Program-made: the position numbers and the translations under genes
Shown here: positions 1-64,000 of the stretch, in pieces
Position numbering within the stretch: the first letter of the stretch is position 1
Layout: every line of letters begins with the position of its first letter
The notes under the pieces: model-generated
Told to the model about the DNA's origin: nothing
Seen by the model: the letters and a program-made list of their open reading frames with translations, nothing else
Database searches by the model: none
DNA from: Natronorubrum halalkaliphilum
Lineage (GTDB): Archaea > Halobacteriota > Halobacteria > Halobacteriales > Natrialbaceae
Reading direction: 5' to 3'
DNA: 64,000 nucleotides
NCBI RefSeq assembly: GCF_009834785.1
Contig: NZ_WUYX01000013.1
Span: forward strand, 1-64,000

Positions 1-40
1 ATTGTCCTCATGTTCGCCATCATCAACATAGAAAAGCTCT

Positions 41-547
41 GTGAACCACTCTAACTACCATTCAGCAGCTATTCAACAAAGCACTCTCAATCATTACGAG
101 GACACCGACGACTACCACCTCTATGTGACGAACCTCCCAGATGAGTTCACCCCAGAACAAGTAGCAGCGCTGTACAGCCTTCGATGGAAAGTAGAGTTGC
201 TGTTCCGGGAGTTGAAGTCACGCTACGGACTGGAGAAGTTCGAGACAGGTGATGAAGCGATTGCAGAGTTGCTCGTGACGGCGGCTCTGCTGACGCTTGT
301 GGTCAGCAGAGCCGTATTAGCGGTGTTTCAGGAGATTGAACCTGACGTTGAGTATCCAGAAGAACGCTGGGCGACGACCTTTCGGTCGATCGCCCAGCCA
401 GTGCTTGCAGATCTCGGACTTGCTCTGGGCCATCCACCACCGAATCTTCCTGAACTGGTACGTCGTGAGGCTCGCCAACCAGAGAGATCACGCCTCACCT
501 TGAATAAACGGGTGGATCAAGCCTTCAAAACGGAGATGTGGCCTTAA
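41..547 (+). pseudogene. IS4-type (ISH8-like) transposase, C-terminal remnant
   Basis: This is the carboxy-terminal half of an IS4-family DDE transposase. From about residue 20 it shows the conserved block YSLRWKVELLFRELKSRYGL, the C1 region that holds the catalytic Glu, followed by a hydrophobic helix and a terminal RLTLNKRV...EMWP stretch typical of haloarchaeal ISH8-like enzymes. The first two catalytic Asp regions are absent, and the sequence at 1-95 does not read as transposase, so the element is truncated on its 5' side. The GTG at 41 is only the first in-frame start, not a true one. It is one of several dead IS pieces bordering the glycan cluster. Confidence 0.8.
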
Positions 548-973
548 CCGAACACAGATGGTACGAGATCTCTAATGCCCCTCGCTTGAGTTGATCTCAT
601 CGGTCACCTTGACAATTCTGAGCGTAACACCATCGAGAAAGTGTTTTCAACGTACACAATGCGGATCATTACACCGATTTACAGCAACGTTCGCACACTG
701 GACAAGGATCCATCATAAGTCGCTGCTTCCGTGCTTCGAGATGTTCCCTTCAGTCCGCGAGTCACCTGACTCGCGGACGACTGGATCTAGTCCAGCATAA
801 CTCACAACCTGCTTTGCAGTGTTGAACCGGTCAATTTCACCAATCTCGGCTGTGATCAACAAAGATGAATAGAAAATAACTTGCCTTGTTTTGCCGCTGA
901 GTGACGACAGTCTCAGACACTCTCACAGTAATCTTTCGCCAGATTAACCGGCAAATGGACGCCATCTGGCGAT
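548..973. other. Non-coding stretch with possible IS debris
   Basis: No convincing gene. A short frame near 611-716 reads DNSERNTIEKVF..., ending at a TAA, and vaguely resembles the tail of a transposase, but it is too short to assign. The rest shows nothing recognisable. Confidence 0.4.
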
Positions 974-1777
974 ATGGCATCGCTCAGACGGCTTGCGCGG
1001 ATGTGTCGAGACCCTGCCAAACAGCACGTTGACGAGCCGGACGTACCCGCCACGCCGGACGGCGCGGACGGGTACGCCGAATGGGTGCAGATCGCGTTAA
1101 TTCTGTACCGTGTCGAATTAGAGAAGAGCCTCCGCGAGACGGATGACTACCTCAACGAGATGCCGCGTGTCCTCGCTGTGTTCGGACTTGACGAGGCACC
1201 ACACTACAGCTCGTTCTGTCGGTGGGAGCAAGACTACCGGATGCGTGAACTCCGCCGCCTGCTCCGCACGTCGGCGGAGCAGGCGGGCTGGAGTGGTGAA
1301 GCCGCAATTGACGCGAGTGGGTTCCAGCGCGATCAAACCAGCCATCCTTACCGCGACCGCGCGAACTACTCGTTCCAGTCGATGAAGACGACGATCTTGA
1401 TCGATGTGAACTCGCTAGCGATCAAGGACGTTCACTACACGACGCAGAAGGCGTGGGACGGCCATATCGGGATGCAGGTCTTCCGCCGAAACGCGGAAGA
1501 CCTGCGCCTACTGTCTGCTGACGCGAACTACTCGTGGAGCAACCTCTGTGAGGAGTGTCGCTCCAACTCGACGCGACCGTTGGTCATACACAGAGAACAG
1601 ACCCCGTTGCAGAAGGCGCACAACGTTCGGATGAACGAGGACTACAACCAGCGCTGGATGAGTGAAACGGGCTTCTCACAGTTGAAAGAAGACGACGGCG
1701 AGAAGCTCCGCTCCCGGAGCTGGCACGGCCAGTTCCGGGAGCTGACTCGGAAGTGCATCGTCCATAACCTGACGTAG
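974..1777 (+). CDS. IS5-family transposase (ISH1-type), apparently full length
   Basis: DDE transposase of the ISH1 branch of IS5, 267 residues, close to the usual length of about 270. The catalytic residues are visible: Asp in AAIDASGF (about residue 113), Asp in LSADANYSW (about 179), and Glu in SETGFSQLKEDDG (about 226), followed by the GQFREL helix. No internal stop or frameshift is seen, so it may be active. The terminal inverted repeats were not identified with certainty. Flanking 1778-2261 probably includes the right end of the element. It is the only IS in the first 8 kb that looks intact. Confidence 0.85.
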   Translation: MASLRRLARMCRDPAKQHVDEPDVPATPDGADGYAEWVQIALILYRVELEKSLRETDDYLNEMPRVLAVFGLDEAPHYSSFCRWEQDYRMRELRRLLRTSAEQAGWSGEAAIDASGFQRDQTSHPYRDRANYSFQSMKTTILIDVNSLAIKDVHYTTQKAWDGHIGMQVFRRNAEDLRLLSADANYSWSNLCEECRSNSTRPLVIHREQTPLQKAHNVRMNEDYNQRWMSETGFSQLKEDDGEKLRSRSWHGQFRELTRKCIVHNLT

Positions 1778-2261
1778 GCGGCGAGTTAAGGGCTCGCTGC
1801 CTGCTCCCCTTCTCCGGACGTATCCGGGAGAGGCATCGCCGTCGTCACCGAAGCAAGAACACTAGATGCCATAGTTCTGACCCTTCAGCAAACGACGGTA
1901 GCTGCGTCTACTGCATCTTCTGCGTTCGAAAACCTGTCTCTGACGCCATGACGCTGTAGGCTGTCAACCTCACCCCGACGCTATCTTGCGTTCAACAAGG
2001 CAACATGGCTTCCTCTGACATGGTAATGAATGGAGGGAGCTACACCTATTCGAGGTCGTCGCCCGACTGCCTGCCGTGCAGTCGGGCTTAGCCTCATGAT
2101 GGCGCTTCCTTGGCATTTCAGCTAATCAGTGCCACGCGCTTGTCGCGCTGTCTTGTTGTCAGCCTTTGCCACCACCTTCGTTCATCCATGCGTGGGGACT
2201 TAGCAGGCTTTCATCCCATCAGTGCCCTCAAACAGGAAATGTGAATTTTCAAATAATATGT
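1778..2261. other. Non-coding region downstream of the IS5 element
   Basis: No gene was found. It probably contains the IS right end and IS-derived debris, followed by the AT-rich 3' flank of the GNAT gene. Base composition drops sharply at about 2240, marking the edge of the AT-rich glycan cluster. Confidence 0.4.
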
Positions 2262-3356
2262 CTAAGAGATGTCATGTTCAATAGAGGTCAAAATCCACTC
2301 ATTAGAATCTAAAGTCAAGTCAGTAATTCTATCTTTTTTTGATAACGGCTTTGCCATAAACCTTGTTTCCGAGGATACTTTTGAGATTGGGAACGAAGAA
2401 TCAGATCGAAAACCATTTTTAGAAAGGATATCATCTGGGAGTAAATTATTTGGAACAATAAATAGGTCTGTATTCCAGTTATCATATATGGATTGTTTAA
2501 TTAATGCATCTATAGTCATTGTTTGATTCTGCAAATCAAGTAGTGGTAATATTTCTACAAATCGTGTAGTTTCAAACTCGTTTCCATCAGTGTGTTTACT
2601 GGTGACAATAGCACCCCTAAGTTCACCATCTATGTATCCAAGATATGTAGTGTACTCCCGTCTTGGATTGTCGAATCGCCAATTATAGAACCGTTCGTTT
2701 CGAAAAACATGTGCTCTATCTGGAACTAGATGTTCGTAGAGTCGTGTAAGTGAATCTGCTGGCGTAGTGGATAAGGAGCGGACATCAACTGGGTTGTTCT
2801 GCGACAATAATCTTTGTCGGACCATATATGGAGAATTATATAACAACCTTCCAATTCCATATGTGTGGGATGGGATTGGCAAGTCGGTCTTGTCTGCAAC
2901 AATTGCCAGCGGATTCTGAAAGCGATAATACGTTTTAAGCAAATCAATAGTTTCCCACCCCATTTTTTTATTTGCTGGAGCGCTGTTCTGATTTGGAAAG
3001 TTGAAGAAGATATCCACATCACTTTGGGAGTACTCATGGATAGATTTTTCAGTCATCTTAGTGAATAACCCTTGACGTCTATGGTCAGAATGAACCATGG
3101 TATCACAGGGTTGCAAGGCGAATGATGTTTTCCCGTTAATAGATAGCTTTAATGCGAAAAATGCTTTAACCCCAATAACTTTTTCATTGAACTCAGCTAC
3201 GAAAATAGGAATATGGTCAATAAAGGGGTTGTCAATATACTTCCACCTGAACCAATTGAATGATGGTCTAATAAACCAAGTGTGATGGTAAAGATCCAGA
3301 ATATCTTCAATATCATCTATTTCAAACCTTCTAATGGTGTACTTATCACGTCCCAT
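2262..3356 (-). CDS. GNAT-fold N-acetyltransferase, glycan-cluster type
   Basis: Predicted acyl-CoA-dependent transferase of the GNAT superfamily, 364 residues with two GNAT-like halves. The first half carries a motif A-like acyl-CoA loop, DHRRQGLFTK at about 91-100, after a beta strand with CDTMVHS. Such large GNAT proteins are common in archaeal and bacterial polysaccharide loci, where they acylate amino sugars. Its start codon overlaps the last 11 bases of the deacetylase gene, so the two are one transcription unit read leftward. Codon use is AT-rich, unlike most of the window. The substrate cannot be told from sequence. Confidence 0.75.
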   Translation of the reverse strand: MGRDKYTIRRFEIDDIEDILDLYHHTWFIRPSFNWFRWKYIDNPFIDHIPIFVAEFNEKVIGVKAFFALKLSINGKTSFALQPCDTMVHSDHRRQGLFTKMTEKSIHEYSQSDVDIFFNFPNQNSAPANKKMGWETIDLLKTYYRFQNPLAIVADKTDLPIPSHTYGIGRLLYNSPYMVRQRLLSQNNPVDVRSLSTTPADSLTRLYEHLVPDRAHVFRNERFYNWRFDNPRREYTTYLGYIDGELRGAIVTSKHTDGNEFETTRFVEILPLLDLQNQTMTIDALIKQSIYDNWNTDLFIVPNNLLPDDILSKNGFRSDSSFPISKVSSETRFMAKPLSKKDRITDLTLDSNEWILTSIEHDIS

Positions 3357-4269
3357 GAGTTATATGTTCTTCAGCGATTTCAGCCATCGTCTGTACCCTT
3401 AAATCGGTCTGTTGACGTTTTCTTGCCACATACTTAAGAATTGCATACATTCTATCGAAGTATGATTCTTGAGTCAGATTATTTGGGTGTAACCAGAGAT
3501 GTAATATTTTGTCAGAGCCAGCTACTGCGTCGATTCCTCGTTTTACACGTCGGACGATTACATCACCTAACACCGGTTCAGTAAATATGCCAAGTGGCTG
3601 ATCAAATGTGAACAGATACATTGAAGCAGGAACATTAACTAAGCCGTACTCGTCTATAACTGGAGAAACAAGTTTTGGGGCGGATGATGAAAGGGTGGAT
3701 GCAAATTTCATAAGAGGGTACACTTTCGATTCATCGTACCACTTCATTGGTTCTTGTCCTCGATAACAGATTATGCCCTGGTCTGCGAGTACCTCACGGT
3801 AACCAATGTTATTTCGGGGATAGACAACAGACTTGATATTATTTCCCCATTCTTCAGCTATTTTAATACTTTTTTGAATTTCTTCCCTAGCGATGTCTTT
3901 AGTTGTTGATTTTTTCCCAAATTCGACATGTGAAAAAGTGTGTGTGGCGATCTCGTGGTCAACATTAGCCTTAGAGACCGATTCAATAAGGTTCGGACCA
4001 AACCACTGTGGAGCTTCCTCAACATTACCACCCGGGTCGCGTGCGAACCAATTATTTGTCGAGACAATATTGCCATGGTTACCATTACACTCTGAAAGGA
4101 AGAGGTGTCCTACTATGGCCCAAGTAGCAGGGACGTCAAATTGATCAAATAGATCAACTAGTTCCTGCCATGCCTTTCGTCCCTGGTATACTCGGTCAGT
4201 TGGGATTATTTCCTCGTCGTGAAATCCCCAAGCAAGTTCAGCATCAAGTGAAAATATAATGGAGCCCAT
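3346..4269 (-). CDS. Polysaccharide deacetylase (NodB-homology) family protein
   Basis: Carbohydrate esterase family 4-like protein, 307 residues. Motif 1 is FSLDAELAW (residues 6-14), giving the catalytic-base and metal Asp. Motif 2 is THTFSH (about 109-114), giving the two metal-binding His. Motif 3 resembles YPRNNIGY at about 150. These enzymes remove N- or O-acetyl groups from polysaccharides or lipid-linked sugars using a divalent metal. No signal peptide is seen, so action at the cytoplasmic side of the membrane is likely. It is translationally coupled to the GNAT gene, suggesting successive deacetylation and re-acylation of one sugar, which is an inference. Confidence 0.85.
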   Translation of the reverse strand: MGSIIFSLDAELAWGFHDEEIIPTDRVYQGRKAWQELVDLFDQFDVPATWAIVGHLFLSECNGNHGNIVSTNNWFARDPGGNVEEAPQWFGPNLIESVSKANVDHEIATHTFSHVEFGKKSTTKDIAREEIQKSIKIAEEWGNNIKSVVYPRNNIGYREVLADQGIICYRGQEPMKWYDESKVYPLMKFASTLSSSAPKLVSPVIDEYGLVNVPASMYLFTFDQPLGIFTEPVLGDVIVRRVKRGIDAVAGSDKILHLWLHPNNLTQESYFDRMYAILKYVARKRQQTDLRVQTMAEIAEEHITHGT

Positions 4270-4424
4270 ATTCTAGTAGGGAGAGTTCTAATCTAGGATT
4301 ATAAAAAGCTTATTATTATTATTATCACAACTTTGGAGTAGATCGCTATAATAGTTCATCTTAATTTCACCTTTCGCACTGTACTAGTCAATAGGTATTA
4401 CCCTCTGTGGAATACTTAGTACGT

Positions 4425-5249
4425 ATGGAACAGAAAATTCGACGATTTGTTGAAATTCAACACAATCACGGTACTATATCTGCTCTAAACTCAACTAAAT
4501 CATATTTAAAAAACAAGTATTGGAACGTCAAGGGAGGGACTCAAACCTTGACTATCGGTAACCTAAGTGCTGAATTTGATGCTACAACTGACCGAGGTGG
4601 TGATAAAATTCGATGGATGTGTAATGCCGAAGAGCGCTTTCTAAAAGACATATCAAATGAGCTCAAAGATGATGATGTTTTTTTTGATATTGGTGCCAAT
4701 CTTGGGGTGTTTAGTTGTTTTGCATCTCAAGTAGTTTCCCGAGGCCACATTGTAGCTTTTGAGCCCTATCCACCGAATTATCGGCAACTAAATCGGAATT
4801 TGTCATACAATGCACCCAGTTCTAGCTATGATGTTTTTGATATTGCATTGTCTAACTCCCAAGGGTCTATTGAATTTAGTTCCCCTAGTAACGACACTGG
4901 TAACCAGACTGCTAATATTAGTCCAACTGGTGACTCTATTGAGGTACAAGAAATTCCGGGGGACCAGTTGGTAACTGATAGGTCTGTTCCATCCCCAACA
5001 GTAGTGAAAATAGATGTTGAAGGGTCTGAGCCACTTGTTATTGATGGATTAGAAGAAAGTTTGAATCATAGCTCGTGCCGAATTCTCTACTGCGAAATTC
5101 ATTTACCGAAAAAGAGCGGTAGCCGACCATCTGTTGAATACTATGGTGAATCTCAAAAGAGTATGTTAGAGAAGATATCGAAATTAGGGTTTGACATTAC
5201 ATATAGTGAGAAAAGAGATAGGGAGGTTCATGTTAAAGCGGAAAAGTAA
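4425..5249 (+). CDS. FkbM-family methyltransferase
   Basis: SAM-dependent methyltransferase of the FkbM type, about 274 residues from the ATG at 4425. An upstream GTG at 4407 would add six residues. The SAM-binding motif I is VFFDIGANLGVFSC, followed by the acidic loop VAFEPYPPNYRQL and the late FkbM signature VVKIDVEGSEPLVIDGL. These enzymes O-methylate sugars of surface glycans. It is divergent from the GNAT/deacetylase pair, sharing an AT-rich 140-base promoter region with it. The 3' neighbour is a dead IS, so the operon has probably been cut short. Confidence 0.88.
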   Translation: MEQKIRRFVEIQHNHGTISALNSTKSYLKNKYWNVKGGTQTLTIGNLSAEFDATTDRGGDKIRWMCNAEERFLKDISNELKDDDVFFDIGANLGVFSCFASQVVSRGHIVAFEPYPPNYRQLNRNLSYNAPSSSYDVFDIALSNSQGSIEFSSPSNDTGNQTANISPTGDSIEVQEIPGDQLVTDRSVPSPTVVKIDVEGSEPLVIDGLEESLNHSSCRILYCEIHLPKKSGSRPSVEYYGESQKSMLEKISKLGFDITYSEKRDREVHVKAEK

Positions 5250-5436
5250 GTACAGGTGGATTCAGACCTGTCAAGGTTAGTTGGATTACACAGACAGATG
5301 CAATAACATTTCTATATTCAGTACCTTTCAAAGCGTCCCTGCTTACTTGGGCTGAAGCCGCAGTTTCATCCTGATCTGTAGTGATTGACGAAAGTCCTGA
5401 CCGAAGATCGAGCAGAGTCGTCGCTGTCGGCGGCGA
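5250..5436. other. Junction between FkbM gene and ISH3 relic
   Basis: Short non-coding stretch. The shift from AT-rich to GC-rich sequence near 5345 marks the edge of the inserted element. Confidence 0.4.
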
Positions 5437-6395
5437 TCAGCCGCCGACGCGACGGCGTTGCCACTTGCAGGGAGGCTGGCTCGGTCGGGCGTTAGCGGTG
5501 GAACCGATCGTCCGGTGGCCGATTTGCGGGACGGTCCGACGCACCGCGAGGGCCGTCCAGGCTGCCCAGGATACCATCTTGATGAACTCTTTGAACGACC
5601 AGGACCAGAGGCGACGCCCGCCACGGCGGGGCGTCGCCACGCACTCCCAATGCAGATACCGCCAAACATTCTGTAACAGCAGACTCACCACGACGTACAA
5701 CAGCTGCACCACTGGGTTTTGCGTTGTCGTCGTTGCGATGCTTTGCTCGGAGAGTCGGTACGTCGCCTCGATACCGAAGCGTTTCGCGTAGTGGTATCGG
5801 GCGTCGCGTGGTGAATCGATGAACGGCGCGTCAACGGCGTAGCCGTGACGCGCCACTCCATGTTCGTTGTATCGCCCGTTTTGGTAGGTACAATCGATGT
5901 AGACGGGAAACCCGACGGTCCAGCTGTGACCGTCGAGTTTCGCCGTCAGATCGTGCTGGATGACGCGGCTCCAACCTGCCGAGAGTTCCTGCTTGATCGT
6001 CTGTCCCCAGCGGATGATCGGCATCACGTAGGCGTGGTTGTGTGCCTGAAGCAGCGTGAGACACTTGCTATCGTAGAATTCACGGTCGAGAATCCCGAGA
6101 AACTCAGCGAGGACGCTGCTGGCGGTGTCGCCGTCAGTGAGACGGCGCACCGCCAGCGTATAGCGCTTGTTATGTACACGCGCGTAGAGAGTACATAGGC
6201 ATGGAACGCGGTGGTTCCACGTTTCGCTTCCGAGTGATAGAGGCCGTCTGTGTCGTTTTCATCACCATAGTAGGGCCGCAGGTGGAGGTCTGCGCAGACC
6301 TCCACCTGCTCAGGAAGGATAGCGAGTGCGTCCTTCTGGAGAAGCGTGTTTCCAACCTGTTCAACCGACTCAAGATCGAACGCTGTTCGGTAGTT
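5437..6395 (-). pseudogene. ISH3-family transposase, decayed
   Basis: Remnant of an ISH3-family DDE transposase. The piece at about 6395-6190 carries the N-terminal conserved block (EQVEVCADLHLRPYYGDEND, with the first catalytic Asp). After a frameshift near 6170-6190, the remainder (MRRLTDGDTASSVLAEFLG to WRYLHWECVATPRRGGRRL) continues in another frame. Two further lesions are seen. The first residues of the family are missing, and FLGILD runs straight into REFYDSKC, so the roughly 14-residue segment that carries the second catalytic Asp (AVYLDRG in intact members, from memory of the family) is deleted. It cannot be active. It abuts the IS1595 relic exactly at 6395. Confidence 0.85.
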
Positions 6396-7362
6396 TAGCG
6401 GAATACGTTGACGGCGATGCAATCGATGAGGCCATGGATCGGTGCGCCGGTCAGGTTCAGTGAGCGAAGGAATCCGTAGGTGCGAGCGGCCTGCTCCAAG
6501 CCCTGCTTGGAGAGGCCGCGGAACTTCGCAAGCCACGGCTGTAACAGCGACCAGAGACACTCCGCTTGGTTCGTGTGAACGCCGTCCTCGGAGACGTATC
6601 CATCGTCGTGGACGACGTACCAGTGATCGTGCTCCATTCTTTGATAGGCGGGCAGTCCATCAGTCCAGACCTCTCCCAGCGGCTGAGAGAGGTCGGCTGC
6701 TTCCTCGACAACCGGACCTAAATCGTCCTCGTAGTCCTTCCTTCCTGTGCTGATACTACACGAAGCACGTCGCGGCACGCCGCGACGAGCGTCATCTCGT
6801 CTCCGTGCTCTCCCGTCCATCTGGTTCGTCCGCCTTCTGGCGAGCCGCCGCGGTCGAGCCCTTCCCGCGGCGGCTCTTGACCTTTGAACCCTGAACACAC
6901 CTGTTGAGTTTCATCCACCTGTGTCGGGCCACCGACTGTCTGGCAGATCCGATCCCAGACAGTCGGAAATCCTCGACAAAAGGCGGTTTCGAACGCTCTG
7001 ATGTTCTCACGGAGCGTCTTGTAGGACGGTGAGAGCAGAAACGCGATCTGGTTGATGCTGAGCAGCGTGTCAGCGTAGAGAATGAAGGCGATGAGGAACT
7101 CGCCGGGGGCGAGTTCCGAATCGTAGAAGGGTGTTCCCCGCGTGTACGTGGTTTTCCAGTTGCAGCGGCTACACCAGATACGGTCAGATCCGTCGAGGGC
7201 TTGGAGTGTGTCTTGCTCGCAGTGTGGACAGGATCGCGCCGCTCAGACTGCCTTGAGACGCCGCTCGACGATGGCGTCGAGCGGCTCGGGCCGAAACTCT
7301 ATTGCTCCCAGTTCCACAAGTTCCGCTAGCCTCTGACCAAGGGCAGAGCGTTCAGTGGACAT
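6396..7362 (-). pseudogene. IS1595-family transposase, decayed
   Basis: Read leftward from the ATG at 7362. It has an N-terminal zinc ribbon (SCPHCEQD...WCSRCNWK), a helical domain (FILYADTLLSINQIAFLLSP), a DDE core beginning at TQVDETQQV, and a C-terminal block with VWTDGLPAYQRM and VHTNQAECLWS, whose Asn-Glu is typical of IS1595/ISXO2 transposases. Two lesions inactivate it: an in-frame TGA at 7243-7245 (codon 40, just before the zinc ribbon) and a frameshift near 6740, between RVVSAQEG and GRKDYEDDL. The 3' end runs into the ISH3 relic. Confidence 0.85.
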
Positions 7363-7512
7363 GTTCGTTTCTGCCCGGTCAGAGGCTCTAATACTATTGG
7401 TTCCGTCAGTCTACCGAAGAGCGACTCAGCAAGTGGACTTCTCAATCAACGGCTTTGTGAAGTATTGATTATAAATCAACTGCCCAACGTCGTTTGCTAG
7501 GGCCTTTACTAA

Positions 7513-9024
7513 TTGATACCGACAAATAATTATCGCGTACTAGCTAGTCTGATAGTAGTGAGTCTTACATCGAAACTGGGTGATCGATTCAAAGCAGAGT
7601 TTATGGGACAGATTATCGCAGTTGTTTCCAGTGCACTCTTAACCCTCATTTTGGCCCGAATCCTCAATCCCGACGGGTACGGACTTTTATTTCTCGCAAC
7701 CTCTGTATTGGGAACTATTCAGTTATTCAGCAAACTCGGCATCGCAAAATCAGCAGCCCGTTTTATTGCAGAGTACAAAGAAACAAACCCAAGCCAATTA
7801 CCACACATCGTTAGGTTTGCTTTCATACTCAATGTGGTGACTGTTATAATAGTCTGTGTTAGTTTACTTATCAGTCATGAGTTGTTGGCAACTGTAATTG
7901 GAGAACCAGATCTTGCATCACTACTGTCTCTGGGTATCCTTTTCATTGCTTTTGGAACGTTCGTAACATTTGTTCGAATTATATTGCAAGGGTTTGAAGA
8001 TATCAAACCTGCGGCAGCGTTGCATGCGATTGATCGTGGTTCACGACTTGTTTTTGCTGTCGGACTTGTACTTCTCGGATACGGTGCTTTTGGTGCTCTC
8101 ATGGGCTACGTTCTTGCACATATACTAGTGGCTATTATTGGGTTGATTTATATATACCACCATCATTTATGGCCAAAGAACACATCTACCAGTATTGAAA
8201 CTGGCATTCGGCGTCGGATCGCAGAATATACTATCCCACTGACAGCTACAAGTACTGCAAATGTTCTTGATAAGCGAGTAGACACTATTTTAATTGGTTT
8301 CTTCAGTGGACCAGTGGGTGTTGCATACTATACGATTGGTAAGCAAGTAATATCATTTATTGAGACTCCAATGTCTGCGCTTGGATTTACACTTTCACCA
8401 ATGTATGAAGTTCAAAAAGCAAAAGGGAAATCTGAAACTGCGGCCAGAATATACGAAGAAGGACTTGTTCATGGCCTACTGTTATATATACCAGCAGCAG
8501 CGGGACTGGTATTAGTTGCTGATCCAATGGTTGAGTTATTCTTCGGTAGTAACTACCTTGGTGCAGTTCCCATTCTCCAAGTTCTATCAATTTATGCTGT
8601 ACTACAGTCTGTGACAAGGCTGACAAGTAATGGCCTCGATTTTCTCGGACGGGCACGGGAGCGTGCAATCGTCAAGGGAATCACCTCTGTTTTGAACGTT
8701 GCCCTCAATATCGTTCTAATTCCATTAATTGGGGTTGTTGGAGCCGCATTTGCTACCGTCACTACTTATTCAATATACACGCTTGCAAATGTATATATTA
8801 TTCATACGGAACTAAACTTACGGATAATTTTCATACTTCGTCGTATGGTAGCAACTCTAGCAATTACAGGAGTGATGTCGCTTCCAATTTACTTTACGGT
8901 TGATTTTATAAATAGTTTTGTAGGTTTGTTTCTTGTGGTTGGTGTTGGTATCGCTATTTGGGCTATACTTGCAGTGAGTAGTGGTCTTCTTGATATTGCC
9001 CGAATTATCTCAACACTTTCATAA
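7513..9024 (+). CDS. Wzx-type polysaccharide/oligosaccharide flippase
   Basis: Polytopic membrane protein of the MOP (MATE/Wzx) superfamily, about 500 residues with 12 or more predicted transmembrane helices. The N-terminal helix AVVSSALLTLILARILNPDG and the following FLATSVLGTIQLFSKLGI are typical of Wzx/RfbX flippases, which move lipid-linked glycans to the outer face of the membrane. Codon use is AT-rich like the genes at 2.3-5.2 kb, so it belongs to the same glycan locus, now separated by IS debris. The translated start is uncertain. The methionine at 7603 begins the conserved part, but SKLGDRFKAEF upstream also looks family-like. Confidence 0.88.
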   Translation: MIPTNNYRVLASLIVVSLTSKLGDRFKAEFMGQIIAVVSSALLTLILARILNPDGYGLLFLATSVLGTIQLFSKLGIAKSAARFIAEYKETNPSQLPHIVRFAFILNVVTVIIVCVSLLISHELLATVIGEPDLASLLSLGILFIAFGTFVTFVRIILQGFEDIKPAAALHAIDRGSRLVFAVGLVLLGYGAFGALMGYVLAHILVAIIGLIYIYHHHLWPKNTSTSIETGIRRRIAEYTIPLTATSTANVLDKRVDTILIGFFSGPVGVAYYTIGKQVISFIETPMSALGFTLSPMYEVQKAKGKSETAARIYEEGLVHGLLLYIPAAAGLVLVADPMVELFFGSNYLGAVPILQVLSIYAVLQSVTRLTSNGLDFLGRARERAIVKGITSVLNVALNIVLIPLIGVVGAAFATVTTYSIYTLANVYIIHTELNLRIIFILRRMVATLAITGVMSLPIYFTVDFINSFVGLFLVVGVGIAIWAILAVSSGLLDIARIISTLS

Positions 9025-9322
9025 ATTGATTCGGGAGTAGCCCGGGCTTATTCAGGTCGAGTGAAAATCACGTTATCGATTTCCCCCATCATGAGAACCG
9101 GTAGGTGTCGAGTCTGTGAGCGAGTGATAATTTTAATCCATATTTTACTTAGTTTGAAATTTGATGTCCTATGGCCAAGATATTCGAAATCGTTGATTAT
9201 TGTTCCTACTTGTGGACGACATGAGTACATTTAGTCAATTTGAATTGTTAGAAACGAACCTTTTGCTATACTACGGACCACGCACAATGTGCCTTTGAAC
9301 ATCCGGTGTCCCAATGATCCTC
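9025..9322. other. AT-rich intergenic region
   Basis: Convergent gap between the flippase and the ParB-like gene. No supported gene or RNA is seen. Confidence 0.4.
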
Positions 9323-10153
9323 TTACGGTTCATTACTAAGTACGATCTGTTCAATATCGGGATGATCTAGGTATCTTTTAAATTCAGGTTCTAGTTCATT
9401 GAGGTCGTCACAAAATCGAATTTTGTCTCTGACTTGTTGCCATTCTTTATGTCGTGTACAAACAAGAACTGGTATCTTATCAAGTTCAAGTATCTTAGCG
9501 ATTGTTAGACGATGTTGGCCGAAATTTCGCCAGAGAAGTTGACCGTCACGTCCGATATCAATTGTTACCTCATTCAAGTGGGTCGGCGTTAGTTGGTTGT
9601 TTCTTTTACGTGTTTCTTCTGACTTTGCGTTAAGAAGTTCGGCTTGTGAATAGTACCCATTTTCCTGAATTGAATAATAAAGATCGTCTATTTCTTGACA
9701 TCGTTCTTCGAACGCTGATAGCGAGCTGAACCCCCAAGCATTGCCTTGATTAGTTTTTTCTCTGAACTCGTCGTATAACCCAGTAGATTCCCATGGGACA
9801 TCATCTTCAAAATGAGAGACAAGTGCTTGAGGAACTCTATTTTGGAGGAATTTCCGGCTAGATTGGTCCCAATCACCATCTCGAACGACCCCCCTTTGGA
9901 GGGACCTCCCTGGGGGTGATTGATAAACTATATTTGTGGGATCGATGAAGATTATCTTCAATGGATCTGCATCGGTGAACTTATGCCGAGATAAGTGTTG
10001 CCGTAACTGAAGGAACGGAGGATACAATCTTGGTTGCTTGCTTATTATGTATGACGTCAAAGCTTGTTGAGTAAAGGAACTTGCTGACGTAAGCAACGAT
10101 ACAGGGCCTTCTTTCTGCAAAACAACTGCTGCACTTTTTACTAGGGTTTTCAT
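9323..10153 (-). CDS. Uncharacterised protein with ParB/sulfiredoxin-like domain
   Basis: 276-residue soluble protein. Residues about 195-235 read VTIDIGRDGQLLWRNFGQHR followed by LTIAKILELDKIPV. This resembles the GxHR-containing strand-helix of the ParB/Srx nucleotide-binding fold, where a Gly-x-His-Arg motif contacts phosphate. The N-terminal part (QPRLYPPFLQLRQHLS) and the middle are of unknown function. Similar proteins occur in haloarchaeal surface-glycan loci, where they might act as small kinases or nucleotide-dependent modifiers, but this is inference. AT-rich codon use matches the glycan cluster. The 3' end faces the flippase. Confidence 0.6.
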   Translation of the reverse strand: MKTLVKSAAVVLQKEGPVSLLTSASSFTQQALTSYIISKQPRLYPPFLQLRQHLSRHKFTDADPLKIIFIDPTNIVYQSPPGRSLQRGVVRDGDWDQSSRKFLQNRVPQALVSHFEDDVPWESTGLYDEFREKTNQGNAWGFSSLSAFEERCQEIDDLYYSIQENGYYSQAELLNAKSEETRKRNNQLTPTHLNEVTIDIGRDGQLLWRNFGQHRLTIAKILELDKIPVLVCTRHKEWQQVRDKIRFCDDLNELEPEFKRYLDHPDIEQIVLSNEP

Positions 10154-10584
10154 TTGTTTATTACTTATTAGTAAGTATCGTAAGGATTGTGGTTGTTTTA
10201 TGGCTCAACTGTGATTCTGCCTGAGTATCCATAGTCATCTTTAGTATATAATTGATGCCGGTATCTATCAATAGTCGGGTCACCCATTGGTGCTAATTGC
10301 TGACTCTATTTTTGGACTAAGATGAGAAACTCCCTGAAGTGATCTTTGACCACAAATATCGGTTAGTGCAATCTCTCGTTTCATGCTTTTCCAGAGTAGT
10401 TCTGTCTGTATTGTTAACATGATTGGATTCGAATGAAAACCGAATTAGGTTGTAGTTCAAGTTAGGGAATGACGATATTAGGGACTCTTCTCTCCGTCTT
10501 GTTGTTAAAATCACCAACTAGAAACGTGGTGACAATCCGAAAAGCATAGAAATCACGGTATAAGAAGGCTTCTCTGACACCTTC
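10154..10584. other. Intergenic region, no gene supported
   Basis: AT-rich upstream region of the ParB-like gene followed by GC-richer sequence. Short open frames here have no recognisable features. Confidence 0.4.
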
Positions 10585-10845
10585 CTACTCGTCAATCTCG
10601 AGTTCGCTCACATCAAGTTCACCCTCGAGATATGCCGTTCCAGTATTCGTCAACTGGTAGAGTCCAGTACCAACCGATTCTAGAAGATCAGCGTCAGCAA
10701 GTGTTCCACATCGCTTGCCTACATACTGACGATCGTAGTCGATATTCGCTGCGAGCACTTTTGGAGAGACTTGGATAGGGTGCTCATCGAAAAAGAGCAG
10801 GATCTCGTAGTCAACAGGAGCCATCCATGGGACCCGCTCGACCAT
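10585..10845 (-). CDS. Small winged-helix DNA-binding protein
   Basis: 86 residues forming one winged helix-turn-helix. YEILLFFDEHPIQVSPKVLA (helices 1-2), YDRQYVGKRCGTLADADLLE (recognition helix region) and VGTGLYQLTNTGTAYLEGEL (wing) follow the haloarchaeal MarR/ArsR-like or phage-repressor-like pattern. It is probably a local transcription regulator and stands alone. The acidic tail DVSELEIDE is typical of halophiles. Start at 10845. The target is unknown. Confidence 0.7.
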   Translation of the reverse strand: MVERVPWMAPVDYEILLFFDEHPIQVSPKVLAANIDYDRQYVGKRCGTLADADLLESVGTGLYQLTNTGTAYLEGELDVSELEIDE

Positions 10846-11079
10846 CTATTCACGATACGCTGCCACCAGAACAGAAAAACTAGTACCATCTCGAGGAAGC
10901 CAGACACCATTTGGTGCTTATACGAGACGCCATATGTAGTCAAGATTTATGTCAAAGGAGAACTTTGTCACTGGTACGGAAGCTTTACGTGACTCTCTTA
11001 GATCTGAGGTCGCAGAATAGCGGACCGGTGTTTGGGCCACCGGACCCGCGAAAGCCTCCGTAACCCGACTACGGAAGCC

Positions 11080-11682
11080 ATGTCGAATGACGATTCACGG
11101 GGTAATGAAAGCCCCGACCGACAGGATGCATCGCCTTCGAATATTCGACCCCTCCCAGACGGCGGCGAACCAGCCACCCAGACCCTCCGAAAACGCCTCG
11201 AGGCCATCGACCACCTCACCCAAAAACTACTCGAGGACGTCAACGCTGTCTCACCGATCCTCGAGGACGTCGACGAAGACACGCGCCGGGAAGCCCGCCG
11301 TCGACTGCGTGAGATCAGGGCGGAGACGAGCCAGATCGGACTGCTGTTGATCGGCCCGGAGGCGGCGATCCCGTACCGACCGGACGATGCGCCGCCGGAG
11401 ACGACGCTCATTGCGGGCGACGGCGACGATATCGTGACGACGTACGCTGGTCCGGCGGCGGTACACGACCCGGAGGCACACGACCACGAGCGGAACGCGT
11501 GCGATGAGTCGGAATCTGAAGATGAAAGCGAGCGTGATGCCGGTGGTGCGGACGAGCGTGATGCCGACGCCCCGAGCGAACAGTCGAACCACGACGAGAG
11601 TCCTGACGACAAATCCGACCGGGACGACGCGGACGACAACGACACCGATCACGACCAGAGCGAGGGTGATCGCGATGAGTGA
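11080..11682 (+). CDS. Acidic protein, first gene of a coiled-coil gene pair
   Basis: About 200 residues from the ATG at 11080. Residues about 30-90 are helical (LRKRLEAIDHLTQKLLEDVN, DEDTRREARRRLREIRAETS). After DDIVTTYAGPAA comes a very acidic, low-complexity tail (DESESEDESERDAGG) that is probably unstructured. The last 8 bases overlap the ATG of the next gene, so the two are co-translated. No enzyme motif is present. The function is unknown, and the pairing with a coiled-coil/HTH protein suggests a DNA- or chromosome-associated role, which is inference. Confidence 0.65.
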   Translation: MSNDDSRGNESPDRQDASPSNIRPLPDGGEPATQTLRKRLEAIDHLTQKLLEDVNAVSPILEDVDEDTRREARRRLREIRAETSQIGLLLIGPEAAIPYRPDDAPPETTLIAGDGDDIVTTYAGPAAVHDPEAHDHERNACDESESEDESERDAGGADERDADAPSEQSNHDESPDDKSDRDDADDNDTDHDQSEGDRDE

Positions 11683-12712
11683 CGCCGACGTGACTCCTGG
11701 CACGGACACTGCCGCCCTCGAGTCAAAACTCACAACCCTCACGAACCGTCTCGAGGACCTCGAGGCCGAACTAGACAAAAAGACCGACCGAATCGAGACG
11801 CTCGAGTCTCAACTCCGAGAAAAGAACGAGCAACTCGAGGATCTCGAAACACAACTCGACTCCCACGAAACCACCCTCGAGTCCCACACCTCAACCCTGG
11901 ACACCCTAGACAACCAAACCACGACCACCGAGCGAGCGCTCGAGGCGCTTCGAAAGAAAGCGAACACCAACAAGACCAGAATCCAGGAGCTCCAGGCCAG
12001 GGAACTCGAGAAGGGAGCCCACCTGCGAAACGAAACCGTCGACGAACACGAGATCGAGGTTCCCGACGACAGACTCGAGCGACTCACCAAAGACGACGGG
12101 ACGTACGTCCGGCTGCCCGAACACGCGGATCCGCTGGCCGACTCGAGCACGACGCTCGCCTACGGGGATCTGCTCCCGATTCAGCAACTCGCGCGCATGG
12201 ACGAGGAGATGCGCCGCTCGACGACGGACACGGTGCCGACGCGGTTGGCCGCGAAACTGTGGCGGGCCCGCGCCGATTCCACCGTCGGCGACGATCCCTG
12301 GACGGGCGGCTGCAAGTCCGTCGACGCCTCCGTCAAGGCGAGCGATCTCAAACACTGGATCCGCCGCCAGGAACCGGGGGTCAGTGACACGTACGCGAAG
12401 AAACTCGTCTCGCGGACCATCGACGCGATCCTCGAGCTCTCGAAGAACCGGCTCGCGGTCCGCAAACGAACCGAGCGAAAGAACGGCCTCGAGTACACCG
12501 AACGCAGGCTGATCCTCCCGGCGGACGCCGACGTGCCGGGCGAGACGACCGAAACTGACTCGAGGCGGACGGCGACCGGCGGTTCGAACGCACACTCGAG
12601 TTCGAACGCGCACTCGAGTGAGACTGCAGCAAGTGAGAGCCCGACGAGTGACACCGGAGAAAACGAGATCGCAGAGACCGCGACCACCGACCACCCCACC
12701 GGAGACAGCTGA
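11675..12712 (+). CDS. Coiled-coil protein with C-terminal DNA-binding-like domain
   Basis: About 345 residues starting at the ATG at 11675, which overlaps the upstream stop. Residues about 10-115 form a long heptad coiled coil (LESKLTTLTNRLEDLEAELD and following repeats). Residues about 150-290 form a globular part: DLLPIQQLARMDEEM, then TRLAAKLWRARADS, then LKHWIRRQEPGVSDTYAKKL and ILELSKNRLAVRKRTERKNG, which resembles a helix-turn-helix with a wing. The tail is Ser/Thr/Glu-rich and disordered. Two CACTCGAGT-type repeats at about 12593-12620 encode repeated HSS. It may be an oligomeric DNA-binding protein of plasmid or chromosome maintenance; no database confirmation. Confidence 0.65.
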   Translation: MSDADVTPGTDTAALESKLTTLTNRLEDLEAELDKKTDRIETLESQLREKNEQLEDLETQLDSHETTLESHTSTLDTLDNQTTTTERALEALRKKANTNKTRIQELQARELEKGAHLRNETVDEHEIEVPDDRLERLTKDDGTYVRLPEHADPLADSSTTLAYGDLLPIQQLARMDEEMRRSTTDTVPTRLAAKLWRARADSTVGDDPWTGGCKSVDASVKASDLKHWIRRQEPGVSDTYAKKLVSRTIDAILELSKNRLAVRKRTERKNGLEYTERRLILPADADVPGETTETDSRRTATGGSNAHSSSNAHSSETAASESPTSDTGENEIAETATTDHPTGDS

Positions 12713-13328
12713 CGTCCGCGGATGACCGTGGACGACCCCGCCTCACGCCCGCCTCGAGCAAGCGCCAGCCCGCTCTAGGCCACCACGACACACCTGCCGA
12801 CACCTTGCTAGTACGGGTCGGGAGCCGCGGGTCTCCCGTCTCGAGCAGTCTCGGCAGTCCGTACAGGCGACGCCGTCCAGTCGCTATCCGAAGACGACGA
12901 CTGTCCACGGACGACAGTTTCGATACCGCCGATACTCTCGGTCGCCGGTGACGCGTCCATCGCCAGTCCCGGTCGCACAGCGTGCATCCGACTGGAGATA
13001 CCGGACTCGTTCTTCGAGCCAGACGTCGGTTCCCCGCAGTTCGGACGCGGTTCGGTGCTGGCCAGACGGAGCGTCCGTCTTCATCGCGATGTCACTCGAG
13101 CCCGGCACGGGACAGCGTAGCAGGAGGACACTGGAGCCGTCGTTTGGCGGCGGCCTGGCGACACCAGCCCTGCTCGATCGCAGTGAGAGTCAGTGAATTG
13201 AAGCCCGGACGCGTCTCTGCTACCAGCAGCCCGAAAGCAGGACAGACGCTGCCCCTGACTGGCGAGCAAGGAGGGTGGGATAGGTCACCGGTCTCGAAAC
13301 GAGGCGTATTCCTGTGGGGACTGCCCCG
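12713..13328. other. Intergenic, probably decayed sequence
   Basis: No robust gene. A minus-strand frame 12884-13108 (from MKTDAPSGQH, with LRGTDVWLEERVRYLQS) is conceivable as a 66-residue protein, but it has no recognised family and an unusual end. The rest is GC-rich filler. Confidence 0.35.
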
Positions 13329-13754
13329 TCACACGGTTGTGGGATCAATTCGTTCGACAATACCGTCAAAATCGTCATCGAAACTCATGACCGCGTCAAT
13401 GTTGTGGCGGCGACACAGCGCAACTGTCGTTGCATCAGTGAAACGCAACGCTTGGTCGTCGTACTGTTCGAACATCTCCACGGCATCGGCGAATACGGCA
13501 GCTGAAACGCGAAGGAGCTCGTATATCTGTGGGTACGGATCGACACCGCGAATCTTTTCGCCGATCTGCTGGGCGGGCGTGAACGCTTGACCTCGTTTGA
13601 GCGTGACGGCTTCGTCGTAGATGTAGTCGCTTACGTATGGGTGACCGAACTCGCCGTCAAAGACTGCCTCGAGTGCCCTGCTCGCTGCGTCGTGTCTTGA
13701 TGCGTCTAAGTCGTGATCGGCATACAACACGCCAGTGTCGATACAGACCGTCAT
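13329..13754 (-). CDS. vapC: VapC-type PIN-domain RNase toxin
   Basis: 141-residue PIN-domain protein. The four acidic residues of the Mg-dependent active site are present: Asp5 in VCIDTGVL, Glu in DYIYDEAV (about 48), Asp in RFTDATTVAL (about 106), and Asp in MSFDDDFDGI (about 125). VapC toxins cleave RNA and are held inactive by a VapB-like antitoxin. The start ATG overlaps the stop of the upstream antitoxin gene (ATGA), the usual coupled order. The partner carries a nonsense codon, so the toxin may be unrestrained, silent, or neutralised by another locus. Confidence 0.85.
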   Translation of the reverse strand: MTVCIDTGVLYADHDLDASRHDAASRALEAVFDGEFGHPYVSDYIYDEAVTLKRGQAFTPAQQIGEKIRGVDPYPQIYELLRVSAAVFADAVEMFEQYDDQALRFTDATTVALCRRHNIDAVMSFDDDFDGIVERIDPTTV

Positions 13755-14026
13755 CCGTATAGGACGTCGTCAATATCGCTTTCGTTCGTCTCGGAGCCCG
13801 AACGGTATCGATTCCGTTGCATAATTTCTTTCTCGTCCTCCGATAGGGGGACTGCTGCGTTCCGGAACGAGTCAATCACGTCATCACGCGATTCGTATGC
13901 GTCATCAATGAGTCGAGTTAGCAGTTCCTACTGTGTGACAGTACGCCCTGTCTGCAGGCGGATCTCTGCCTGGAGTTCCTCGAGGCGGGATTTTGCATCC
14001 TCGCCCACGTTGACTGCTGTCGTCAT
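13751..14026 (-). pseudogene. VapB-like antitoxin with in-frame TAG
   Basis: Frame of 92 codons starting at the ATG at 14026 (MTTAVNVGEDAKSRLEELQA...) and ending in DIDDVLYG, overlapping the toxin start by the ATGA arrangement. Codon 33, in GRTVTQ(stop)ELLTRL at 13928-13930, is TAG. In related haloarchaeal antitoxins this position is normally Gln (VTQQE), so one C-to-T change of CAG explains it. The rest of the frame on both sides is intact, so the mutation looks recent. Ribbon-helix-helix DNA binding would come from the N-terminal part and toxin binding from the C-terminal part, now separated. Confidence 0.8.
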
Positions 14027-14104
14027 ATATTGCAGTGCCATCCGTAACTTAGTAAACGTTTCCACGACCGAGGGCGTTCGGAGCGTAAAATCACCTCTCT
14101 AAGG

Positions 14105-14251
14105 AGGGCAGAACTCCCCCGCTAGAGGGGCGTTCTGTCAGTACGCCCTGAATTCGGGAGCAATGACTGTGAACGCATCTGGCATGACATCCAACATCCT
14201 CGTGTTGGCAGAACGGGACCCCGCTGACAAGCCAACGGCTTCAGCCGTTGG
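14105..14251. repeat. Hairpin-bearing IS200/IS605-like end relic
   Basis: A perfect 9-bp inverted repeat CCAACGGCT / AGCCGTTGG (14232-14240 and 14243-14251, 2-base loop) and a second imperfect hairpin near 14112-14139 (AGAACtCCCC / GGGGcGTTCT). Subterminal hairpins of this kind mark ends of IS200/IS605 elements. It interrupts the neighbouring PIN gene. Confidence 0.5.
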
Positions 14252-14420
14252 TAGCTGACGCCGCTTTCCATCGGTCGGCTGCTGGCCGGACGTTGTCGAC
14301 GAGGTCAGCGGTAAGCCCAGCGGAAAGAAACATCTCTCCGAGGGCGAGGAAGACGAATACAAGAGCAAAACTAATGAGGACCGACGAATCGATGAAAACG
14401 ACGTCGCTGTCGCTTTCCAT
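14241..14420 (-). pseudogene. Truncated PIN-domain toxin
   Basis: 59-residue frame starting at ATG 14420. It begins like a PIN domain (DVVFIDSSVLISFALV, with the first active-site Asp), but after about 55 residues it runs into the hairpin at 14232-14251 and stops. The later acidic active-site residues are missing, so it cannot be an active nuclease. It follows the small gene at 14426-14665 with only 5 bases between, the usual antitoxin-toxin order. Confidence 0.65.
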
Positions 14421-14425
14421 ACCGA

Positions 14426-14665
14426 TCAGTCCTCAACGACCGGCCGTAGTGCATCCAGAATGACACCCGCCTCCAAGGGCGAAATCTCCCGTTCGCGAGC
14501 CATGATGTGATGTGTAACTGATCCGTCGACGTATTCGTGAGCATATTCGAGCGCAACAACGAGCCCGTCCAATCCGTGGCGATCGATGTACGTATCGATG
14601 TCGTCGTCCCGGGTTCGACGGGCAATCGCCTCGACTAACTCCGGCGTGATTTGCCGTTCGGTCAC
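14426..14665 (-). CDS. Small antitoxin-like protein
   Basis: 79 residues, mostly helical (ITPELVEAIARRTRDDDIDT, LVVALEYAHEYVDG, ISPLEAGVILDALRPVVED). It lies directly upstream of the truncated PIN gene, so it is most likely the cognate antitoxin left behind when the toxin was lost. No clear DNA-binding motif is seen. Its promoter region is shared, divergently, with the ATPase gene at 14788. Confidence 0.6.
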   Translation of the reverse strand: MTERQITPELVEAIARRTRDDDIDTYIDRHGLDGLVVALEYAHEYVDGSVTHHIMAREREISPLEAGVILDALRPVVED

Positions 14666-14710
14666 CTATAAGATCGGCTCTGGACATGAAGGACCTATGA
14701 TTAGAGTTTC

Positions 14711-14740
14711 AGCTATTATAGCTCAGACTATTATAGCTCT
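14711..14740. promoter_or_regulatory. Repeated palindromic motif in divergent promoter region
   Basis: The motif CTATTATAGCTC occurs twice, 16 bases apart (about 14713 and 14729), and the first copy extends to the palindrome AGCTATTATAGCT. It sits between the divergent antitoxin-like gene and the ATPase gene, so it may be a regulator-binding site or overlap the TATA element. Confidence 0.4.
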
Positions 14741-14787
14741 GGTCATAACTCCGGAGCACATATGTATCACCCACCGCGACTAGAAGT

Positions 14788-16197
14788 ATGGACCAGTTCG
14801 TCAATCGTATCGATGAACTCGATCGGTTGCAGGCTCTCTATGAGAGTGACGCTGCAGAACTCGCAATTATCTATGGGCGCCGCCAAATCGGCAAGAGCGA
14901 ACTCGTCCGCCAATCGATTGTCGACCGCGACGATGCCGTGTACTATCAGGCAGTCCAAGGAACAGCGACGACACAGCTTAGACGATTCGCCGAGGCAGCA
15001 GCGACGACCCATCCAGACACCACTGCTGTCAAAGAGGAATGGGAACCACTCTTAACGTATCTCACCGACAGAGACGCCATCATCGTCATCGACGAATTCC
15101 CGTACCTTATTGAATCGAATGAGGGGCTTCCATCGGTCATTCAACACCTGTGGGATACAGCTGTCGAGGAGAGTCAGGCGACGCTCGTACTCACAGGCTC
15201 TGCAATCGGTATGATTCATACCCACGTCCTCGATGGCGGTGCGCCACTCTACGGCCGGGTATCCCAGACACCGAATGGCCGCCTCGAACTCACCCAGCTA
15301 CCGTTTCGTTCCATCCAAGAGTTCGTGCCGACGTACGATCCCGAAGAACGGGTGTTCGTCTATGGCGTCTTCGGCGGCACACCCCGATATCTCAGCCCTC
15401 TCGATCCATCACAGAGCCTCGGAGAGAACATCACGCGGCTGTTGTGCGACCCGGATGGCCCACTCCACGACGAGCCCGAAACTGTCCTCCAGATGGAGCT
15501 CAACGAGGTGAACACGTATTTCTCCGTACTGGAATCGATGGCCAGCGGGAACCGCAGTCGAAACGAGATCGCCCAGGGAGCCGGCATCGAGAGCACCAAC
15601 ACGTCGTACTACTTCGACCGGCTGGAAACGCTCCAGATCATCGGGAAACACCATCCAGCACTCGCCGACCCGGCACGCAGCAAGCGGACGCGATACCAGA
15701 TCCGGGATCCCGTGTTCCGGTTTTACTTCCGCTATCTCTACGGCCGCGGGGGACAGTACGAACTCTACGGCGAGAACGCCTACGCGGATCTCATCGAACC
15801 GGAATTGCCCGACTTCGTCAGCGAAACGTTCGAATCGCTCTGTCACCAGGCGGTGCCGGCGCTCTATGCAGACTACCAGCTCACACAGGTGCCAAGCCAG
15901 TGGTGGTACAAGGGCCGGGAGGTCGATGTCGTTGCACCAACTGACGAGTCAACGCTGATCGCTGGCGAAGCGAAATTCACCAACACCCCCCTCGGTTATG
16001 ATGTGCTCACGGATCTCGAAGGCGACGTGGAGCACATCGACTGGACGCCTGCCACAGGCGGTGAGCCGACGTATGAATTCGCCTTGTTCAGCCGTTCTGG
16101 ATTCAAACGCTCCGTCGAGGAAGCTGCAGACGAGCGTGATGATCTTCGTCTCTTCGACCTATCTGATATCGTTGCTATTCTTGAGAGTGAACGATAA
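14788..16197 (+). CDS. Archaeal ATPase with C-terminal DUF234 domain
   Basis: 469-residue P-loop ATPase of the archaeal STAND/MNS-like group. The Walker A is a variant, YGRRQIGKSELV (about 31-42). Walker B is IIVIDEFPYLI (about 91-101). LVLTGSAIGMI is the sensor-1 region. A winged-helix part follows (GNRSRNEIAQGAGIESTNTS), then PVFRFYFRYLYGR and the DUF234 domain with GREVDVVAP...IAGEAKFT, which resembles a PD-(D/E)XK nuclease core (D...ExK). The family is common in archaeal accessory DNA, and its role in signalling, regulation or defence is not settled. It is complete, and its stop overlaps a small downstream frame. Confidence 0.82.
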   Translation: MDQFVNRIDELDRLQALYESDAAELAIIYGRRQIGKSELVRQSIVDRDDAVYYQAVQGTATTQLRRFAEAAATTHPDTTAVKEEWEPLLTYLTDRDAIIVIDEFPYLIESNEGLPSVIQHLWDTAVEESQATLVLTGSAIGMIHTHVLDGGAPLYGRVSQTPNGRLELTQLPFRSIQEFVPTYDPEERVFVYGVFGGTPRYLSPLDPSQSLGENITRLLCDPDGPLHDEPETVLQMELNEVNTYFSVLESMASGNRSRNEIAQGAGIESTNTSYYFDRLETLQIIGKHHPALADPARSKRTRYQIRDPVFRFYFRYLYGRGGQYELYGENAYADLIEPELPDFVSETFESLCHQAVPALYADYQLTQVPSQWWYKGREVDVVAPTDESTLIAGEAKFTNTPLGYDVLTDLEGDVEHIDWTPATGGEPTYEFALFSRSGFKRSVEEAADERDDLRLFDLSDIVAILESER

Positions 16198-16336
16198 CGC
16201 TACAGCTGCGGACCATCAACCAGCCGACTTCATCGACTCACGCCTGCTCGACGTGGTCGAGCGACGACTCGAATCACTCCCCGATGCAGTCACTGCAGTC
16301 GAGTGGAACGACGAACGACCGGCTGGACTTCGGTGA
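16187..16336 (+). pseudogene. Short frame after ATPase gene, probable gene fragment
   Basis: 49-codon frame from a GTG overlapping the ATPase stop. It reads DFIDSRLLDVVERRLESLPD, then AVTAVEWNDERPAGLR, with good helix-like composition. It is likely the N-terminal remnant of a lost gene, or a tiny real gene coupled to the ATPase. No family is recognised. Confidence 0.35.
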
Positions 16337-16449
16337 CAAGTGCGAACAAGGAACGGTGTAGTCCCGCGAACTCGAGAACGGCGTCCATCTGCGTGTAGTT
16401 TCTCCTCACTCAAACAAGGACTCCACGCTATCTATCAAGTGATATATCG

Positions 16450-18036
16450 ATGGGGTTGATCGCCGCTGGACGGACGTCGTCACGGCCGGTTCGTCTTCGA
16501 TCAGTGTCTCGTCGAGAACGATTTCCTTCCGCTGACCGTCTTCGAGTGGCGTCCGTTTCGTCCGCCGGATCGAAAAGCTGTTTCAGCGTTCACGACGTAC
16601 GTTCACTACCCGTGCCAACCTTCGCTCGAGCCGGTGCCGGCAAGTGGCATATCGTCGGCCCTGACGGCTGCCGATACGGCCACCAGTTCGCAAACGAAGA
16701 CGCAACTCCCGATGAGACCACTACTGCCACCGATATCGTCGCCTACGAACCGCCTGAGCAACCTGACAATGGCTCACCCGGTTCGGTATCCGTCTCGCTG
16801 TCGGTGGGCGGGAGTTCGTTCCCGCGCGGGCGAACCGACGACCAACGCCTCGTCTTTCCGGCCGCCATCGAAGAGAGCGACTCCGAACTCTGTGGATCGT
16901 GTCGCACCGAACTGGAACACCACCAGAAACGCCGCTCCCGGATCATCACCGGACTCAAACGAGTGACGACACGCCGCGACATCGACTGGGATCGAACCGA
17001 TCACGAACCGTATCGGGCCTGTGATTGGTGTCGGGCTCACGAACGCACGACGTGCGATGGCCTCGGCGCAACGGTCTGTCCGGCCTGTCGTCGCCTGTTC
17101 GAGACGCCACTGGGTGAACCGACCGACGACACGGCTCCCGATACCGACCGGCTCCCCGAGACACCGTCGGAACCGCTCGTGCCGATCGTCTTCGGGACGG
17201 ACCTGCCAGGATATGACCCGACTGACCTCGTCGGGAGCAATCGGCCGCTGATCAAGTACCGGGAGAAACGCAAGTACGCTGCCCTCGTGTTCGAACTCGA
17301 GCGCACCGGCCACGGGTTTGGGGCCGACGGGATCGACGCGCTCGAGGCTGCCCGTTCCGAGTACGCCGAAACCGTCGTCGAGACTGAGGACCACCAGACC
17401 GAGGTCACGCTCGAGGTCGGCACGACGCCACGCACCGTCACTCTCGACGGAATCCGTCCGGACGACCGCGGTGACGTGATCGAAGCGTGTTGGGATGTCG
17501 TAAGCGATCCGGCGTACTGGGTTCCGCTCGGCTGGCCACAGCAGGGCTACATTCATCGGAACGCAGGTGATCCGTCGATACCGGGTGCCGATCCGGTCGT
17601 CGAAGAATTTCCACGCCTCCGGACCCAACAGCCGTCGTCAACGGTCGACACCGAGACGCTCCGATCGATGACCGAACCCGGTCGATACGACCGTGGTGAG
17701 CGCTACTACAACCACGGAGCCGTGACCGATATCGAGCGCGTCGACGATCGGCTTCGGGCCACGGTGCAGGGAAGTCGACCGTACACTGTCGAGGTGACGC
17801 TCTCGAACGGGAGCTATATGGAAGGGCAGTGTAGCTGTCCCGATGACGCGGTTCCGTGCAAGCATATCGTCGCAGCCGTACTCGCAAGCGGCGATGTCGA
17901 AGCCGTCGGAGAGGGTCGATCGATCGAGGAGGTACTCGAGACGGCGACACCCGACGAACTGCGTGCATTTCTTCGGACACGTGCTGAGGAGGACATCACG
18001 GTCCGCAGACGGATGTACAAGGAGTTCGATGCCTGA
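16450..18036 (+). CDS. SWIM zinc-finger protein
   Basis: Up to 528 residues. Near the C terminus (about 459-472) it has the SWIM motif CxCx6CxH (QCSCPDDAVPCKHIVAAVLA), preceded by the usual strand region (RGERYYNHGAVTDIERVDDR). SWIM domains bind DNA or protein. The middle has two Cys-rich pieces (ELCGSCRTEL and ACDWCRAHERTTC...VCPACRRLF) that may bind zinc. The first 50 or so residues have poor, basic composition and may not be translated, so the true start probably lies between 16600 and 16680. The gene lies among defence-like accessory genes. Its molecular function is unknown. Confidence 0.72.
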   Translation: MGLIAAGRTSSRPVRLRSVSRRERFPSADRLRVASVSSAGSKSCFSVHDVRSLPVPTFARAGAGKWHIVGPDGCRYGHQFANEDATPDETTTATDIVAYEPPEQPDNGSPGSVSVSLSVGGSSFPRGRTDDQRLVFPAAIEESDSELCGSCRTELEHHQKRRSRIITGLKRVTTRRDIDWDRTDHEPYRACDWCRAHERTTCDGLGATVCPACRRLFETPLGEPTDDTAPDTDRLPETPSEPLVPIVFGTDLPGYDPTDLVGSNRPLIKYREKRKYAALVFELERTGHGFGADGIDALEAARSEYAETVVETEDHQTEVTLEVGTTPRTVTLDGIRPDDRGDVIEACWDVVSDPAYWVPLGWPQQGYIHRNAGDPSIPGADPVVEEFPRLRTQQPSSTVDTETLRSMTEPGRYDRGERYYNHGAVTDIERVDDRLRATVQGSRPYTVEVTLSNGSYMEGQCSCPDDAVPCKHIVAAVLASGDVEAVGEGRSIEEVLETATPDELRAFLRTRAEEDITVRRRMYKEFDA

Positions 18037-18061
18037 TCGATCACCGGATCAACCACTTGAC

Positions 18062-18134
18062 TCCACGTAAACTACCCCACCCTACTCCTTCGGCGCATAC
18101 GCGCCTCGGTCCTTGAGGGTAGCGCGGGACCGAG
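18062..18134 (+). repeat. Structured sequence resembling IS200/IS605 end
   Basis: Contains a CTACCCC...GAGGGTAG pairing, GGCGC/GCGCC at 18092-18105, and CTCGGTCC/GGACCGAG at 18105-18112 and 18127-18134. It is part of the 340-base gap 18037-18376, which holds no gene. It may be an IS end or a non-coding RNA relic. Confidence 0.35.
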
Positions 18135-18376
18135 AGTGATCGGGATTTGGTTTGAATACTCGTTCCGGAAGTGTTCGCTCGAGTCCCGGATTGGAATAGC
18201 GTACCGGCATAGCCACGATTCAGAAGTGGCGCAGACCACTCCCGCTCTCGTTAACGCTACTCGCTCCCGTTGATCGCTGCGTTGCTTCTTGAGGATGGGG
18301 GTTCCACTGGACAAAGTTGGAGCTCACATATCTGGATTGGAGATAACTTTATTGGATTGAGGACACAACTCCCTCT

Positions 18377-18901
18377 ATGGACGAAGCAAAACGTGGTGTG
18401 GAGGCATGGAAGGAACACACGACGGCTTTCGATAGAGTTCGATCGATTGCAGAAGCTGTTGATCGGCCTCGAACAGCGAAGTATATTGCAGCGGAAGCTG
18501 CGGTTTCTCAGACGACGGCACATGAGCATCTCAAGCGCCTTGCTGAAATGGATGTCATCCGGGCAGTAGACGGAGAGGATGCAACGCGATATGAACCGGA
18601 TCCGCTTTACGCTCGGTTCAGAGCACTTCGGCGTCTCATCACTGATCACGACCACGAAGAGCTTCTGGAACTCAAGTCAGACCTCCAAGAGCAAATTGAA
18701 GAGTTCCAGGAACAGTACGAAGTAGGCTCACCGGAAACGTTGCGGGAACAGGCGGCAGAAACTGAGACAGCGGAGGAGACGCGAGAGTATCGCAAAGATG
18801 CGAGTGACTGGGAATTGGCGCTGTACCATCTTTCGATCGCTAACGACGCAATCAACAACTATCGTGAATACGCAGACTTAGATAACCGTCTTCACGCTTG
18901 A
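18377..18901 (+). CDS. Winged-helix regulator, DUF7342-like
   Basis: 174 residues. The N-terminal winged helix (VRSIAEAVDRPRTAKYIAAE, SQTTAHEHLKRLAEMDVIRA) is of the ArsR/HTH_20 type. It is followed by a long helix, HEELLELKSDLQEQIEEFQE, and a C-terminal acidic part with YHLSIANDAINNYREYADL. Such HTH plus coiled-coil proteins (DUF7342 in haloarchaea, recognised from memory) are nearly always followed by a small gene, as here, and may form a toxin-antitoxin-like module. The stop overlaps the next frame's TTG. Confidence 0.72.
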   Translation: MDEAKRGVEAWKEHTTAFDRVRSIAEAVDRPRTAKYIAAEAAVSQTTAHEHLKRLAEMDVIRAVDGEDATRYEPDPLYARFRALRRLITDHDHEELLELKSDLQEQIEEFQEQYEVGSPETLREQAAETETAEETREYRKDASDWELALYHLSIANDAINNYREYADLDNRLHA

Positions 18902-18903
18902 AT

Positions 18904-19341
18904 ATGTATGTTTTCGACGGGGGTCATGATCCTCGCCAGACAGCGCATGAAGCACTACGACAGATTCGCAGGGAGCTCAATCGCCATCCCGCGATTACGA
19001 GTGTTGAAGGCGTTCCTCACGATACGCTTCATACCGAATTGAGAGCTAAAGTCGAACCATCGCACATTGGGGCAGATGATCCGAGTGGGACACTAACTGT
19101 TCGGTGGTTCGTAACTGAACCGGATGACCGTCCTGAATTCGTCTTCCACTATTCGGACGAGTCGGGATTTGATTGTGGGTGGCACCATCATGAACAGGAT
19201 CATGTAAGCGGGTGGGGCCATTACCAAGAGCGGGAGTCCGAGACTGACGACTATTCGTACCAGACGTTCCAGTTTGGGAGCCAGGAGCCATCACGAGTTG
19301 TGTGGGAAGTTCTCGACGAACTTCAAGAATACTTCCAGTAA
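18904..19341 (+). CDS. Uncharacterised partner of the DUF7342-like regulator
   Basis: 145 residues from ATG 18904; a TTG at 18898 overlapping the upstream stop is an alternative start. It is a compact alpha-beta protein with HEALRQIRRELNRHPAITSV, a central strand-rich part (GTLTVRWFVTEPDDRPEFVF), and HYSDESGFDCGWHHHEQDHV, a His-rich segment that could bind metal or form an RNase-like site. Its position directly after a regulator gene suggests the effector of a two-gene module. No known family was identified with confidence. Confidence 0.65.
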   Translation: MYVFDGGHDPRQTAHEALRQIRRELNRHPAITSVEGVPHDTLHTELRAKVEPSHIGADDPSGTLTVRWFVTEPDDRPEFVFHYSDESGFDCGWHHHEQDHVSGWGHYQERESETDDYSYQTFQFGSQEPSRVVWEVLDELQEYFQ

Positions 19342-19411
19342 TAGAACAGTTCGCATACCCATCTTCGACTAGCCGACGGACGGTCAGTACAGTTGTGATA
19401 CCTATCTTCAT

Positions 19412-19511
19412 ACAGCGAGAGAATCCCACCCTTCCCGTGAGGGACGAGTGTTCCGACGTCCTGTCGGAACCGAGGAGCGAGCAGGGTGGGAGTGAATCGC
19501 GTACGCTCCGG
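19412..19511 (+). ncRNA. Structured non-coding element (copy 1)
   Basis: Begins ACAGCGAGAGA and ends with GTGAATCGCGTACGCTCCGG (19492-19511), which is identical to 45234-45253. An outer stem, TCCCACCCT/AGGGTGGGA (19424-19432 with 19483-19491), encloses a perfect GTTCCGAC/GTCGGAAC hairpin (19450-19457 with 19463-19470). The copy near 45 kb keeps the two ends but has different stem sequences. Both lie on the + strand upstream of TnpB genes. It may be an RNA or a conserved IS end. Confidence 0.5.
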
Positions 19512-19694
19512 GAATATACCGCCATCGTTCCTGCTGACTGGATATTCCACGTCAAATCCTAGCCATTAAGTTATTTCATTGTCATAGGCTATGTATGGTG
19601 AGTCTGGTCACAACACGCACCATTACGGCAGCACTCACGAACGACCGTGAGGGTGTCGTACGTGACCTCGACTCATACGGTTTACTGTAGTCAA

Positions 19695-19736
19695 TTACCG
19701 CCGATCACCGATACCGTCCCTGGTGATCGACGGTAA
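19695..19736. repeat. Inverted repeat, 15-bp arms
   Basis: TTACCGCCGATCACC (19695-19709) and GGTGATCGACGGTAA (19722-19736) pair with one mismatch around a 12-base loop. It lies just before the truncated outer TnpB frame and could be a terminator or a former element end. Confidence 0.55.
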
Positions 19737-19771
19737 ATAGTTACAGCAATCCGTATCACTCGCTCGTTCCG

Positions 19772-20120
19772 GCAGTAAAATCTGGAACGTCGCTCGGTGG
19801 ACCATCAGCCGCATCTGGGACCACACCGGAGAAATCCCGGACGAGGGACCGCTCAAGTCCTACATGAAGAACCAAGCGTGCTGGAAAGATTTGAACTCGC
19901 AGTCAAGTCAGGCAATCGTCGAAGAATTGTCTGGCGCTTTCCAGTCATGGTTCCAACAGGATGACCCAGACGCTAACCCACCGGGCTACCGCAAAGACGG
20001 TGATGAACGACCACGTACAACTGTCACGTTCAAAGAAGACGGCTTCAAACTCGACACGAAACACCAGCAAGTCCGCCTCTCCAAAGGCAAAAACCTGAAA
20101 GACGGCTGGAGTGATTTTAT
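19772..20120 (+). pseudogene. tnpB: Outer TnpB gene, N-terminal-side half
   Basis: Reads SKIWNVARWTISRIWDHTGE from about 19775 through MKNQACWKDLNSQSSQAIVE to RLSKGKNLKDGWSDF. This is the pre-RuvC part of an IS1341-type TnpB. The extreme N terminus is missing. At 20120 the coding sequence is cut by insertion of another TnpB element (20121-21470) and resumes at 21471. Joining 20120 to 21471 gives GAT TTT ATC CTC TGC, that is DFILC in frame. This proves one gene split by a clean insertion. Confidence 0.88.
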
Positions 20121-20221
20121 CAGCGGACAAGGCGAATACCCCGGGGCTAGACCCCGGGGATGAAGCCGACACGTAGGAATACAAACCATTAAGTGAACAT
20201 ATCGTTAATCAAGAGACAGCG

Positions 20222-21454
20222 ATGGAACACAGTCACCGCTACCACGCCTATCCGACACAAGAGGTAGCGGAGCGACTGGAACACCATCTTGACGTTCATC
20301 GCCAACTCTACAACCACGTCCGCTGGGACTACACGAATAGCCCAGAGGACGACAAACCGAGTGAGTACGACCAGAACAACAAACTCCCCGAGTGGAAACG
20401 CAAATGGCCGGTGTTCAGCGAACTGCACTCGAAGGCCGCACAAGCCACTGTCGCTCGCTTCCACCGCAACCTCTCGAATCTTCGCAAGAAGAAAGAGAAG
20501 GGATACAACGTTGGTCGTCTCAAACGGCAAGCACCCACCGACTACCGGAGCGTGACGTACAACCAGTCTGGTTTCGACCTCGATGAAAAGAGGGGCCGCG
20601 ACAGGTTTGCTTACGTCCGCTTCAGCAAAATCGGCTGGGTGAAAATCCGATACCACCGTCCGGTCCCCGACCATACTTCAATCAAGGAGATCACGTTCAA
20701 GAAGGAGACGACTGGCGAGTGGTTCGTCTCTTTCGGATTGGAAACCAACGATGCTGACCTGACAGAGAAACCCGACGTGAACTCGCTCAACACGAGCAAC
20801 AGCGTCGGAATTGATCTCGGCATCCAGAACTACATCCACACGTCTGACGGCAAAACCGTGGACTGGCTCGACCTCGAAGACGAATACGAGGTTCTTCGCC
20901 GCGAACAACGCAAACTCTCGCGGAAACAAAAAGGGTCGAACAACTACGAAAAGCAACGCCGGGAAGTGGCGAAGGTTAAGCGGCACATCCGTCGGAAGGT
21001 GCTGGACTACCAGCACAAGATAACGACGTGGCTCGTCCGGGAGTACGACGCCGTGTTCGTCGAAGGTTTGGACGTAAAGGAGATGCTTGAACAGTCGCAC
21101 AACGCTCGCAACAAGCAGGACGCGGCGTGGCGACAGTTCATCACCCTCCTCGACTACAAAGCCGACCTGTACGGCTGTCACGTCGTGCAGGTCGAAGCCT
21201 CTGGAACGACGAAAGAGTGCGCGTCGTGTGGTGTGGAGACGGCGAAGCCAATTTGGGTGCGTGAACACTCCTGCCCGTCATGTGGGTTCGAGTGCGACCG
21301 TGACGCGAACGCGGCGATGAACGTTCTACAACGCGGCTTTTCTGAGTTAGGGCTGGGATGGCCCGAACCCACGCCTGTGGAGACTGCGCTCCCTACGGAC
21401 ACCTATTCGGTGTCTGCAAAGCGCGTCGTAGAAACAGGAAGCCTCGGGGCTTGA
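20222..21454 (+). CDS. tnpB: TnpB RNA-guided nuclease, intact, inner element
   Basis: 410-residue TnpB, full length. The RuvC-like catalytic triad is visible: Asp198 (VGIDLGIQNY), Glu281 (VFVEGLDVKE) and Asp361 (CDRDANAAMN). A zinc finger, Cys333/336/351/354 (CASCG...CPSCG), sits between the last two. The N-terminal domain (YPTQEVAERLEHHLDVHRQL) matches the nucleic-acid-binding part. TnpB proteins use an RNA from the element's right end to cut DNA next to a short motif and so keep the element in the genome. The stop codon lies in the loop of the right-end hairpin, as is common for overlapping guide RNAs. Confidence 0.92.
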   Translation: MEHSHRYHAYPTQEVAERLEHHLDVHRQLYNHVRWDYTNSPEDDKPSEYDQNNKLPEWKRKWPVFSELHSKAAQATVARFHRNLSNLRKKKEKGYNVGRLKRQAPTDYRSVTYNQSGFDLDEKRGRDRFAYVRFSKIGWVKIRYHRPVPDHTSIKEITFKKETTGEWFVSFGLETNDADLTEKPDVNSLNTSNSVGIDLGIQNYIHTSDGKTVDWLDLEDEYEVLRREQRKLSRKQKGSNNYEKQRREVAKVKRHIRRKVLDYQHKITTWLVREYDAVFVEGLDVKEMLEQSHNARNKQDAAWRQFITLLDYKADLYGCHVVQVEASGTTKECASCGVETAKPIWVREHSCPSCGFECDRDANAAMNVLQRGFSELGLGWPEPTPVETALPTDTYSVSAKRVVETGSLGA

Positions 21455-21470
21455 CCCCGAGGCGATTCAC
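21425..21470 (+). ncRNA. Putative omega-RNA 3' scaffold of inner element
   Basis: GGAAGCC followed by the 9-bp stem at 21441-21463 and a GATTCAC end. The same GGAARCC-hairpin-end layout occurs after the other two TnpB genes. The 5' boundary within tnpB is not determinable. Guide sequence would begin at 21471, which is the interrupted host tnpB itself. Confidence 0.5.
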
Positions 21471-22278
21471 CCTCTGCGAATACGACACCGGTCCAGACGC
21501 AGACTTGACCGACGTAGAAGACGTACAACAGGTCCGCATCATCTGGAACGGTGACCACTGGGAACTCCATTTCGTCTGTAAAGTCGCCATCGACGCCGCT
21601 GACTCGTCAGGTGAGACAACCGCAGGTGTTGACCTCGGAATCTGCAACACTGCCGCCATCTCTGTCGGTGACGAAACCGTATTGTATCCAGGCAACGCCT
21701 TGAAAGAAGACGCTCACTACTTCCGGCAGGAAGAATACGATACGGAAGGCGAGAACGGCCCCAGCACCCATGCTGAGTGGGCACGACAGAAGAAATCCCG
21801 ACGACAAACACATTTCCTGCACGCTCTCTCGAAAGACATTGTTGAGCAGTGTGTAGACCGTGATGTTGGGAAGATAGCGGTCGGCCACCCGAAGAACATC
21901 CGCGAGGATGAAGACTGGGGTAGGCACGGGAACAAACGCCTGCACGACTGGGCGTTTGAAACCATCCTGAGTCACATCGAGTATAAGGCCGAAGAGCGTG
22001 GGATCGAGGTTGAGCGGATTGACGAGTACGAGTTAGCCACGTCGATAACGTGCTGTGAGTGTGGTATGAAAGCTGACTCGAACCGTGTTGAGCGTGGGTT
22101 GTACGTCTGTGAAGAGTGTGAATTGGTTGCGAATAGCGACTGTAATGCGGCTGAAAACATGCGAAAGACGGTAACTCCGAGTCCGTCACAGGATAGGAGT
22201 AACGGCTGTCTGGCCCAGCCATCGGTGCGCCTGTTCGACAAATCGACGGGGAGAGTAGCCCCACAAGAACAGGTGTGA
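21471..22278 (+). pseudogene. tnpB: Outer TnpB gene, C-terminal half
   Basis: Continues the frame interrupted at 20120. LCEYDTGPDADLTDVEDVQQ, then the RuvC-I motif AGVDLGICNTAA, a HFLHALSKDIVEQCVDRDVG helix, the RuvC-II region KIAVGHPKNIREDEDWG, a zinc finger (CCECG...CEECE) and the RuvC-III Asp in NSDCNAAENM. At the usual RuvC-II Glu position this subfamily has Gly-His, and Glu residues lie a few positions later, as in other haloarchaeal TnpBs with a VGDL-type motif. It is inactive as it stands because of the insertion, but would be restored by precise excision except for the missing N terminus. Confidence 0.88.
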
Positions 22279-22309
22279 CCGTAGACCGGCAAATATCCCA
22301 ACGCTTCGG

Positions 22310-22352
22310 TGCGGTTCGGGAAGCCGCGTCCTTCAGGACTCGGAGGAGGTCA
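22310..22352 (+). ncRNA. Putative omega-RNA 3' end of outer TnpB element
   Basis: GGGAAGCC followed by a short TCCTTCAGGA hairpin and CGGAGGAGGTCA (ends 22352). The pattern GGAAnCC...TTCA...CGGnGAGGAnGTCA is shared with 46811-46847 after the third TnpB, marking the right end and guide-RNA scaffold of this group. Confidence 0.55.
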
Positions 22353-22379
22353 CTACTCGGATCAATCGGTGAGACCGGT

Positions 22380-22937
22380 TTACTCCGTGAAATAGGTGTT
22401 TCGAAGTTGATTCACGTACTGCCGATCCCACTGTTTCGTCTCGATATAGTACGTCAATGCAGCATCTACATACTGGGAAGTGAAGAGTCCACGATCGGCC
22501 AGTACGCACAGGATATGTGGGGTCGTAAACAAGATGTTTCGGTCATCTAGTGCCAAGGAAACGAAGAGATAGTTCGTTGTGTTGAATTCGTCCGTGACGA
22601 ACATCGCAGCGGAAATCTCGTTTGCAAGCCAAATTCCGTGTGATTCACCCTGGTCAAGACCAAAGTCGAGCGGATCGTCAATTTCGTCATTGACGTCGTG
22701 AGTGGTGAGATGATGCGAAGCTTGGAAAACCAGATCTGCAGCTGCCGAAAGGAGATCATCGCTCCCCTGTGCGTCATGTACTTCGCCAAGGACACTCGAC
22801 GGGACGTGGACGTCGTACCCCGTTAGCACCGTTTTGAGTGGGTCTTCACCAGTCGGTGCCCGGGAGCGTCCGTCAACCACTGGCGTTGCAAGGTTAAGGA
22901 GAACGTTCGTATCGACGACGATGGCCCGTTCGCCCAT
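22380..22937 (-). CDS. PIN-domain toxin-like protein
   Basis: 185 residues from ATG 22937, one base after the upstream antitoxin-like stop. PIN features: AIVVDTNVLLNLA (active-site Asp at residue 8), VPSSVLGEVHDAQGSDD (Glu), LDQGESHGIWLANEISA with Glu/Asp, and MFVTDEFNTTN (Asp). The order and spacing identify it as the nuclease half of a toxin-antitoxin operon. It is longer than classical VapC proteins of about 130 residues, with an extra C-terminal helical region (YVDAALTYYIETKQWDRQYV). It appears intact. Confidence 0.8.
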   Translation of the reverse strand: MGERAIVVDTNVLLNLATPVVDGRSRAPTGEDPLKTVLTGYDVHVPSSVLGEVHDAQGSDDLLSAAADLVFQASHHLTTHDVNDEIDDPLDFGLDQGESHGIWLANEISAAMFVTDEFNTTNYLFVSLALDDRNILFTTPHILCVLADRGLFTSQYVDAALTYYIETKQWDRQYVNQLRNTYFTE

Positions 22938-22938
22938 C

Positions 22939-23337
22939 CTATGCGCGTGACTCCGTATCGTCTGCTTCTTCGTGAGGAGTCCACTCGGGAACATCACCGT
23001 CGTAAAATTCCGCTGGTGGTGAAAGTTCGCTCTCGATCTGCGGTTCGGGTGGGTCGCGGTTCAACGAGGCTCGCAAGAGTTTCATCCGCATCGCTTCTTC
23101 TGTACCGAGGATTGATTCGACGGTTTCGAAGTCAATCTCTCCGGAATAGTACGCGTCGCTGATCATCCGCCGGAATCCGTCATCGGTGGCGAGTTCTTCA
23201 ATTTCGTCTCGGAGCGCCTCGATGAGGAGTTGTGTCCGAGAGACATCGAGAAGGTCAGCGACCACGTCCGCTTGGTCTACGAGCGAACTGGGGGCGTTGA
23301 AATCGACCCGGGTTTTCTCCTCTGGCATCATATCCAT
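22939..23337 (-). CDS. Ribbon-helix-helix antitoxin-like protein
   Basis: Up to 132 residues; the start may be 23337, 23331 or 23328. KTRVDFNAPSSLVDQADVVA and DLLDVSRTQLLIEALRDEIE form a ribbon-helix-helix DNA-binding domain. The remainder is acidic and probably wraps the PIN toxin (PPAEFYDGDVPEWTPHEEAD). It is directly upstream of the PIN gene with a 1-base gap, so the protein likely autoregulates the operon from the promoter region around 23345. Confidence 0.78.
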   Translation of the reverse strand: MDMMPEEKTRVDFNAPSSLVDQADVVADLLDVSRTQLLIEALRDEIEELATDDGFRRMISDAYYSGEIDFETVESILGTEEAMRMKLLRASLNRDPPEPQIESELSPPAEFYDGDVPEWTPHEEADDTESRA

Positions 23338-23384
23338 GTGTAGGATCTACACATGAATAAGGCTGATGATGGAACCTCACAGGA

Positions 23385-23640
23385 TTAAATCAGTACGCTC
23401 GCGATAAAACACTCGTCGACCTCGTCATCGCCCGTCCCGATCGTGGTACTCACTTCGGCAGGCCATACCTCGGACTCGAGCATCCCCTCGTTGCGCACAC
23501 GGATATCCTCGTACGTGTACTCACCGCCAGGAGCTCATTTCGAAACCGTGTTCGTCTCAGAATATTCCCGCAGAGTATCCCCGACTTCGTCGAACGTTAC
23601 GCCTCGGCCGCCGCCCAGGATCGTCCCCTCGAGACCGACG
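23385..23640 (-). pseudogene. CFI-box-CTERM surface protein, C-terminal relic
   Basis: Minus-strand reading gives GTILGGGRGVTFDEVGDTLR, then after a frame change GEYTYEDIRVRNEGMLESEV, then GTGDDEVDECFIASVLI and a stop at 23385. DDEVDECFIA is identical to the start of the CFI box in the protein at 31763-34813, where it continues as CFIATAAEG. Only the edge of the domain is left. The remnant probably derives from a duplicate of that surface protein. The rest of the 23641-24105 gap holds no supported gene. Confidence 0.65.
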
Positions 23641-24105
23641 AACCGCCGGCGCCAACTACTCGAGTTCGTCTCAGTGTTTCTCTGTGACTCAGCCGTACGG
23701 ATACCTACTGTCTCACTTTGCGGACGACGTCGAGACGATCGCGGTATCGGTCGGTTGGCTGCATTTCTGAACGCTGCCGATCGGGAACGCGAACTCGACG
23801 AGTTCGCGGGTAACAGCGGATGATGTATCGATGACGATCGTCGATAATTGCACTATGCCAGTTCTAGTTGACAGGTATACGCTCCACCTCTTACTGGAGA
23901 GATTGCAGCGAAAATTCGTTGCTGCATCGTCCGTTGAAGTCGTCTTCAATTCGGTCTCGAGCGCGAACAACGCGGACGTCGGATCCAACCGAACGACCTG
24001 TCGGTGTGTCGACTGCCAACCGGACAGACTCACCGCGATCGGAGACAGGTACCAGCGCCCCGGTCCAACACAGCTAACCGCACTGATCGACGATACTGGT
24101 CACGA

Positions 24106-25539
24106 ATGGACCTCGAGTTCGATGACGGAACGCTCCTGCTCCGCGACGCACCCGAGGGAGTCCCCGACGCGGAGTGGGATGACCGCGTCGACGAATTTCG
24201 GGTGCAGGCCTATCGCTATCGGTCGCTTCTCGAGTGGGCAGACGAGTGGAAGACCGACTCCAGTGACGAGAGCCAATCAACCCTTCAGCAGAGCGCTCGT
24301 CGATCCCACGCGCTCGACCTCACGGACAGCGCTCGCTCCTATCCCGATCTCGCACTCACACCGACAATTCAGGTTGATCCTCGCTACTATCAGCAGGCCG
24401 CTCTCGAGGCCTGGTGCGAGCACGAACGCCGAGGCAGTGTCGTGTTGCCGACCGGCAGTGGGAAGACCTTTCTCGGACTGCAAGCGATCACGGACGCTGG
24501 TGTCGCGACGCTCGTGGTCGTTCCGACAATCGATCTCATGAACCAGTGGCACGCTACGCTGACCAATGCCTTCGATGACCAACTGCCGAACGGCGTTGGC
24601 GTACTCGGCGGTGGGTCTCACGAAATCACTGCCGTGACCGTCACGACCTACGACAGCGCCTATCGCTACGTCAACGAGTACGGTGATCAGTTCGGTCTCC
24701 TCATCGTCGACGAGGTACACCATCTCCCGGCTCCGACCTACCGCCAGATCCCCGAAATGATGATCGCGCCGTACCGACTCGGGCTCACCGCCACCTACGA
24801 ACGGGCCGACGATAAACACGAAACGCTCGACGAACTGCTCGGCCCAGTGGTCTACGAAGAGAACGTAGACGCACTCGCCGGTGAATACCTTAGCGAGTAC
24901 GAAACCATCCACCTCGAGGTCGAACTCACGTCCGAGGAACGCCAGCAGTACGACACGGAGTACGAGATCTATCGTGAGTACGTCGATACCCACGAGTTCG
25001 ATATCTGGACGGAACGAGGGTATCAGGAGTTTCTCAGACGCTCGTCCTACGATCCGCAGGGCCGGCGGGCACTGATCGCCAAACAGCGCGCCGAAACGAT
25101 CGCCCGAACAGCCCACAAAAAGCTCGATACCCTCGATACGCTCATCAAACGGCATCACGATGACCGTGTCATCATCTTTACCGCCAACAACGACTTTGCC
25201 TACGACATCTCCCAAGAATTCATCGTTCCCTGTATCACCCACCAGACACCGACTGACGAGCGAACCGACCTCCTCGATGGCTTCCGTACTGGGACGTACT
25301 CGATGATTGTCACGTCGCAAGTGCTGGACGAAGGAATCGACGTGCCCGCGGCCAACGTCGGGATCATCCTCTCCGGAAGTGCCTCAAAACGCCAGTACGC
25401 CCAGCGCCTTGGCCGGATACTCCGCCCAACAGACGATCGACAGCCGGCACGACTGTACGAGATCATTGCTGCGAACACGAACGAACAGTATGTCTCCCAA
25501 CGACGGCGGAAGGGGGTGCGTTCCAGTGCTGACAGCTGA
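24106..25539 (+). CDS. XPB/Rad25-type superfamily 2 DNA helicase
   Basis: 477 residues from ATG 24106. Helicase motifs appear in order: YYQQAALEAW (Q-like), I VVLPTGSGKTFLG, Ia VVVPTIDLMNQW, II LLIVDEVHHLP, III LGLTATYERADD, IV VIIFTANNDFAY, V TSQVLDEGIDVPAANVGII and VI QRLGRILRPTDD. DEVH in motif II and the downstream Bax1-type gene identify archaeal XPB (Rad25) rather than a restriction helicase. In archaea XPB opens DNA together with the nuclease Bax1 in a repair-like complex. The last 14 bases overlap the bax1-like start. The sequence carries no lesion. Confidence 0.9.
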   Translation: MDLEFDDGTLLLRDAPEGVPDAEWDDRVDEFRVQAYRYRSLLEWADEWKTDSSDESQSTLQQSARRSHALDLTDSARSYPDLALTPTIQVDPRYYQQAALEAWCEHERRGSVVLPTGSGKTFLGLQAITDAGVATLVVVPTIDLMNQWHATLTNAFDDQLPNGVGVLGGGSHEITAVTVTTYDSAYRYVNEYGDQFGLLIVDEVHHLPAPTYRQIPEMMIAPYRLGLTATYERADDKHETLDELLGPVVYEENVDALAGEYLSEYETIHLEVELTSEERQQYDTEYEIYREYVDTHEFDIWTERGYQEFLRRSSYDPQGRRALIAKQRAETIARTAHKKLDTLDTLIKRHHDDRVIIFTANNDFAYDISQEFIVPCITHQTPTDERTDLLDGFRTGTYSMIVTSQVLDEGIDVPAANVGIILSGSASKRQYAQRLGRILRPTDDRQPARLYEIIAANTNEQYVSQRRRKGVRSSADS

Positions 25540-26893
25540 TCTCGCTCGCTCACGCACGACTGGTGGCGAAGTCGTTCCCCTGTTCATCGATCCAACCGAA
25601 GAACGCTACCGGGAAACCGCTCGCGAGCTCATCGAGCTGTTCGAGGCCCATCTGGGCGAGCCCAAGGGCGACCTCGAGGCGGCGATCAACGAACTCACGA
25701 TCGAAGATACGGAGTACAAGATCATCCAGGGGTTAGCAAAGCTCCTCACGGACGAGTGTGAATTCGAGGTCCACGCAGCGGTCGAACCCAAAACGATCCG
25801 CCACCACCTCTTCGAGCATGCGAACGAACAGTATCCGATCGTTCGCCAGCCAACACTGGGTGAGGATACCCAGAAGCTCGACGTGTACAGTACCGTTGCG
25901 GACGAACTGGGCATCTCTCTTGCCGAGTGTCACCAGGGGATGTACGCAGATCTCGAGGAGAACAAGCGTCTCGTTCGGCTGGGAGAGCGCACCGCTAACG
26001 AAATCACGGCGGAAGAGACTGGTGACGAGACACCGTCGACGACGACCCTGACCGGTAGCAGTGACGAAGCCTACCAGGAGACAACGCTCACAGCGGCGTG
26101 GTTGCTCACTCGCTACAATCTCGCACTCGCACAGGCGGTTCTGTACGATGCGACGCGCATGCATATCCGCGTGTGGGATCACTTCGGGACGATATTCAGC
26201 TACGTGAAGCTGTTCGGGTTGATGCACCGGCTGTATCCAATCGACAGCGACGGACACCGTGTGGCAAGCACTGATCTCGCCGACGGCTACGAAGCAGTGC
26301 TGGACGGGCCTGCCTCGTTGTTCTCCAAGTCCCAAAAGTACGGCATCCGGATGGCGAACTTCTTGCCGGCGTTACCGCTGTGTGATCGGTGGGAGATGGA
26401 CGCGGAGATTCTCACCGACGATACCACAGGGGAAACGCATCGGTTCACGCTCGAGCAGACAGACGAACTTGAGTCTCACTACAGCGCTGGCAAACGGTTC
26501 GACAGCGTCCTCGAGCGGACACTCGCCCAGAAGTGGGAGCGAGCGACGACCGACTGGGAGTTAGTCCGTGAGGACGATGTTTTCGATATCGGCGAAGAGG
26601 TGTTGATTCCCGATTTCGCGATCGAACACCCCGACGGTCAACGAGCAATTCTCGAGATCATGGGGTTCTGGACGCCCGAGTACCTCGAGTCAAAGCTGGA
26701 GAAGATTCGCCAGGCAGATGCCGAGAACCTGATCGTTGCTGTCTCCGAAACCCTAGACTGTGCTCGCGAAGACTTCGGTGCGGCGAGCGACCGTGTGCTG
26801 TGGTTCAAAACAGGGATTCACGTCTACGATCTCGTTGAATTAGCGGAAGCGCATGCGGTTCACGTTCCGTCAGAGAGTTCAGATTCCAATTGA
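25526..26893 (+). CDS. Bax1-like nuclease (DUF790), XPB partner
   Basis: 455 residues from GTG 25526, starting inside the helicase gene. It begins VLTADLARSRTTGGEVVPLF and carries DUF790 blocks (EYKIIQGLAKLLTDECEFEV, TAAWLLTRYNLALAQAVLYD). The C-terminal PD-(D/E)XK-like core has VLIPDFAIEHPDGQRAILEI, then MGFWTPEYLESKLEKI, with Asp, Glu and Lys at the expected places. Archaeal Bax1 binds XPB, stimulates it and cuts 3' of a bubble. The 14-base overlap implies co-translation and fixed stoichiometry. The pair sits in accessory DNA, so it may be an extra copy. Confidence 0.88.
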   Translation: MLTADLARSRTTGGEVVPLFIDPTEERYRETARELIELFEAHLGEPKGDLEAAINELTIEDTEYKIIQGLAKLLTDECEFEVHAAVEPKTIRHHLFEHANEQYPIVRQPTLGEDTQKLDVYSTVADELGISLAECHQGMYADLEENKRLVRLGERTANEITAEETGDETPSTTTLTGSSDEAYQETTLTAAWLLTRYNLALAQAVLYDATRMHIRVWDHFGTIFSYVKLFGLMHRLYPIDSDGHRVASTDLADGYEAVLDGPASLFSKSQKYGIRMANFLPALPLCDRWEMDAEILTDDTTGETHRFTLEQTDELESHYSAGKRFDSVLERTLAQKWERATTDWELVREDDVFDIGEEVLIPDFAIEHPDGQRAILEIMGFWTPEYLESKLEKIRQADAENLIVAVSETLDCAREDFGAASDRVLWFKTGIHVYDLVELAEAHAVHVPSESSDSN

Positions 26894-26980
26894 AGTGCAC
26901 TGCCGGAGACGGTGATCGCGGTGCTCTCGTGACTGCTCCCGGGGATAAATCTTCGCGACGGAACTGTTCATCAAAACGCA

Positions 26981-27012
26981 AGGCGGATACCTCGGGGCTT
27001 GACCCCGAGGCA
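26981..27012. repeat. Solo hairpin related to inner TnpB element end
   Basis: 26990-27011 is identical over 22 bases to the right-end hairpin at 21442-21463. Its left flank, AGGCGGATACC, resembles the left end at 20130-20140 (AGGCGAATACC). It is probably a relic or short internally deleted copy of the same element. Confidence 0.6.
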
Positions 27013-27165
27013 GTTGACCTGAAGAGATCCACGATAACGTCCGGCCAATTCCGATGTTGAAACAGCGGTATCGGCGTGTCGTCATAGCTCGGCGTACGGT
27101 CGCTCCAGTCGGTCCCCGCCGTTGATATCCTTGCATCGCCTACGTTACTGAACGGGGACCGCACA

Positions 27166-27414
27166 ATGCGCGATCGAAACGATCAGAACCCACGGCTCGG
27201 GGACGAAATTCGGACAGTGGTTGAACGACAACTCCAGCAACCCGATTTGGAGGAGGTCAACCATGCGGTTGATCGGCTGATGGACGAGGGGAACAGCAGA
27301 GAGGAGGCCGTCGATACGGTCGGGGCAGTGTTGCTCGAAGAGATGTCCGAGATGATGTCTGAGAAGGACCCCTTCGACCGGGAACGGTACATCGAACGGT
27401 TACAGGGGCTCTGA
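27166..27414 (+). CDS. Small hypothetical protein
   Basis: 82 residues, all helical and acidic, e.g. EIRTVVERQLQQPDLEEVNH and RLMDEGNSREEAVDTVGAVL. It resembles the C-terminal helical part of DUF1841-like proteins, which is a weak resemblance. It ends in FDRERYIERLQGL. It is the first of a run of small soluble genes to 31.4 kb. No catalytic motif is seen. Confidence 0.6.
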   Translation: MRDRNDQNPRLGDEIRTVVERQLQQPDLEEVNHAVDRLMDEGNSREEAVDTVGAVLLEEMSEMMSEKDPFDRERYIERLQGL

Positions 27415-27428
27415 GCGCGCTGGAGCAG

Positions 27429-27923
27429 TTACGGGGGTTCGTAGCCACAGTTCGGGCAGAACGTTTCGTCACCATCCAACAGTTGGAGACACTCGACACA
27501 TACGCGGTTGCTGGGAGAGATGGCGATGTCTTCGAGGAAGTCGAGGGACGTGTGCGGACCGGCGTCAGGGCCATATCCATCGGCGTAGCCCGGAAGGGTT
27601 GAGGCCCACTGGACGGTCCCCTCCTCATCAACGAGTGCGATATTACCGGCGATATCGAAGTTTCCATAAGGTTTGTACGCGTCGGATGGTCGGTGATCGA
27701 TGCGTTCGGTCAAGTCACGATTGCGTTTGAGATCGCGCTCGTAGACCGCCTCAGGAGTCGGATACCTAATTTTGCCGGGAAAATCAGTAATTGAGCTGTA
27801 TCGTTCGTCAATGCGGTCGATTTCGACTGAGAGTCCACGCTCGTCATGTATTGTTCTCAACAGTCGTATCGTGTGCTCGTGCCAACTTTGGACCTCGGCG
27901 TCGGCATAATATCGGACCTTCAT
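27429..27923 (-). CDS. Hypothetical protein with C-terminal zinc ribbon
   Basis: 164 residues from the ATG at 27923; an upstream start at 28004 is open but lower in coding quality. The N-terminal part (MKVRYYADAEVQSWHEHTIR, LLRTIHDERGLSVEIDRIDE) suggests a thioredoxin-like alpha-beta fold without a CxxC. The C terminus has a zinc ribbon, CVECLQLLDGDETFCPNCGYEPP. It lies tail to head with the next minus gene. The function is unknown. Confidence 0.6.
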   Translation of the reverse strand: MKVRYYADAEVQSWHEHTIRLLRTIHDERGLSVEIDRIDERYSSITDFPGKIRYPTPEAVYERDLKRNRDLTERIDHRPSDAYKPYGNFDIAGNIALVDEEGTVQWASTLPGYADGYGPDAGPHTSLDFLEDIAISPSNRVCVECLQLLDGDETFCPNCGYEPP

Positions 27924-28007
27924 ACCAGAACTCACGCAAGCGAGCAGGGTAGTGGCTTTGGTCCCGCTACCCAGGAGCTGGTCCTGACCGATCGACACCT
28001 CCACCAG

Positions 28008-28379
28008 TCAGGTGCCTGAATCGGTGTCGTCTGCAGCGGCGATTCGATCGGACAGGCTTTCGGCGAGCCACTCGTTGGCTATGTCGCTGGCCCGATCAAC
28101 CATTTCCTGGTGGCTTATCTCGTCCGTCTCGAACGACTCGTAGACCCGCCATTGGTCTGCGGTCGAGTCGAACACAATCACGTGCGTCTTCGATTCCAGG
28201 TTCAGCAGAAACGCCTCGATGCTTCCGGGTGTTGATCCTGGAAGCCCCATCGCTCCGTGAATTTTTGGATGATCACTTTCGCCGATCTGTTTTACGACGT
28301 TGTCCGTGATCGGTTGGTCCGGAAGCGACGAGAGAAACGATGGTGGGTCCTCGGTCGCCGAAGTCTCGTCATCAGTCAT
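28008..28379 (-). CDS. Hypothetical acidic protein
   Basis: 123 residues from ATG 28379 (MTDDETSATEDPP). The centre has alternating strands and helices (GSIEAFLLNLESKTHVIVFD, STADQWRVYESFETDEI) and a helical tail ending in a halophilic acidic segment. No family is recognised. It could be expressed with the zinc-ribbon gene 84 bases downstream. Confidence 0.55.
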   Translation of the reverse strand: MTDDETSATEDPPSFLSSLPDQPITDNVVKQIGESDHPKIHGAMGLPGSTPGSIEAFLLNLESKTHVIVFDSTADQWRVYESFETDEISHQEMVDRASDIANEWLAESLSDRIAAADDTDSGT

Positions 28380-28529
28380 GTGTGGGTGTTCGCGGAGCGA
28401 CGCTTGAATCCATGGTCTCGGCAGCGGATCTCGAAACCGCTCGAGTCTCACAACGGTATCCTCACTGACAGAGCAAGAAGTGTCCCGACGCCGCGGAACG
28501 TCTTACTTCTGGGGAAGGTACTGCTGGTC

Positions 28530-28898
28530 ATGGCGAGGATAGACAGAGACGAGGAACGGGAGGAGCGCATCAAAATGGAGATCGTTGTCGATGCCTGTAA
28601 CCGAGATGAACGGGCAATCGGCTGGTACACCTCCCTCGCAGACACGATCAGATTTCCATTCGAGGCCCGGTGTATCGAAGAGCGGGAGGTATCGCCACTG
28701 GAAGAAGGCGAAGAAATGCACGTGAGCGGAATGTCTTCCGTCGAGGCATCACAGAGCGAGATGTTTGTGACGGTGGACCGGATGGGGCGGGAACTGGGTG
28801 TGCCACTCGCACAGTTGGAGCCGATCCAGGTGGACAGTGAGACGGAAGAACCGGTAGCGGACTGGCATTACTGGGCCGAGCGTGAGTATGAGATATGA
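28530..28898 (+). CDS. CcbP-like calcium-binding protein
   Basis: 122 residues from ATG 28530. The opening MARIDRDEEREERIKMEIVV, then GWYTSLADTIRFPFEARCIE, matches the CcbP family, first described as a calcium-binding protein in Anabaena and common in haloarchaea. Members are acidic and sequester Ca2+ without EF hands. The C-terminal half has MGRELGVPLAQLEPI and DWHYWAEREYEI. Stands alone on the + strand. Function in archaea is untested. Confidence 0.78.
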   Translation: MARIDRDEEREERIKMEIVVDACNRDERAIGWYTSLADTIRFPFEARCIEEREVSPLEEGEEMHVSGMSSVEASQSEMFVTVDRMGRELGVPLAQLEPIQVDSETEEPVADWHYWAEREYEI

Positions 28899-29213
28899 CA
28901 ATAAATTCGATTACTCGCCGTTCATCGACAGCGCTTCCACTGCGTCGTCCATCACGTTGAACAGCCGATCAGTCTCGGAGTACGTCGAGATGGGCATTGC
29001 TCAGGCTGTTATCGGGCAACGCTTCCAGAACAACGACTGGACCGCTATCCTCGGACGTAGGTGGGTCAATCATCTCTGCAAGATCCTCTCGTATACATGA
29101 TCGCCGGATGGACAAATTATTGTTTCGCGAGCGACCGCTCCTGACATCGACTGATCGAGAATGAGATCATTGCCGGGAGGACATCTACAACCCCAGGTCC
29201 TGAACGGCTACCT

Positions 29214-29771
29214 ATGACAAGCTACGTGTTTCGCGTGTGGCTGCAGCCGAATCCACCGCTGGAGTTCAATCCCGACGATGAGGTCTGGCGCGACATCGAA
29301 ATCGACGAATCTCACACGTTGGCCGAGTTCCACGAGGCAATTTTCGACGCGTTCGAGCGATGGGACACCCACGGATACGAGTTCATCGCACGTGATGGCG
29401 AGGGGATTGCGCTCCGGAGCTACCCCCACCCACAGCTCTATGACGGCGGTCCAAGCTGGCCACCGATGGATGACGAGGAGATCGACCGATTCATCGACCA
29501 GGCTGTGCCGGACGATGTCTCCGAAAACGCCAAACAGCGGTTCCGCGAACTCCAGTCGAATCCGCCAACGGAGGGCAACGTTGCTGACACCACGATCGGC
29601 GATCTCGACTCCGAAGGGATGGGAGTGCTATCCTACACGTTCGATATGGGCGACAACTGGGAACACTACATCGAATTACAGGAAACCCGCGAGGAATCGC
29701 TGGATGGGGCACCAGCTGTCGTCGACGAACAGGGCACAGCACCACCCCAGTACCCCAAGGGAGACGACTAG
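29214..29771 (+). CDS. Plasmid pRiA4b ORF-3-like protein
   Basis: 185-residue protein of the pRiA4b ORF-3 (IS1096 TnpR-like) family. SYVFRVWLQPNPPLEFNPDD, then VWRDIEIDESHTLAEFHEAI and FDAFERWDTHGYEFI form the first half. VLSYTFDMGDNWEHYIELQE is the family's GDxWxH-type signature in the second. It has an alpha-beta fold, is frequent on plasmids and genomic islands, and its biochemical role is unknown. The ATG at 29214 is preceded by a GC-poor promoter-like region. Confidence 0.8.
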   Translation: MTSYVFRVWLQPNPPLEFNPDDEVWRDIEIDESHTLAEFHEAIFDAFERWDTHGYEFIARDGEGIALRSYPHPQLYDGGPSWPPMDDEEIDRFIDQAVPDDVSENAKQRFRELQSNPPTEGNVADTTIGDLDSEGMGVLSYTFDMGDNWEHYIELQETREESLDGAPAVVDEQGTAPPQYPKGDD

Positions 29772-29829
29772 GACAGGCCACGCGACAGCGCACCGCTGAC
29801 ACGCGCTCACGGACACAACACCCGGCAAT

Positions 29830-30000
29830 CAGCGCGACGTGTACGGCCTACTCACGGCGTGGAACCAGTCGATCGAGACCGCACTCGAGCGCGGTGGTGG
29901 GAGTCGGTTTCGGGACGTCATGTGTCAGTACCTCGAGAAGGTAATCGAACTCGTCGATGTCGCCGCGACAACCGATGGGATCGACTGGAACAGTAGTTGA
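29830..30000 (+). pseudogene. Relic open frame, C-terminal fragment of a lost gene
   Basis: In-frame stretch QRDVYGLLTAWNQSIETALE, then RGGGSRFRDVMCQYLEKVIE, ending DWNSS and a TGA at 29998. It has real-protein composition but no start. It lies in the 420-base gap 29772-30191, which holds nothing else supportable. Confidence 0.4.
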
Positions 30001-30191
30001 CTCGATGGAAATGCTGCTATCCCACGAGAGCGTGAAACAAGATATGGGACGTAAGTCGGAACGGCCGACCTGAAACCGTTGACCCGGGAACGAACGACAT
30101 CGAGCGACCGCACGGCCATGCTTACGAACCTCACATGGCCGGACCCAAACACAGATACGTTTCTCCCTCGCACATCCACACGAACACGAGA

Positions 30192-31181
30192 ATGCCCCGG
30201 CAATGCGATACTTGCGGCGAGACTTTCACCACGCTGAGTCGTCTTCGCCTGCACGACTGTCTGGAGGCGGAGTCAGAGAGCCAGGATCCACGATCTTCGT
30301 TCGCTGGCTTCCTCGATTCGATTTCGAATTCGCTCGAAACTGACATGCAGCGAAACGTACAAGAGCGCGAGAAACGAGGACTCGAAGCCGCGAGCGAGAC
30401 GCTGAAGACCAATCTTGAGACAGCTGCCCAGGGAGATGTCGACGCCGCCTTCCGATTGATCGCCCGGTACGAGCGAGAGCTCAAAGAGTACCACAATGCC
30501 GAGGACTACGACACGTATCGCGGAATCCTCTGGGCGTTTTACGAACCGGCCGCAGAGGCGCTCGACGAGATCGCCACGCGCGAGGGATGGGAGTTTCTCG
30601 CAGATCTGATCGATGCCTATCCGCGCGAAAGAACCGGTGACGATCCGTTCGTGAACCCGATCATCGAAAACGCGGTCGGACGGCACGTCGTCCGAACGCG
30701 ACTGCGCGACGGCGTCGCGGCCATCCCCGTCGAGGCACTCGCGTATCTTGGCTCGTTCTGGGAATCGATAGGCGATGTCAGCGGGGAAGAGTCGTTCACC
30801 TACGGCTGGGGTATTGGCCATCCCGAGCACTCGGTCGCGGATCACCTCCACGATGTCGTCACCACGGAACTGTTCTGGGTGCGAGGAGTGCTCCCGCATA
30901 CGTTCTACGCCGACCAGTACGCCGCGGCCGATCTGCTCGAAGCGTTGCTGACCGACGAGCGGATCGACTACGAGGATCGATACATGCTGGCGTCAATCCT
31001 GGCCACGGTCGCCCACGATTCGACGCCGAAAATTCCTCGCTACTGGAACCTTCACGAGGAACGGGACTACCAGTTCGAGTGGGACGAGACGGTCAGGGCA
31101 CGGCTTCGGGACGCGATCGAAGCCGAGGGGTTCCACCGGCGACTGGACGAGGACTGGACGTTCCGCGACATGGAAATCTGA
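30192..31181 (+). CDS. C2H2-type zinc-finger protein of unknown function
   Basis: 329 residues from ATG 30192. It starts with one C2H2-like finger, CDTCGETFTTLSRLRLHDC (His-x3-Cys in place of His-x3-His). This is followed by a long helical, amphipathic region (MQRNVQEREKRGLEAASETL) and an alpha-helical repeat-like body (ILWAFYEPAAEALDEIATRE, EALAYLGSFWESIGDVSGEE). Haloarchaea carry many such single-finger proteins. The C-terminal part may be a protein-binding scaffold. No enzymatic motif was found. Confidence 0.7.
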   Translation: MPRQCDTCGETFTTLSRLRLHDCLEAESESQDPRSSFAGFLDSISNSLETDMQRNVQEREKRGLEAASETLKTNLETAAQGDVDAAFRLIARYERELKEYHNAEDYDTYRGILWAFYEPAAEALDEIATREGWEFLADLIDAYPRERTGDDPFVNPIIENAVGRHVVRTRLRDGVAAIPVEALAYLGSFWESIGDVSGEESFTYGWGIGHPEHSVADHLHDVVTTELFWVRGVLPHTFYADQYAAADLLEALLTDERIDYEDRYMLASILATVAHDSTPKIPRYWNLHEERDYQFEWDETVRARLRDAIEAEGFHRRLDEDWTFRDMEI

Positions 31182-31264
31182 CAGTCGGTCCATAAAAATC
31201 GGGGTACAGCGGTGGTTTTGGCCAATACTCCACAATTGATTCAGAGAGGGGACCAACGTCAGAC

Positions 31265-31414
31265 ATGAGCAAGCGAGTGACTGTGACATTGGATGATGAA
31301 GATTTCGAGTATGCAACGGAAATGAAAGAATTCCTGGGATTGACGTGGGAAGAGTTCATGATCGAGGCTGCTGAATGCCTCGACGAACAAATCGAAAACG
31401 GCCGAGTTGCGTGA
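31265..31414 (+). CDS. Orphan ribbon-helix-helix-like small protein
   Basis: 49 residues: MSKRVTVTLDDEDFEYATEM, then KEFLGLTWEEFMIEAAECLD. The strand VTVTLDDE followed by two helices is a CopG/Arc ribbon-helix-helix pattern, so it is probably an antitoxin or regulator. The downstream 31415-31762 holds only broken coding sequence on the other strand, so no toxin partner is visible. Confidence 0.6.
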   Translation: MSKRVTVTLDDEDFEYATEMKEFLGLTWEEFMIEAAECLDEQIENGRVA

Positions 31415-31420
31415 CAGGAA

Positions 31421-31700
31421 TTACTCCGGGAACTCCTCCAGCAGATCCTCGAGCAACGGCCGCAGTTTGTATTTTCGGTATGTTCGTCTTTGATCTCTTC
31501 GACGTAGGCACGCCACTCCGCAAGCTCGCCCGAAGCCCGGGGACAGTTGAGCCGCGGGACTCGAGGATCTCGACGATGATGCTCTGTGGCACTCGTGCTC
31601 GTCGATATCGATCGCGGTGGCGTCGCCGATCGAGTCGCCAAACTCGACGATGAGGGGCGCTACGCGATCAGTGCAGTCACGTGACCGAACTGCGCCTCGG
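31421..31700 (-). pseudogene. Decayed unidentified gene
   Basis: Coding-like minus-strand pieces occur in three frames: VAPLIVEFGDSIGDATAIDI (near 31670), ELAWRAYVEEIKDE-like (near 31500) and RKYKLRPLLEDLLEEFPE (ends 31421). Several frameshifts are needed to join them. The family was not recognised. Confidence 0.4.
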
Positions 31701-31762
31701 TGTGAACAAGCGATACGAAGACGAATCGACGCGGCAGGATGCACTCGAGAACCACTGCTCGC

Positions 31763-34700
31763 TCAGTTCTCCGCAGACCCAGTCAGCCCGGCAGCAGTCA
31801 CAACTCGAGAGAGCGGCCGAACCAACAACTCGCGCACGAGCCGACGTCGCCGATCACTCCGAGAGATCCACTCGGCGATCGGCGGCGATGTCGCGTAGTA
31901 CGCCTCGACAAACAGCCGCCCGAGCCGACTCGAGCGAAGCGTCGTGTCGCGGAAGTCACGTAACTGAACGACGTGGTCGTGATCGAGACTGCCCTCCGCG
32001 GCGGTCGCGATGAAACACTCGTCGACCTCGTCGTCGCCCTCGACGGTCGCCGTCGCGGAGTCGAACGCCTCGGCCGGAGTGAACCCGCCTGACGGCTGGA
32101 TGACGACCAGCACTTCCTCGTCCGCCTCGAGTTCCCGAGTGAGCTCGAGTGTCCGTTCCGTTCGGTCCTCCCCTGGATGTGGCGTAGCTGGGCTCGCAGT
32201 GATTTCCTGCTCGCTTTCGTCGCCGACTCGGATCCGCAGATTTTCATCGTGTCCCGGACTGATGCTGTAGTTTACCACGACAACCGTCTCGCCGGCCTGT
32301 GGCTGTGCAGCGAACTCCACGGTCGTCGTCTGTACGACACTAAACGCTCGCTCCAGACTATCGTCGTCCGTCGTCACGGTCAGATCGTACTCGCCGCGCT
32401 CGAGCGCAGCGGTATCCAGATCGACCGGTGTGTCCATCTGGTCACCGGTATCCAGTGTCGGTGTGGAGAGCACCTCGGTCCGAACGGCGTCGCCGGTGTC
32501 GTCGGTAACTGTGACGGTGACTTCCTGCTCGTCTTCCAACCCCAGATTCGTCACGGTCACTTCGGGGCTCATGTCCGTTCCCAACTCAACCAGATCGGGG
32601 ACGTCGACAGCCGTGATTTCGAACACGGACTCCTCGGTCGTCGTGAGCTGTGCCGGGGCTGTCCGCGTTGTCTCATCCGCAACGATGACGTACTCGTACG
32701 ATCCGAGTTCGTAGTCGGCGGTCTCGAGTTCGAACTCGATTTCCCTGTCCTCACCAGCTGGCAGAGACACATCTTCCGTATCGATCTGTTCGCCATCGAA
32801 CCGGAACGCGATCTCGTCGTCAACCGATTCGTCGACGGTGTTGGCTACCGTTACTGACACGGTCGGCATCTCGCCCTGCTCGAGCACGTCGGGAGCCTCA
32901 ATTGCCTCAATCCGAACGCTGTGTTCCCAAGCGAGTGCCGGATATCCATCGGTAACGACCCACGTCTCGGTGAAGTCGAAGTCATTGAGGTTCGCCTCGG
33001 CAGCGTTCCCGGTCATCTCGTCGGTTGTCAGCCCGGTCCCACCACCGTCCGTCGTCTCCGTCTCCGTGGCCTCGAGATCCCAGTAGGAACGAGAAATGGT
33101 CCCGTCCGAATTTGAGGCGACGAGCCCGTTCGCGTCCCCGGTGATCCTCGCACTCGCGTACGATTCTGTCACGGTCCCGCCGAGAGCGTTCAGTCCGAGG
33201 ATCCCTGCGGCACCTCTATCGCCGTGAACGGATCCCCGTGCTACTGATTTCTCCACGTGATCGCCCGACGACTGGCCGATAATGCCACCGACTGTGCTCT
33301 CACCTTCGACTCGAGCCTCCGAGAGCACGTCGGTAATCACGACGTCCTCTTCCACGGTTTCGCCCGATATCGTGCCACCGATGATACCGCCGACGTTGTC
33401 CTCGCCGACGATATCACCTGACACGGAGACCGCGGAGATCTCGACAGGCGAAGAAGCCAGTCCGACGACACCACCGACGAAGTCCTCGCCGGAGAGATTT
33501 GCGTCCACGAGGCGAACGTCGCTGATCGTCCCGCCGGAGACGTTGCCGAACAATCCAACACCTTCGAACTGGTCTACAAATTGCTCGATTCGAAGATCGC
33601 GTATCTCGTGGCCCTGCCCATCGAGAGTACCGGAAAACGGATTATCTCCCGTTCCGATACGAACGAAGTTCTCGAACTCACCGAGATCGATATCGCTCGC
33701 GAGCTCGAAGTGAGCCGTTCGCTCGAGGTCGGCGTACGCCAATTCCGAGCCGTCGGTGACTTCGTAGGGATTGGTGGCGGTTCCGTCTCCGAGTGCCGGC
33801 TCGTCGGCGATGACGATCGTATCCGTTGAAGTCGTCTCACCGACACTCGCGGTGACGACGAGCTCGTTCTGCCCACCGTCGGTCGGAACCGAAACCTGTG
33901 CAGCATCCGTTTCACCGATGGGTACCGAGACCGAATCCGTGCCGACGACTTCGTCGCCGACTTCAAAGACGATCGACAGGTCGTTCAGATCGTCCTCGTC
34001 GCCACCCAGTCCCCGGACCGTCGCCTCGACGGATGCATCCTCACCGCGCTCGGCAATCGGACCGGCATCGACCGCAATGTCGACGGCCGGATCGGCTGGC
34101 TCGCCGACTGCGACCGTGTCGATAGCCACTGGATCGATTCCGTACGGATCATCGTCGACGATACCAGCAGTAACGTCTCTGGTCTGCTCGAACGGAATGC
34201 CGTTTTCCGTGTCCGCTGCCGCAACTGTTTCCTGACCGCTCTCTCCAGGGGTGAGCTCAAGGAGCTCCGCTGCACCACCTTGTTCGGTATCGAGACGGAG
34301 CGTGACCTGCTCTCGTTCCTGGTACTTCTCTGAGAGGGCGTACTCGACGGTCACCTCGGTCTCACCGGCAACGGGCTGCTCAACGAACGCGACCCGCCCG
34401 CGAACGGGAACCGTTTCCGAGACGATCGCTTGCCCCCGGTCGGAAACGCCGGGGTCCAACAGTGCAACCTCCAGGGATTCGTCCTCTGTGATCGAACTCG
34501 AGAGCTCGAGTTCCGTTTCGACAACCGCGTCGGGCTCGAGTTCGAACGGCGATTCCGTCACCTCCCCCTGCTCGTCGCTGAAAACTCGAAGGTCAGCCGT
34601 CGACTCGGTCCGCGCGGCGACTCGGACCGTCGTCGAATCGATCGATGGCGGGTCGACGAACTCGACGAAATGAGGGACGGCGTGTTTTCTGTGGAAGTCG

Positions 34701-35685
34701 ATGACGTCCTCGGTGACCGGGCGGTGGCCGACGTTCGGATACACCTCAACTCGACCCGTCGCGTCCGCGTCCTCGTACACCGATTTGCAAAACGGCATCC
34801 GATCCTCCTGCATGTGGGTTCCGTAGACGTCTAGCGCAATCTCGCGCTGTGATGGATTCCAGGCATCGTTGTACGGGATCGTATCGTTCTGGTCATCCCC
34901 GCCATATACACCAGCTGATCGGTCTCTTGCCAGCCTTCCAGATCGAATTCGTGGCCGGTCAGGGACACGAGGTCGGCGACGCCGACCTGGTAGTTCAGTT
35001 GGTGCCCGTTCGCTTCGGTTTCGGGTAGGAGTGCCGTTCCGTTGATCCCGCCAGCGGTGGCCGATCTGACGATCTCCGGATGAAGCGCAGTGAATCGATT
35101 CACGAAGTTCCCCGATGCGGAGAATCCGTTCATGAGGATCCCGTCGGCAACGGGATACGAACGGTCGGCGAGTTTCGCTTTCGCGTGCTCGATCATGTGA
35201 AGCAGCTGTTGATCGACTCGTTCTAACTTTCCGCCGTCAATTTGCATCGTCTCGACGTCGAGTGCGTGGACGTAGTGGTAGCCATCGACTGGATCGGACG
35301 CCGGGCGCGGGAACACGGGGACGAGGACGGGAACACGAAGTTCGTCGGCGATTTGTCTCGGTGTCTGTCTCTCGATCAGGCTCTCCGCAGCCTCGCGATG
35401 ATCCTCGAGCGAATCCGAGGTCCCTCCCGTGTTGTTCGGTTCGACGAGAAGCGGGCGATCGTACTCGTCAACAGTTGCCGGAGCGTAGAGATAGTACGGA
35501 TAGTTGAACCCAGCATCGCTATCGGCCGAGATCACCGTCACGTCCAGTTCGCCGTTGCTGGCTGTTAGCGAACGTCCCTTGCCGTCAGCGCTCACTGCAC
35601 CGACGGCCAACCCACTTGACGTAACCGTCGTCGTAACGGCGGTCGTTTTCAGTAGGTCGCGACGATTGATACCGGAATCAGACAT
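31763..35685 (-). pseudogene. Tat-exported esterase-like surface protein with GLUG repeats and CFI-box-CTERM, frameshifted
   Basis: One gene now read as two frames. 35685-34831 encodes a twin-arginine signal (INRRDLLKTTAVTTTVTSSG) and an alpha/beta-hydrolase-like domain with nucleophile-elbow-like NGFSASGNFVNRF and FTALHPEIVRS. At a CCCC run (34897-34900, + strand) the frame breaks, and the other frame continues GDDQNDTIPYNDAWNPSQRE, then MPFCKSVYEDADATG and YPNVGHRPVTEDVIDFHRKH, the expected catalytic-His region. That frame then carries Ig/CARDB-like modules, GLUG-type repeats (about residues 400-600 of the second frame: GLFGNVSGGTISDVRL), more CARDB-like modules, and the CFI box (DECFIATAAEGSLDHDHVVQ ... 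YYATSPPIAEWISRSDRRRR). Restored length is about 1,300 residues. One added base in the G run would repair it, so assembly error must be excluded. Confidence 0.82.
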
Positions 35686-36007
35686 CGCAGCCTCGGCTGA
35701 GTATTGCGATCTGTGATTCCAAACGACTCTTCGTTAGGTATCTATGTGAGAGAGTAACAGAATCTGACATACTCACTAATTTTCTCGGTGTTTCTTAGTT
35801 CTGGTGATCACTCGATGAGACCGTTCCTTCGGATATCGGGCTGTACAAAACTTGTAAACGATCTGTAATCGTCCGAAATAACTGATCCTTCCAGCGACGA
35901 TACTCCCTACCGCCAACAGCTGGCTACGCACTCCACAGTGGGTGGGATCGAAAGGGACGGCGGGCTCGAGCGCCTACCCACTTCTCGAGACCCACAGACC
36001 TGCTCGC
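35686..36007. other. Upstream region of frameshifted surface-protein gene
   Basis: No gene. Contains AT-rich patches that could hold the promoter of the minus-strand gene; no clear TATA element was identified. Confidence 0.4.
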
Positions 36008-36070
36008 TCAGACCTCATCACTATCAGTCAATCCGGCAGCCGTCACAACTCGAGAGAGCGGCCGAAGTAC
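36008..36070 (-). pseudogene. CFI-box-CTERM tail relic
   Basis: Minus-strand VLRPLSRVVTAAGLTDSDEV and a TGA at 36008-36010. VRPLSRVVTAAGLT is the same as the last residues of the surface protein ending at 31763, and the DNA is nearly identical to 31780-31822. It is a duplicated 3' end, fused to the + strand gene fragment that follows. Confidence 0.7.
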
Positions 36071-36487
36071 GATACGAGCGGGTCGGTCGTTCTTTCGGAG
36101 ACAGTAACGGATATCGCTGATGGGGAGGATCCGACGGGGAACCAACAGCCGAGCAACCCGGACGGACCGGAGCTTGAAACGTTCACGGTTACTGATGACA
36201 CGCTCAACGACAATACCGAGTATACGGTCGACTACGAAGTCTCCGAGTCCGACCGGCTCGAAGAGGTGCGCGTAACCTTCGAAAACACGGAACCTGGCGA
36301 AGGATGGGCGACGAGGACGAAGACGAGCGACGAGGCCCCGACCGGTACGGTGACGTATTCACAGGGAGGCACCGAGGGACACGCCTACGAAATTACGGTC
36401 GGGGTCGTAAACGAAAACGGTATTGTCGTCGATTCGGGATCAATCGCCCATGTCGCAGGTAGCGATGGAACCGTGTCGTTTCCGTAA
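36071..36487 (+). pseudogene. Fragment of an exported Ig-like surface protein
   Basis: About 138 residues, without a real start. SGSVVLSETVTDIADGEDPT, then TEYTVDYEVSESDRLEEVRV and HAYEITVGVVNENGIVVDSG form one or two beta-sandwich (Ig-like or PKD-like) modules of haloarchaeal cell-surface proteins. The 5' end joins the CFI-tail relic at about 36070, so upstream coding is lost. The stop is at 36485-36487. Confidence 0.55.
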
Positions 36488-36632
36488 TCTCGTTTTTGAT
36501 GACAACACGTGCCAGCGACCGATCATACAATGGGTCTAGGCCATATATTTCGTCCATCAGACAAAATATACTCTCTCGTCCTGCTTCCCACGCAAATCTA
36601 CGCTATCAAGAGAAAATCGTGCCGTATCTTAA

Positions 36633-36676
36633 CCACGATTAGTAAAATCGTGGTTTTACTAATCGCAATTTTACTA
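36633..36676. promoter_or_regulatory. Overlapping alternative inverted repeats
   Basis: CCACGATT/AATCGTGG (36633-36640 with 36646-36653) and CGATTAGTAAAA/TTTTACTAATCG (36636-36647 with 36654-36665) are both perfect and cannot form together. It lies in an AT-rich island within the 36488-36897 gap, which holds no supported gene. Confidence 0.5.
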
Positions 36677-36863
36677 TTTGGATTCCGTCTTCGGTGTGTC
36701 ATCAAAAGAGGATCCAAGATCGGGACGCGATTCGTCCCAAAGAATGTTGCGTAGCAGACCTAAACGCTGAGCCGTGCCAGACCATGCTCAGGGGAAGCCA
36801 CCTCTCGAGCATTCATCCCACCAGAAGTACACTCGAGAACACTGTTCGAAGACATTCATGGAT

Positions 36864-36876
36864 AGTTATATAATGT
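36864..36876 (+). promoter_or_regulatory. TATA element of leaderless promoter
   Basis: GTTATATAATG centred about 28 bases before the ATG at 36898. This spacing predicts a transcript starting at or next to the start codon, as is typical of haloarchaea. Confidence 0.6.
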
Positions 36877-36897
36877 CCGTGACGAGTGTGGCGTACA

Positions 36898-37431
36898 ATG
36901 ACGGCACACAAACGGGTCGTTCCGGTGGCCTCCGGGGCGATGCTGGCGATTCTGTACTGTCTGTGGACCTACTGGATCGTGATCGGCTCCCTGCCGGTCT
37001 GGTCGACCGTGGGAGTCGGGGTCGCGACCGCGTTCGTCCTGTCCTGGCGTGCGGGTCGAACGGACGCGGTGGAGGGGACCTGGCTCGAGTTGGTCCGCGG
37101 CGTCGTCGTCGCGGTGCCGGCGGTAGCCGCGCTGATCGTGTACTCGGGGGTCGGCGGCATGCTCAGAACGAGCCTCGACGCGTTCAGCGGCGATCCGTTG
37201 ACGGGGACGGCACCAGGAACCCAGTTCGCCGCCACCGTCCCTGACGGCGTTTCGGTGCCCTACAGCCTCTTTTTCGACGCGGAGCTGACCGGCGAGATTT
37301 CGACGGCCGAGACGTACTTCGCCCTGTTCGTGTTCGATCCGATCTACATGCTGATCGCGATGGAGTCGCTGATCCTGTTCGCCATCGGCTGTGTCATCGG
37401 CGCGCTCTGGTACGGACGGGTTCGTCGCTGA
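36898..37431 (+). CDS. Small integral membrane protein
   Basis: 177 residues from ATG 36898, with four predicted transmembrane helices: VVPVASGAMLAILYCLWTYW, VGVGVATAFVLSW, VVVAVPAVAALIVYSGVGGM and LIAMESLILFAIGCVIGALW. The loop between helices 3 and 4 (about residues 100-145) is extracellular-like and lacks Cys. No family is recognised. A leaderless promoter precedes it. The 3' end faces the large surface-protein gene with 133 bases between. Confidence 0.7.
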   Translation: MTAHKRVVPVASGAMLAILYCLWTYWIVIGSLPVWSTVGVGVATAFVLSWRAGRTDAVEGTWLELVRGVVVAVPAVAALIVYSGVGGMLRTSLDAFSGDPLTGTAPGTQFAATVPDGVSVPYSLFFDAELTGEISTAETYFALFVFDPIYMLIAMESLILFAIGCVIGALWYGRVRR

Positions 37432-37564
37432 CCGCGTTCTAACAGGTGCCGCTCGAGAAGACAAACACCGTATCGGAAGCAATCATAGAATAATTCTCGT
37501 GGATCTTCGTTTACTGGCAGAAATACAGCAAAGAGCGACTCAGGAAGACGATGGCGTCAGGGAA

Positions 37565-40297
37565 TCATGCGTCAGATCCATCGAATCCGAGTGCGGAGGC
37601 GACCCGGGCTGCAGGTCGGACGACTGTCGAGCGAACGATCGAGCGTCGACGTGGACTCTGTGCAATCCAATCAGCGACCGGCGGACTGGTCCCGTAGTAC
37701 AATCGGACGAACAGTTCACCAATCGTGTTTCCTTTCAGGCTCGAGTCACGGAACGCTCGTAACGTCTCGACCTGATCGTGGTCGGGTGTTCCACAGGCCG
37801 CCGTTGCGATGAAACAGCCTTCCCGGACGTTGACCGTCTCGGTTGTTACAGCGAGAGGCATGTCTGTGTCGTCCATAATGTATAGCGTAACCTCGTGATC
37901 GCCTGGGTCGCTGAAGGTGTGGGTCGCTTCGGTCCCAGTGGCGTCGATCCTGTCATCGTCCGTGAAGTCCCACATGTATTCCTCGATCTTTTCGGCCGGC
38001 TCGGACGCGCTGGCGTCAAACGTCACCTCGGTCTCGACGTCGGGAGACTCCGGCGAGAACGTAAACGAGGCCGTCGGGCCTGCGTCATCGGCAACAGTAA
38101 CGGTATCGGAGGCTAACGTTTCGCCGGGCTTGTACTCCCCGGCCTGGGGCTGGACAGCAAGGGTAATCTCCTCTCCTTCGGTCAGATCCCTGGTCAGTTC
38201 GATCAGCCCATAGCCAAAGGGTATTTCGGGTGGTAGCAGTATTGGCTCCTCGATAAGTTCGTCGTCTGCCTCATCCACGACGCGCACCTCTACCTCGTCG
38301 TGATCGGCAAAGTCCTCGTCGGACACGGTAACGCTGATGGAGACGTACTCGTCGCTGTCGGACGGTTGTTGCGTAAACGTGGCGTACGATGCATCCGCTG
38401 AGGTCGGCTCTCTCTGAAGCGCCTTGTCGCGGTCCTCGTCTCCTTCTTCAAGGAGAGCAATCTCTAGGATATCGCCTGCTTCGAGTCCGTCGGTCAGGCC
38501 GACTCTGTCTTGAACATTCTTGCCAGGATCAACCGTCAGGACGTCCGCTGTCAAGTCCGATCCATCGGGCCGGAATGCTCGTACATCCACTCCGTCGTCA
38601 CGAGTAGCTGGAACGTCAATATTAACTTCGATAGACTCTGAACCGACGCTGGGCCGTTCCGCGACGTCAAACTCCGGGTGACCAAAGACGGTCGTCTGCT
38701 CCGAAACCAGTACCTTCTCCTCGTCGTACTCGTCCGCAGCTTCCTGGATGGCCGCCGTGATTTCGTCACCCTCGGTAAGTTCTTCAGTCAGTGGTAGCCG
38801 GTCGCCCCAGATAGTCACGTACTCGGGTACGTCAATCAGATCAACGCCATCCGCGTCCACGATCCGCAGCTCCAAGTCCTCCCCGTCCGTATCCCGGTGG
38901 TCGTCGGAGACGGTCGCGATCACCTCGACGAAGTCGTCGTCGTCAGTCGGTTGTCGTGTGAAATCGACGTGTGTGGCGTTCACCGTCTCGCCAGCGCTAC
39001 GGAGCGCCTCGTCGGGGTCTGTGACCCCTTCTTCAAGGAGAGCGATATCCAGGCCGTCTCCGGCCTCGAGCGGCTCGACCAGTTCGACGGTTTCGACGAC
39101 GGTCTCGCCGGGTTGGACGGTGATGGCTTGATCCGTTAGATCAGTTCCATCCCAATGGAATGCGCGGACGTCTACCGGATCGCCGTCCGACGGAACAACG
39201 ACCTCTACCTCGATGGACTCAGCACCTGGATCGGGTCGTTCCCTAATGTCGATCCCTGTTACACCGGCGTGTGGTCGGAAATGCGACAAGATATCGGGTA
39301 CTGCATCACTCTGCGTCTCAAACTGGCTGGTGTCGTCGTACTGCTTAAACTGCGCCTCGAGGCCAGCCTCTTCGTAGACCGCCTCGCTGTGCTCGAATCG
39401 GGCCAGAGGATCGTTGCTGTACACGTCGGTTACGTCCTGACGTTGCTCCTCATTCCACACCAAATCGGAATCGACGAGATCCATTTCCGACTCGTCGCCT
39501 GTGTAGAGGAACTGATCGACGTCTGCGAACGCAGTCTGATCGAACGGCTCGTCGACATCCGCAACGCCGATGGGGTAGTTCAGCGTGGTGTCGTTCGCTT
39601 CCGTTTCTGGAAGGAGCGCCGTCCCGCTGAATCCACCGGCCGCCACCGCCCGGACTCTCTCGGGGTGGAGTGCCGCAAACCGGTTGACGAACAGTCCGCC
39701 ATAGAGAAAACCGTTCAGCAAGACGCCATCAGCAACGGGATGCCACTCGTCAGTCAGGCGATCCGCTGCGTCGTCGATCGCGGCGAGGAGTTGCTCGTCG
39801 AAGCGTTCGAGCGGCCCCTCGTCGAGCCCCATCGTTTCGGCGTCCAGCGCCGGAGCACAGTACGTTTCATCCTCTGGTTCGGTCTCGAACCATGGGATAA
39901 CTGGGACGAGCACGGGAACCTCGAGTTCGCGGGCGAACTGCCTGCCCCTAGCTTCGATCCAATTCTCTGCGTCCTCAACGTGTGATCCCAGATCGTCGTC
40001 CGGTTGCGAAAAGGGGACCGGCATCACGAGCAGTGGCCGTTCTTGGTCGTCACGGATCCGCGGCGGACCGTACAGGTGGTACATGTAATTGAAGTCGTCT
40101 CCATCATCGGGGTGGATAGTCGCTTCAAACTCGTTGGAGGACGCCGCGACCGACGTGGTCCCGCCGGTCGCTCCGAAGCCGATTGCACCGAGTACCCCCG
40201 CACCTGTAGTTTTCAGCACGTTCCGCCTGCTTGTGGCGACTTGTTTCTTCCGTGACCGATCAACTCCCACAAAATTACCGTCAGCAATATCTACCAT
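37565..40297 (-). CDS. Tat-exported esterase-like surface protein with PKD domain and CFI-box-CTERM
   Basis: 910 residues. Tat signal at about 20-52 (SRRNVLKTTGAGVLGAIGFG). Residues about 55-335 are an alpha/beta-hydrolase-like domain, homologous to that of the frameshifted neighbour, but the elbow reads NGFLYGGLFVNRF where the neighbour has NGFSASG, so the nucleophile Ser is missing. Two tandem repeats of about 190 residues follow (each with ESIEV, DVRAF, ALLEEG and FTRQP/FTQQP). A PKD domain comes next (TASFTFSPESPDVETEVTFD ... YMWDF). The CFI box follows (GCFIATAACGTPDHDQVETL ... YYGTSPPVADWIAQSPRRRS). The protein is exported folded and probably kept at the cell surface. It looks intact and is possibly a pseudo-esterase that binds rather than cleaves. 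Confidence 0.85.
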   Translation of the reverse strand: MVDIADGNFVGVDRSRKKQVATSRRNVLKTTGAGVLGAIGFGATGGTTSVAASSNEFEATIHPDDGDDFNYMYHLYGPPRIRDDQERPLLVMPVPFSQPDDDLGSHVEDAENWIEARGRQFARELEVPVLVPVIPWFETEPEDETYCAPALDAETMGLDEGPLERFDEQLLAAIDDAADRLTDEWHPVADGVLLNGFLYGGLFVNRFAALHPERVRAVAAGGFSGTALLPETEANDTTLNYPIGVADVDEPFDQTAFADVDQFLYTGDESEMDLVDSDLVWNEEQRQDVTDVYSNDPLARFEHSEAVYEEAGLEAQFKQYDDTSQFETQSDAVPDILSHFRPHAGVTGIDIRERPDPGAESIEVEVVVPSDGDPVDVRAFHWDGTDLTDQAITVQPGETVVETVELVEPLEAGDGLDIALLEEGVTDPDEALRSAGETVNATHVDFTRQPTDDDDFVEVIATVSDDHRDTDGEDLELRIVDADGVDLIDVPEYVTIWGDRLPLTEELTEGDEITAAIQEAADEYDEEKVLVSEQTTVFGHPEFDVAERPSVGSESIEVNIDVPATRDDGVDVRAFRPDGSDLTADVLTVDPGKNVQDRVGLTDGLEAGDILEIALLEEGDEDRDKALQREPTSADASYATFTQQPSDSDEYVSISVTVSDEDFADHDEVEVRVVDEADDELIEEPILLPPEIPFGYGLIELTRDLTEGEEITLAVQPQAGEYKPGETLASDTVTVADDAGPTASFTFSPESPDVETEVTFDASASEPAEKIEEYMWDFTDDDRIDATGTEATHTFSDPGDHEVTLYIMDDTDMPLAVTTETVNVREGCFIATAACGTPDHDQVETLRAFRDSSLKGNTIGELFVRLYYGTSPPVADWIAQSPRRRSIVRSTVVRPAARVASALGFDGSDA

Positions 40298-40327
40298 ACT
40301 GGTATCAAATAGCGAATGTTAATAAGA

Positions 40328-40337
40328 TTTTTTATAT
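40328..40337 (-). promoter_or_regulatory. Probable TATA element of the 910-residue surface-protein gene
   Basis: ATATAAAAAA on the minus strand, about 35 bases before the ATG at 40297, predicting a short leader of about 10 bases. It lies in an AT-rich 380-base gap with no other feature supported. Confidence 0.45.
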
Positions 40338-40680
40338 CTTGGTTAAAGTTCTCTTCTATCTCCTTATGTTTTCCAATATCCGAGTACTCCAACCGAAATT
40401 CGTCCCACACGGAACTAAACAGCCGAAATTGGGGATCATCATCCCGAATCTTCCATCACTCATATCAACCCTTTACCCTTGTAGTCCGGAGAAAACTCAG
40501 CACGGGATAAACGAGTTATAAATAGGTTCGTTTTCTTTCATGTCAAACTAAATCCATCAACCTTTAAGTATTATCTCTGTACGTATCGTTTATCGAGTAC
40601 TCGCGAAGAGGGATGAAAACCGCTCGAGGACATCCTCTCCCGACTCACGCCCACACCACCGAAAAAAGACGCCGACCCGA

Positions 40681-41850
40681 TCAGTTCGCTTCGGCGTCGA
40701 CCGGCGTCGACTCCTCGTAGGCCAGTTCCTCTGCGTCGCCTTCGACGTCGAACTGACAGTCCTCCGCGGCCGCTTCGACGGCCGCCACGAGCGACTCGAA
40801 GTCCGACTCGAGTTCCTCCTCGTCGAACAGCGGCGTACACTTCGCGCTGACGGTCACCGAGAGCATGGCGGCCGTTTCGGTCGTGGTCGTCTCGGGGACG
40901 GGGAACGGCCCGTCGCTGCCGTCGGCGCTGAACTCGTTGTGCGCGACCGGGTAGACGGTTCCCTCTTCGACGCAGGCGAGTTCGGCCCACTCCCGGGTGC
41001 GGATGGCGTAATCGTACGCGAGCACGCCGCCGCCGACGAGGACGAGGACGGCACCGAGCACGGAGGCGGTGGCCGACCCGACGTCCGCGCCGACCAGCAT
41101 GATGCCGACGACGGTGAGGAACGCGCCCAGGGTGGCGACCGTCAACAGCGAATCGGCGTACTCGTCGTCGAGGTCGGGGACGAGGGGCTGGGACTGCTCG
41201 ATCGGCCGGTTGTTCGCTTTGAACCCGCCTTCGGCGTGGAAGACGTCTTCGGCCGCGGCCGAGGCTCGTCCACCCTGGGTCGGCGAGACGTTCGTCGACA
41301 CCACGTAGCCGAGGTCTTCGGCGCGCTGGCGCAGGGCGATGTGGAACGAGTGCGCGGCGAAGTTATCGGGCGCCCGGATCGTGAACTGTTCCGTGTGGTC
41401 GTCGAAGATCTCGTAGGCGCCCCGCCAGGTCAACACTGCCACGATCGCGCCGAGGAGCGCCGTCGCGACCAGGACGCCGGCAAGGAAAAACTCCTGGAGC
41501 GCGAGTGCGAGGACCATCACGACCGCCGCGGACAGCATCAACGCGACGCCGTACGAGCGCCGCAGGGCGTGTTTCCCCATCCGTGACCAGTCGGTCGCGG
41601 CGATGATGTCCTGACGGTCGTGGCCGAGGCTAGGCCGGGTACCGGGCAACGCCCCGCCGCTTGCACCCTGGTAGCGGGCGACCACGAGCAGGCCGACGCC
41701 CACGGCGGCCAGCAGCCACCAGAGACCGACGAGCGGTTCCACCGCGCTGAGCGGTGCATCCGGCCCCTCGGTGACACCGGTGAAACTCACGATGCCTAAC
41801 ACTCCGGCGAGTCCGATCAACCGCTTTCCGTATGTCGATGGTGATGCCAT
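40681..41850 (-). CDS. Multi-pass membrane protein of unknown function
   Basis: 389 residues with six or so predicted helices: LIGLAGVLGIVSFTGVTEG, PLVGLWWLLAAVGVGLLVVA, a pair at about 100-140 (ALMLSAAVVMVLALALQEFF, AGVLVATALLGAIVAVLTW), and a second pair at about 235-275 (SLLTVATLGAFLTVVGIMLV, SVLGAVLVLVGGGVLAYDYA). Between them is a cytoplasmic domain with HIALRQRAEDLGYVVST, and the C terminus is acidic. It resembles other haloarchaeal membrane proteins without assigned role. It is convergent to nothing and flanked by gaps, so it is probably monocistronic. Confidence 0.7.
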   Translation of the reverse strand: MASPSTYGKRLIGLAGVLGIVSFTGVTEGPDAPLSAVEPLVGLWWLLAAVGVGLLVVARYQGASGGALPGTRPSLGHDRQDIIAATDWSRMGKHALRRSYGVALMLSAAVVMVLALALQEFFLAGVLVATALLGAIVAVLTWRGAYEIFDDHTEQFTIRAPDNFAAHSFHIALRQRAEDLGYVVSTNVSPTQGGRASAAAEDVFHAEGGFKANNRPIEQSQPLVPDLDDEYADSLLTVATLGAFLTVVGIMLVGADVGSATASVLGAVLVLVGGGVLAYDYAIRTREWAELACVEEGTVYPVAHNEFSADGSDGPFPVPETTTTETAAMLSVTVSAKCTPLFDEEELESDFESLVAAVEAAAEDCQFDVEGDAEELAYEESTPVDAEAN

Positions 41851-42300
41851 ACCACGGACAACCTACGCGGAGCTAATAATTCTTTTTCTTTGATATATTT
41901 CGGCAGTGACTAGCTGATAGAAAGTAATTACCGATGGTGCCTTCAGAGACCGAAAGACGAGTAAAAGCGACCACGCACATCGAACGGCATCGATATCGAT
42001 CACCGCACAAACGCCGTCGAAGAGACAGAGGATACCACTACCAATCAAACTGCTAACAGTACGTCCACGGTTACCGAACTGTCCGCGGCACGAGCATATG
42101 CAATAAAATGTACGGCGGACTCACCCGCACACATCCTGTTCTCCGTTTCATATGAGCGAAAAGCACCCCATTCGGACATTATCTAATCAATCGCTAGCAG
42201 TAGGCTTCACTTCGACTTCCTATAGGTCGTGACTATACATTAGTTTAGAAGAGAAGACTCGGTTCGAAAGGAACGGGGTACAGGTACGAAAAGATAGTGC
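41851..42300. other. Intergenic region, nothing recognised
   Basis: 450 bases without a supported gene. AT-rich upstream of 41850 (probable promoter), otherwise featureless. Confidence 0.4.
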
Positions 42301-42846
42301 TCAAATTTCTGTTTCCATGTAGGACAACACGTCCCAGATATTCAAAACGGAGATTCGACCGTCGTAGTACGTGTTACGCAGAGCAGATTCGATAGAATCC
42401 TCAGCGTGTCTATCATCGAAGAGAATTCCAATCCGGTCAAAGTTCCTGGATCCTAGTAACATGATGGAGATTGCCGGAAGCGACGCGTCCGTCTTTCGGA
42501 GTTCGTCAGGGTTCTCCTGTTCTCGCTCGGCGATTTTGGTATGTGCGCTGTCAAAGAGTTCCCCTGCACGTGGTCCATCGTGGACACGAACTCCCGGTTG
42601 GAGTTCCCCAGTCTTTTCGATCCATTCGGCAGTCTGAGCTTTGTCTACCCAGTCAATACTCATGTACGCTTGCTGTTCGTCAAGTTCAGTGAGTACTCGT
42701 TGTGTTAAAAATAGCCTTACATCCTCCTGTTTCACGTACTCGATGAAGGTTTGGTACTTGGCTGTTCGAGTTCCCCCGAGTGTCCGGAGAAAACTCGTGT
42801 CCAAGACCAACGCAGAAGGAAACGGCGTCAAATCGTTCCCGCTCAT
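42301..42846 (-). CDS. PIN-like nuclease domain protein
   Basis: 181 residues. PIN-like acidic positions: SALVLDTSFLRTLGG (Asp16), QRVLTELDEQQ (Glu), LRKTDASLPAISIML (Asp) and IGILFDDRHAEDSIES (Asp). It follows a winged-helix gene with a 4-base ATGA overlap, an order typical of toxin-antitoxin or regulator-RNase modules in haloarchaea. No lesions are seen. Confidence 0.75.
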   Translation of the reverse strand: MSGNDLTPFPSALVLDTSFLRTLGGTRTAKYQTFIEYVKQEDVRLFLTQRVLTELDEQQAYMSIDWVDKAQTAEWIEKTGELQPGVRVHDGPRAGELFDSAHTKIAEREQENPDELRKTDASLPAISIMLLGSRNFDRIGILFDDRHAEDSIESALRNTYYDGRISVLNIWDVLSYMETEI

Positions 42847-43457
42847 TCGTGCGTATACGGGGCTTCTTCGAGGGCTCTGTCGGGAAGCGAAACGTCGAAT
42901 TCAGTGGCGGGGATGGAGGGATCAAGGTCCTTCAGCAGGTAGACGATCTTCTCGATCGCTTGCGTGACTGCAATTCCTTCGACAGCGGGAACCGCAAGCG
43001 CGTCTGCTGCTCCGCGGCGGCTTGTGTTTCCGCGTAGGTATTCGATGGTTTGTGCGATGGCGGAGCTGAGCTTCGGCTTTCCGTGACGCTCAACGAAGAG
43101 TTCGATATCTTCGTTCAGTTCAATTGCACCATACACGGCAATCATGACCGGACCAATAGGCTCTTCTCCGTTCCACATGCCGGATACTGGCTTTGCTTTC
43201 CAGAGGATGGCCCTTTCTCGTCTCTCGTCTAACTGTTCCGCTGCGCCGAGCTGTTGGAGGATCTTCGCATAGTTATGAGCGGCGCTACTGGAGAGATGGA
43301 CGCGCTCTACACTTTCGCCGACTGTGGTCGGAGAGTTGAGAAGCATATCGGTGTAGAAGACCGCGAGTTCCGGCCTGTAGAGCAGCTCGTGGATTGTAAA
43401 GAACTCTTCTCTCTTCTCTTCGGCCTCGGGTGAAGTATCGGGGGGAGCGTGGGCCAT
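42843..43457 (-). CDS. Winged-helix regulator, partner of PIN-like gene
   Basis: 204 residues. The N-terminal winged helix spans about 15-90 (LYRPELAVFYTDMLLNSPTT, VGESVERVHLSSSAAHNYAK, ILQQLGAAEQLDERRERAIL, with an RAILWKAKP wing). The helical C-terminal half (SSAIAQTIEYLRGNTSRRGA, AVTQAIEKIVYLLKDLDPS-like) likely mediates dimerisation or toxin binding. Its stop overlaps the ATG of the PIN gene, so it is probably the antitoxin/regulator of that gene. Confidence 0.72.
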   Translation of the reverse strand: MAHAPPDTSPEAEEKREEFFTIHELLYRPELAVFYTDMLLNSPTTVGESVERVHLSSSAAHNYAKILQQLGAAEQLDERRERAILWKAKPVSGMWNGEEPIGPVMIAVYGAIELNEDIELFVERHGKPKLSSAIAQTIEYLRGNTSRRGAADALAVPAVEGIAVTQAIEKIVYLLKDLDPSIPATEFDVSLPDRALEEAPYTHE

Positions 43458-43680
43458 TCGAGTCCACAGTACGCGGACTGAGGACTAAAAACCACTGGTC
43501 CGTTGCCCTCTCGAAAATGTTCGAACGACGTGACTGAGCACGCGTCAGATAAATTCGAATATCAGTTCGCTCCCTTGTGAACCATAGGCAAAAGCCCTCT
43601 GAACACCCCGATCACGCTCCGTGACCGTACTCGAGTTCAAAACATTCTCCGAGACGACCCGATACCCAACCGACCACCAG

Positions 43681-44394
43681 CTACCAGTCGGAGAGCACGA
43701 TCCGGTGTGCGGCCGCGTCCTCGAGTCGATCCCGGCCGCGCCAGGAGAGGTCGAACGCCCACGGTTCGTCGGCGGGGACGTCGGTTGCGTTAGTGCGGCC
43801 GCTTCCGATGACGACGCAGTCCTCGTCGTAGATGATCCCGATCGCCTCGATGTACGGGAGTTCCGCCCCGATTTCGTTCGCCGCCAGCCCCTCGATCTCG
43901 ACGCGTCGCTCGCCGACCGCCATCTCGCTGTCCTCGAGTACGACTCCGTCGGGGGCCGTCGGCGCCTCGTCGTCGACGCTGATCGCAAGGTCGTAGTCGG
44001 CCACTTCGTCGGGATCGGGAAGATGATAGACGCGAGCCTGCCACGTTTCGCCCGCGCCGAGGGTCCGGAGCCACTCGAACGTCTCGTACAGGGACAGCCC
44101 GTTCTCGTCGTACCACTCCACCTCGAGGTCGATCCGGCCCGACGGGGCGTCGCCGACGTTTTCGACCGTAACGTCGACGAAGACGTCCGGCGCAGGGCCG
44201 TTTTCGTCGATCACCAGCTCGTGGTCGCGGACGTCGATGTCGGGGTCGCCGTCCTCGAGAGCGGCCGCCTCGTCCGAGGGCGGACACGCTGGGTCGTCGT
44301 CCGCGTCGTCCTGACGCTCACGTCCGGCTCCCACCCATGAACCCGTGGCGGTTGCCAGCCACGCACTGGCGATCAGGTACTGTCGCCGAAGCAT
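43681..44394 (-). CDS. Exported FxLYD-like domain protein
   Basis: 237 residues from ATG 44394. It begins MLRRQYLIASAWLATATGSW, a Tat-like or Sec-like signal. Then comes an acidic linker (DDADDDPACPPSDEAA) with one Cys, and a beta-sandwich with DVFVDVTVENVGDAPSGRID and LEVEWYDENGLSLYETFEWL, followed by TLGAGETWQARVYHL. This is the FxLYD/DUF3426-like pattern of substrate-free binding domains. A second strand-rich part follows (GVVLEDSEMAVGERRVEIEG). It is probably a surface-anchored accessory protein. The upstream extension to 44547 is unlikely. Confidence 0.7.
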   Translation of the reverse strand: MLRRQYLIASAWLATATGSWVGAGRERQDDADDDPACPPSDEAAALEDGDPDIDVRDHELVIDENGPAPDVFVDVTVENVGDAPSGRIDLEVEWYDENGLSLYETFEWLRTLGAGETWQARVYHLPDPDEVADYDLAISVDDEAPTAPDGVVLEDSEMAVGERRVEIEGLAANEIGAELPYIEAIGIIYDEDCVVIGSGRTNATDVPADEPWAFDLSWRGRDRLEDAAAHRIVLSDW

Positions 44395-45144
44395 GTTACC
44401 ACCCACCACATCCATCCCCTTATGGCTAACACGGACGTGCCGACCTTGGGAGCCAAAAATGGGTATTGGAAGCGGCCCACGACCATCGGCGCCTGAATCC
44501 CCCGGTGTGAGCGACGACGGACCTGCCTCAGGTGGAAAACCGCACACCGGTCACTGAAGGCAGGCCAGTCGAATGTGTGTCACTCTCACGCAAAGGAGTT
44601 GCCCAGTCGTATGCATGGTGACTGTACGGAACTCGTGAACCTGATCGAACAGAAAACCCGACAGTTCAGTCCAACAATCTTTGGCCGCAGCCTCTTTTAC
44701 GATGCCGTGTGAGCTACTACCACGCTCGCGGGAACGTTGTCTGGTGTGCGGCGACCCCGCGGGCGCATCCTCACCCCCACGTTTTCGGAACCGCTCCGGC
44801 CTCGAGCGATAGCCGAACCGATCACGGGCGGATACGCGGTTCGCGGACCGAACCCTGTTTCGGGGCCGACGCACGGTATCCGAAGACCGGCACCGAACCG
44901 GCGACGGTCCAACGGCCAATACGCTTAATCGACTGGAATGTAATGGTGGAGTCGCGGAAACACCAGTGAAACCAATGGTGATATCCGCCAGCCAGAGACG
45001 TTCGAAACTGCTCCGTCACTGACCGCGGTCGTTCCAACGTCGACCGAGTAGGCGCGCAGTCTCCGATCGCTCTTCCACTGACACACCACCGGAAGGGGGT
45101 TCGACGTCGGCTGTCGGCCGGCGTTTTTTGAGTACTACCTTTCA
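44395..45144. other. Large intergenic region, no gene supported
   Basis: 750 bases of GC-rich sequence with overlapping open frames on both strands of poor, Arg/Ser/Pro-rich composition, none with family features. It probably contains decayed IS material. Confidence 0.4.
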
Positions 45145-45253
45145 ACAGCGAGAGAGTGCCGCCGTTCACGGCGTTGACGAGACGCTTCGCGGCTCGTTCG
45201 CACACCAGAACGCGCCGCGTTCTGGGGACGGGCGTGAATCGCGTACGCTCCGG
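45145..45253 (+). ncRNA. Structured non-coding element (copy 2)
   Basis: Starts ACAGCGAGAGA, contains GCCG-ttca-CGGC (45161-45172) and the perfect stem CCAGAACGCG/CGCGTTCTGG (45205-45214 with 45216-45225), and ends with the same 20 bases as copy 1 (45234-45253). Stem sequences differ from copy 1 while pairing is kept, which suggests structure matters. It lies 200 bases before the TnpB gene. Confidence 0.5.
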
Positions 45254-45268
45254 TGGGAACCCGTCGTG

Positions 45269-45412
45269 TTACTGCTGGTCCTGAGTCTCCAACGCTTCCA
45301 GGCCTGCTTCTAATACCTCTGTATAGGCTTCTGAAAGCCCCAAGTCGTTCGCTTCTGCATAGTCTTTGACTCGGCCACCGAGCGTGTGTGAAATATCGAT
45401 GTTGGGTCGCAT
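45269..45412 (-). CDS. 47-residue ribbon-helix-helix-like protein, divergent from TnpB
   Basis: MRPNIDISHTLGGRVKDYAE, then ANDLGLSEAYTEVLEAGLEA and LETQDQQ. The strand NIDIS plus two helices follows the CopG-type ribbon-helix-helix pattern. Only 42 bases separate its ATG (45412) from the GTG of the TnpB gene (45455) on the other strand, so the two share a promoter region. It may repress tnpB; alternatively it is an orphan antitoxin. Confidence 0.65.
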   Translation of the reverse strand: MRPNIDISHTLGGRVKDYAEANDLGLSEAYTEVLEAGLEALETQDQQ

Positions 45413-45454
45413 GACGAAAGGACTTTAAGACTAAAAGTATAATAATCTGTTGTC

Positions 45455-46792
45455 GTGAAGCGTACCAACACGTTCGCCGTGCGGCCCCTCTCCGAAGATG
45501 GAGAGCAACTGCTACGGGACTTGTTGGACGCTTCCGCCGCTCTCTGGAACGAAGTCAACTACGAACGCCTCATGCGGTACAACGACGAGGATAGCTACGA
45601 AGACGAAGGCGTATGGGACGCCGATACAGGCAGTCTCGAAGGCAAGTACAAAGGCGTTCTCGGCGCGTCTACCGCCCAGCAGGTGATACGGAAGAACTCC
45701 GAAGCGTGGCGCGGGTTCTTCGATACGAAGAACAAGTATCACGACGAGTCGAATACGTCGGTCACTGAACACCCAGAACCGCCGGGATTCTGGGGCAACA
45801 AAGACGACGGACGCAAACTCCATACCGTCATCCGCAACACGTCGTACACCGTCGAATGGGGCGACCGCTCCCGGCTCGAAATACTGGTCGGAAGCGAACT
45901 GAAAGACCGATACGACCACACCGGGCGTCTCCGGCTGGAAATCGCTGGCGACCCGAACTGGCCCAACTACGAGAAACAGGGCCGACTTGACCTGTGGTAC
46001 GACAAGACAGACAGCACCTTCCGAGCTTCGCAACCCGTGACTGTCACTGATGCACGGGACACTCCACTGGCCGATGAAACGGCCACTTTGGACATTGGTG
46101 CCAACAATCTCGTCGCCTGTACCACGACGACCGGCGAGCAATATCTGTACGAGGGCCGTGAGTTGTTCCAGCGGTTCCGCGAGATGACACGAGAAATCGC
46201 CCGGTTACAGTCGAAACTCGAAGAAGGTCGATACAGTAGCGAGCGTATCCGGCGGCTGTACCAGAAACGGACTCGTCGCCGCGACCACGCACAAGAAGCA
46301 CTGTGTCGTGACCTGCTGGAACGACTGTACGCCGAAGGGGTGGACACGGTGTATATCGGCGGCTTGACCGATGTGCTTGACACGCACTGGTCGGTCGAGA
46401 CGAACGCCAAGACCCACAACTTCTGGGCGTTCCGGCAGTTCACCGAGCGACTGGCGTGTACCGCCGAGGAATACGGTATCTCCGTAGAAGTGCGGTCAGA
46501 GGCGTGGACCAGTCAGGAGTGTCCGCTGTGTGGCGGCACAGACCGAACGACACGGCATCAGGATACGCTGACCTGTCCGTGTGGATTCGAGGGGCACGCC
46601 GACCTCACAGCGTCGGGGACGTTCCTAGAGCGGCAAACAAACGAGACGGTTTGGTCGATGGCACGGCCCGTGCGGTTCGAGTGGGACGACCATGAATGGT
46701 CGGAGTCACCACGCTCTCACCGTCCCAAAGAACAGCGCACAGACCCGAGTACCGTCCACCGTGACGGGAATGTTGCCTCCGGAGAATCTTAG
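45455..46792 (+). CDS. tnpB: TnpB, IS1341-type, with non-canonical RuvC-II
   Basis: 445 residues from a [23 protein letters not shown], then [20 protein letters not shown] is the N-terminal domain. RuvC-I Asp213 is in [12 protein letters not shown]. RuvC-II reads [16 protein letters not shown], with Gly302 where canonical TnpB has Glu. A zinc finger, CPLCGG...CPCGF (Cys356/359/374/376), precedes RuvC-III Asp383 ([10 protein letters not shown]). It has the regular length and no lesion. The VGDL-like RuvC-II version is common in haloarchaeal TnpBs, so the Glu may be supplied elsewhere, or the enzyme may bind without cutting. Confidence 0.88.
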
Positions 46793-46810
46793 ACTGGCTG
46801 AGACTCCCAC

Positions 46811-46847
46811 GGAGGAAACCTCGGCGTTCACGTCGGGGAGGATGTCA
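46811..46847 (+). ncRNA. Putative omega-RNA 3' end of the 45 kb TnpB element
   Basis: GGAGGAAACC, a small hairpin around GTTCAC, then CGGGGAGGATGTCA ending at 46847. It matches the pattern after the outer TnpB at 22310-22352. The candidate guide would start at 46848. The 5' extent into tnpB is unknown. Confidence 0.55.
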
Positions 46848-46973
46848 TCCCACTCGAGTAACGTGACTCGAGGTGACCAAGTAACGTGACGCAAAAGCAA
46901 TCAATTTTCCGGTTACTGTCAGTCCACTATCGCTCCGAACCCACGTTGAACGCAGACGGTCGATCCAAACCCC

Positions 46974-48845
46974 TCAATTCGACCCGTCGCTCACAAAAAC
47001 CTCGAATCGAGCCCCGCCGTCGGTCCCGTCCGTAACGTGTACGTCCCAGCCGTGGGCCTCGAGGATCCGCCGGACGATGGCGAGCCCGAACCCGGAGCCG
47101 TCGGCGTCGGTGTATCCCGACTCGAACACGTCTTCGCGGCGATCTTCGGGGATTCCCGCGCCGTCGTCTTCGACGTAGAAGCCGCCGTCGAAATCGCCGA
47201 CGCGGACGGTGACGTCGGAGCCGCCGTGGTCGATCGCGTTCTGAAACAGATTCTCGAAGACGTGCCGAAGTCGGCCGGGATCGGCGCGGATCTCCGTCGT
47301 CGTGGAAACCTCGAGCGTGGCCGACGCGGTCGCCACGTTCTGCCAACAGTCCCCCGCGATGTCGTCGAGTGCCACCGACTGCATCTCGGCGACGACCCGT
47401 CCGCTCCGGGCCAGCGTCAGCGTATCCTCCAGGATCGCCTCCATTCGAGAGAGCGTCGCCGCGGCTTCGTCCAGTTCCGATGAGTCGTACTCCTCGCGGG
47501 CGAGTTCGAGATAGCCGTCGACCACGTTCAACGGATTCCGCAGGTCGTGAGAGATGATCCGGGTGAACTCCTCGAGGCGCTCGTTCTGGTGGCGCAACTG
47601 CTGTTCGCGCTCGAGGCGATCGAGCGCACTCGCCGTGTGACTGACCAGCAGCTCCGCCAGATCGAGATCGGTGTCGTCGAAGGCGTTCGGATCCTCGGAG
47701 ACCGCCTGAAAGACGCCGTGGCTGCCGATGGGAATACTGAGCGCCGATCGGTACGGCCCCTTGGGGTTCGCTTCGGGATGCGTGTCGATATCGTCGATCA
47801 GGAGCGACTCGCCGGTCCGATACGTCTTCCCGGCGATCCCCTCCTCGACCGGCATCGCGATCGTGTACATCTCCGGCAGGTCCTCGGAGATGGCCGCCTT
47901 CGAGAGGTAGCCCTCCTCTTCGATATCGATCACGCTGAGGTCGAACTGCAGGATCGCTTGGCTGGCCTCGATGCTCCGTTCGCAGATCCCCTCGACCGTG
48001 TCGTAGGTGCCGAGATCGACCGCGACATCGTTGAGCGCCGTCAGGGCTCGTTCGTGTTCCTTGCGCTCCGTGATGTCGGTCATTGTGCCGACGATCCTGG
48101 GCTCTGGGTTCCCGTAGACGGCGATCCCGCGCAACTGACAGGTGACGAACGAATCGTCGGCACAGCGCCAGCGAACCGTTCCGGAGAATCGACCGCGATC
48201 GTCCTCAAGGTCGTCGAACGCCCATTCCTCTCGCGCTTTCACCGCCGCGTACGCCTCGCGAAGACCCGCTCGTTCGTCGGGATGGACGCGTTCGAACCAC
48301 CAGTCCAGATCGGTCGTGTCGACCGTGTAACCGAACTGCTCGAATCCGGACCGAAGCGTCAGCGTTTCGCTCGAGACGCCGAGCCTGAAAAACGCGTCCG
48401 AAGCGGCACTCGTCGCGAGTTCGCACTCGCGGGCACACCGTTCGGCCCGGCGCTTTTCCACGGCGGTTTCGATACGGTTCGCGAGGACCGTGTAGTAGTC
48501 GCTGCCGTGATCTTTCTGCAGGTAGTCGGTCGCGCCGGCCCGGATCGCCTCGGATGCGAGCGCCTCCTCTCCCGTGCCGGTGACGAGAATGAACGGCAGG
48601 TTCGGACGCGCCTCCCGAACGATATCGAGGAGCTCCAGCCCGTTCGTGCCGGGCATATCGTAATCGCTGATGAGACAGTCGATCTCCGCGTCGCGAACTA
48701 TCGCGACCGCCTCGCACGGATCGGTCGTCGATCGGATCGAGAACCGGTCGTCGACTCGAGCGAGAAACGTCGTCGCGAGATCGAGAAACGCCGAATCGTC
48801 GTCGACGAGTAACAGAGAGATACATTCATCCGTGCTGTCATTCAT
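46974..48845 (-). CDS. Hybrid sensor histidine kinase (REC-PAS-GAF-HisKA-HATPase)
   Basis: 623 residues from ATG 48845. The N-terminal receiver domain has acidic pocket LLLVDDDSAFLDL and phospho-acceptor Asp in CLISDYDMPGTNGL. A PAS-like domain follows (FGYTVDTTDLDWWFERVHPD ... GTMTDITERKEHERA). Then come a GAF domain (FDLSVIDIEEEGYLSKAAIS ... YRSALSIPIGSHGVF), HisKA with the phospho-His in RIISHDLRNPLNVVDGY, and an ATPase with N box ENLFQNAIDHGG, G1 VEDDGAGIPED and G2 GSGFGLAIV. No transmembrane segment is found, so it senses a cytoplasmic signal or is controlled by another kinase through its receiver. A divergent arrangement with the PadR gene is not present, since both read leftward. Confidence 0.92.
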   Translation of the reverse strand: MNDSTDECISLLLVDDDSAFLDLATTFLARVDDRFSIRSTTDPCEAVAIVRDAEIDCLISDYDMPGTNGLELLDIVREARPNLPFILVTGTGEEALASEAIRAGATDYLQKDHGSDYYTVLANRIETAVEKRRAERCARECELATSAASDAFFRLGVSSETLTLRSGFEQFGYTVDTTDLDWWFERVHPDERAGLREAYAAVKAREEWAFDDLEDDRGRFSGTVRWRCADDSFVTCQLRGIAVYGNPEPRIVGTMTDITERKEHERALTALNDVAVDLGTYDTVEGICERSIEASQAILQFDLSVIDIEEEGYLSKAAISEDLPEMYTIAMPVEEGIAGKTYRTGESLLIDDIDTHPEANPKGPYRSALSIPIGSHGVFQAVSEDPNAFDDTDLDLAELLVSHTASALDRLEREQQLRHQNERLEEFTRIISHDLRNPLNVVDGYLELAREEYDSSELDEAAATLSRMEAILEDTLTLARSGRVVAEMQSVALDDIAGDCWQNVATASATLEVSTTTEIRADPGRLRHVFENLFQNAIDHGGSDVTVRVGDFDGGFYVEDDGAGIPEDRREDVFESGYTDADGSGFGLAIVRRILEAHGWDVHVTDGTDGGARFEVFVSDGSN

Positions 48846-48952
48846 GCGTGGTACCACCATGAACTGTTATTTAGGCGTATTGGCCGAGTACCGACCGTCT
48901 CTGGACGTCGCTCTCGCCGCGGAAACAGCGGGAACAGCGGAAACGATCCGTC

Positions 48953-49237
48953 TCACTCGTGGTCGAAGTCGACGTACTGGTCTTCCCACTCCCGCCGCGC
49001 TTCGATCTCTCGTCGGCCGCGTCGCGTGATCGAATACACGTTGGTCCGTCGGTCTTTGGTCCCCTTCTCGACGAGTCCCTTGTCGACGACGTCGTCCAGG
49101 TTCGGATAGAGGCGCCCGTGGTGAATCTCCTTCTCGTAGTAGTCCTCGAGTTCGTCCTTGATCGCGAGTCCGTGCGGTTCGTCTTGCCCGGCGATCACGT
49201 ACAGGAGATCGCGCTGGAATCCCGTGAGATCGTACAT
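48953..49237 (-). CDS. PadR-family transcriptional regulator
   Basis: 94 residues. Winged helix: LTGFQRDLLYVIAGQDEPHG, LAIKDELEDYYEKEIHHGRL, YPNLDDVVDKGLVEKGTKD and RRTNVYSITRRGRREIEARR. The GRLYPNLDDVVDKGL recognition helix is diagnostic of haloarchaeal PadR proteins. It is leaderless: ATG at 49237 with TATA about 27 bases upstream. It lies upstream of the histidine kinase on the same strand with 107 bases between, so read-through is possible. Confidence 0.9.
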   Translation of the reverse strand: MYDLTGFQRDLLYVIAGQDEPHGLAIKDELEDYYEKEIHHGRLYPNLDDVVDKGLVEKGTKDRRTNVYSITRRGRREIEARREWEDQYVDFDHE

Positions 49238-49258
49238 CGTGTCTGGATGCTCGAACCA

Positions 49259-49270
49259 GATATATAAAAT
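49259..49270 (-). promoter_or_regulatory. TATA element of PadR gene, leaderless
   Basis: TTTTATATATC on the minus strand, about 27 bases from the start codon at 49237. The gap to the next gene (49271-49599) shows no other feature. Confidence 0.65.
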
Positions 49271-49599
49271 CCCATCTATGTTTTAGCGAGTGACAGTCGG
49301 TTTCGGGTGAGTGTGCTGTCAGGATCGGGATCCGTTCGAACGGGAGCTGTAACTCCTCCCGCGAGCGGCCCACACCTGCCTCAGCCGTCCGCTGCGAGAC
49401 GACCGTCTCGCTCGAACGGCCCGAATGGGAGCCGTCCTCGAGACCGACTCTCCGCCAGCAGGTTCCTACGGGACGCCGTTCTGATCGGAACCTGACACCG
49501 TACCCTACTGCTGGCCGACATCGACGTCCCGCCGACTCGACCCCAGGGCGTACGCTCCACCCCGATACATTTGTAACGGGCCGGTGTAGGTCGCCGGGT

Positions 49600-50361
49600 A
49601 TGACCGACGATACGTCCGCGGTGACATTTCACCGCTCGACGGAGATCGAGGCGGAGGCACCGACGCTGATCGAAGGGCTGCCGGGCCACGGGCTGGTCGC
49701 CTCGATCGCCGTCGATCAGATCACCGACCAGTTGGGCCTCGAGCAGTACGGATCGCTACGGTCCGAGCGCTTTCCGCCCGTGACGTCGTTCGCGGACGGT
49801 CTGGTCCAGGATACGGTCCGCGTCTACGGAGGTACCGAGCCCGACGTGTTGACCCTCCAGAGCGACGTTCCGATTCCGGAGGACGCCTTCACCGAACTGG
49901 GCCAGTGCGTCCTCGCGGAGCTGGTCGCGGACTTCGGCCGCGCGATCTTTCTCGCCGGCGCGCCCGCTCAGTCCGAAGAGCAACAGGGCGAGGTGGTCGG
50001 CGTGGCGACGACCGAGGACCTGAAGACGCAACTCGAGGACGCCGGCATCGAACTCGCGGAGGGAACCGGTGCCGTCGGCGGCGTGACCGGCGCGCTCGTG
50101 ACAGCGTGCTATCAGGCGGACGTACCCGTCGCACTCCTGCTCGTCCGAGCGAACCCGCGCCTCCCGGATCCGGCCGCGGCACGGTCGGTGATCGAGAACG
50201 CGCTCGAGCCGCTCGTCGAGTTCGAGATCGACACCGAGGAACTCCGCGAGCAAGCGGCGGAGATCCAGACGCAAAAACAGCAGGTCGCACAGCAGTTACA
50301 GCAAGCTCAGGACCAGGACCAGCAGGAAGAGCCCATGCAGGCGCGGAACATGTTCCGGTAG
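49600..50361 (+). CDS. PAC2-family proteasome assembly chaperone-like protein
   Basis: 253 residues. PTLIEGLPGHGLVASIAVDQ, then ITDQLGLEQYGSLRSERFPP is the PAC2 N-terminal signature, with GAVGGVTGALVTACYQADVP and LLLVRANPRLPDPAAARSVI later. The C terminus is a Gln-rich coiled tail (QTQKQQVAQQLQQAQDQD) extending the usual family end. Archaeal homologues (PbaA/PbaB-like) bind proteasome-related ATPases. It is probably monocistronic. Confidence 0.9.
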   Translation: MTDDTSAVTFHRSTEIEAEAPTLIEGLPGHGLVASIAVDQITDQLGLEQYGSLRSERFPPVTSFADGLVQDTVRVYGGTEPDVLTLQSDVPIPEDAFTELGQCVLAELVADFGRAIFLAGAPAQSEEQQGEVVGVATTEDLKTQLEDAGIELAEGTGAVGGVTGALVTACYQADVPVALLLVRANPRLPDPAAARSVIENALEPLVEFEIDTEELREQAAEIQTQKQQVAQQLQQAQDQDQQEEPMQARNMFR

Positions 50362-50481
50362 TCTTCGCCTCACGCCCTCTCGAGTCACCCACCTCACGCC
50401 CCTCCAGGCTCCCTCGACCGCTCGGATCAAGGCGAAACGATTTCCTCGAGCCGAACGCCTCCTTCGAACACGAAACTGCTG

Positions 50482-51684
50482 ATGGACCGGTTACTGCGGG
50501 TGCGTCGAGAGGTGAGCGGCCTGTGGGCGGGCGGCACCGGAAAGACGCTGATCGCGATCGCGCTCGGCTGGGGGTTGCTCAACGGGACTCGCATGATCTA
50601 CCCCGTGTTGCTCCCCTACTTCAGCGAGGATTTCGGGCTCACGCTCACCACCGCCGGGCTGCTCGTGACCATCATCTGGCTCGGCTACGCCGTCGGGCAG
50701 GTCCCCGGCGGGGTGCTCGCGGATCGACATGGCGAGCGAAAGGTGCTGACCGCGAGCGTCACCCTCGTCGTCGTCGGCGTGGGCTGTGTCCTCCTCGCGC
50801 CGACGGCAGTCGTCCTGTTCGCGGCGACCGCGCTCGTCGGGCTGGGGCTCTCGCAGTATCCGATCGCCCGAATCACGGCCCTGTCGGATCTCTATCCCGA
50901 TCGGATCGGACGCGCCTTAGGCGTCACCATGGCGTCGGGCGATATCGGGCAGACGATCCTCCCGCCGGTCGCGAGCGCCCTCGCAGTGGCGGTCGCCTGG
51001 CAGCTCGGACTGGGGTTCGTGCTGCCGCTGCTCTGTGTCACCGCGATCGTCATCTGGCTGGTCTTGCCGAGACACGAACCGGCCGACAGCGCCGTCGACA
51101 CGCTTTCGGTCGAGAGCATCAGGTACGTACTCGGCGAACTCCGCACGCCGGCCATGGGCACGATGGCCGTCATTCTCTTCCTGTTTATCTTCGTCTGGCA
51201 GACGTTTTCGGCGTTCTACCCGACGTACCTGGTCAACGTGAAGGGGTTCTCGACGACGACGGCGGGCGGCCTGTTCGGGCTGTTCTTCGCCGTCGGCGTC
51301 GTCGCCAAGCCGCTGGCCGGAGCGGCCTACGACAGGATCGGCCTCCGCGGCTCGTTGCCGCTCGTCCTCGCCGGCTCGATCGTCGGACTCGCCGCGCTTC
51401 CGTTCGCCGAGGGGTTCTGGCCGATCGTCGGGATCACCGTCCTCATCAGTACGATGCTGGGCTCGGGAGCGATCACGCAGTCGTACCTCGCCGATACGAT
51501 CCCGCCGGATATTCAGGGCACCGGGTTGGGCGTGATCCGCTCGAGCGCCGCGATACTGGGGGCCGGGGGCCCGGTTTTCTTCGGCGCGGTCGCCGAGCGC
51601 GGCTACTTCGACGAAGGGTACCTGCTGCTGGCGGTCCTCGTCGGGGTCGTGACGCTCCTTACGCTTCGGATGCCGCGGGCCTAG
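50482..51684 (+). CDS. Major facilitator superfamily transporter
   Basis: 400 residues with about 12 transmembrane helices. GVLADRHGERKVLTASVTLV between helices 2 and 3 is the MFS A motif (GxxaDrxGrrk). ALSDLYPDRIGRALGVTMAS and the repeat KPLAGAAYDRIGLRGSLPLV after helix 8 support this. The closest general type is a nitrate/oxalate- or drug-type MFS member, and the substrate is unknown. The N-terminal 15 residues are cytoplasmic and basic. No operon partner. Confidence 0.88.
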   Translation: MDRLLRVRREVSGLWAGGTGKTLIAIALGWGLLNGTRMIYPVLLPYFSEDFGLTLTTAGLLVTIIWLGYAVGQVPGGVLADRHGERKVLTASVTLVVVGVGCVLLAPTAVVLFAATALVGLGLSQYPIARITALSDLYPDRIGRALGVTMASGDIGQTILPPVASALAVAVAWQLGLGFVLPLLCVTAIVIWLVLPRHEPADSAVDTLSVESIRYVLGELRTPAMGTMAVILFLFIFVWQTFSAFYPTYLVNVKGFSTTTAGGLFGLFFAVGVVAKPLAGAAYDRIGLRGSLPLVLAGSIVGLAALPFAEGFWPIVGITVLISTMLGSGAITQSYLADTIPPDIQGTGLGVIRSSAAILGAGGPVFFGAVAERGYFDEGYLLLAVLVGVVTLLTLRMPRA

Positions 51685-51696
51685 AGCTTTCGTCGC

Positions 51697-51800
51697 CGGC
51701 TCGAGTTCCGAGTCTCTGACCTCGACTCTCGAGTTCCGGCCCCGATCGCTCGTCTCCGGTCTCAAATCTCGAACCCTGCGTCTCGAGTCCCCAAAACAGC
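51697..51800. repeat. Degenerate CTCGAGTTCCG-type repeats
   Basis: Pyrimidine-biased low-complexity stretch with repeated CTCGAGTTCCG, CTCTCGAGTTCCGG and CTCGAGTC units between the convergent MFS and beta-helix genes. Such repeats are frequent between genes in Natrialbales. Confidence 0.5.
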
Positions 51801-51853
51801 GTCTCGCTGCCACACAACGGTCGTCCGTCACAGCCGGCCACAAACGGCGCTGG

Positions 51854-53413
51854 TTACGAAGACGGCGGGGACGTAGTCCACGCTCGAAACTCGCCGACGT
51901 CCCCGTCGGTGTCGTCGTCGGGGTCTCCAGTGGCCGTTCGAGTTCCGACGCCGTCGAACGCGACGCCGCCGTAGGCGACGCTACTGTCGGGGCCCGCGTA
52001 AATGCCGACGGTGCCACAATCGGCCGCTCGGGCGGTCGTCAGCGTCACGTCGACGTTCTCCCGGAAGCGAAACGCCTGATTGTCCGCGCCGCTCGCCGTC
52101 ACGTTGCTCATTTTCAAGTCATCCATGTCGTCGAAGAGGATCGCGTTCGTAAACGCCCCGTCGACGCTTAGGTTGGAGAGTTCGGCGCCGTCGAAGCCGC
52201 TCGCGTACAGCCCCGATCCGGCAGCCAGCCCCTCGTCGTCGGTCCTGATCGTGACGTTGCTGATCGTCAACTCCCGTCGACCGCTCTCGATATGCCCCAG
52301 CGAAATTCCCCGCGCGTTGTCGATACACGAGACGCCGTCGACGGTCAGGTCCTCGAGCAGCCCGCCGGTATCGGCCCTGATAGCCGAATCCCGACAGCCG
52401 GTGATGTACCCGTCTTCGATCGTGATCGACTCGTTCCCGTCGCGGTGGATGTGGACGCCGTACTCCGCGCCGTTCTCCGGATCGATCTCGAAGTTCGTGA
52501 GAGTGCAGTTTCTGGTTGGAGTGCCGTCGTCTTCGACGCGTGCGTACCTGTCTCCGTCCTGTATCCCGTTCGCTTCCGTACCCTCGTTCTGATTGTCGAG
52601 CTGAAACGGCGCGTCTATCTCGTGCTCCCCGCCGCGGGTCGCCCAGTAACCGTCCACGACGACGTTTTTCGACGACACGATATCGATGTGATGGTAGTAA
52701 ATCCGGTCGCCGTAGATGTTCTCCAGTCGGACGTTCGCCGCGTGGGCGGGCAGAACGCCGTTCGCCTCCGGCGCGTCGATTCGGACGTTCCGAATGCCCC
52801 AGTTCGACGCGCCGTCGTACCCCGTCTCGTCGTAGCCCCGGTTGGAGAACAGCGCCCGTCCTTCGTCGCCGTCGGGGCGTGGCCCTTCGAAAACGGTCGA
52901 GCGGCCGGCGCCCAGCAACAGCGTATCGTCGCCGATCAGCGGCGTGCGCTCGAGGAGATATCGCCCCGGCGGGAAGTACACGACGCCGCCGCCCGCTTCG
53001 TCGACCGTCTCGAGGAGGTCGTGTACGTCCCCTCCGACCTCGGTGGTACCGTCGCCGTCGATTCCGTGAGCCTCGACGTTCCACACGGGAGTCTCCGCGG
53101 TTCGTCCGTGGACGACGTCGAGGACATCTCCGACCCCCGATTCGAAAGCCACCGTCTCGTACTTCCTGGTGGCACGGACCCATTCGGAGCCGTTCCCGTC
53201 GAAGACGCGGCCGGTGTCCGTCGCGATGAAGATCGCGTCCGCGTACGGTTCGTACTCGCCTTTGTTCGCTTCGCGATCTCGAGCGACGAGTTTCGCCTCG
53301 AGTTTCGCGGTCATGTCGTCGTTCATTACGTCTTCGCCCCAGTTCCCCTCGTAGGAACCGGGGACGGGACGTGGCAGGTCGTGGTTCTGGGTCGGGTTCT
53401 TGTCCTCAGACAT
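51854..53413 (-). CDS. Right-handed beta-helix (pectate-lyase-fold) protein, tailspike-like N terminus
   Basis: 519 residues. The N-terminal 80 residues ([33 protein letters not shown]) resemble adaptor domains of phage or halovirus tail-fibre proteins. From about 125 it is a parallel beta-helix: [20 protein letters not shown] is the entry turn ([10 protein letters not shown]), and repeated strands follow ([60 protein letters not shown]). Such folds bind or cut polysaccharide. No signal peptide is seen. Its ATG overlaps the last 8 bases of the CFI-box gene, so they are co-translated. Confidence 0.8.
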
Positions 53414-53789
53414 TAGTCGTGAGCCTCGTGACCGGGCGGATTAGGTACCGCCGCGTCAGTCGCTTTCGTCGTTCGCTGCGGCCGATCCATCGCGCGATCG
53501 GCGGGCTGATTCGGTAGTAGGTTCGGATGAACAGTCGGCCGAGCGCGCGCCGGGCCAGAACGCGGTCGCGGAACTCGCGTAACTCGAGGACGCGATCGTG
53601 ATCGGCCGAGCCGTAGGCGGCGGTCGCGATGAAACAGTCCTGGGACGTCGTCCCGCCCCACGGTCCGGCTCCCCACGACCCCTCGCCCCACCCCGTTTCC
53701 GTCTCGCCGGCGGACGCCGAGCCCGTCAGCCCGATCGCCGACAGCGCGCCGGTGACGGCGGCGATCAGCCGTCGCCTCGAAACTGACAT
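53406..53789 (-). CDS. Small Tat-exported CFI-box-CTERM protein
   Basis: 127 residues. It has a twin-arginine signal ([20 protein letters not shown]), a short Gly/Trp-rich linker ([13 protein letters not shown]), then the CFI box: [60 protein letters not shown]. It is essentially signal plus linker plus CFI domain, the minimal form of the family. It is translationally coupled to the beta-helix gene. The 8-base overlap suggests equal output of the two products. A leaderless promoter lies at about 53810. Confidence 0.85.
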
Positions 53790-53808
53790 GCCACTCCTGT
53801 TGGAGTAA

Positions 53809-53818
53809 CATTATATAG
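53809..53818 (-). promoter_or_regulatory. TATA element of CFI-box/beta-helix operon
   Basis: CTATATAATG on the minus strand, about 24 bases before the ATG at 53789, giving a leaderless transcript. The rest of 53819-54119 shows no feature. Confidence 0.65.
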
Positions 53819-54119
53819 GTCTGTCGTGACAGTCGGCCGAGGTCACGGTAGCCAGGAGTTGCGGTCGTCGGCCGCCGAACGTCCGTTTCACGACGAAACG
53901 ACAGTCCGGAACCGGGCCGGGTGAGAGAACACCACACCCCTCCTATCGCACGTCTGAAACGGCGGTACCGTCGTGCGGTCGGGTCACCGAGTCCCAACGA
54001 CCGAATCGAACGCCGATCCGTCTCCAGGCGCGCCCTCGAGAGATCGCCACGCGCGCGCCGAAGCGACGAGCAGAACACAAGACCTTTCGTTCGGCTAATC
54101 GCTGTTCTCGAGAGAATCA

Positions 54120-54725
54120 ATGCAGTCGCTTCCGGCAGGCCAGCGCGGGCGGATCCTCGCTGCAGTCGTTCTCGCAGCCCTCCTCGGCGGGTGTCTGCTC
54201 TGGGCGGGCGCGACGCCCGGGGACCCGATCGACGGCGCGTATCCGGACGAAGTCGAGGTGACGCCAGCGCCCGAGTCGTACGTCGGCGAGCAAGTCTCCC
54301 TTGGCGGGCAAGTCGTCGACACCGACCCCGTCGTGATCGCGACCCGCGCCAGCGGGTACGGACAGTTCACGCTCGTCGGTGCGGACGAACGCCTCCAGAA
54401 CGCCGACGGCCCGCTCGACGAAGGCGACCGCGTGACCGCCTTCGGCACGCTCGAGGACGAGTCGACGCTGGTCGTCGAACGAACGACGACCCGCCAACGG
54501 GCCGAGACGAGGTACATGCTCGTCGTGTCGGCGATCGCCGGCCTCTGGGTCGCCGGCCGGTTCGTCCGCGGCTGGCGCTTCGATCGGGAGACGCTCGCGT
54601 TCGTCCCGCGAGCGCAGTCCTCCGAAGCCGACCGGCGAGCCTCGAGAGACCACGGGGAAGACGATCGGCGTGCGAACCCGTCGGACCACCCTGTCAACGC
54701 TGACGGAGGCGAGCGCCGTGCCTGA
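54120..54725 (+). CDS. Membrane-anchored OB-fold-like protein
   Basis: 201 residues. An N-terminal helix (ILAAVVLAALLGGCLLWAG) precedes a small beta-barrel with YVGEQVSLGGQVVDTDPVVI, then GQFTLVGADERL and GDRVTAFGTLEDESTLVVER. The order is that of the OB fold used in tRNA_anti-like exported proteins. A second helix (YMLVVSAIAGLWVAGRFVRG) follows, and the basic-acidic tail is cytoplasmic. The stop overlaps the next gene's GTG by 8 bases, forming an operon with the membrane hydrolase. Confidence 0.75.
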   Translation: MQSLPAGQRGRILAAVVLAALLGGCLLWAGATPGDPIDGAYPDEVEVTPAPESYVGEQVSLGGQVVDTDPVVIATRASGYGQFTLVGADERLQNADGPLDEGDRVTAFGTLEDESTLVVERTTTRQRAETRYMLVVSAIAGLWVAGRFVRGWRFDRETLAFVPRAQSSEADRRASRDHGEDDRRANPSDHPVNADGGERRA

Positions 54726-55236
54726 CCTGCTCACCCACGTGCTCGTCGGCTACATCATCGGCACGCTCCTCTCGATCCGCTACGAGCGACTCCGACCGGC
54801 CCACGTCACGCTGGTGATGATCGGCGCGCTCTCGCCGGATTTCGTCAAGATCCAATTGCTGATCCCGGACGGCCTCGCATCGGCGCTGCTCGGCGTGCCG
54901 TTTTCGTGGTCGCCGTTGCACACGCTGGGCGGCTCCGTCCTCGTCATCGCCCTCGGATCGCTCCTGCTCGCTCCCGAGTACCGAGCACAGGCGATCGTCC
55001 TGTTCGCGATCGGCGCGCTGTCCCACCACGTCCTCGACGTGTTGCTTATGACGCCGACGGGGGAAGCCTACGCCGTCTTCTGGCCGCTGACCGAGTACCG
55101 ACCGCCCGCGGGCGGGCTCTTCCTGAGCAGCGACCGCTGGCCGGCGGCCGTCGCCGGGCTCGGCGCAGCTCTCGTCTGGGCGGTCGCTCGGTATTCCGAG
55201 GGCGCGACCGGAACGGACTCGTCGACGATCGACTAA
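54718..55236 (+). CDS. YdjM-like membrane metal-dependent hydrolase
   Basis: 172 residues from GTG 54718. DLLTHVLVGYIIGTLLSIRY (His near the first helix), GALSPDFVKI, SPLHTLGGSVLVIALG and GALSHHVLDVLLM are the His/Asp motifs of the DUF457/YdjM family, predicted integral-membrane metal hydrolases. There are four predicted helices. It is translationally coupled to the OB-fold protein, and another family member follows at 55409. Confidence 0.82.
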   Translation: MPDLLTHVLVGYIIGTLLSIRYERLRPAHVTLVMIGALSPDFVKIQLLIPDGLASALLGVPFSWSPLHTLGGSVLVIALGSLLLAPEYRAQAIVLFAIGALSHHVLDVLLMTPTGEAYAVFWPLTEYRPPAGGLFLSSDRWPAAVAGLGAALVWAVARYSEGATGTDSSTID

Positions 55237-55237
55237 C

Positions 55238-55316
55238 TGTAGGCTCGAGTAACTGCACCCTCGAATGACTACAGGCTCAAGCACCAGCAGGCTCGAGTAA
55301 CGACACCCTCGAAACC
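55238..55316. repeat. Imperfect tandem repeat between paralogous genes
   Basis: Units of the form AGGCTCGAGTAACTGCACCC, TCGAATGACTAC, AGGCTCAAGCACCAGC, AGGCTCGAGTAACGACACCC alternate over about 80 bases. A role is not evident. Confidence 0.55.
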
Positions 55317-55408
55317 GCTCCGTGCGCGTAACCGCCACACCGCGCCACCCTCTAGCGACGACGTCCAACCGCGCCAGTTATATTCCGCCCACACATCACC
55401 CCGACGTA

Positions 55409-55963
55409 ATGTGGCCACTCGGACACGCCGCCGTCGCGTACCTCTGTTACACGGTCGCGACTCGAGCCCGATTCGACGCTCCGCCGGCACATATTCCGGT
55501 GTTGGTGCTCGTCTTCGGCAGCCAGTTCCCCGATCTCGTGGATAAGCCGTTGGCGTGGTATCTGGGGGTCATCCCGACGGGACGAACGCTCGCCCATTCG
55601 TTGCTCGTGTTAGCCCCGCTCTCGATCGCCGTCTACGCACTCGCCAGCCGCTACGGCCGCAGCGAGTACGGGATCGCCTTCGCGATCGGGGCGCTCTCAC
55701 ACTCGCTGGTCGACGCCCTGCCAGCGCTCTGGGGAGACACCGCCAGCGCGGAGCACCTCCTCTGGCCGGTGACGCCGGTCGAACCCTACGAAACCGGCGC
55801 GCCGAGCGTCCTCCAGCTCTTTCAGGACTCGCTTGGCGACCCCTACTTCCTCTCGGAGTTCGTCCTCGCCGCGATCGCGTTCGTGCTCTGGCGTCGAGAC
55901 GGCTACCCCGGCCTCGAGCCGTTTCGAGCCGCGCTCGCTCGAGTGAGGCCGACACCGGGGTAA
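55409..55963 (+). CDS. YdjM-like membrane metal-dependent hydrolase, paralogue
   Basis: 184 residues from ATG 55409. It opens MWPLGHAAVAYLCYTVATRA, then FGSQFPDLVDKPLAWYLGVI, TGRTLAHSLLVLAPLSIAVY and GALSHSLVDALPALWG, the same His-Asp motifs as the gene at 54718. Five or six helices. TATA-like ACTTTATATT-type sequence (TTATATTCCG at about 55379) lies 25 bases upstream, suggesting its own leaderless promoter. Confidence 0.82.
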   Translation: MWPLGHAAVAYLCYTVATRARFDAPPAHIPVLVLVFGSQFPDLVDKPLAWYLGVIPTGRTLAHSLLVLAPLSIAVYALASRYGRSEYGIAFAIGALSHSLVDALPALWGDTASAEHLLWPVTPVEPYETGAPSVLQLFQDSLGDPYFLSEFVLAAIAFVLWRRDGYPGLEPFRAALARVRPTPG

Positions 55964-56129
55964 TGGAAGCTGGAGTCTCGCTAAACGTCGGTACACACCT
56001 GATCGGACGTGATGGACACGAGTCGGTGCTAGCGGGTGGGGTTCGGGAAAACCGAGCAGCGGGAGGACGCAGTCCGGGAGACACTGTGCGGTGGCACTCC
56101 TCGCGGTCCTTCCGAAGCGGCTAGCGCCA

Positions 56130-56768
56130 CTAGCTCGTCGCCTCAACGACGATTTCCCGGTCCTGGCGGGACTGTACGAGCACGGTCGCCCGATCCGGGA
56201 GGCCGCCCCCGTCGGGCGTTACGCGAACCAGCGTCGACGCGTACATGTTCATCGAGTCGCCCTCGTCGCCGTTCCCAACGGAGGCACTCCCGACGAGTTC
56301 GCCGTCGCGGACCCCCAGTTGATCGACGTCGGTTGTGAGGTCGCTCGTGCCGAGTCCGACGGCGACGACGTAGAGTAGCCGCGCCGCATCGAAGTCTGTC
56401 TCGTCGATGAACGCCTCGAGGTCGTCCTCTCGATCCGCTTCGACCTCCTCGAACGGCAGGCTCTCGGTCGCGTCAGCCGCCGAGTCGTACAGGGCGGCGT
56501 AGCCGGCGGGGTTCTCCCTATCCACCGCCCACGGCGGCGTCTCGTGGGTCCGTGCAACGTGTACCTCCTCGTACTCGATGTCCGTCGCGTCCTCGAGTTT
56601 CTCGCCTACCTCCGACCGGCTCAACTCGCTCTCAACGAGTTCTGCGCCTTCCGTATCGTTCTCGCCGTGTTCTTCGCTGTCGGTCTCGCCGTCGGTTGGG
56701 TCGGTCTCGCCGAGACAGCCCGCCAGCGTCAGTGCGCCGATTCCCGCGAGGAGGGGCCGCCGTTTCAT
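56130..56768 (-). CDS. Lipoprotein of unknown function
   Basis: 212 residues from ATG 56768. MKRRPLLAGIGALTLAGCLG has twin basic residues, a hydrophobic stretch and the lipobox LAGC, so it is exported and lipid-modified at Cys18. An acidic linker follows (DPTDGETDSEEHGENDTE). The domain (EVGEKLEDATDIEYEEVHVA, FDAARLLYVVAVGLGTSDLT) ends in a strand-rich C terminus (PDRATVLVQSRQDREIVVEA). The family is not recognised. It is flanked by gaps (56769-57083 has no gene). Confidence 0.75.
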   Translation of the reverse strand: MKRRPLLAGIGALTLAGCLGETDPTDGETDSEEHGENDTEGAELVESELSRSEVGEKLEDATDIEYEEVHVARTHETPPWAVDRENPAGYAALYDSAADATESLPFEEVEADREDDLEAFIDETDFDAARLLYVVAVGLGTSDLTTDVDQLGVRDGELVGSASVGNGDEGDSMNMYASTLVRVTPDGGGLPDRATVLVQSRQDREIVVEATS

Positions 56769-57083
56769 ACTCGTAATTCCCGACGAGGATACAAGAACGT
56801 CCTCCAAGGTGAAAATCTGCTCTGCCATGCAATACAAACCGAACGGACAGCTGATACGGTGGGCCTCGCCCCACGGACCGACGACCAACTGCACTGTGAC
56901 AGCCGCCACGAAGCAGCCACGAGCACGTCACGATCAAATCGAGCGCAGCGATCGGCATACAACTCATCGCAGCCGATATCGGCTCCATCGGACCCACGCC
57001 TCACCGAGCGAGCCGCGAGGCCGACGCTTACGGCGGACGGCTGACGGACTCGAGAGCCCGGGCGGCGCTACAAAATGAGAACG

Positions 57084-57254
57084 CTACCGAATCTCTTTCC
57101 ACTCTGCGTCGCAGTCCGGACAGATGCGGACGGTCTTGATCTGATCCGGGTCGTTCTCGGTCTTCAGGGGCTTTTCACACTCGCCACAGACGAGTCGATC
57201 GTACGTGTCCTTCTCGAGGTCGCCGTTGCGAAGTGCCTTCCGGACTGATTGCAT
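57084..57254 (-). CDS. HVO_0758-like small zinc-finger protein
   Basis: 56 residues: MQSVRKALRNGDLEKDTYDR, LVCGECEKPLKTENDPDQIK, TVRICPDCDAEWKEIR. Two CxxC knuckles (CGEC, CPDC) 20 residues apart form one zinc site. The length and sequence fit the haloarchaeal micro-protein HVO_0758, whose loss is reported to affect swarming and biofilm in Haloferax (recall, not checked). Start at 57254. Stop is TAG at 57084-57086. Confidence 0.82.
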   Translation of the reverse strand: MQSVRKALRNGDLEKDTYDRLVCGECEKPLKTENDPDQIKTVRICPDCDAEWKEIR

Positions 57255-57531
57255 GTTCCCCCCCTACGAAGGTGGGGGAGAAAAAGACCATGGCTTCCTC
57301 CAGTTCGCTGGTGACAGGGAACCGACGAGTAATCTGTCGCCTTCGCTGACTGCGCGAGTCGCCGAGGGCGGCGGGTAACAACCCTATTTCACGAACGACG
57401 AACAGGTACGCTGCCCCGACAGTCGCGTTAGCGTATCCGTTCAGCTATCGCCGCACACTCCGACTCACCCCACCCGAACCTATCTGGCCGGAGTCGTGGC
57501 CGTTTTACCGGTTCGCCCGAACACTCCACCG

Positions 57532-58701
57532 ATGGAGTACGTACAGGAGCGGATCGCGACGCTCCACGAGTTCGGCGGGCCGTCGACCGAGCCCCGTCTC
57601 GCCGACGCGGCCGTCGACGCGGTCGCCGAGACGGCCGTCGTCGTTCCGATGACCGGCCGCGAACACGAGAGCCCCGCCGCCGCCCGCGTGCTCTCGGAAC
57701 TCGAGCGCCTCGAGCCCGCGCCGGCCGCCGTTATCGTCCCCGTTCGCGCCGACGCCGACCAGATCGGCCCCGTCCGCGAGTGGCTCGAGTCGTTCGCCCT
57801 CCCGACGCAAGTCTGCTGGTGTAACGCGCCCGCGGTCGAGGACCTCCTGGCCGGCGCCGGCCTGGCGGACGGCTTTGGCAAGGGGCGAGACGTCTGGCTC
57901 GCGCTCGGGCCCGCCGCCGAGGTCGGCGAGTACGTCGTCGTCCACGACGCCGACGCCCGGAGCTACGAGGCCGACCACGTCAACCGGCTTCTCGCCCCGC
58001 TGACCGCACAGTTCGAGTTCTCGAAGGGGTACTACGCCCGCGTCGAGGACGGCCAGCTCTACGGCCGGCTGTTCCGACTGTTCTACGCCCCCCTTATCCG
58101 GACGCTCGCGACCGACAACGACGCGGCCGTCCTCGACTATCTCGGCGCGTTCCGGTACGCTCTCGCGGGCGAGTTCGCCGCCACCGCCGACCTCGCTCGT
58201 CACCTCCGGGCCCCTCGGGCGTGGGGCCTCGAGGTCGGCACCCTCGGCGACGCCTTCGAGTACGCTGGGTTCGAGGGCTCCGCACAGGTCGATCTCGGCC
58301 GCCACGAACACGACCACCGCGCAGTCACGGGCGAGACCGGCCTCGAGGGGATGAGCCGCGAGGTCGCCGCGGAACTGCTGCGGGTCGTCGAGGAACACGG
58401 CGTCGACCCCGACTACGAGACGCTGCAGGACCGATACCTCGCGGCCGGCGACCGGCTGATCGATCAGTACGCCGCCGACGCGGCGTTCAACGGCCTCGCG
58501 TACGACTCGGCGGGCGAACGCGACCAGCTCGCACGCTACGCCGAGTCGATCGCGCCGCCCGGAGCCGACCGACGACTCCCGCGGTGGATCGAGGCGCCGT
58601 TCGAGCCGAGCGACGTGCTCGCGGCGGCTCAGCCATGGCAGTCGACGGGCGGTGACGGTCGACGCCGGCCCGACCGCATCGATACCAGCGCACAAGACTA
58701 A
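57532..58701 (+). CDS. Glycosyltransferase, glucosyl-3-phosphoglycerate synthase-like
   Basis: 389 residues from ATG 57532. Acidic GT-A-type enzyme: AVVVPMTGREHESPAAARVL (nucleotide-sugar site), a metal-binding DxD-like VVVHDADARSYEADHVNRLL, then LTAQFEFSKGYYARVEDGQL, YGRLFRLFYAPLIRTLATDN, and a later GLEVGTLGDAFEYAGFEGSA block. This resembles GpgS/MpgS-type enzymes that make phosphoglycerate-linked sugars, precursors of compatible solutes. Product not certain. The C-terminal 25 residues are variable. Confidence 0.78.
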   Translation: MEYVQERIATLHEFGGPSTEPRLADAAVDAVAETAVVVPMTGREHESPAAARVLSELERLEPAPAAVIVPVRADADQIGPVREWLESFALPTQVCWCNAPAVEDLLAGAGLADGFGKGRDVWLALGPAAEVGEYVVVHDADARSYEADHVNRLLAPLTAQFEFSKGYYARVEDGQLYGRLFRLFYAPLIRTLATDNDAAVLDYLGAFRYALAGEFAATADLARHLRAPRAWGLEVGTLGDAFEYAGFEGSAQVDLGRHEHDHRAVTGETGLEGMSREVAAELLRVVEEHGVDPDYETLQDRYLAAGDRLIDQYAADAAFNGLAYDSAGERDQLARYAESIAPPGADRRLPRWIEAPFEPSDVLAAAQPWQSTGGDGRRRPDRIDTSAQD

Positions 58702-58727
58702 TCTGCCCACCGTTCGTTGTGGCGGGT

Positions 58728-59213
58728 ATGAACGCGACCGCCGACGAACTGGCAGGCGTGGTCGATCTCTTCGGCGGGTTGACGCGGCCGGAACTCGAGC
58801 GGGCGCTCTCGGAAGCCGCGTTCCGCGCCGACGGCCAGTCCGTCGACGAGACGGCGCTCGAGGCGGCGATCGACGACGCCCTCGAGTCGTTCGCGCTCGT
58901 TCGTCACGTGCGAACGCGGGATGGCGAGCGGCAGTCGCTGCTGGTCGCCGGCCCGACGGCGTTTCCGTCGGTGCCCGAACACGCGGAGGACGTTCCGCAC
59001 ATCCTCGACGTCGAACGGCGCCGACTCGACCGCGAGGCCCTCGGCGAGACGGCCCGCGAACGGTTCGTCGAGGCGATCGAGGACGCCGTCGACGCCGGCG
59101 ATGCCAACGACGACCGGATTCGGCACCTCCTTGACGTTAGCTACGATCTCGAGGCGTGGGCACCCGTCGACCTCGCGGCCGAACGAGACCGACTGGAGGC
59201 GGCCCTCGAGTGA
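58728..59213 (+). CDS. DUF7109-like haloarchaeal protein
   Basis: 161 residues from ATG 58728. Acidic, helical: LAGVVDLFGGLTRPELERAL, SEAAFRADGQSVDETALEAA, then HILDVERRRLDREALGETAR and RIRHLLDVSYDLEAWAPVDL. Widely conserved in haloarchaea as a DUF. It may be co-transcribed with the upstream glycosyltransferase (26-base gap). The function is unknown. Confidence 0.72.
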   Translation: MNATADELAGVVDLFGGLTRPELERALSEAAFRADGQSVDETALEAAIDDALESFALVRHVRTRDGERQSLLVAGPTAFPSVPEHAEDVPHILDVERRRLDREALGETARERFVEAIEDAVDAGDANDDRIRHLLDVSYDLEAWAPVDLAAERDRLEAALE

Positions 59214-59366
59214 TGATCTTCCCGAACGCCGGGCCGCGGAAGGGGCGGCCGACTGACTACGGAGGGGCGAACGCGAACGGAAGCGAGAGGAGGAACAAGA
59301 GCGAGACCGGGAACGAGAACGCGAGCAAGAACCGAACCGAAACCGGGAGCGAACGACTGTAATCGC

Positions 59367-59960
59367 ATGACACGGACGACGATGAACCTCGAGCCGGTCG
59401 CGAACCACGAGCCGCTCGAAATCAACGACCAGGAACACGATGCGGCGGTTCTCGCGCCGATCATCGAGCGCGACGGCGAGGAACACCTGCTGTTTACCCG
59501 GCGGGCCGACCACCTCGGCGAGCATCCCGGCCAGATGAGCTTCCCCGGCGGCGGCGCCGAGCCGATCGACGAGACGATCCTGGATACCGCGCTGCGAGAG
59601 GCCTACGAGGAGATCGGCCTCGAGACCCACGAGTCCGAAGTCGTCGGTCAGTTAGACGACATCCGGACGATCACGGAGTACGCCGTGACGCCGTTCGTCG
59701 CCCGCGTCCCCGACCGCGAGTACGAACGGGACGGTCACGAGGTCGCCGAAATCGTCGTCCTGCCGCTGTCGGAGCTGCTCGATCCGGCGAACTACGAGTA
59801 CGAACGCCGCGACCACCCCTACTACGGCGACGTCGTCATCCACTACTTCCACGTCGGCGACGCCACCGTCTGGGGCGCGACCGGCCGCATTCTCGTCCAG
59901 TTGCTCGAGTTGACGACGGCGTTCGAAGCGCCCGAGCGGATCGATCGGTCACAGCTGTAG
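59367..59960 (+). CDS. NUDIX hydrolase, CoA pyrophosphatase-like
   Basis: 197 residues. LLFTRRADHLGEHPGQMSFP matches the CoA-diphosphatase subgroup signature upstream of the Nudix box, and GGGAEPIDETILDTALREAY, then EEIGL, is the complete Nudix box (GX5EX7REUXEEXGU). Mg-dependent hydrolysis of CoA or similar nucleotides in the cytosol is likely. Starts at ATG 59367 or, less likely, 59382. The preceding 59214-59366 holds a repetitive GAACGAGAACGCGAGCAAG-type stretch. Confidence 0.9.
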   Translation: MTRTTMNLEPVANHEPLEINDQEHDAAVLAPIIERDGEEHLLFTRRADHLGEHPGQMSFPGGGAEPIDETILDTALREAYEEIGLETHESEVVGQLDDIRTITEYAVTPFVARVPDREYERDGHEVAEIVVLPLSELLDPANYEYERRDHPYYGDVVIHYFHVGDATVWGATGRILVQLLELTTAFEAPERIDRSQL

Positions 59961-59971
59961 GCCAACTCGCC

Positions 59972-60655
59972 CTACTGTCGGCGCTTCTGATCGGGCTGGA
60001 ACTCACCGATGACGTTCAGCGACTCCCCGTCCGGGTTCGTATCCGCGTGGTCTGCATCGCCGAACCCGGCGCTGACGACCCGCGTAAGGGCCTCTTCGAC
60101 GGTTTCGTCCAGTTCGGTCACCTCGTCGGGAGAGACCTCCAGGACGAATCCGGTCGTGATGTTCGGCGACGTCGGTAGAAACAGCATGATCCGACCGTCC
60201 CGGGTCGTCTGTCCCGTCTTGAACGCCGTCATCCGAAACCCGTCCCACGTCTCGAGTCTGACCGGCGTCTGGAGGGCCTCACCCGAGCCGAAGGTGGTCT
60301 CGGAGGCCGTTTTCGACGCGTTGTAGACCACTCGAATAACGGGGACCCGATTCGCCGCGTAGTCGACGATTCCCTCGAGGAGTTCGCCGACGGACGTCTC
60401 CGTGAACTGACCGATGACGTACATCCAGACCGCCAGGAAGGCGATGAACGAGAGCACCCGAAGGAGGCCGGCCAGTTGCTCGCGGGCGGTTTCGCCGAGC
60501 CAGGGAACGACGGACTCGAGGGTTTCGGCGTTGAGCAGGATTCCCGGCGTCACGTTCGCGATAAACGAGTAGAGCATGTACAGGAGAAACAGCGTCACGA
60601 GGACGGGTCCGATGACGATGAGCCCTCGCCCGAAGTCTCCCTTTACCGAACTCAT
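59972..60655 (-). CDS. DUF502 membrane protein
   Basis: 227 residues. Two helices (LIVIGPVLVTLFLLYMLYSF, GLLRVLSFIAFLAVWMYVIG) precede a soluble domain: RVPVIRVVYNASKTASETTF and MLFLPTSPNITTGFVLEVSP are DUF502 signatures. The family is widespread in bacteria and haloarchaea, with no assigned activity. Convergent with the NUDIX gene, 11 bases between stops. A C-terminal halophilic tail ends FQPDQKRRQ. Confidence 0.88.
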   Translation of the reverse strand: MSSVKGDFGRGLIVIGPVLVTLFLLYMLYSFIANVTPGILLNAETLESVVPWLGETAREQLAGLLRVLSFIAFLAVWMYVIGQFTETSVGELLEGIVDYAANRVPVIRVVYNASKTASETTFGSGEALQTPVRLETWDGFRMTAFKTGQTTRDGRIMLFLPTSPNITTGFVLEVSPDEVTELDETVEEALTRVVSAGFGDADHADTNPDGESLNVIGEFQPDQKRRQ

Positions 60656-60897
60656 GGAACCACGCTCACAGGCTGAGTCTGGAGCCCCTCCTACGAGTAG
60701 ATTGTGGACTCGCGATCCCGATCTTCAGCCGCCATGACGATCCGAAATCGGGGACTGTCCGCGCTCGAAACCCCTTGCTCCCCCCGGCGAACGCAAAATC
60801 CTCACCGAACGCCAGGTTTTTGCGCGCAGGTCTCACAGGACGGCTAGAGTCGCGCGAAGGGTGGATGCGACTACCCGCGCGCGAGGTGAGTCTTCCG

Positions 60898-61677
60898 ATG
60901 CTAACAACGAGTACCGTCGCCCGTGCCGGATTGGATGGAGTCGCGATCAAGCCCGCCGAGTGTGACGTCTCGGCCGCCACGGCGCTGCCGGCCGAAACGA
61001 TCGCCATCGACTACGAGGGCCGCGACCATCTGCCGCCCGCCGAGACCCTCGCGGCGCTGTCGAGCGAGGCGAACGTGTTGGTCACGACGCCCGTCCGAGC
61101 GGACGGGTTCGACCCGCTGGGTGACGATTCCCTGGCCGCGTCCCTCCCGGACGCGGTCGGCCGCGTGCTCGTCGCGGGCCATCCCGCCTACCTCACCGAC
61201 GACGAACGCGACCGGGCCGTCGCCCCCCGACTCGGCGCGGCCCTCGAGTCCGACCCCGAGGCCTGGGTCGGCACCGAGAACGTCGAACGGATCGCGATGG
61301 CGACCGGGGCGACCCAGTACGACCTGCTCTCGCGGACGACCGACCGGGAACTGCGGGCGCTGCGCGCGGCCGGGTTCGACGGCGACGTCGCCGTCTACGC
61401 GCCGACAGTCCTGACCGACGACGAGGATACCGTCCTCGACGCCGTCGGGGCCTACGCCGCGCGACGGCGGCCGGTCGCGAAGGCGCTGCCCGAGGGCGCG
61501 GCGACCGATTCGAGCGCCACCGGGCGCGCTCGAGCGGTGCTGCTCGAGGCGGCGGGCGATTACGCGCTCGTCGGCCCCGCCGAGAACGTCCGCGAACAGA
61601 CCGACGCGCTCCGCGAGGCCGGCGCGACGACGGTCGTCGGCTACCCGGCGCGGGGTCTCGAGCCGTTTCTCGAGTAG
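60898..61677 (+). CDS. DUF7388-like haloarchaeal protein, luciferase-like/TIM-barrel type
   Basis: 259 residues from ATG 60898. Strand-helix alternation throughout: ARAGLDGVAIKPAECDVSAA, ANVLVTTPVRADGFDPLGDD, VGRVLVAGHPAYLTDDERDR, GDYALVGPAENVREQTDALR and TTVVGYPARGLEPFLE. The pattern is that of a TIM barrel, and the last block (ENVREQTDALREAGATTVVG) resembles F420-dependent luciferase-like enzymes. Haloarchaeal members are annotated DUF7388. No catalytic assignment is possible. Upstream start at 60775 is unlikely. Confidence 0.72.
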   Translation: MLTTSTVARAGLDGVAIKPAECDVSAATALPAETIAIDYEGRDHLPPAETLAALSSEANVLVTTPVRADGFDPLGDDSLAASLPDAVGRVLVAGHPAYLTDDERDRAVAPRLGAALESDPEAWVGTENVERIAMATGATQYDLLSRTTDRELRALRAAGFDGDVAVYAPTVLTDDEDTVLDAVGAYAARRRPVAKALPEGAATDSSATGRARAVLLEAAGDYALVGPAENVREQTDALREAGATTVVGYPARGLEPFLE

Positions 61678-61791
61678 CCGCCTAGACCGAACGGCCGAGC
61701 CCCTGATTTCTCCGCCGACGGGACAGTCGAAACCGAATCCACGTGCCGAATCACACACAGGTAAGTGGCGGGCCAACCCACCATCGGCCGT

Positions 61792-62556
61792 ATGCCACCG
61801 CTCGCCGAACACACGACGACCACCGCCGCCGACGCACTCGAGGACGCCGAGGTCGCGGTGATTCCGACGGGAAGTACCGAACAGCACGGGCCGGCGCTGG
61901 CCCTCGGCATGGACCACATGGCGGCCGAGGCGTTCGCTCGGACGGCCAGCGACCGGGACGATGCGGTCGTCCTGCCGACGGTTCCCGTCGGCGTCAGCGA
62001 ACACCATCGTCAGTTCGACGGCACGCTGTACGTGACCGAGGAGACGTTCGAACGCTACGTCGGGGAGACGATCTCGAGCCTCGCGGAACACGGCGTCCGC
62101 AAAGCCGTCGTCGTCAACGGCCACGGCGGGAACTCGAGCGCCCTGCGCCGGGCCGCCCGCACCCTTCGCGAGGACCGAACCGCGTTCGCGCCGCCGTGGA
62201 ACTGGTGGGACAGCGTCGAGGACCTCGCCGACGACCTGTTCGACGAGGAGGGCGGCCACGCCGACGCGATGGAGTCGAGTCTGCTCTGGCACCTTCGCGA
62301 GGACCTCGTCGATCCCGACGCGCTCGAGGCCGCCGAGGCGGGCGCGAGCGAGGCGTGGGGCGAGACCGTCCACGGCGCTGCGCTCGGCTTCGACACGATC
62401 GATTTCTCCGAAAGCGGCGCGGTCGGCCGGCCGACTCAGGCCGATCCGGAAAAGGGCGCGCAGGTGTTCGACGCCGCTCGAGACCACCTGCACGCGCTGC
62501 TCGACTGGCTCGCTGAGCGACCGCTCGAGGACTGCTGGGCGCGTGAGCACAAATGA
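61792..62556 (+). CDS. Creatininase-family amidohydrolase
   Basis: 254 residues from ATG 61792. EVAVIPTGSTEQHGPALALG, then MDHMAAEAFARTA gives metal ligands Glu, His and Asp. VSEHHRQFDGTLYVTEETFE, VVVNGHGGNSSALRRAAR and GGHADAMESSLLWHLRED (His, Glu) complete the creatininase metal site. Members hydrolyse creatinine, formamides or related cyclic amides, or act on F420/riboflavin precursors (ArfB-like), so the substrate is open. The ATGA overlap with the FAD-oxidoreductase gene makes a two-gene operon. Confidence 0.88.
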   Translation: MPPLAEHTTTTAADALEDAEVAVIPTGSTEQHGPALALGMDHMAAEAFARTASDRDDAVVLPTVPVGVSEHHRQFDGTLYVTEETFERYVGETISSLAEHGVRKAVVVNGHGGNSSALRRAARTLREDRTAFAPPWNWWDSVEDLADDLFDEEGGHADAMESSLLWHLREDLVDPDALEAAEAGASEAWGETVHGAALGFDTIDFSESGAVGRPTQADPEKGAQVFDAARDHLHALLDWLAERPLEDCWAREHK

Positions 62557-63773
62557 GCGGAGACGAGAACGAACCCGAAGCCAAAGCCGAACTCGCCGTC
62601 GGCGCGGACGCCTTCACCGACGCGGGCGCGGGCCTCGAGATCGCCGTCGTCGGCGCGGGTGCCGTCGGCGCGACGACGGCCTACGACCTCGCGCGCGAGG
62701 GGGCGGACGTCACGCTGTACGACAAAGGCCAGATCGCGAGCGGCTCGAGCGGCCGCGCCGCCGGGCTCTGTTACGACGCCTACGCTGACTCCCTCGACGC
62801 CGAGATCGGCGTCGATGCCATCGAGCGCTTCCGCGCGATGTCGGGCGACGAAACCTTTCCGTTCGTCGAGTGTCCCTACGTCTGGCTCGCGCGCGAGGGC
62901 GACGACGAGCGAGCCGACGCCATCCGCGGCCACGTCACACGAATGCAAGAACATGGGGTCGTCGCCCTCGAGGCCGACGCCGACGCGCTCGCCGACCGGT
63001 TCCCGTCGCTGCGAACCGACGACGTCGCCGTGGCCGGGATCGCCGGCGGCGCGGGGTACACCGACCCCACGCAGTACACGGCCTGTCTCGCCGCTGCCGC
63101 GTCCGGAACCGGCGCGACCCTCGCGCCCGACACGCCCGTCGAGATTCGTCACGATCCCCCGCGGGCCGTCCTCGAGGACGGCACCGAACGCGAGGTCGAC
63201 GCCGTGGTCGTCACCGCCGGCGCACACACCAAACGGCTGCTCGCGGACGCCGGCATCTCGATCGCGATGAAACCTTACCGGGTCCAGGCGCTCGTCGCGA
63301 GCGGCGACCTCGAGGATCCGATGTGTTACGACGCGACCGACGAGTTCTACCTGCGGCCGCATCCGGCGGGCGTCCTCGCGGGCGACGGCACGGAACGCGT
63401 CGAGGCCGACCCCGACGACTACGACCGCGACGCCGATCCCGACTTCGCCGAGGACCTGCTCGAGCGGGTCGGTCACCGGCTTCCCGGTGTCGATCTCGAA
63501 CTCGAGCGCGCCTGGGCGGGGCTCTGTACGGCGACGCCGGACCGAGACCCGCTGGTCGGCGAGCTACGGGACGGCGTGTACGTCGCGACCGGGTTCCAGG
63601 GCCACGGCTTCATGCGTTCGCCGGCGATCGGCCAGCGCCTCGCAGAACAGGTCCTCGGCGGCGACGGGATCGACGCGTTCGATCCGACGCGGTTCGACGG
63701 CGACGAGACCTTCGAGATCGTCGCCGGGATGTCGATCGACGCTGGTGCTGATTCCGACTCCGAACACCACTGA
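62553..63773 (+). CDS. FAD-dependent oxidoreductase, DAO/sarcosine-oxidase type
   Basis: 406 residues. The Rossmann FAD motif IAVVGAGAVGATTAYDLARE lies at about 29-48, followed by the acidic strand VTLYDKG. SGSSGRAAGLCYDAY, VVVTAGAHTKRLLADAG and the late FAD block VYVATGFQGHGFMRSPAIGQ are typical of the DAO family, which oxidises amine substrates such as sarcosine or glycine. Starts in the last 4 bases of the creatininase gene. Together the pair could degrade a small amine or amide. Confidence 0.9.
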   Translation: MSGDENEPEAKAELAVGADAFTDAGAGLEIAVVGAGAVGATTAYDLAREGADVTLYDKGQIASGSSGRAAGLCYDAYADSLDAEIGVDAIERFRAMSGDETFPFVECPYVWLAREGDDERADAIRGHVTRMQEHGVVALEADADALADRFPSLRTDDVAVAGIAGGAGYTDPTQYTACLAAAASGTGATLAPDTPVEIRHDPPRAVLEDGTEREVDAVVVTAGAHTKRLLADAGISIAMKPYRVQALVASGDLEDPMCYDATDEFYLRPHPAGVLAGDGTERVEADPDDYDRDADPDFAEDLLERVGHRLPGVDLELERAWAGLCTATPDRDPLVGELRDGVYVATGFQGHGFMRSPAIGQRLAEQVLGGDGIDAFDPTRFDGDETFEIVAGMSIDAGADSDSEHH

Positions 63774-63959
63774 CGGTCGATTCTATCCCATCCACTTCGA
63801 CCCTCGAACGCGCGGCCCAACGGGATTGATGCGGCTCGAGAGACGACGTCGTGACGACGCCGAGCGTCGGCGCGGCGATCGTCGGGTTCGTACTCGCAAC
63901 AACGAGCGACGGGCTCTCCGAGTGAGACGCGAACGACTACAGAGCAACAGGGCGAGCGG

Positions 63960-64000
63960 TCAGTCGTCGATGGCGATACCGTCGGCTTCGGCCGTCGACT
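63960..64000 (-). CDS. 3' end of a gene running off the window
   Basis: Minus-strand codons STAEADGIAIDD followed by TGA at 63960-63962. The composition is right for a haloarchaeal C terminus, but only 12 codons are visible, so the product cannot be named. Confidence 0.45.
   Translation of the reverse strand, partial: STAEADGIAIDD

Follow-up and report, generated by a model that had tools for sequence, protein, structure and literature searches.

Two structured stretches upstream of tnpB in a haloarchaeal genome are very probably transposon left ends with enlarged hairpins

Here we describe two structured stretches of DNA in a 64,000-nucleotide segment of the Natronorubrum halalkaliphilum genome (contig NZ_WUYX01000013.1; the whole segment is referred to here as the window), which are very probably the left ends (LEs), each with its left imperfect palindrome (IP_L), of tnpB-carrying elements of the IS200/IS605 type and the IS1341 group. 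A sequence-only reading of the same DNA had wavered between an undescribed RNA and a conserved transposon end. The transposon end is borne out by the data presented below, while the RNA found no positive support.

Results

The two stretches lie on the + strand at 19412-19511 (copy 1) and 45145-45253 (copy 2), as first described, and they do share an identical head, ACAGCGAGAGA, and an identical 20-base tail, GTGAATCGCGTACGCTCCGG. When up to 3 mismatches are allowed, the tail matches the window twice, well beyond the 0.07 matches expected by chance, and none of 100 shuffled sequences reached two matches; the 11-base head alone, with up to 1 mismatch, gives four matches against 2.19 expected, which is not beyond chance. 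The inner stems of both copies pair, and the single-sequence folding energies are only mildly better than those of shuffled sequences, with z values of -2.2 for copy 1 and -1.2 for copy 2. These stems had been read as compensating each other and hence as a sign of structural selection. However, they come from different architectures (type III in copy 1 and type IIa in copy 2, as defined below), and their positions are not homologous. Since GTTCCGAC/GTCGGAAC and CCAGAACGCG/CGCGTTCTGG are thus non-homologous optional inserts, the two copies alone give no evidence of covariation. Compensatory change is nevertheless found in the single-hairpin core of the family, and it is this core, not the two window copies, that shows structural selection.

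Among the 125 genomes of the host family, 89 match the tail pattern when as many as 3 mismatches are allowed, although many of these matches are due to chance, true copies being those that carry the conserved head upstream. A pattern joining both ends, AGCGAGAGA-N16..46-GTGAATCGCG, was found in 111 of the 392 genomes of the order, with a single match for the reversed-pattern control, and its N47..77 form was found in 63 of the 392, with no match for the control. The commonest form of the LE is a single hairpin, AGCGAGAGAATCCCGCCGTTCACGGCGGGCGTGAATCGCG. In types IIa to IIc, two hairpins are added on the 3' side of the loop (copy 2 is of type IIa), in type IId two hairpins are added on its 5' side, and in type III, the type of copy 1, a single long arm carries tandem G-A motifs. 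The hairpin is therefore enlarged in both window copies, by a GA-bulged long arm in copy 1 and by two extra hairpins in copy 2. The host genome (G000) holds several tnpB elements, with near-identical left ends (95-98%).

Pairing in the single-hairpin core was evaluated on 43 distinct sequences. In this set, 96.0% of the cells were paired, versus 86.9% after shuffling, and changes on both sides of a pair were seen in 36 cells, versus 11.8. The covariation score was 0.270, compared with 0.110 for shuffled sequences (0/500) and with at most 0.056 when the partners were slid. The outer GCGA/TCGC pairs are invariant and so fall outside this test, most of their bases having been fixed by the search pattern itself. 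For the type III form, RNAalifold reported that columns 26-72, 29-69, and 30-68 change in a compensating manner. Because these linker columns covary, the type III insert is described here as one long bulged arm, and a three-way junction, which had been considered for it, was dropped. A kink-turn in the GAGAG/GUGAA internal loop was also dropped, as the consensus G-A pairs, inspected by hand, do not lie beside the C-stem.

Comparison of 59 loci placed an abrupt left edge of conservation at the target CTAYC, 12 bases ahead of AGCGAG. Over CTAYC/TT, conservation amounts to 0.8-1.9 bits per column, and AGCGAGAGA is fully conserved, as fixed by the search pattern; outward from position -13, only 0.02-0.15 bits per column are left. 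This drop to the left of CTAYC indicates that the left flank is unique DNA, and the edge at CTAYC in the 59 loci is that of an insertion beside a short fixed sequence, without terminal inverted repeats. The exact cut falls on one side or the other of the final C in CTAYC and is thus placed within about one base.

Position 10 of the LE covaries with base -2 of the flanking target. A10 is accompanied by T(-2) in 73 cases and by C(-2) in 1, G10 by C(-2) in 27 and by T(-2) in 0, and three cases show other combinations (Fisher P = 1e-23). The mutual information of this pair of positions is 0.78 bit, with 0.21 for the next best pair, and the phase of the LE (spacers of 6 or 7 nt) was set by a rule blind to the tested base. 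The rule, A10 with CTATC and G10 with CTACC, holds separately in single-hairpin, type II, and type III elements and is obeyed by both window copies (A10/CTATC in copy 1 and G10/CTACC in copy 2). In the tnpB tree, a G10/CTACC grade encloses a single supported clade of A10/CTATC, a separate A10/CAATC case is represented by locus L153, and other tnpB families have A10/T. The guide and target states thus follow the tnpB tree in part, meaning that many insertions stand against few evolutionary switches, and pairing of the guide with the target/cleavage site is seen here as natural covariation with few independent switches. Such covariation is expected if TnpA acts by guide:target pairing, and the specificity of TnpB or TnpA could have switched together with the guide.

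A tnpB or Y1 tnpA gene lies downstream of the LE on the same strand in 46 of the 59 loci, on the opposite strand in none, and upstream in one; at locus L181, a Y1_Tnp match (E = 2.4e-39) comes directly after a type III LE. In seven of the other 13 loci, the LE leads to a hairpin and GGAGGATGTCA right end (RE) within 200-480 bp. One of the remaining six ends at the end of its contig, and five have neither gene nor RE. The expectation, raised with the initial proposal, that every match would be near tnpB is thus not upheld, most of the matches that lack a downstream tnpB or tnpA being short LE-plus-RE derivatives, and such derivatives among the matches without tnpB are what a transposon end predicts. 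In an intact relative of the copy 1 element (L099), hairpins with a CGTTCACG core are common to the LE and the RE. Subterminal hairpins that are similar at both ends were found in this relative, in the RE of copy 2, and in the REs of tnpB-less derivatives, seven of which have the RE motif of copy 2. At four loci (L045, L143, L179, and L180), the LE is partially duplicated in tandem, and each duplication begins anew at the LE base TT, the restarts reading TTGATTC, TTTAAAC, and TTAATAC and being fused to ...ATC or ...AGC. Cutting of a single strand at the LE end would give duplications of this kind, with a fixed LE base as their start. In two of these four loci, the joint lies inside the conserved tail, at GTGAATC.

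A search of 40 relatives for empty sites yielded no uninterrupted site for either window copy but, in the case of copy 1, brought to light the nested insertion described below, and at the glmS and HIT-gene sites of other genera, the flanks are too diverged to place the cut to the base. At two loci from two species (L200 and L201), GGAGGATGTCA abuts the 3' end of a glmS-like gene and supplies its stop codon, which is possibly a case of recurrent insertion. A search of the host genome for a Y1 TnpA gene (PF01797) found none.

The features of the two loci are listed in Table 1. The LE of copy 1 is made up of the spacer TTCATAC, the conserved AGCGAGAGA, the long bulged arm, and the conserved tail, and it belongs to an outer element whose tnpB gene starts 87 bp after the copy and is interrupted twice, first by a MITE (about 19669-19763) and next by a complete nested TnpB element. 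Although both copies had been placed 200-350 bases before a TnpB frame, this distance fits only copy 2 (201 bp). The next intact tnpB open reading frame (ORF) after copy 1 lies 711 bp downstream and is part of the nested element, and since the tnpB gene proper to copy 1 is the split gene that starts at 19598, copy 1 had been paired with the wrong tnpB, that at 20222. The Pfam OrfB_IS605 domain is matched by the intact homologue of the outer tnpB in L099, and the 3' part of the split gene shares 85-88% identity with the intact tnpB of L099, L100, and L102 and 80% with that of L101. The MITE-like palindromic repeat, about 90 bp long, has at least 5 further copies in the host genome, with 92-97% identity.

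The nested element has an LE hairpin at 20139-20159, CCCCGGGG CTAGA CCCCGGGG, and an RE hairpin that ends with GATTCAC, and its insertion point follows TTATC. Homologues in G133 and G134 contain neither the MITE nor the nested element and thereby provide the empty site of the nested element, which is precise and without target duplication. Nested TnpB elements also record, in nature, how targets are chosen.

The element of copy 2 is complete: CTACC, at 45135-45139, is followed by the LE, the antisense ORF, tnpB, and the RE, which ends at 46847. Its LE consists of a core hairpin, CCGTTCACGG, with the two extra hairpins. The 47-amino-acid antisense ORF that follows is conserved in copy-2-type elements from several genera, and a Pfam search with it returned no match. 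TnpB of copy 2, like that of the L099 and L185 families, lacks the canonical RuvC-II glutamate; the active site may be rearranged or the protein may be nuclease-dead.

Table 1. Features of the two elements in the window
Feature	Position	Strand	Support or remark
CTATC, target/cleavage site C_L, flanking DNA left of copy 1	19402..19406	+	conservation edge in 59 loci, covariation of base -2; boundary certain to about 1 nt
Outer IS left end, copy 1, type III expanded IP_L	19407..19511	+	
Copy 1, guide base A at position 10 (matches T at -2 of CTATC)	19423..19423	+	
Outer tnpB, 5' part	19598..20121	+	intact homologues L099-L102 with neither insert
Nested second IS605-type element, tnpB at 20222-21454	20122..21470	+	empty site in G133 and G134
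Outer tnpB, 3' part	21471..22278	+	Pfam OrfB_IS605 and TNB
Outer IS right end: hairpin CCGCGTCCTTCAGGACTCGG, then GAGGAGGTCAC	22325..22353	+	similarity to L099-L102 stops at 22353
CTACC, target/cleavage site C_L left of copy 2	45135..45139	+	
Copy 2 left end, type IIa expanded IP_L	45140..45253	+	
Copy 2, guide base G at position 10 (matches C at -2 of CTACC)	45156..45156	+	
Antisense ORF, 47 aa, MRPNIDISHTLGGRV...	45269..45412	-	kept between LE and tnpB in copy-2-type elements
tnpB, 445 aa	45455..46792	+	Pfam OrfB_IS605 5.7e-30, Cas12f1-like_TNB 1.3e-13
Copy 2 right end: hairpin CCTCGGCGTTCACGTCGGGG, then AGGATGTCA	46819..46847	+	CGTTCACG core as in LE

Discussion

The guide and cleavage logic is the same in IS608, whose guide sits 5' to the foot of the hairpin and base-pairs with the target (PMC5934647). 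A similar sequence of events can be proposed for the elements described here. On a single strand, be it the lagging-strand template or another, AGCGAGAG...GTGAATCGCG would fold into IP_L, and a Y1 transposase, TnpA, supplied in trans, would bind this LE hairpin. The guide bases that immediately precede the hairpin on its 5' side, namely, position 10 and, by its location, probably also position 11, would then pair with CTAYC, and this pairing would lead to a cut of the strand beside the target, presumably by TnpA. As the host has no Y1 tnpA gene, movement would need TnpA from elsewhere.

The enlarged arms deserve separate consideration. Loci L123 and L177 come from different genera, and their aligned region is identical save for a clean 47-nt insert of two hairpins in the LE loop; expanded and single-hairpin LEs are, furthermore, intermixed on the tnpB tree. 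Taken together, this identifies the arms as optional modules. It is conceivable, although we lean against it, that the enlarged arms are parasitic inserts, that is, small mobile repeats that settled in the TnpA hairpin and bring the element no advantage. The clean insert that separates the otherwise identical L123 and L177, as well as the intermixing of simple and expanded forms, would fit such an origin, and small repeats of Haloquadratum are described in the main text of PMC3119063 as inserting into near-terminal palindromes. However, pairing is kept in the arms, with those of type III covarying across linker positions, recurrence is seen for few insertion points, and no similar cassette was detected outside LEs in the host genome at the threshold used. 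We raise only speculatively, and consider unlikely, the idea that the two-arm cassettes form a separate class of tiny modules, hitch-hiking or regulatory, which would enter and leave the TnpA-recognized hairpin cleanly, with the fold kept, and would tune or parasitize single-strand transposition.

The LE could also have a second role next to its service in DNA transposition, with its hairpins terminating or insulating against transcription from outside, or ending the antisense gene, and with the arms strengthening this effect. The stop codon of the antisense ORF is located 15 bp from the tail, and such a role of IS200/IS605 end hairpins has been speculated upon earlier (PMC7290912). We regard this additional function as rather improbable, since elements that lack the antisense ORF conserve the LE just as well, the hairpin has no U-run after it, and a scan for terminators, of the bacterial type, calls none inside the LE.

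Far less plausible still is a structured noncoding RNA upstream of tnpB with a function of its own, either a riboswitch-like leader or a trans-acting RNA, even though the stable folds, the conserved core with its covariation, and the steady position upstream on the tnpB strand might suggest one. Rfam covariance models gave 0 matches in the window at the gathering threshold, and no conserved promoter was found upstream of the LE in the 59 loci, there being no conservation left of -13. A conserved promoter is indeed excluded by the low information content immediately left of the target, and a stand-alone RNA was rejected on the basis of the empty Rfam search and this lack of upstream conservation. 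In addition, the LE form is retained in tnpB-less derivatives that end in an RE, and both the covariation with flanking target DNA and the duplications that restart at the LE terminus are signatures at the level of DNA. TATA-like sequences are present between the LE and tnpB, and hence the LE is probably located outside the tnpB mRNA. That the LE, structured and linked to TnpB as it is, might be a TnpB omegaRNA scaffold that has moved to the left side is hardly credible, as archaeal omegaRNAs contain the RE hairpin (PMC12558985), their source in this TnpB family is the 3' end of tnpB plus the RE, RE hairpins are separately present in both window elements, and the LE is on the 5' side, preceding tnpB in all but one locus with a tnpB or tnpA match.

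With the LE very probably a transposon end, what appeared to be an orphan RNA becomes a clear DNA element, and the consensus CTAYC/TTnnnnCAGCGAGAG-hairpin-GTGAATCGCG provides a usable left boundary for many haloarchaeal tnpB elements. According to the main text of PMC3119063, annotation had covered only the coding region in most haloarchaeal IS605-type elements. The LE boundary also predicts the transposon-adjacent motif of the cognate TnpB nucleases, which would be CTATC or CTACC. The A10/T and G10/C covariation lends natural, genome-scale support to target choice by guide:target pairing, for which support has hitherto come mainly from IS608 and ISDra2, and the enlarged hairpins pose the question of the maximum size of a TnpA hairpin.

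Similar to IS608 and ISDra2, the elements have a subterminal imperfect palindrome at both ends, with guide bases just 5' of the hairpin, insert 3' of a short fixed sequence, and carry tnpB and sometimes Y1 tnpA. Guide:target pairing is as in IS608 (PMC5934647), seen here from natural covariation. In contrast to those systems, the target is CTAYC instead of TTAC or TTGAT, an extra outer stem is formed by the head and tail, AGCGAGAG / GTGAATCGCG, which are long and fully conserved, IP_L is often enlarged by extra arms, and most elements are without tnpA. The haloarchaeal TnpB omegaRNA and sotRNA (PMC12558985) are likewise structured and linked to tnpB; however, they are located at the 3' end of tnpB and the RE, whereas the element described here is at the left end. 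A closer likeness is to the haloarchaeal IS605-type transposons and PATEs (ISNph and ISHwa), for which the main text of PMC3119063 describes near-terminal palindromes and a targeting oligonucleotide of 4-6 bp, many orphan tnpB genes, short tnpB-less derivatives, and small repeats within the palindromes. That main text gives no LE consensus with the present head and tail and does not describe type II or III arms or guide:target covariation. The head and tail consensus may already be on record in ISfinder or in the supplements to PMC3119063, while the expanded multi-arm LEs and the natural covariation of guide and target may be new.

What the first reader, a model, noticed from the sequence alone, without database searches (positions are those of the whole stretch)
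51854..53789. CFI-box secretion protein co-translated with a tailspike-like beta-helix
The 127-residue Tat/CFI protein is little more than signal and CFI domain, and overlaps by 8 bases a 519-residue beta-helix that has no signal peptide but an N-terminal [11 protein letters not shown] block like virus tail adaptors. The small protein may dock or export the beta-helix. This would be a two-component surface polysaccharide-binding system.
Basis: inference. Interest (0 to 1): 0.55.

Follow-up and report, generated by a model that had tools for sequence, protein, structure and literature searches.

The report
Anchor-plus-spike surface cassette in salt-loving archaea
Two overlapping genes, one for a small exported protein and one for a virus-spike-like protein without an export signal, belong to a recurrent gene pair of salt-loving archaea in which the small protein probably carries its partner out and holds it on the cell surface.

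Summary
In detail: a 127-aa Tat-signal/CFI-box protein (53406-53789, minus) overlaps by 8 nt a 519-aa beta-helix protein without signal peptide (51854-53413, minus). It is an aromatic-glycine tip ([Y/W]G-x2/3-[Y/W]G-x2/3-[Y/W]G) after the signal peptide. Of 54 relatives of the beta-helix examined, 49 keep the N-terminal attachment module; all 49 have a 42-63 aa Tat-type protein ending in this tip directly upstream (47 with a lipobox). The other 5 lack the start of that module, and all 5 carry a Tat-lipobox signal fused to the beta-helix. Among 656 control genes the rule fired twice, both times before cassette genes. The module occurs in 133 of 391 haloarchaeal genomes; in a partly hand-picked set of 78 other module ORFs, 39 have such a neighbour (34 with a full triple tip). 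The Tat-CFI version precedes spike genes in two proviruses. Best reading: a two-gene surface-display cassette, in which an exported anchor with a docking tip carries a signal-less spike-like protein through Tat and holds it outside. Docking and co-export are inferred, not shown. My paper searches found no description.

The parts
53406..53789 (-). anchor gene: 127-aa Tat-signal / aromatic-glycine tip / CFI-box protein
   Evidence: ORF; NF041770 89.9 bits
53706..53789 (-). Tat-like signal peptide, residues 1-28 ([28 protein letters not shown]); no lipobox cysteine
   Evidence: read from sequence; alignment with the two provirus counterparts; no predictor run
53652..53693 (-). aromatic-glycine tip, residues 33-46 ([14 protein letters not shown]), proposed docking element
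   Evidence: only match to the tip pattern in the window; counterparts in 49 of 49 mini anchors and both provirus Tat-CFI proteins
53436..53636 (-). CFI-box domain, residues 52-118; all-helical in a medium-confidence model (blocks of pLDDT 69-77)
53406..53413 (-). 8-nt gene overlap ATGTCTGA (stop of anchor, start of spike gene)
   Evidence: an 8-nt overlap also in the Halolamina rubra pair
51854..53413 (-). 519-aa signal-less tail-spike-like beta-helix protein
   Evidence: ORF
53159..53413 (-). N-terminal attachment (docking) module, about residues 1-85, incl. [21 protein letters not shown]
   Evidence: alignment A4; hit at 53162-53395, E 1.7e-27 with the A4 profile, which includes this sequence
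51986..53080 (-). right-handed beta-helix body, residues 112-476
   Evidence: PF12708 112-341, PF13229 380-476
53810..53819 (-). TATA-like box CCTATATAAT about 25 nt before the anchor ATG: possible leaderless promoter for the pair
   Evidence: read from sequence; archaeal promoter spacing recalled, no promoter tool for archaea used

Best explanation
The two genes are one form of a haloarchaeal two-gene surface-display cassette. The first product is exported by Tat and stays at the membrane; its mature part offers an aromatic-glycine tip. The second product is a tail-spike-like protein without a signal peptide, whose N-terminal module binds that tip. They meet in the cytoplasm (overlapping or adjacent genes), cross the membrane together through Tat, as hydrogenase subunits do in bacteria, and the spike stays outside, held by the anchor. 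In most relatives the anchor is a 42-63 aa lipoprotein (lipid anchor plus tip). In the window and in two proviruses there is no lipobox and a CFI domain follows the tip, probably as another way of staying at the membrane. Shown by sequence: pairing, tip, module, their co-occurrence, and the fused alternative. Inferred: export route, binding of tip to module, anchoring by CFI, the spike's ligand (probably a surface or matrix polysaccharide).
For: (1) Of 54 relatives of the beta-helix (all 56 places in 125 family genomes, except the window and one broken copy), 49 carry the module and 49 of 49 have a 42-63 aa ORF with twin arginines and a C-terminal tip directly upstream (42 at +2 nt, 3 at +1, 3 at -4, 1 at +14); 47 of 49 have a lipobox, 43 of these 47 with 14-15 residues between RR and cysteine by the regex. 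The broken copy (G054) also has the mini anchor. (2) The other 5 of 5 lack the start of the module and have a Tat-lipobox signal fused to the beta-helix (L103, L104, L289, L290, L291): the two states exclude each other. (3) Control for the strict rule: 656 other genes, 2 hits, both cassette genes. (4) DNA of the spaced YG triplet in 125 genomes: 67 sites, 47 of them just upstream of a beta-helix gene; the reversed pattern as control gives 50 sites in the same genomes, so the other 20 are background level. (5) Both arginines and the three tyrosines are invariant in 49 of 49; median pairwise dN/dS 0.37 over 1126 of 1176 pairs, not independent. (6) In one genus ten copies lie in five neighbourhoods and all ten keep the partner. 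(7) Of 78 other module ORFs 39 have an adjacent protein by a looser Tat+tip rule, 34 with a triple tip; control 738 genes: 26 hits, 17 of them anchors of cassettes seen from the gene on their other side, 9 unrelated and without a triple tip. (8) Tat-tip-CFI plus spike pairs in two proviruses. Tat co-export of a signal-less partner is an established mechanism (PMC10924467, abstract and passages).
Against: Binding of tip and module was never observed; no complex could be modelled, and the single-sequence model of the 519-aa protein is unusable (pLDDT 43). 39 of the 78 surveyed module ORFs had no such neighbour by the rule (at least L296 is a miss of start choice), and in 3 of the 39 positives the locus ends before the anchor's start, so its signal was not seen. 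Twin arginines alone are not specific here: an ORF with RR but no tip required lies before 141 of 656 control genes, so the weight rests on the tip and the lipobox. The window's tip is W-based with spacing 5, whereas the mini anchors have Y with spacing 4. The CFI form rests on three loci. Tat signals were judged by motif only.
Confidence: 0.68

Rival explanations
1. Virus remnant: the pair is a stray piece of a provirus tail module. The Tat-CFI protein is a viral surface or superinfection factor and the beta-helix a tail spike that works only in virions.
For: Tat-CFI plus spike pairs lie inside proviruses of G058 and Halolamina rubra; the tip also occurs in their phrog_18406 tail proteins; PHROG tail-spike hits.
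Against: The window neighbours scanned (8, others not scanned) gave MFS, PAC2, kinase and YdjM families and no capsid, tail or packaging hit. The beta-helix is 61-77% identical to copies in 55 other places of 125 family genomes; the neighbourhoods listed did not look viral, though they were not scanned with PHROGs. 5 relatives are Tat-lipobox proteins themselves.
Confidence: 0.15
2. Independent neighbours: the small Tat protein works alone (or only couples translation), and the beta-helix protein acts in the cytoplasm.
For: No interaction data; adjacency can reflect co-regulation only; half of the surveyed module ORFs have no detected partner beside them.
Against: Lipobox, twin arginines and three tyrosines conserved in a 42-63 aa protein with little else; mutual exclusion with fused Tat-lipobox forms; the partner can also lie downstream (4 of 39), which excludes a mere leader there.
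Confidence: 0.1
3. Programmed frameshift: the two ORFs are read as one Tat lipoprotein by ribosome slippage.
For: Tiny gaps (mostly +2 nt) and natural fused versions.
Against: The frame relation varies (+1, +2, -4, +14, and -8 in the window); other partners lie up to 160 nt away or downstream; fused forms lost the tip and the start of the module instead of keeping them.
Confidence: 0.04
4. One reading: the CFI domain itself is the docking or export element for the beta-helix.
For: CFI domain present in the window and in two provirus pairs.
Against: Absent beside all 54 relatives; elsewhere CFI ends several large Tat-type surface proteins or sits before a C-terminal hydrophobic segment.
Confidence: 0.05

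Closest known systems
Tat hitchhiker (co-translocated) complexes, e.g. E. coli hydrogenases
   Same: Only one of two partners carries the twin-arginine signal; a membrane anchor sits on the signal-bearing or the partner subunit (PMC10924467 passages).
   Different: Those are redox enzymes; here the carrier can be a 42-63 aa lipoprotein and the passenger a spike-like protein with an exchangeable body. Co-transport is not shown here.
Cohesin-dockerin surface anchoring (recalled)
   Same: An exported anchor offers a docking element for partners with a small docking module and exchangeable bodies.
   Different: No sequence relation: no such Pfam domain in the two window proteins. The docking element here is a glycine-aromatic tip, and the passenger has no signal peptide.
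Tail spikes of tailed viruses (phrog_2234, phrog_7458)
   Same: Beta-helix body and N-terminal attachment module; the module occurs in a haloarchaeal provirus near a tape-measure gene (L258).
   Different: The window pair is not in a recognised virus module, and its partner is a Tat-type protein.
Haloarchaeal Tat lipoproteins (TatLipo set)
   Same: The mini anchors have RR, LAGC-type lipobox and, in 43 of 47, an RR-cysteine distance (14-15) inside the 12-21 given in PMC2945643 (passages).
   Different: They are almost nothing but signal, lipobox and tip; the window protein has no lipobox.
CFI-box-CTERM proteins (NF041770)
   Same: The window protein is a clear member.
   Different: Several haloarchaeal members seen are large surface-type proteins; here the domain is on a minimal protein paired with a spike.

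Membership tests
CFI_box_CTERM (NF041770) | score above the curated cut-off (40 bits) | tested here: met
   89.9 bits, positions 1-67 of 69
PF12708 / PF13229 right-handed beta-helix | score above the gathering cut-off | tested here: met
   45.8 against 27 and 37.4 against 25.9 bits; 15 of 15 aligned members match both at E up to 0.001
Tailed-virus spike | encoded within a virus tail module | tested here: not met
   window neighbours scanned are MFS, PAC2, kinase, YdjM or without family; no phage structural hit. Met for the provirus pairs in L099 and L140
Haloarchaeal Tat lipoprotein | twin arginine plus lipobox cysteine 12-21 residues after it | tested here: not met
   window anchor: first cysteine is residue 52, in the CFI box. 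Mini anchors: lipobox motif in 47 of 49, distance 14-15 in 43 of 47 (the other four are 7-10 by the regex)
Tat substrate | Tat-dependent export | not testable with these tools
   motif only; no predictor or experiment
Tat hitchhiker pair | signal peptide on only one of two co-encoded partners | tested here: met
   by motif: 49 of 49 module-bearing relatives and the window pair
Tat hitchhiker pair | physical complex and co-translocation | not testable with these tools
   needs experiment
Cohesin-dockerin | cohesin or dockerin domains | tested here: not met
   no such Pfam hit in either window protein up to E 1

The most novel reading that the evidence does not exclude
The aromatic-glycine tip is a portable docking tag shared by virus and host. 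In some haloarchaeal tailed proviruses it sits both on a tail protein and on a Tat-exported CFI protein encoded directly before the spike, so the same spike could be mounted on the virion or on the infected cell's surface (masking receptors, excluding rivals). Haloarchaea then turned this tag-and-module pair into a general plug-in display system with exchangeable bodies; its module is found in about a third of the haloarchaeal genomes sampled.
Probability: 0.2. Interest if true: 0.87.

Novelty: new variant of a known kind. Interest (0 to 1): 0.74.

Why it matters
It would explain how a class of signal-less beta-helix and other module proteins in haloarchaea reach and stay on the cell surface. 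It gives a function to anchor genes of 42-63 codons (the one annotated copy I looked at is a 'hypothetical protein'). It proposes an archaeal counterpart of cohesin-dockerin anchoring that uses Tat co-export, and a small docking tag that works at high salt and can be tested directly in laboratory haloarchaea.

Tried and rejected
CFI protein as general partner: rejected, since no CFI lies beside the 54 relatives. Cultured virus relatives: a tail protein of the Halolamina provirus matched 8 phage records; six regions were fetched; no ORF of 60 aa or more there has a CFI motif or a triple tip. The CFI protein itself matched one phage record of 50,697, a Clostridioides phage, not followed. Viral-contig searches with the single CFI proteins and with the 519-aa protein found nothing; with alignments they found 6 CFI loci, one of the Tat-tip kind and that the Halolamina contig itself, and 1 module locus. 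Other CFI hits read are a different protein with a C-terminal hydrophobic segment, or lack Tat and tip (G039). AlphaFold2 on the 519-aa protein alone failed (pLDDT 43), so no fold search was made. The module profile has no convincing PDB match (E 0.14); the CFI profile has none up to E 1. In 392 genomes drawn from the phylum, hits outside the order are weak and partial: 3 genomes, E 1.6e-6 to 3.6e-6. Of the 20 YG-triplet sites outside the beta-helix cassette 8 were read: none is a tiny tip protein, but one (L380) is a 146-aa Tat-signal protein with a long Tyr/Gly-rich stretch and no module gene among its listed neighbours.

Rows dropped: the G054 copy is broken into two pieces and was left out of the 54. 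L053 and L057 duplicate L103 and L104. The 40 loci fetched were picked by hand from the module places listed (itself a cut list), leaving out the beta-helix family already counted; the other 30 are the best-scoring ones that one search returned. Two identical ORFs were dropped before the count of 78. In one search, 50 of 1176 pairs were dropped as saturated or identical.

Full report
OBSERVATION. The small protein is Tat-like signal (residues 1-28), aromatic-glycine stretch [14 protein letters not shown] (33-46), CFI box (52-118). The large one has an N-terminal module of about 85 residues and a beta-helix body. A TATA-like box lies about 25 nt before the first ATG (read).

RELATIVES OF THE BETA-HELIX. 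It is common: 10 of 10 genomes of the genus and 56 long matches in 125 genomes of the family, the window included. No CFI protein lies beside it in any of them except the window (CFI places compared with beta-helix places; neighbour comparison). So the literal pair is not conserved. Two relatives (L103, L104) begin with a Tat-lipobox signal where the others have the start of the module. That was the first sign that the protein works outside the cell.

A SMALL PARTNER. Looking upstream of each copy (then with fixed rules) showed a tiny ORF. I examined 54 copies: all 56 places less the window and the broken G054 copy. 49 carry the module and every one has, directly upstream, an ORF of 42-63 codons with twin arginines and a C-terminal SGYGTAYGxxYGTE-like tip; 47 have a lipobox. 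The distance is +2 nt in 42, +1 in 3, -4 in 3, +14 in 1. The 5 others lack the start of the module, and all 5 have the Tat-lipobox fused to the beta-helix. Anchor-plus-module and fused anchor thus replace each other in 54 of 54. The broken G054 copy also has the tiny ORF.

CONTROLS. The same search before 656 other genes in fetched loci and the window gave 2 hits, both cassette genes that the filter had not removed (L278, L257). Without the tip requirement 141 of the 656 have an ORF with twin arginines, so RR alone says little. A test that does not start from the beta-helix: the DNA pattern of three spaced Tyr-Gly pairs, searched in 125 whole genomes, gave 67 sites, 47 of them just upstream of a beta-helix gene; the reversed control pattern gave 50 sites (summed), so the remaining 20 are what chance gives. 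Eight of the 20 were read: none is a tiny tip protein, one is a Tyr/Gly-rich Tat-type protein without a module gene beside it. The tiny ORFs are conserved as protein: RR and three tyrosines in 49 of 49, lipobox cysteine in 47, median pairwise dN/dS 0.37 (1126 of 1176 pairs, not independent). The one annotated copy I looked at is a hypothetical protein in Natrinema zhouii. Within the genus the ten copies sit in five different neighbourhoods (L039; L040/L042; L041/L043; L044/L045/L047; L046/L048), and all ten have the partner.

WIDER FAMILY. A profile of the module (A4) hits 133 of 391 genomes of the class, in 47 of 86 genera, at E up to 1e-5. In 71 loci (30 given by the search, 1 viral contig, 40 picked by hand) there were 78 distinct module ORFs; 39 have an adjacent protein by a looser Tat+tip rule, 34 of them with a triple tip, 3 of them cut by the locus end before their start. 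The same loose rule on 738 genes without the module gave 26 hits: 17 are cassette anchors seen from the gene on their other side, 9 are unrelated and have no triple tip. Many of the larger anchors (to 728 aa) keep the tip near the C-terminus (e.g. DDYGEQGYGQYGYGG), often after a Thr/Pro-rich linker; in four of the 39 the anchor gene lies downstream. The other 39 had no partner by this rule; at least one is a miss of the rule (L296, found). Haloarcula hispanica has such a pair, although its anchor is annotated from an internal start.

VIRUS CONNECTION. Short Tat-tip-CFI proteins were found in three genomes: the window's, G058 and G332. G332's contig has the length and the protein of Halolamina rubra CBA1107 and of an IMG/VR contig. 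In G058 the gene lies 2 nt before a 511-aa protein whose N-terminus is weakly similar to the window's module (E 0.003), in a provirus with portal, terminase and protease genes. In H. rubra it overlaps by 8 nt a 601-aa beta-propeller protein. In both proviruses a tail protein (phrog_18406) carries the same aromatic-glycine repeat. The fetched regions of cultured relatives have neither CFI nor triple tip. The module also stands near a tape-measure gene in another provirus (L258). I infer that the module comes from virus spikes.

MECHANISM. Haloarchaea export much by Tat, and about half of their Tat substrates carry a lipobox (PMC2945643, passages). Tat is known to carry signal-less partners bound to a signal-bearing one (PMC10924467, passages). 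An anchor that is little more than signal, lipobox and tip, next to a signal-less protein whose module start is missing exactly when the signal is fused to it, fits a carrier-and-dock pair. In the window the lipobox is missing and the CFI domain follows the tip; since CFI domains elsewhere end several Tat-type surface proteins or sit before a C-terminal hydrophobic segment, I take it as the membrane-holding part. It is helical in a medium-confidence model. The body may bind a polysaccharide: the sequence profile finds the plasmin- and fibronectin-binding surface protein PfbA, a pectin lyase and alginate C5 epimerases. This last step is the weakest.

LITERATURE. Searches for the CFI box, haloarchaeal Tat lipoproteins with tail spikes or fibres, hitchhiker or co-translocation in archaea, small lipoproteins with beta-helices, a GYGG motif and microproteins with Tat listed no paper whose title or shown abstract describes this pairing; the library is open-licence PMC only.

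VERDICT. The pair is real and belongs to a larger kind of two-gene cassette that I could not find described. It works, most likely, like a Tat hitchhiker pair that doubles as a surface dock. Membership in cohesin-dockerin was tested and not met.

Noticed in passing
window 31763-34813 and 37565-40297 (minus): Two further CFI-box proteins, large surface-type proteins (CARDB; PKD), so three CFI boxes lie within about 22 kb although only 19 of 125 family genomes have any.
   Followed up: partly
window 31763-35685 (minus): The 1016-aa CFI protein shows no signal; directly upstream (34831-35685) lies a 284-aa Tat-signal ORF resembling the start of the 910-aa protein at 37565-40297, so one gene may have been split (read).
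   Followed up: no
L140 6304-7458 and L099 11319-12539 (phrog_18406 tail proteins): The aromatic-glycine repeat occurs in phrog_18406 of the two CFI-bearing proviruses and in no tail protein of the cultured relatives checked.
   Followed up: partly
L263 6278-7953, L365 3541-5216: In Natronosalvus amylolyticus the module protein sits between a gene annotated as phage tail protein and a Tat-tip protein, among beta-propeller genes: possibly a larger surface assembly.
   Followed up: no
L099 about 3350-4535: CRISPR-like repeats (read from the repeated translations, no CRISPR tool run) directly beside the end of the G058 provirus tail module.
   Followed up: no
L363 2167-4482: Haloarcula hispanica HAH_RS18945 is annotated from an internal start; the frame opens further upstream and contains a Tat-lipobox signal.
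   Followed up: partly
L380 1593-3396: Three tandem small Tat-type proteins rich in Arg, Gly and Tyr in G010, function unknown.
   Followed up: no
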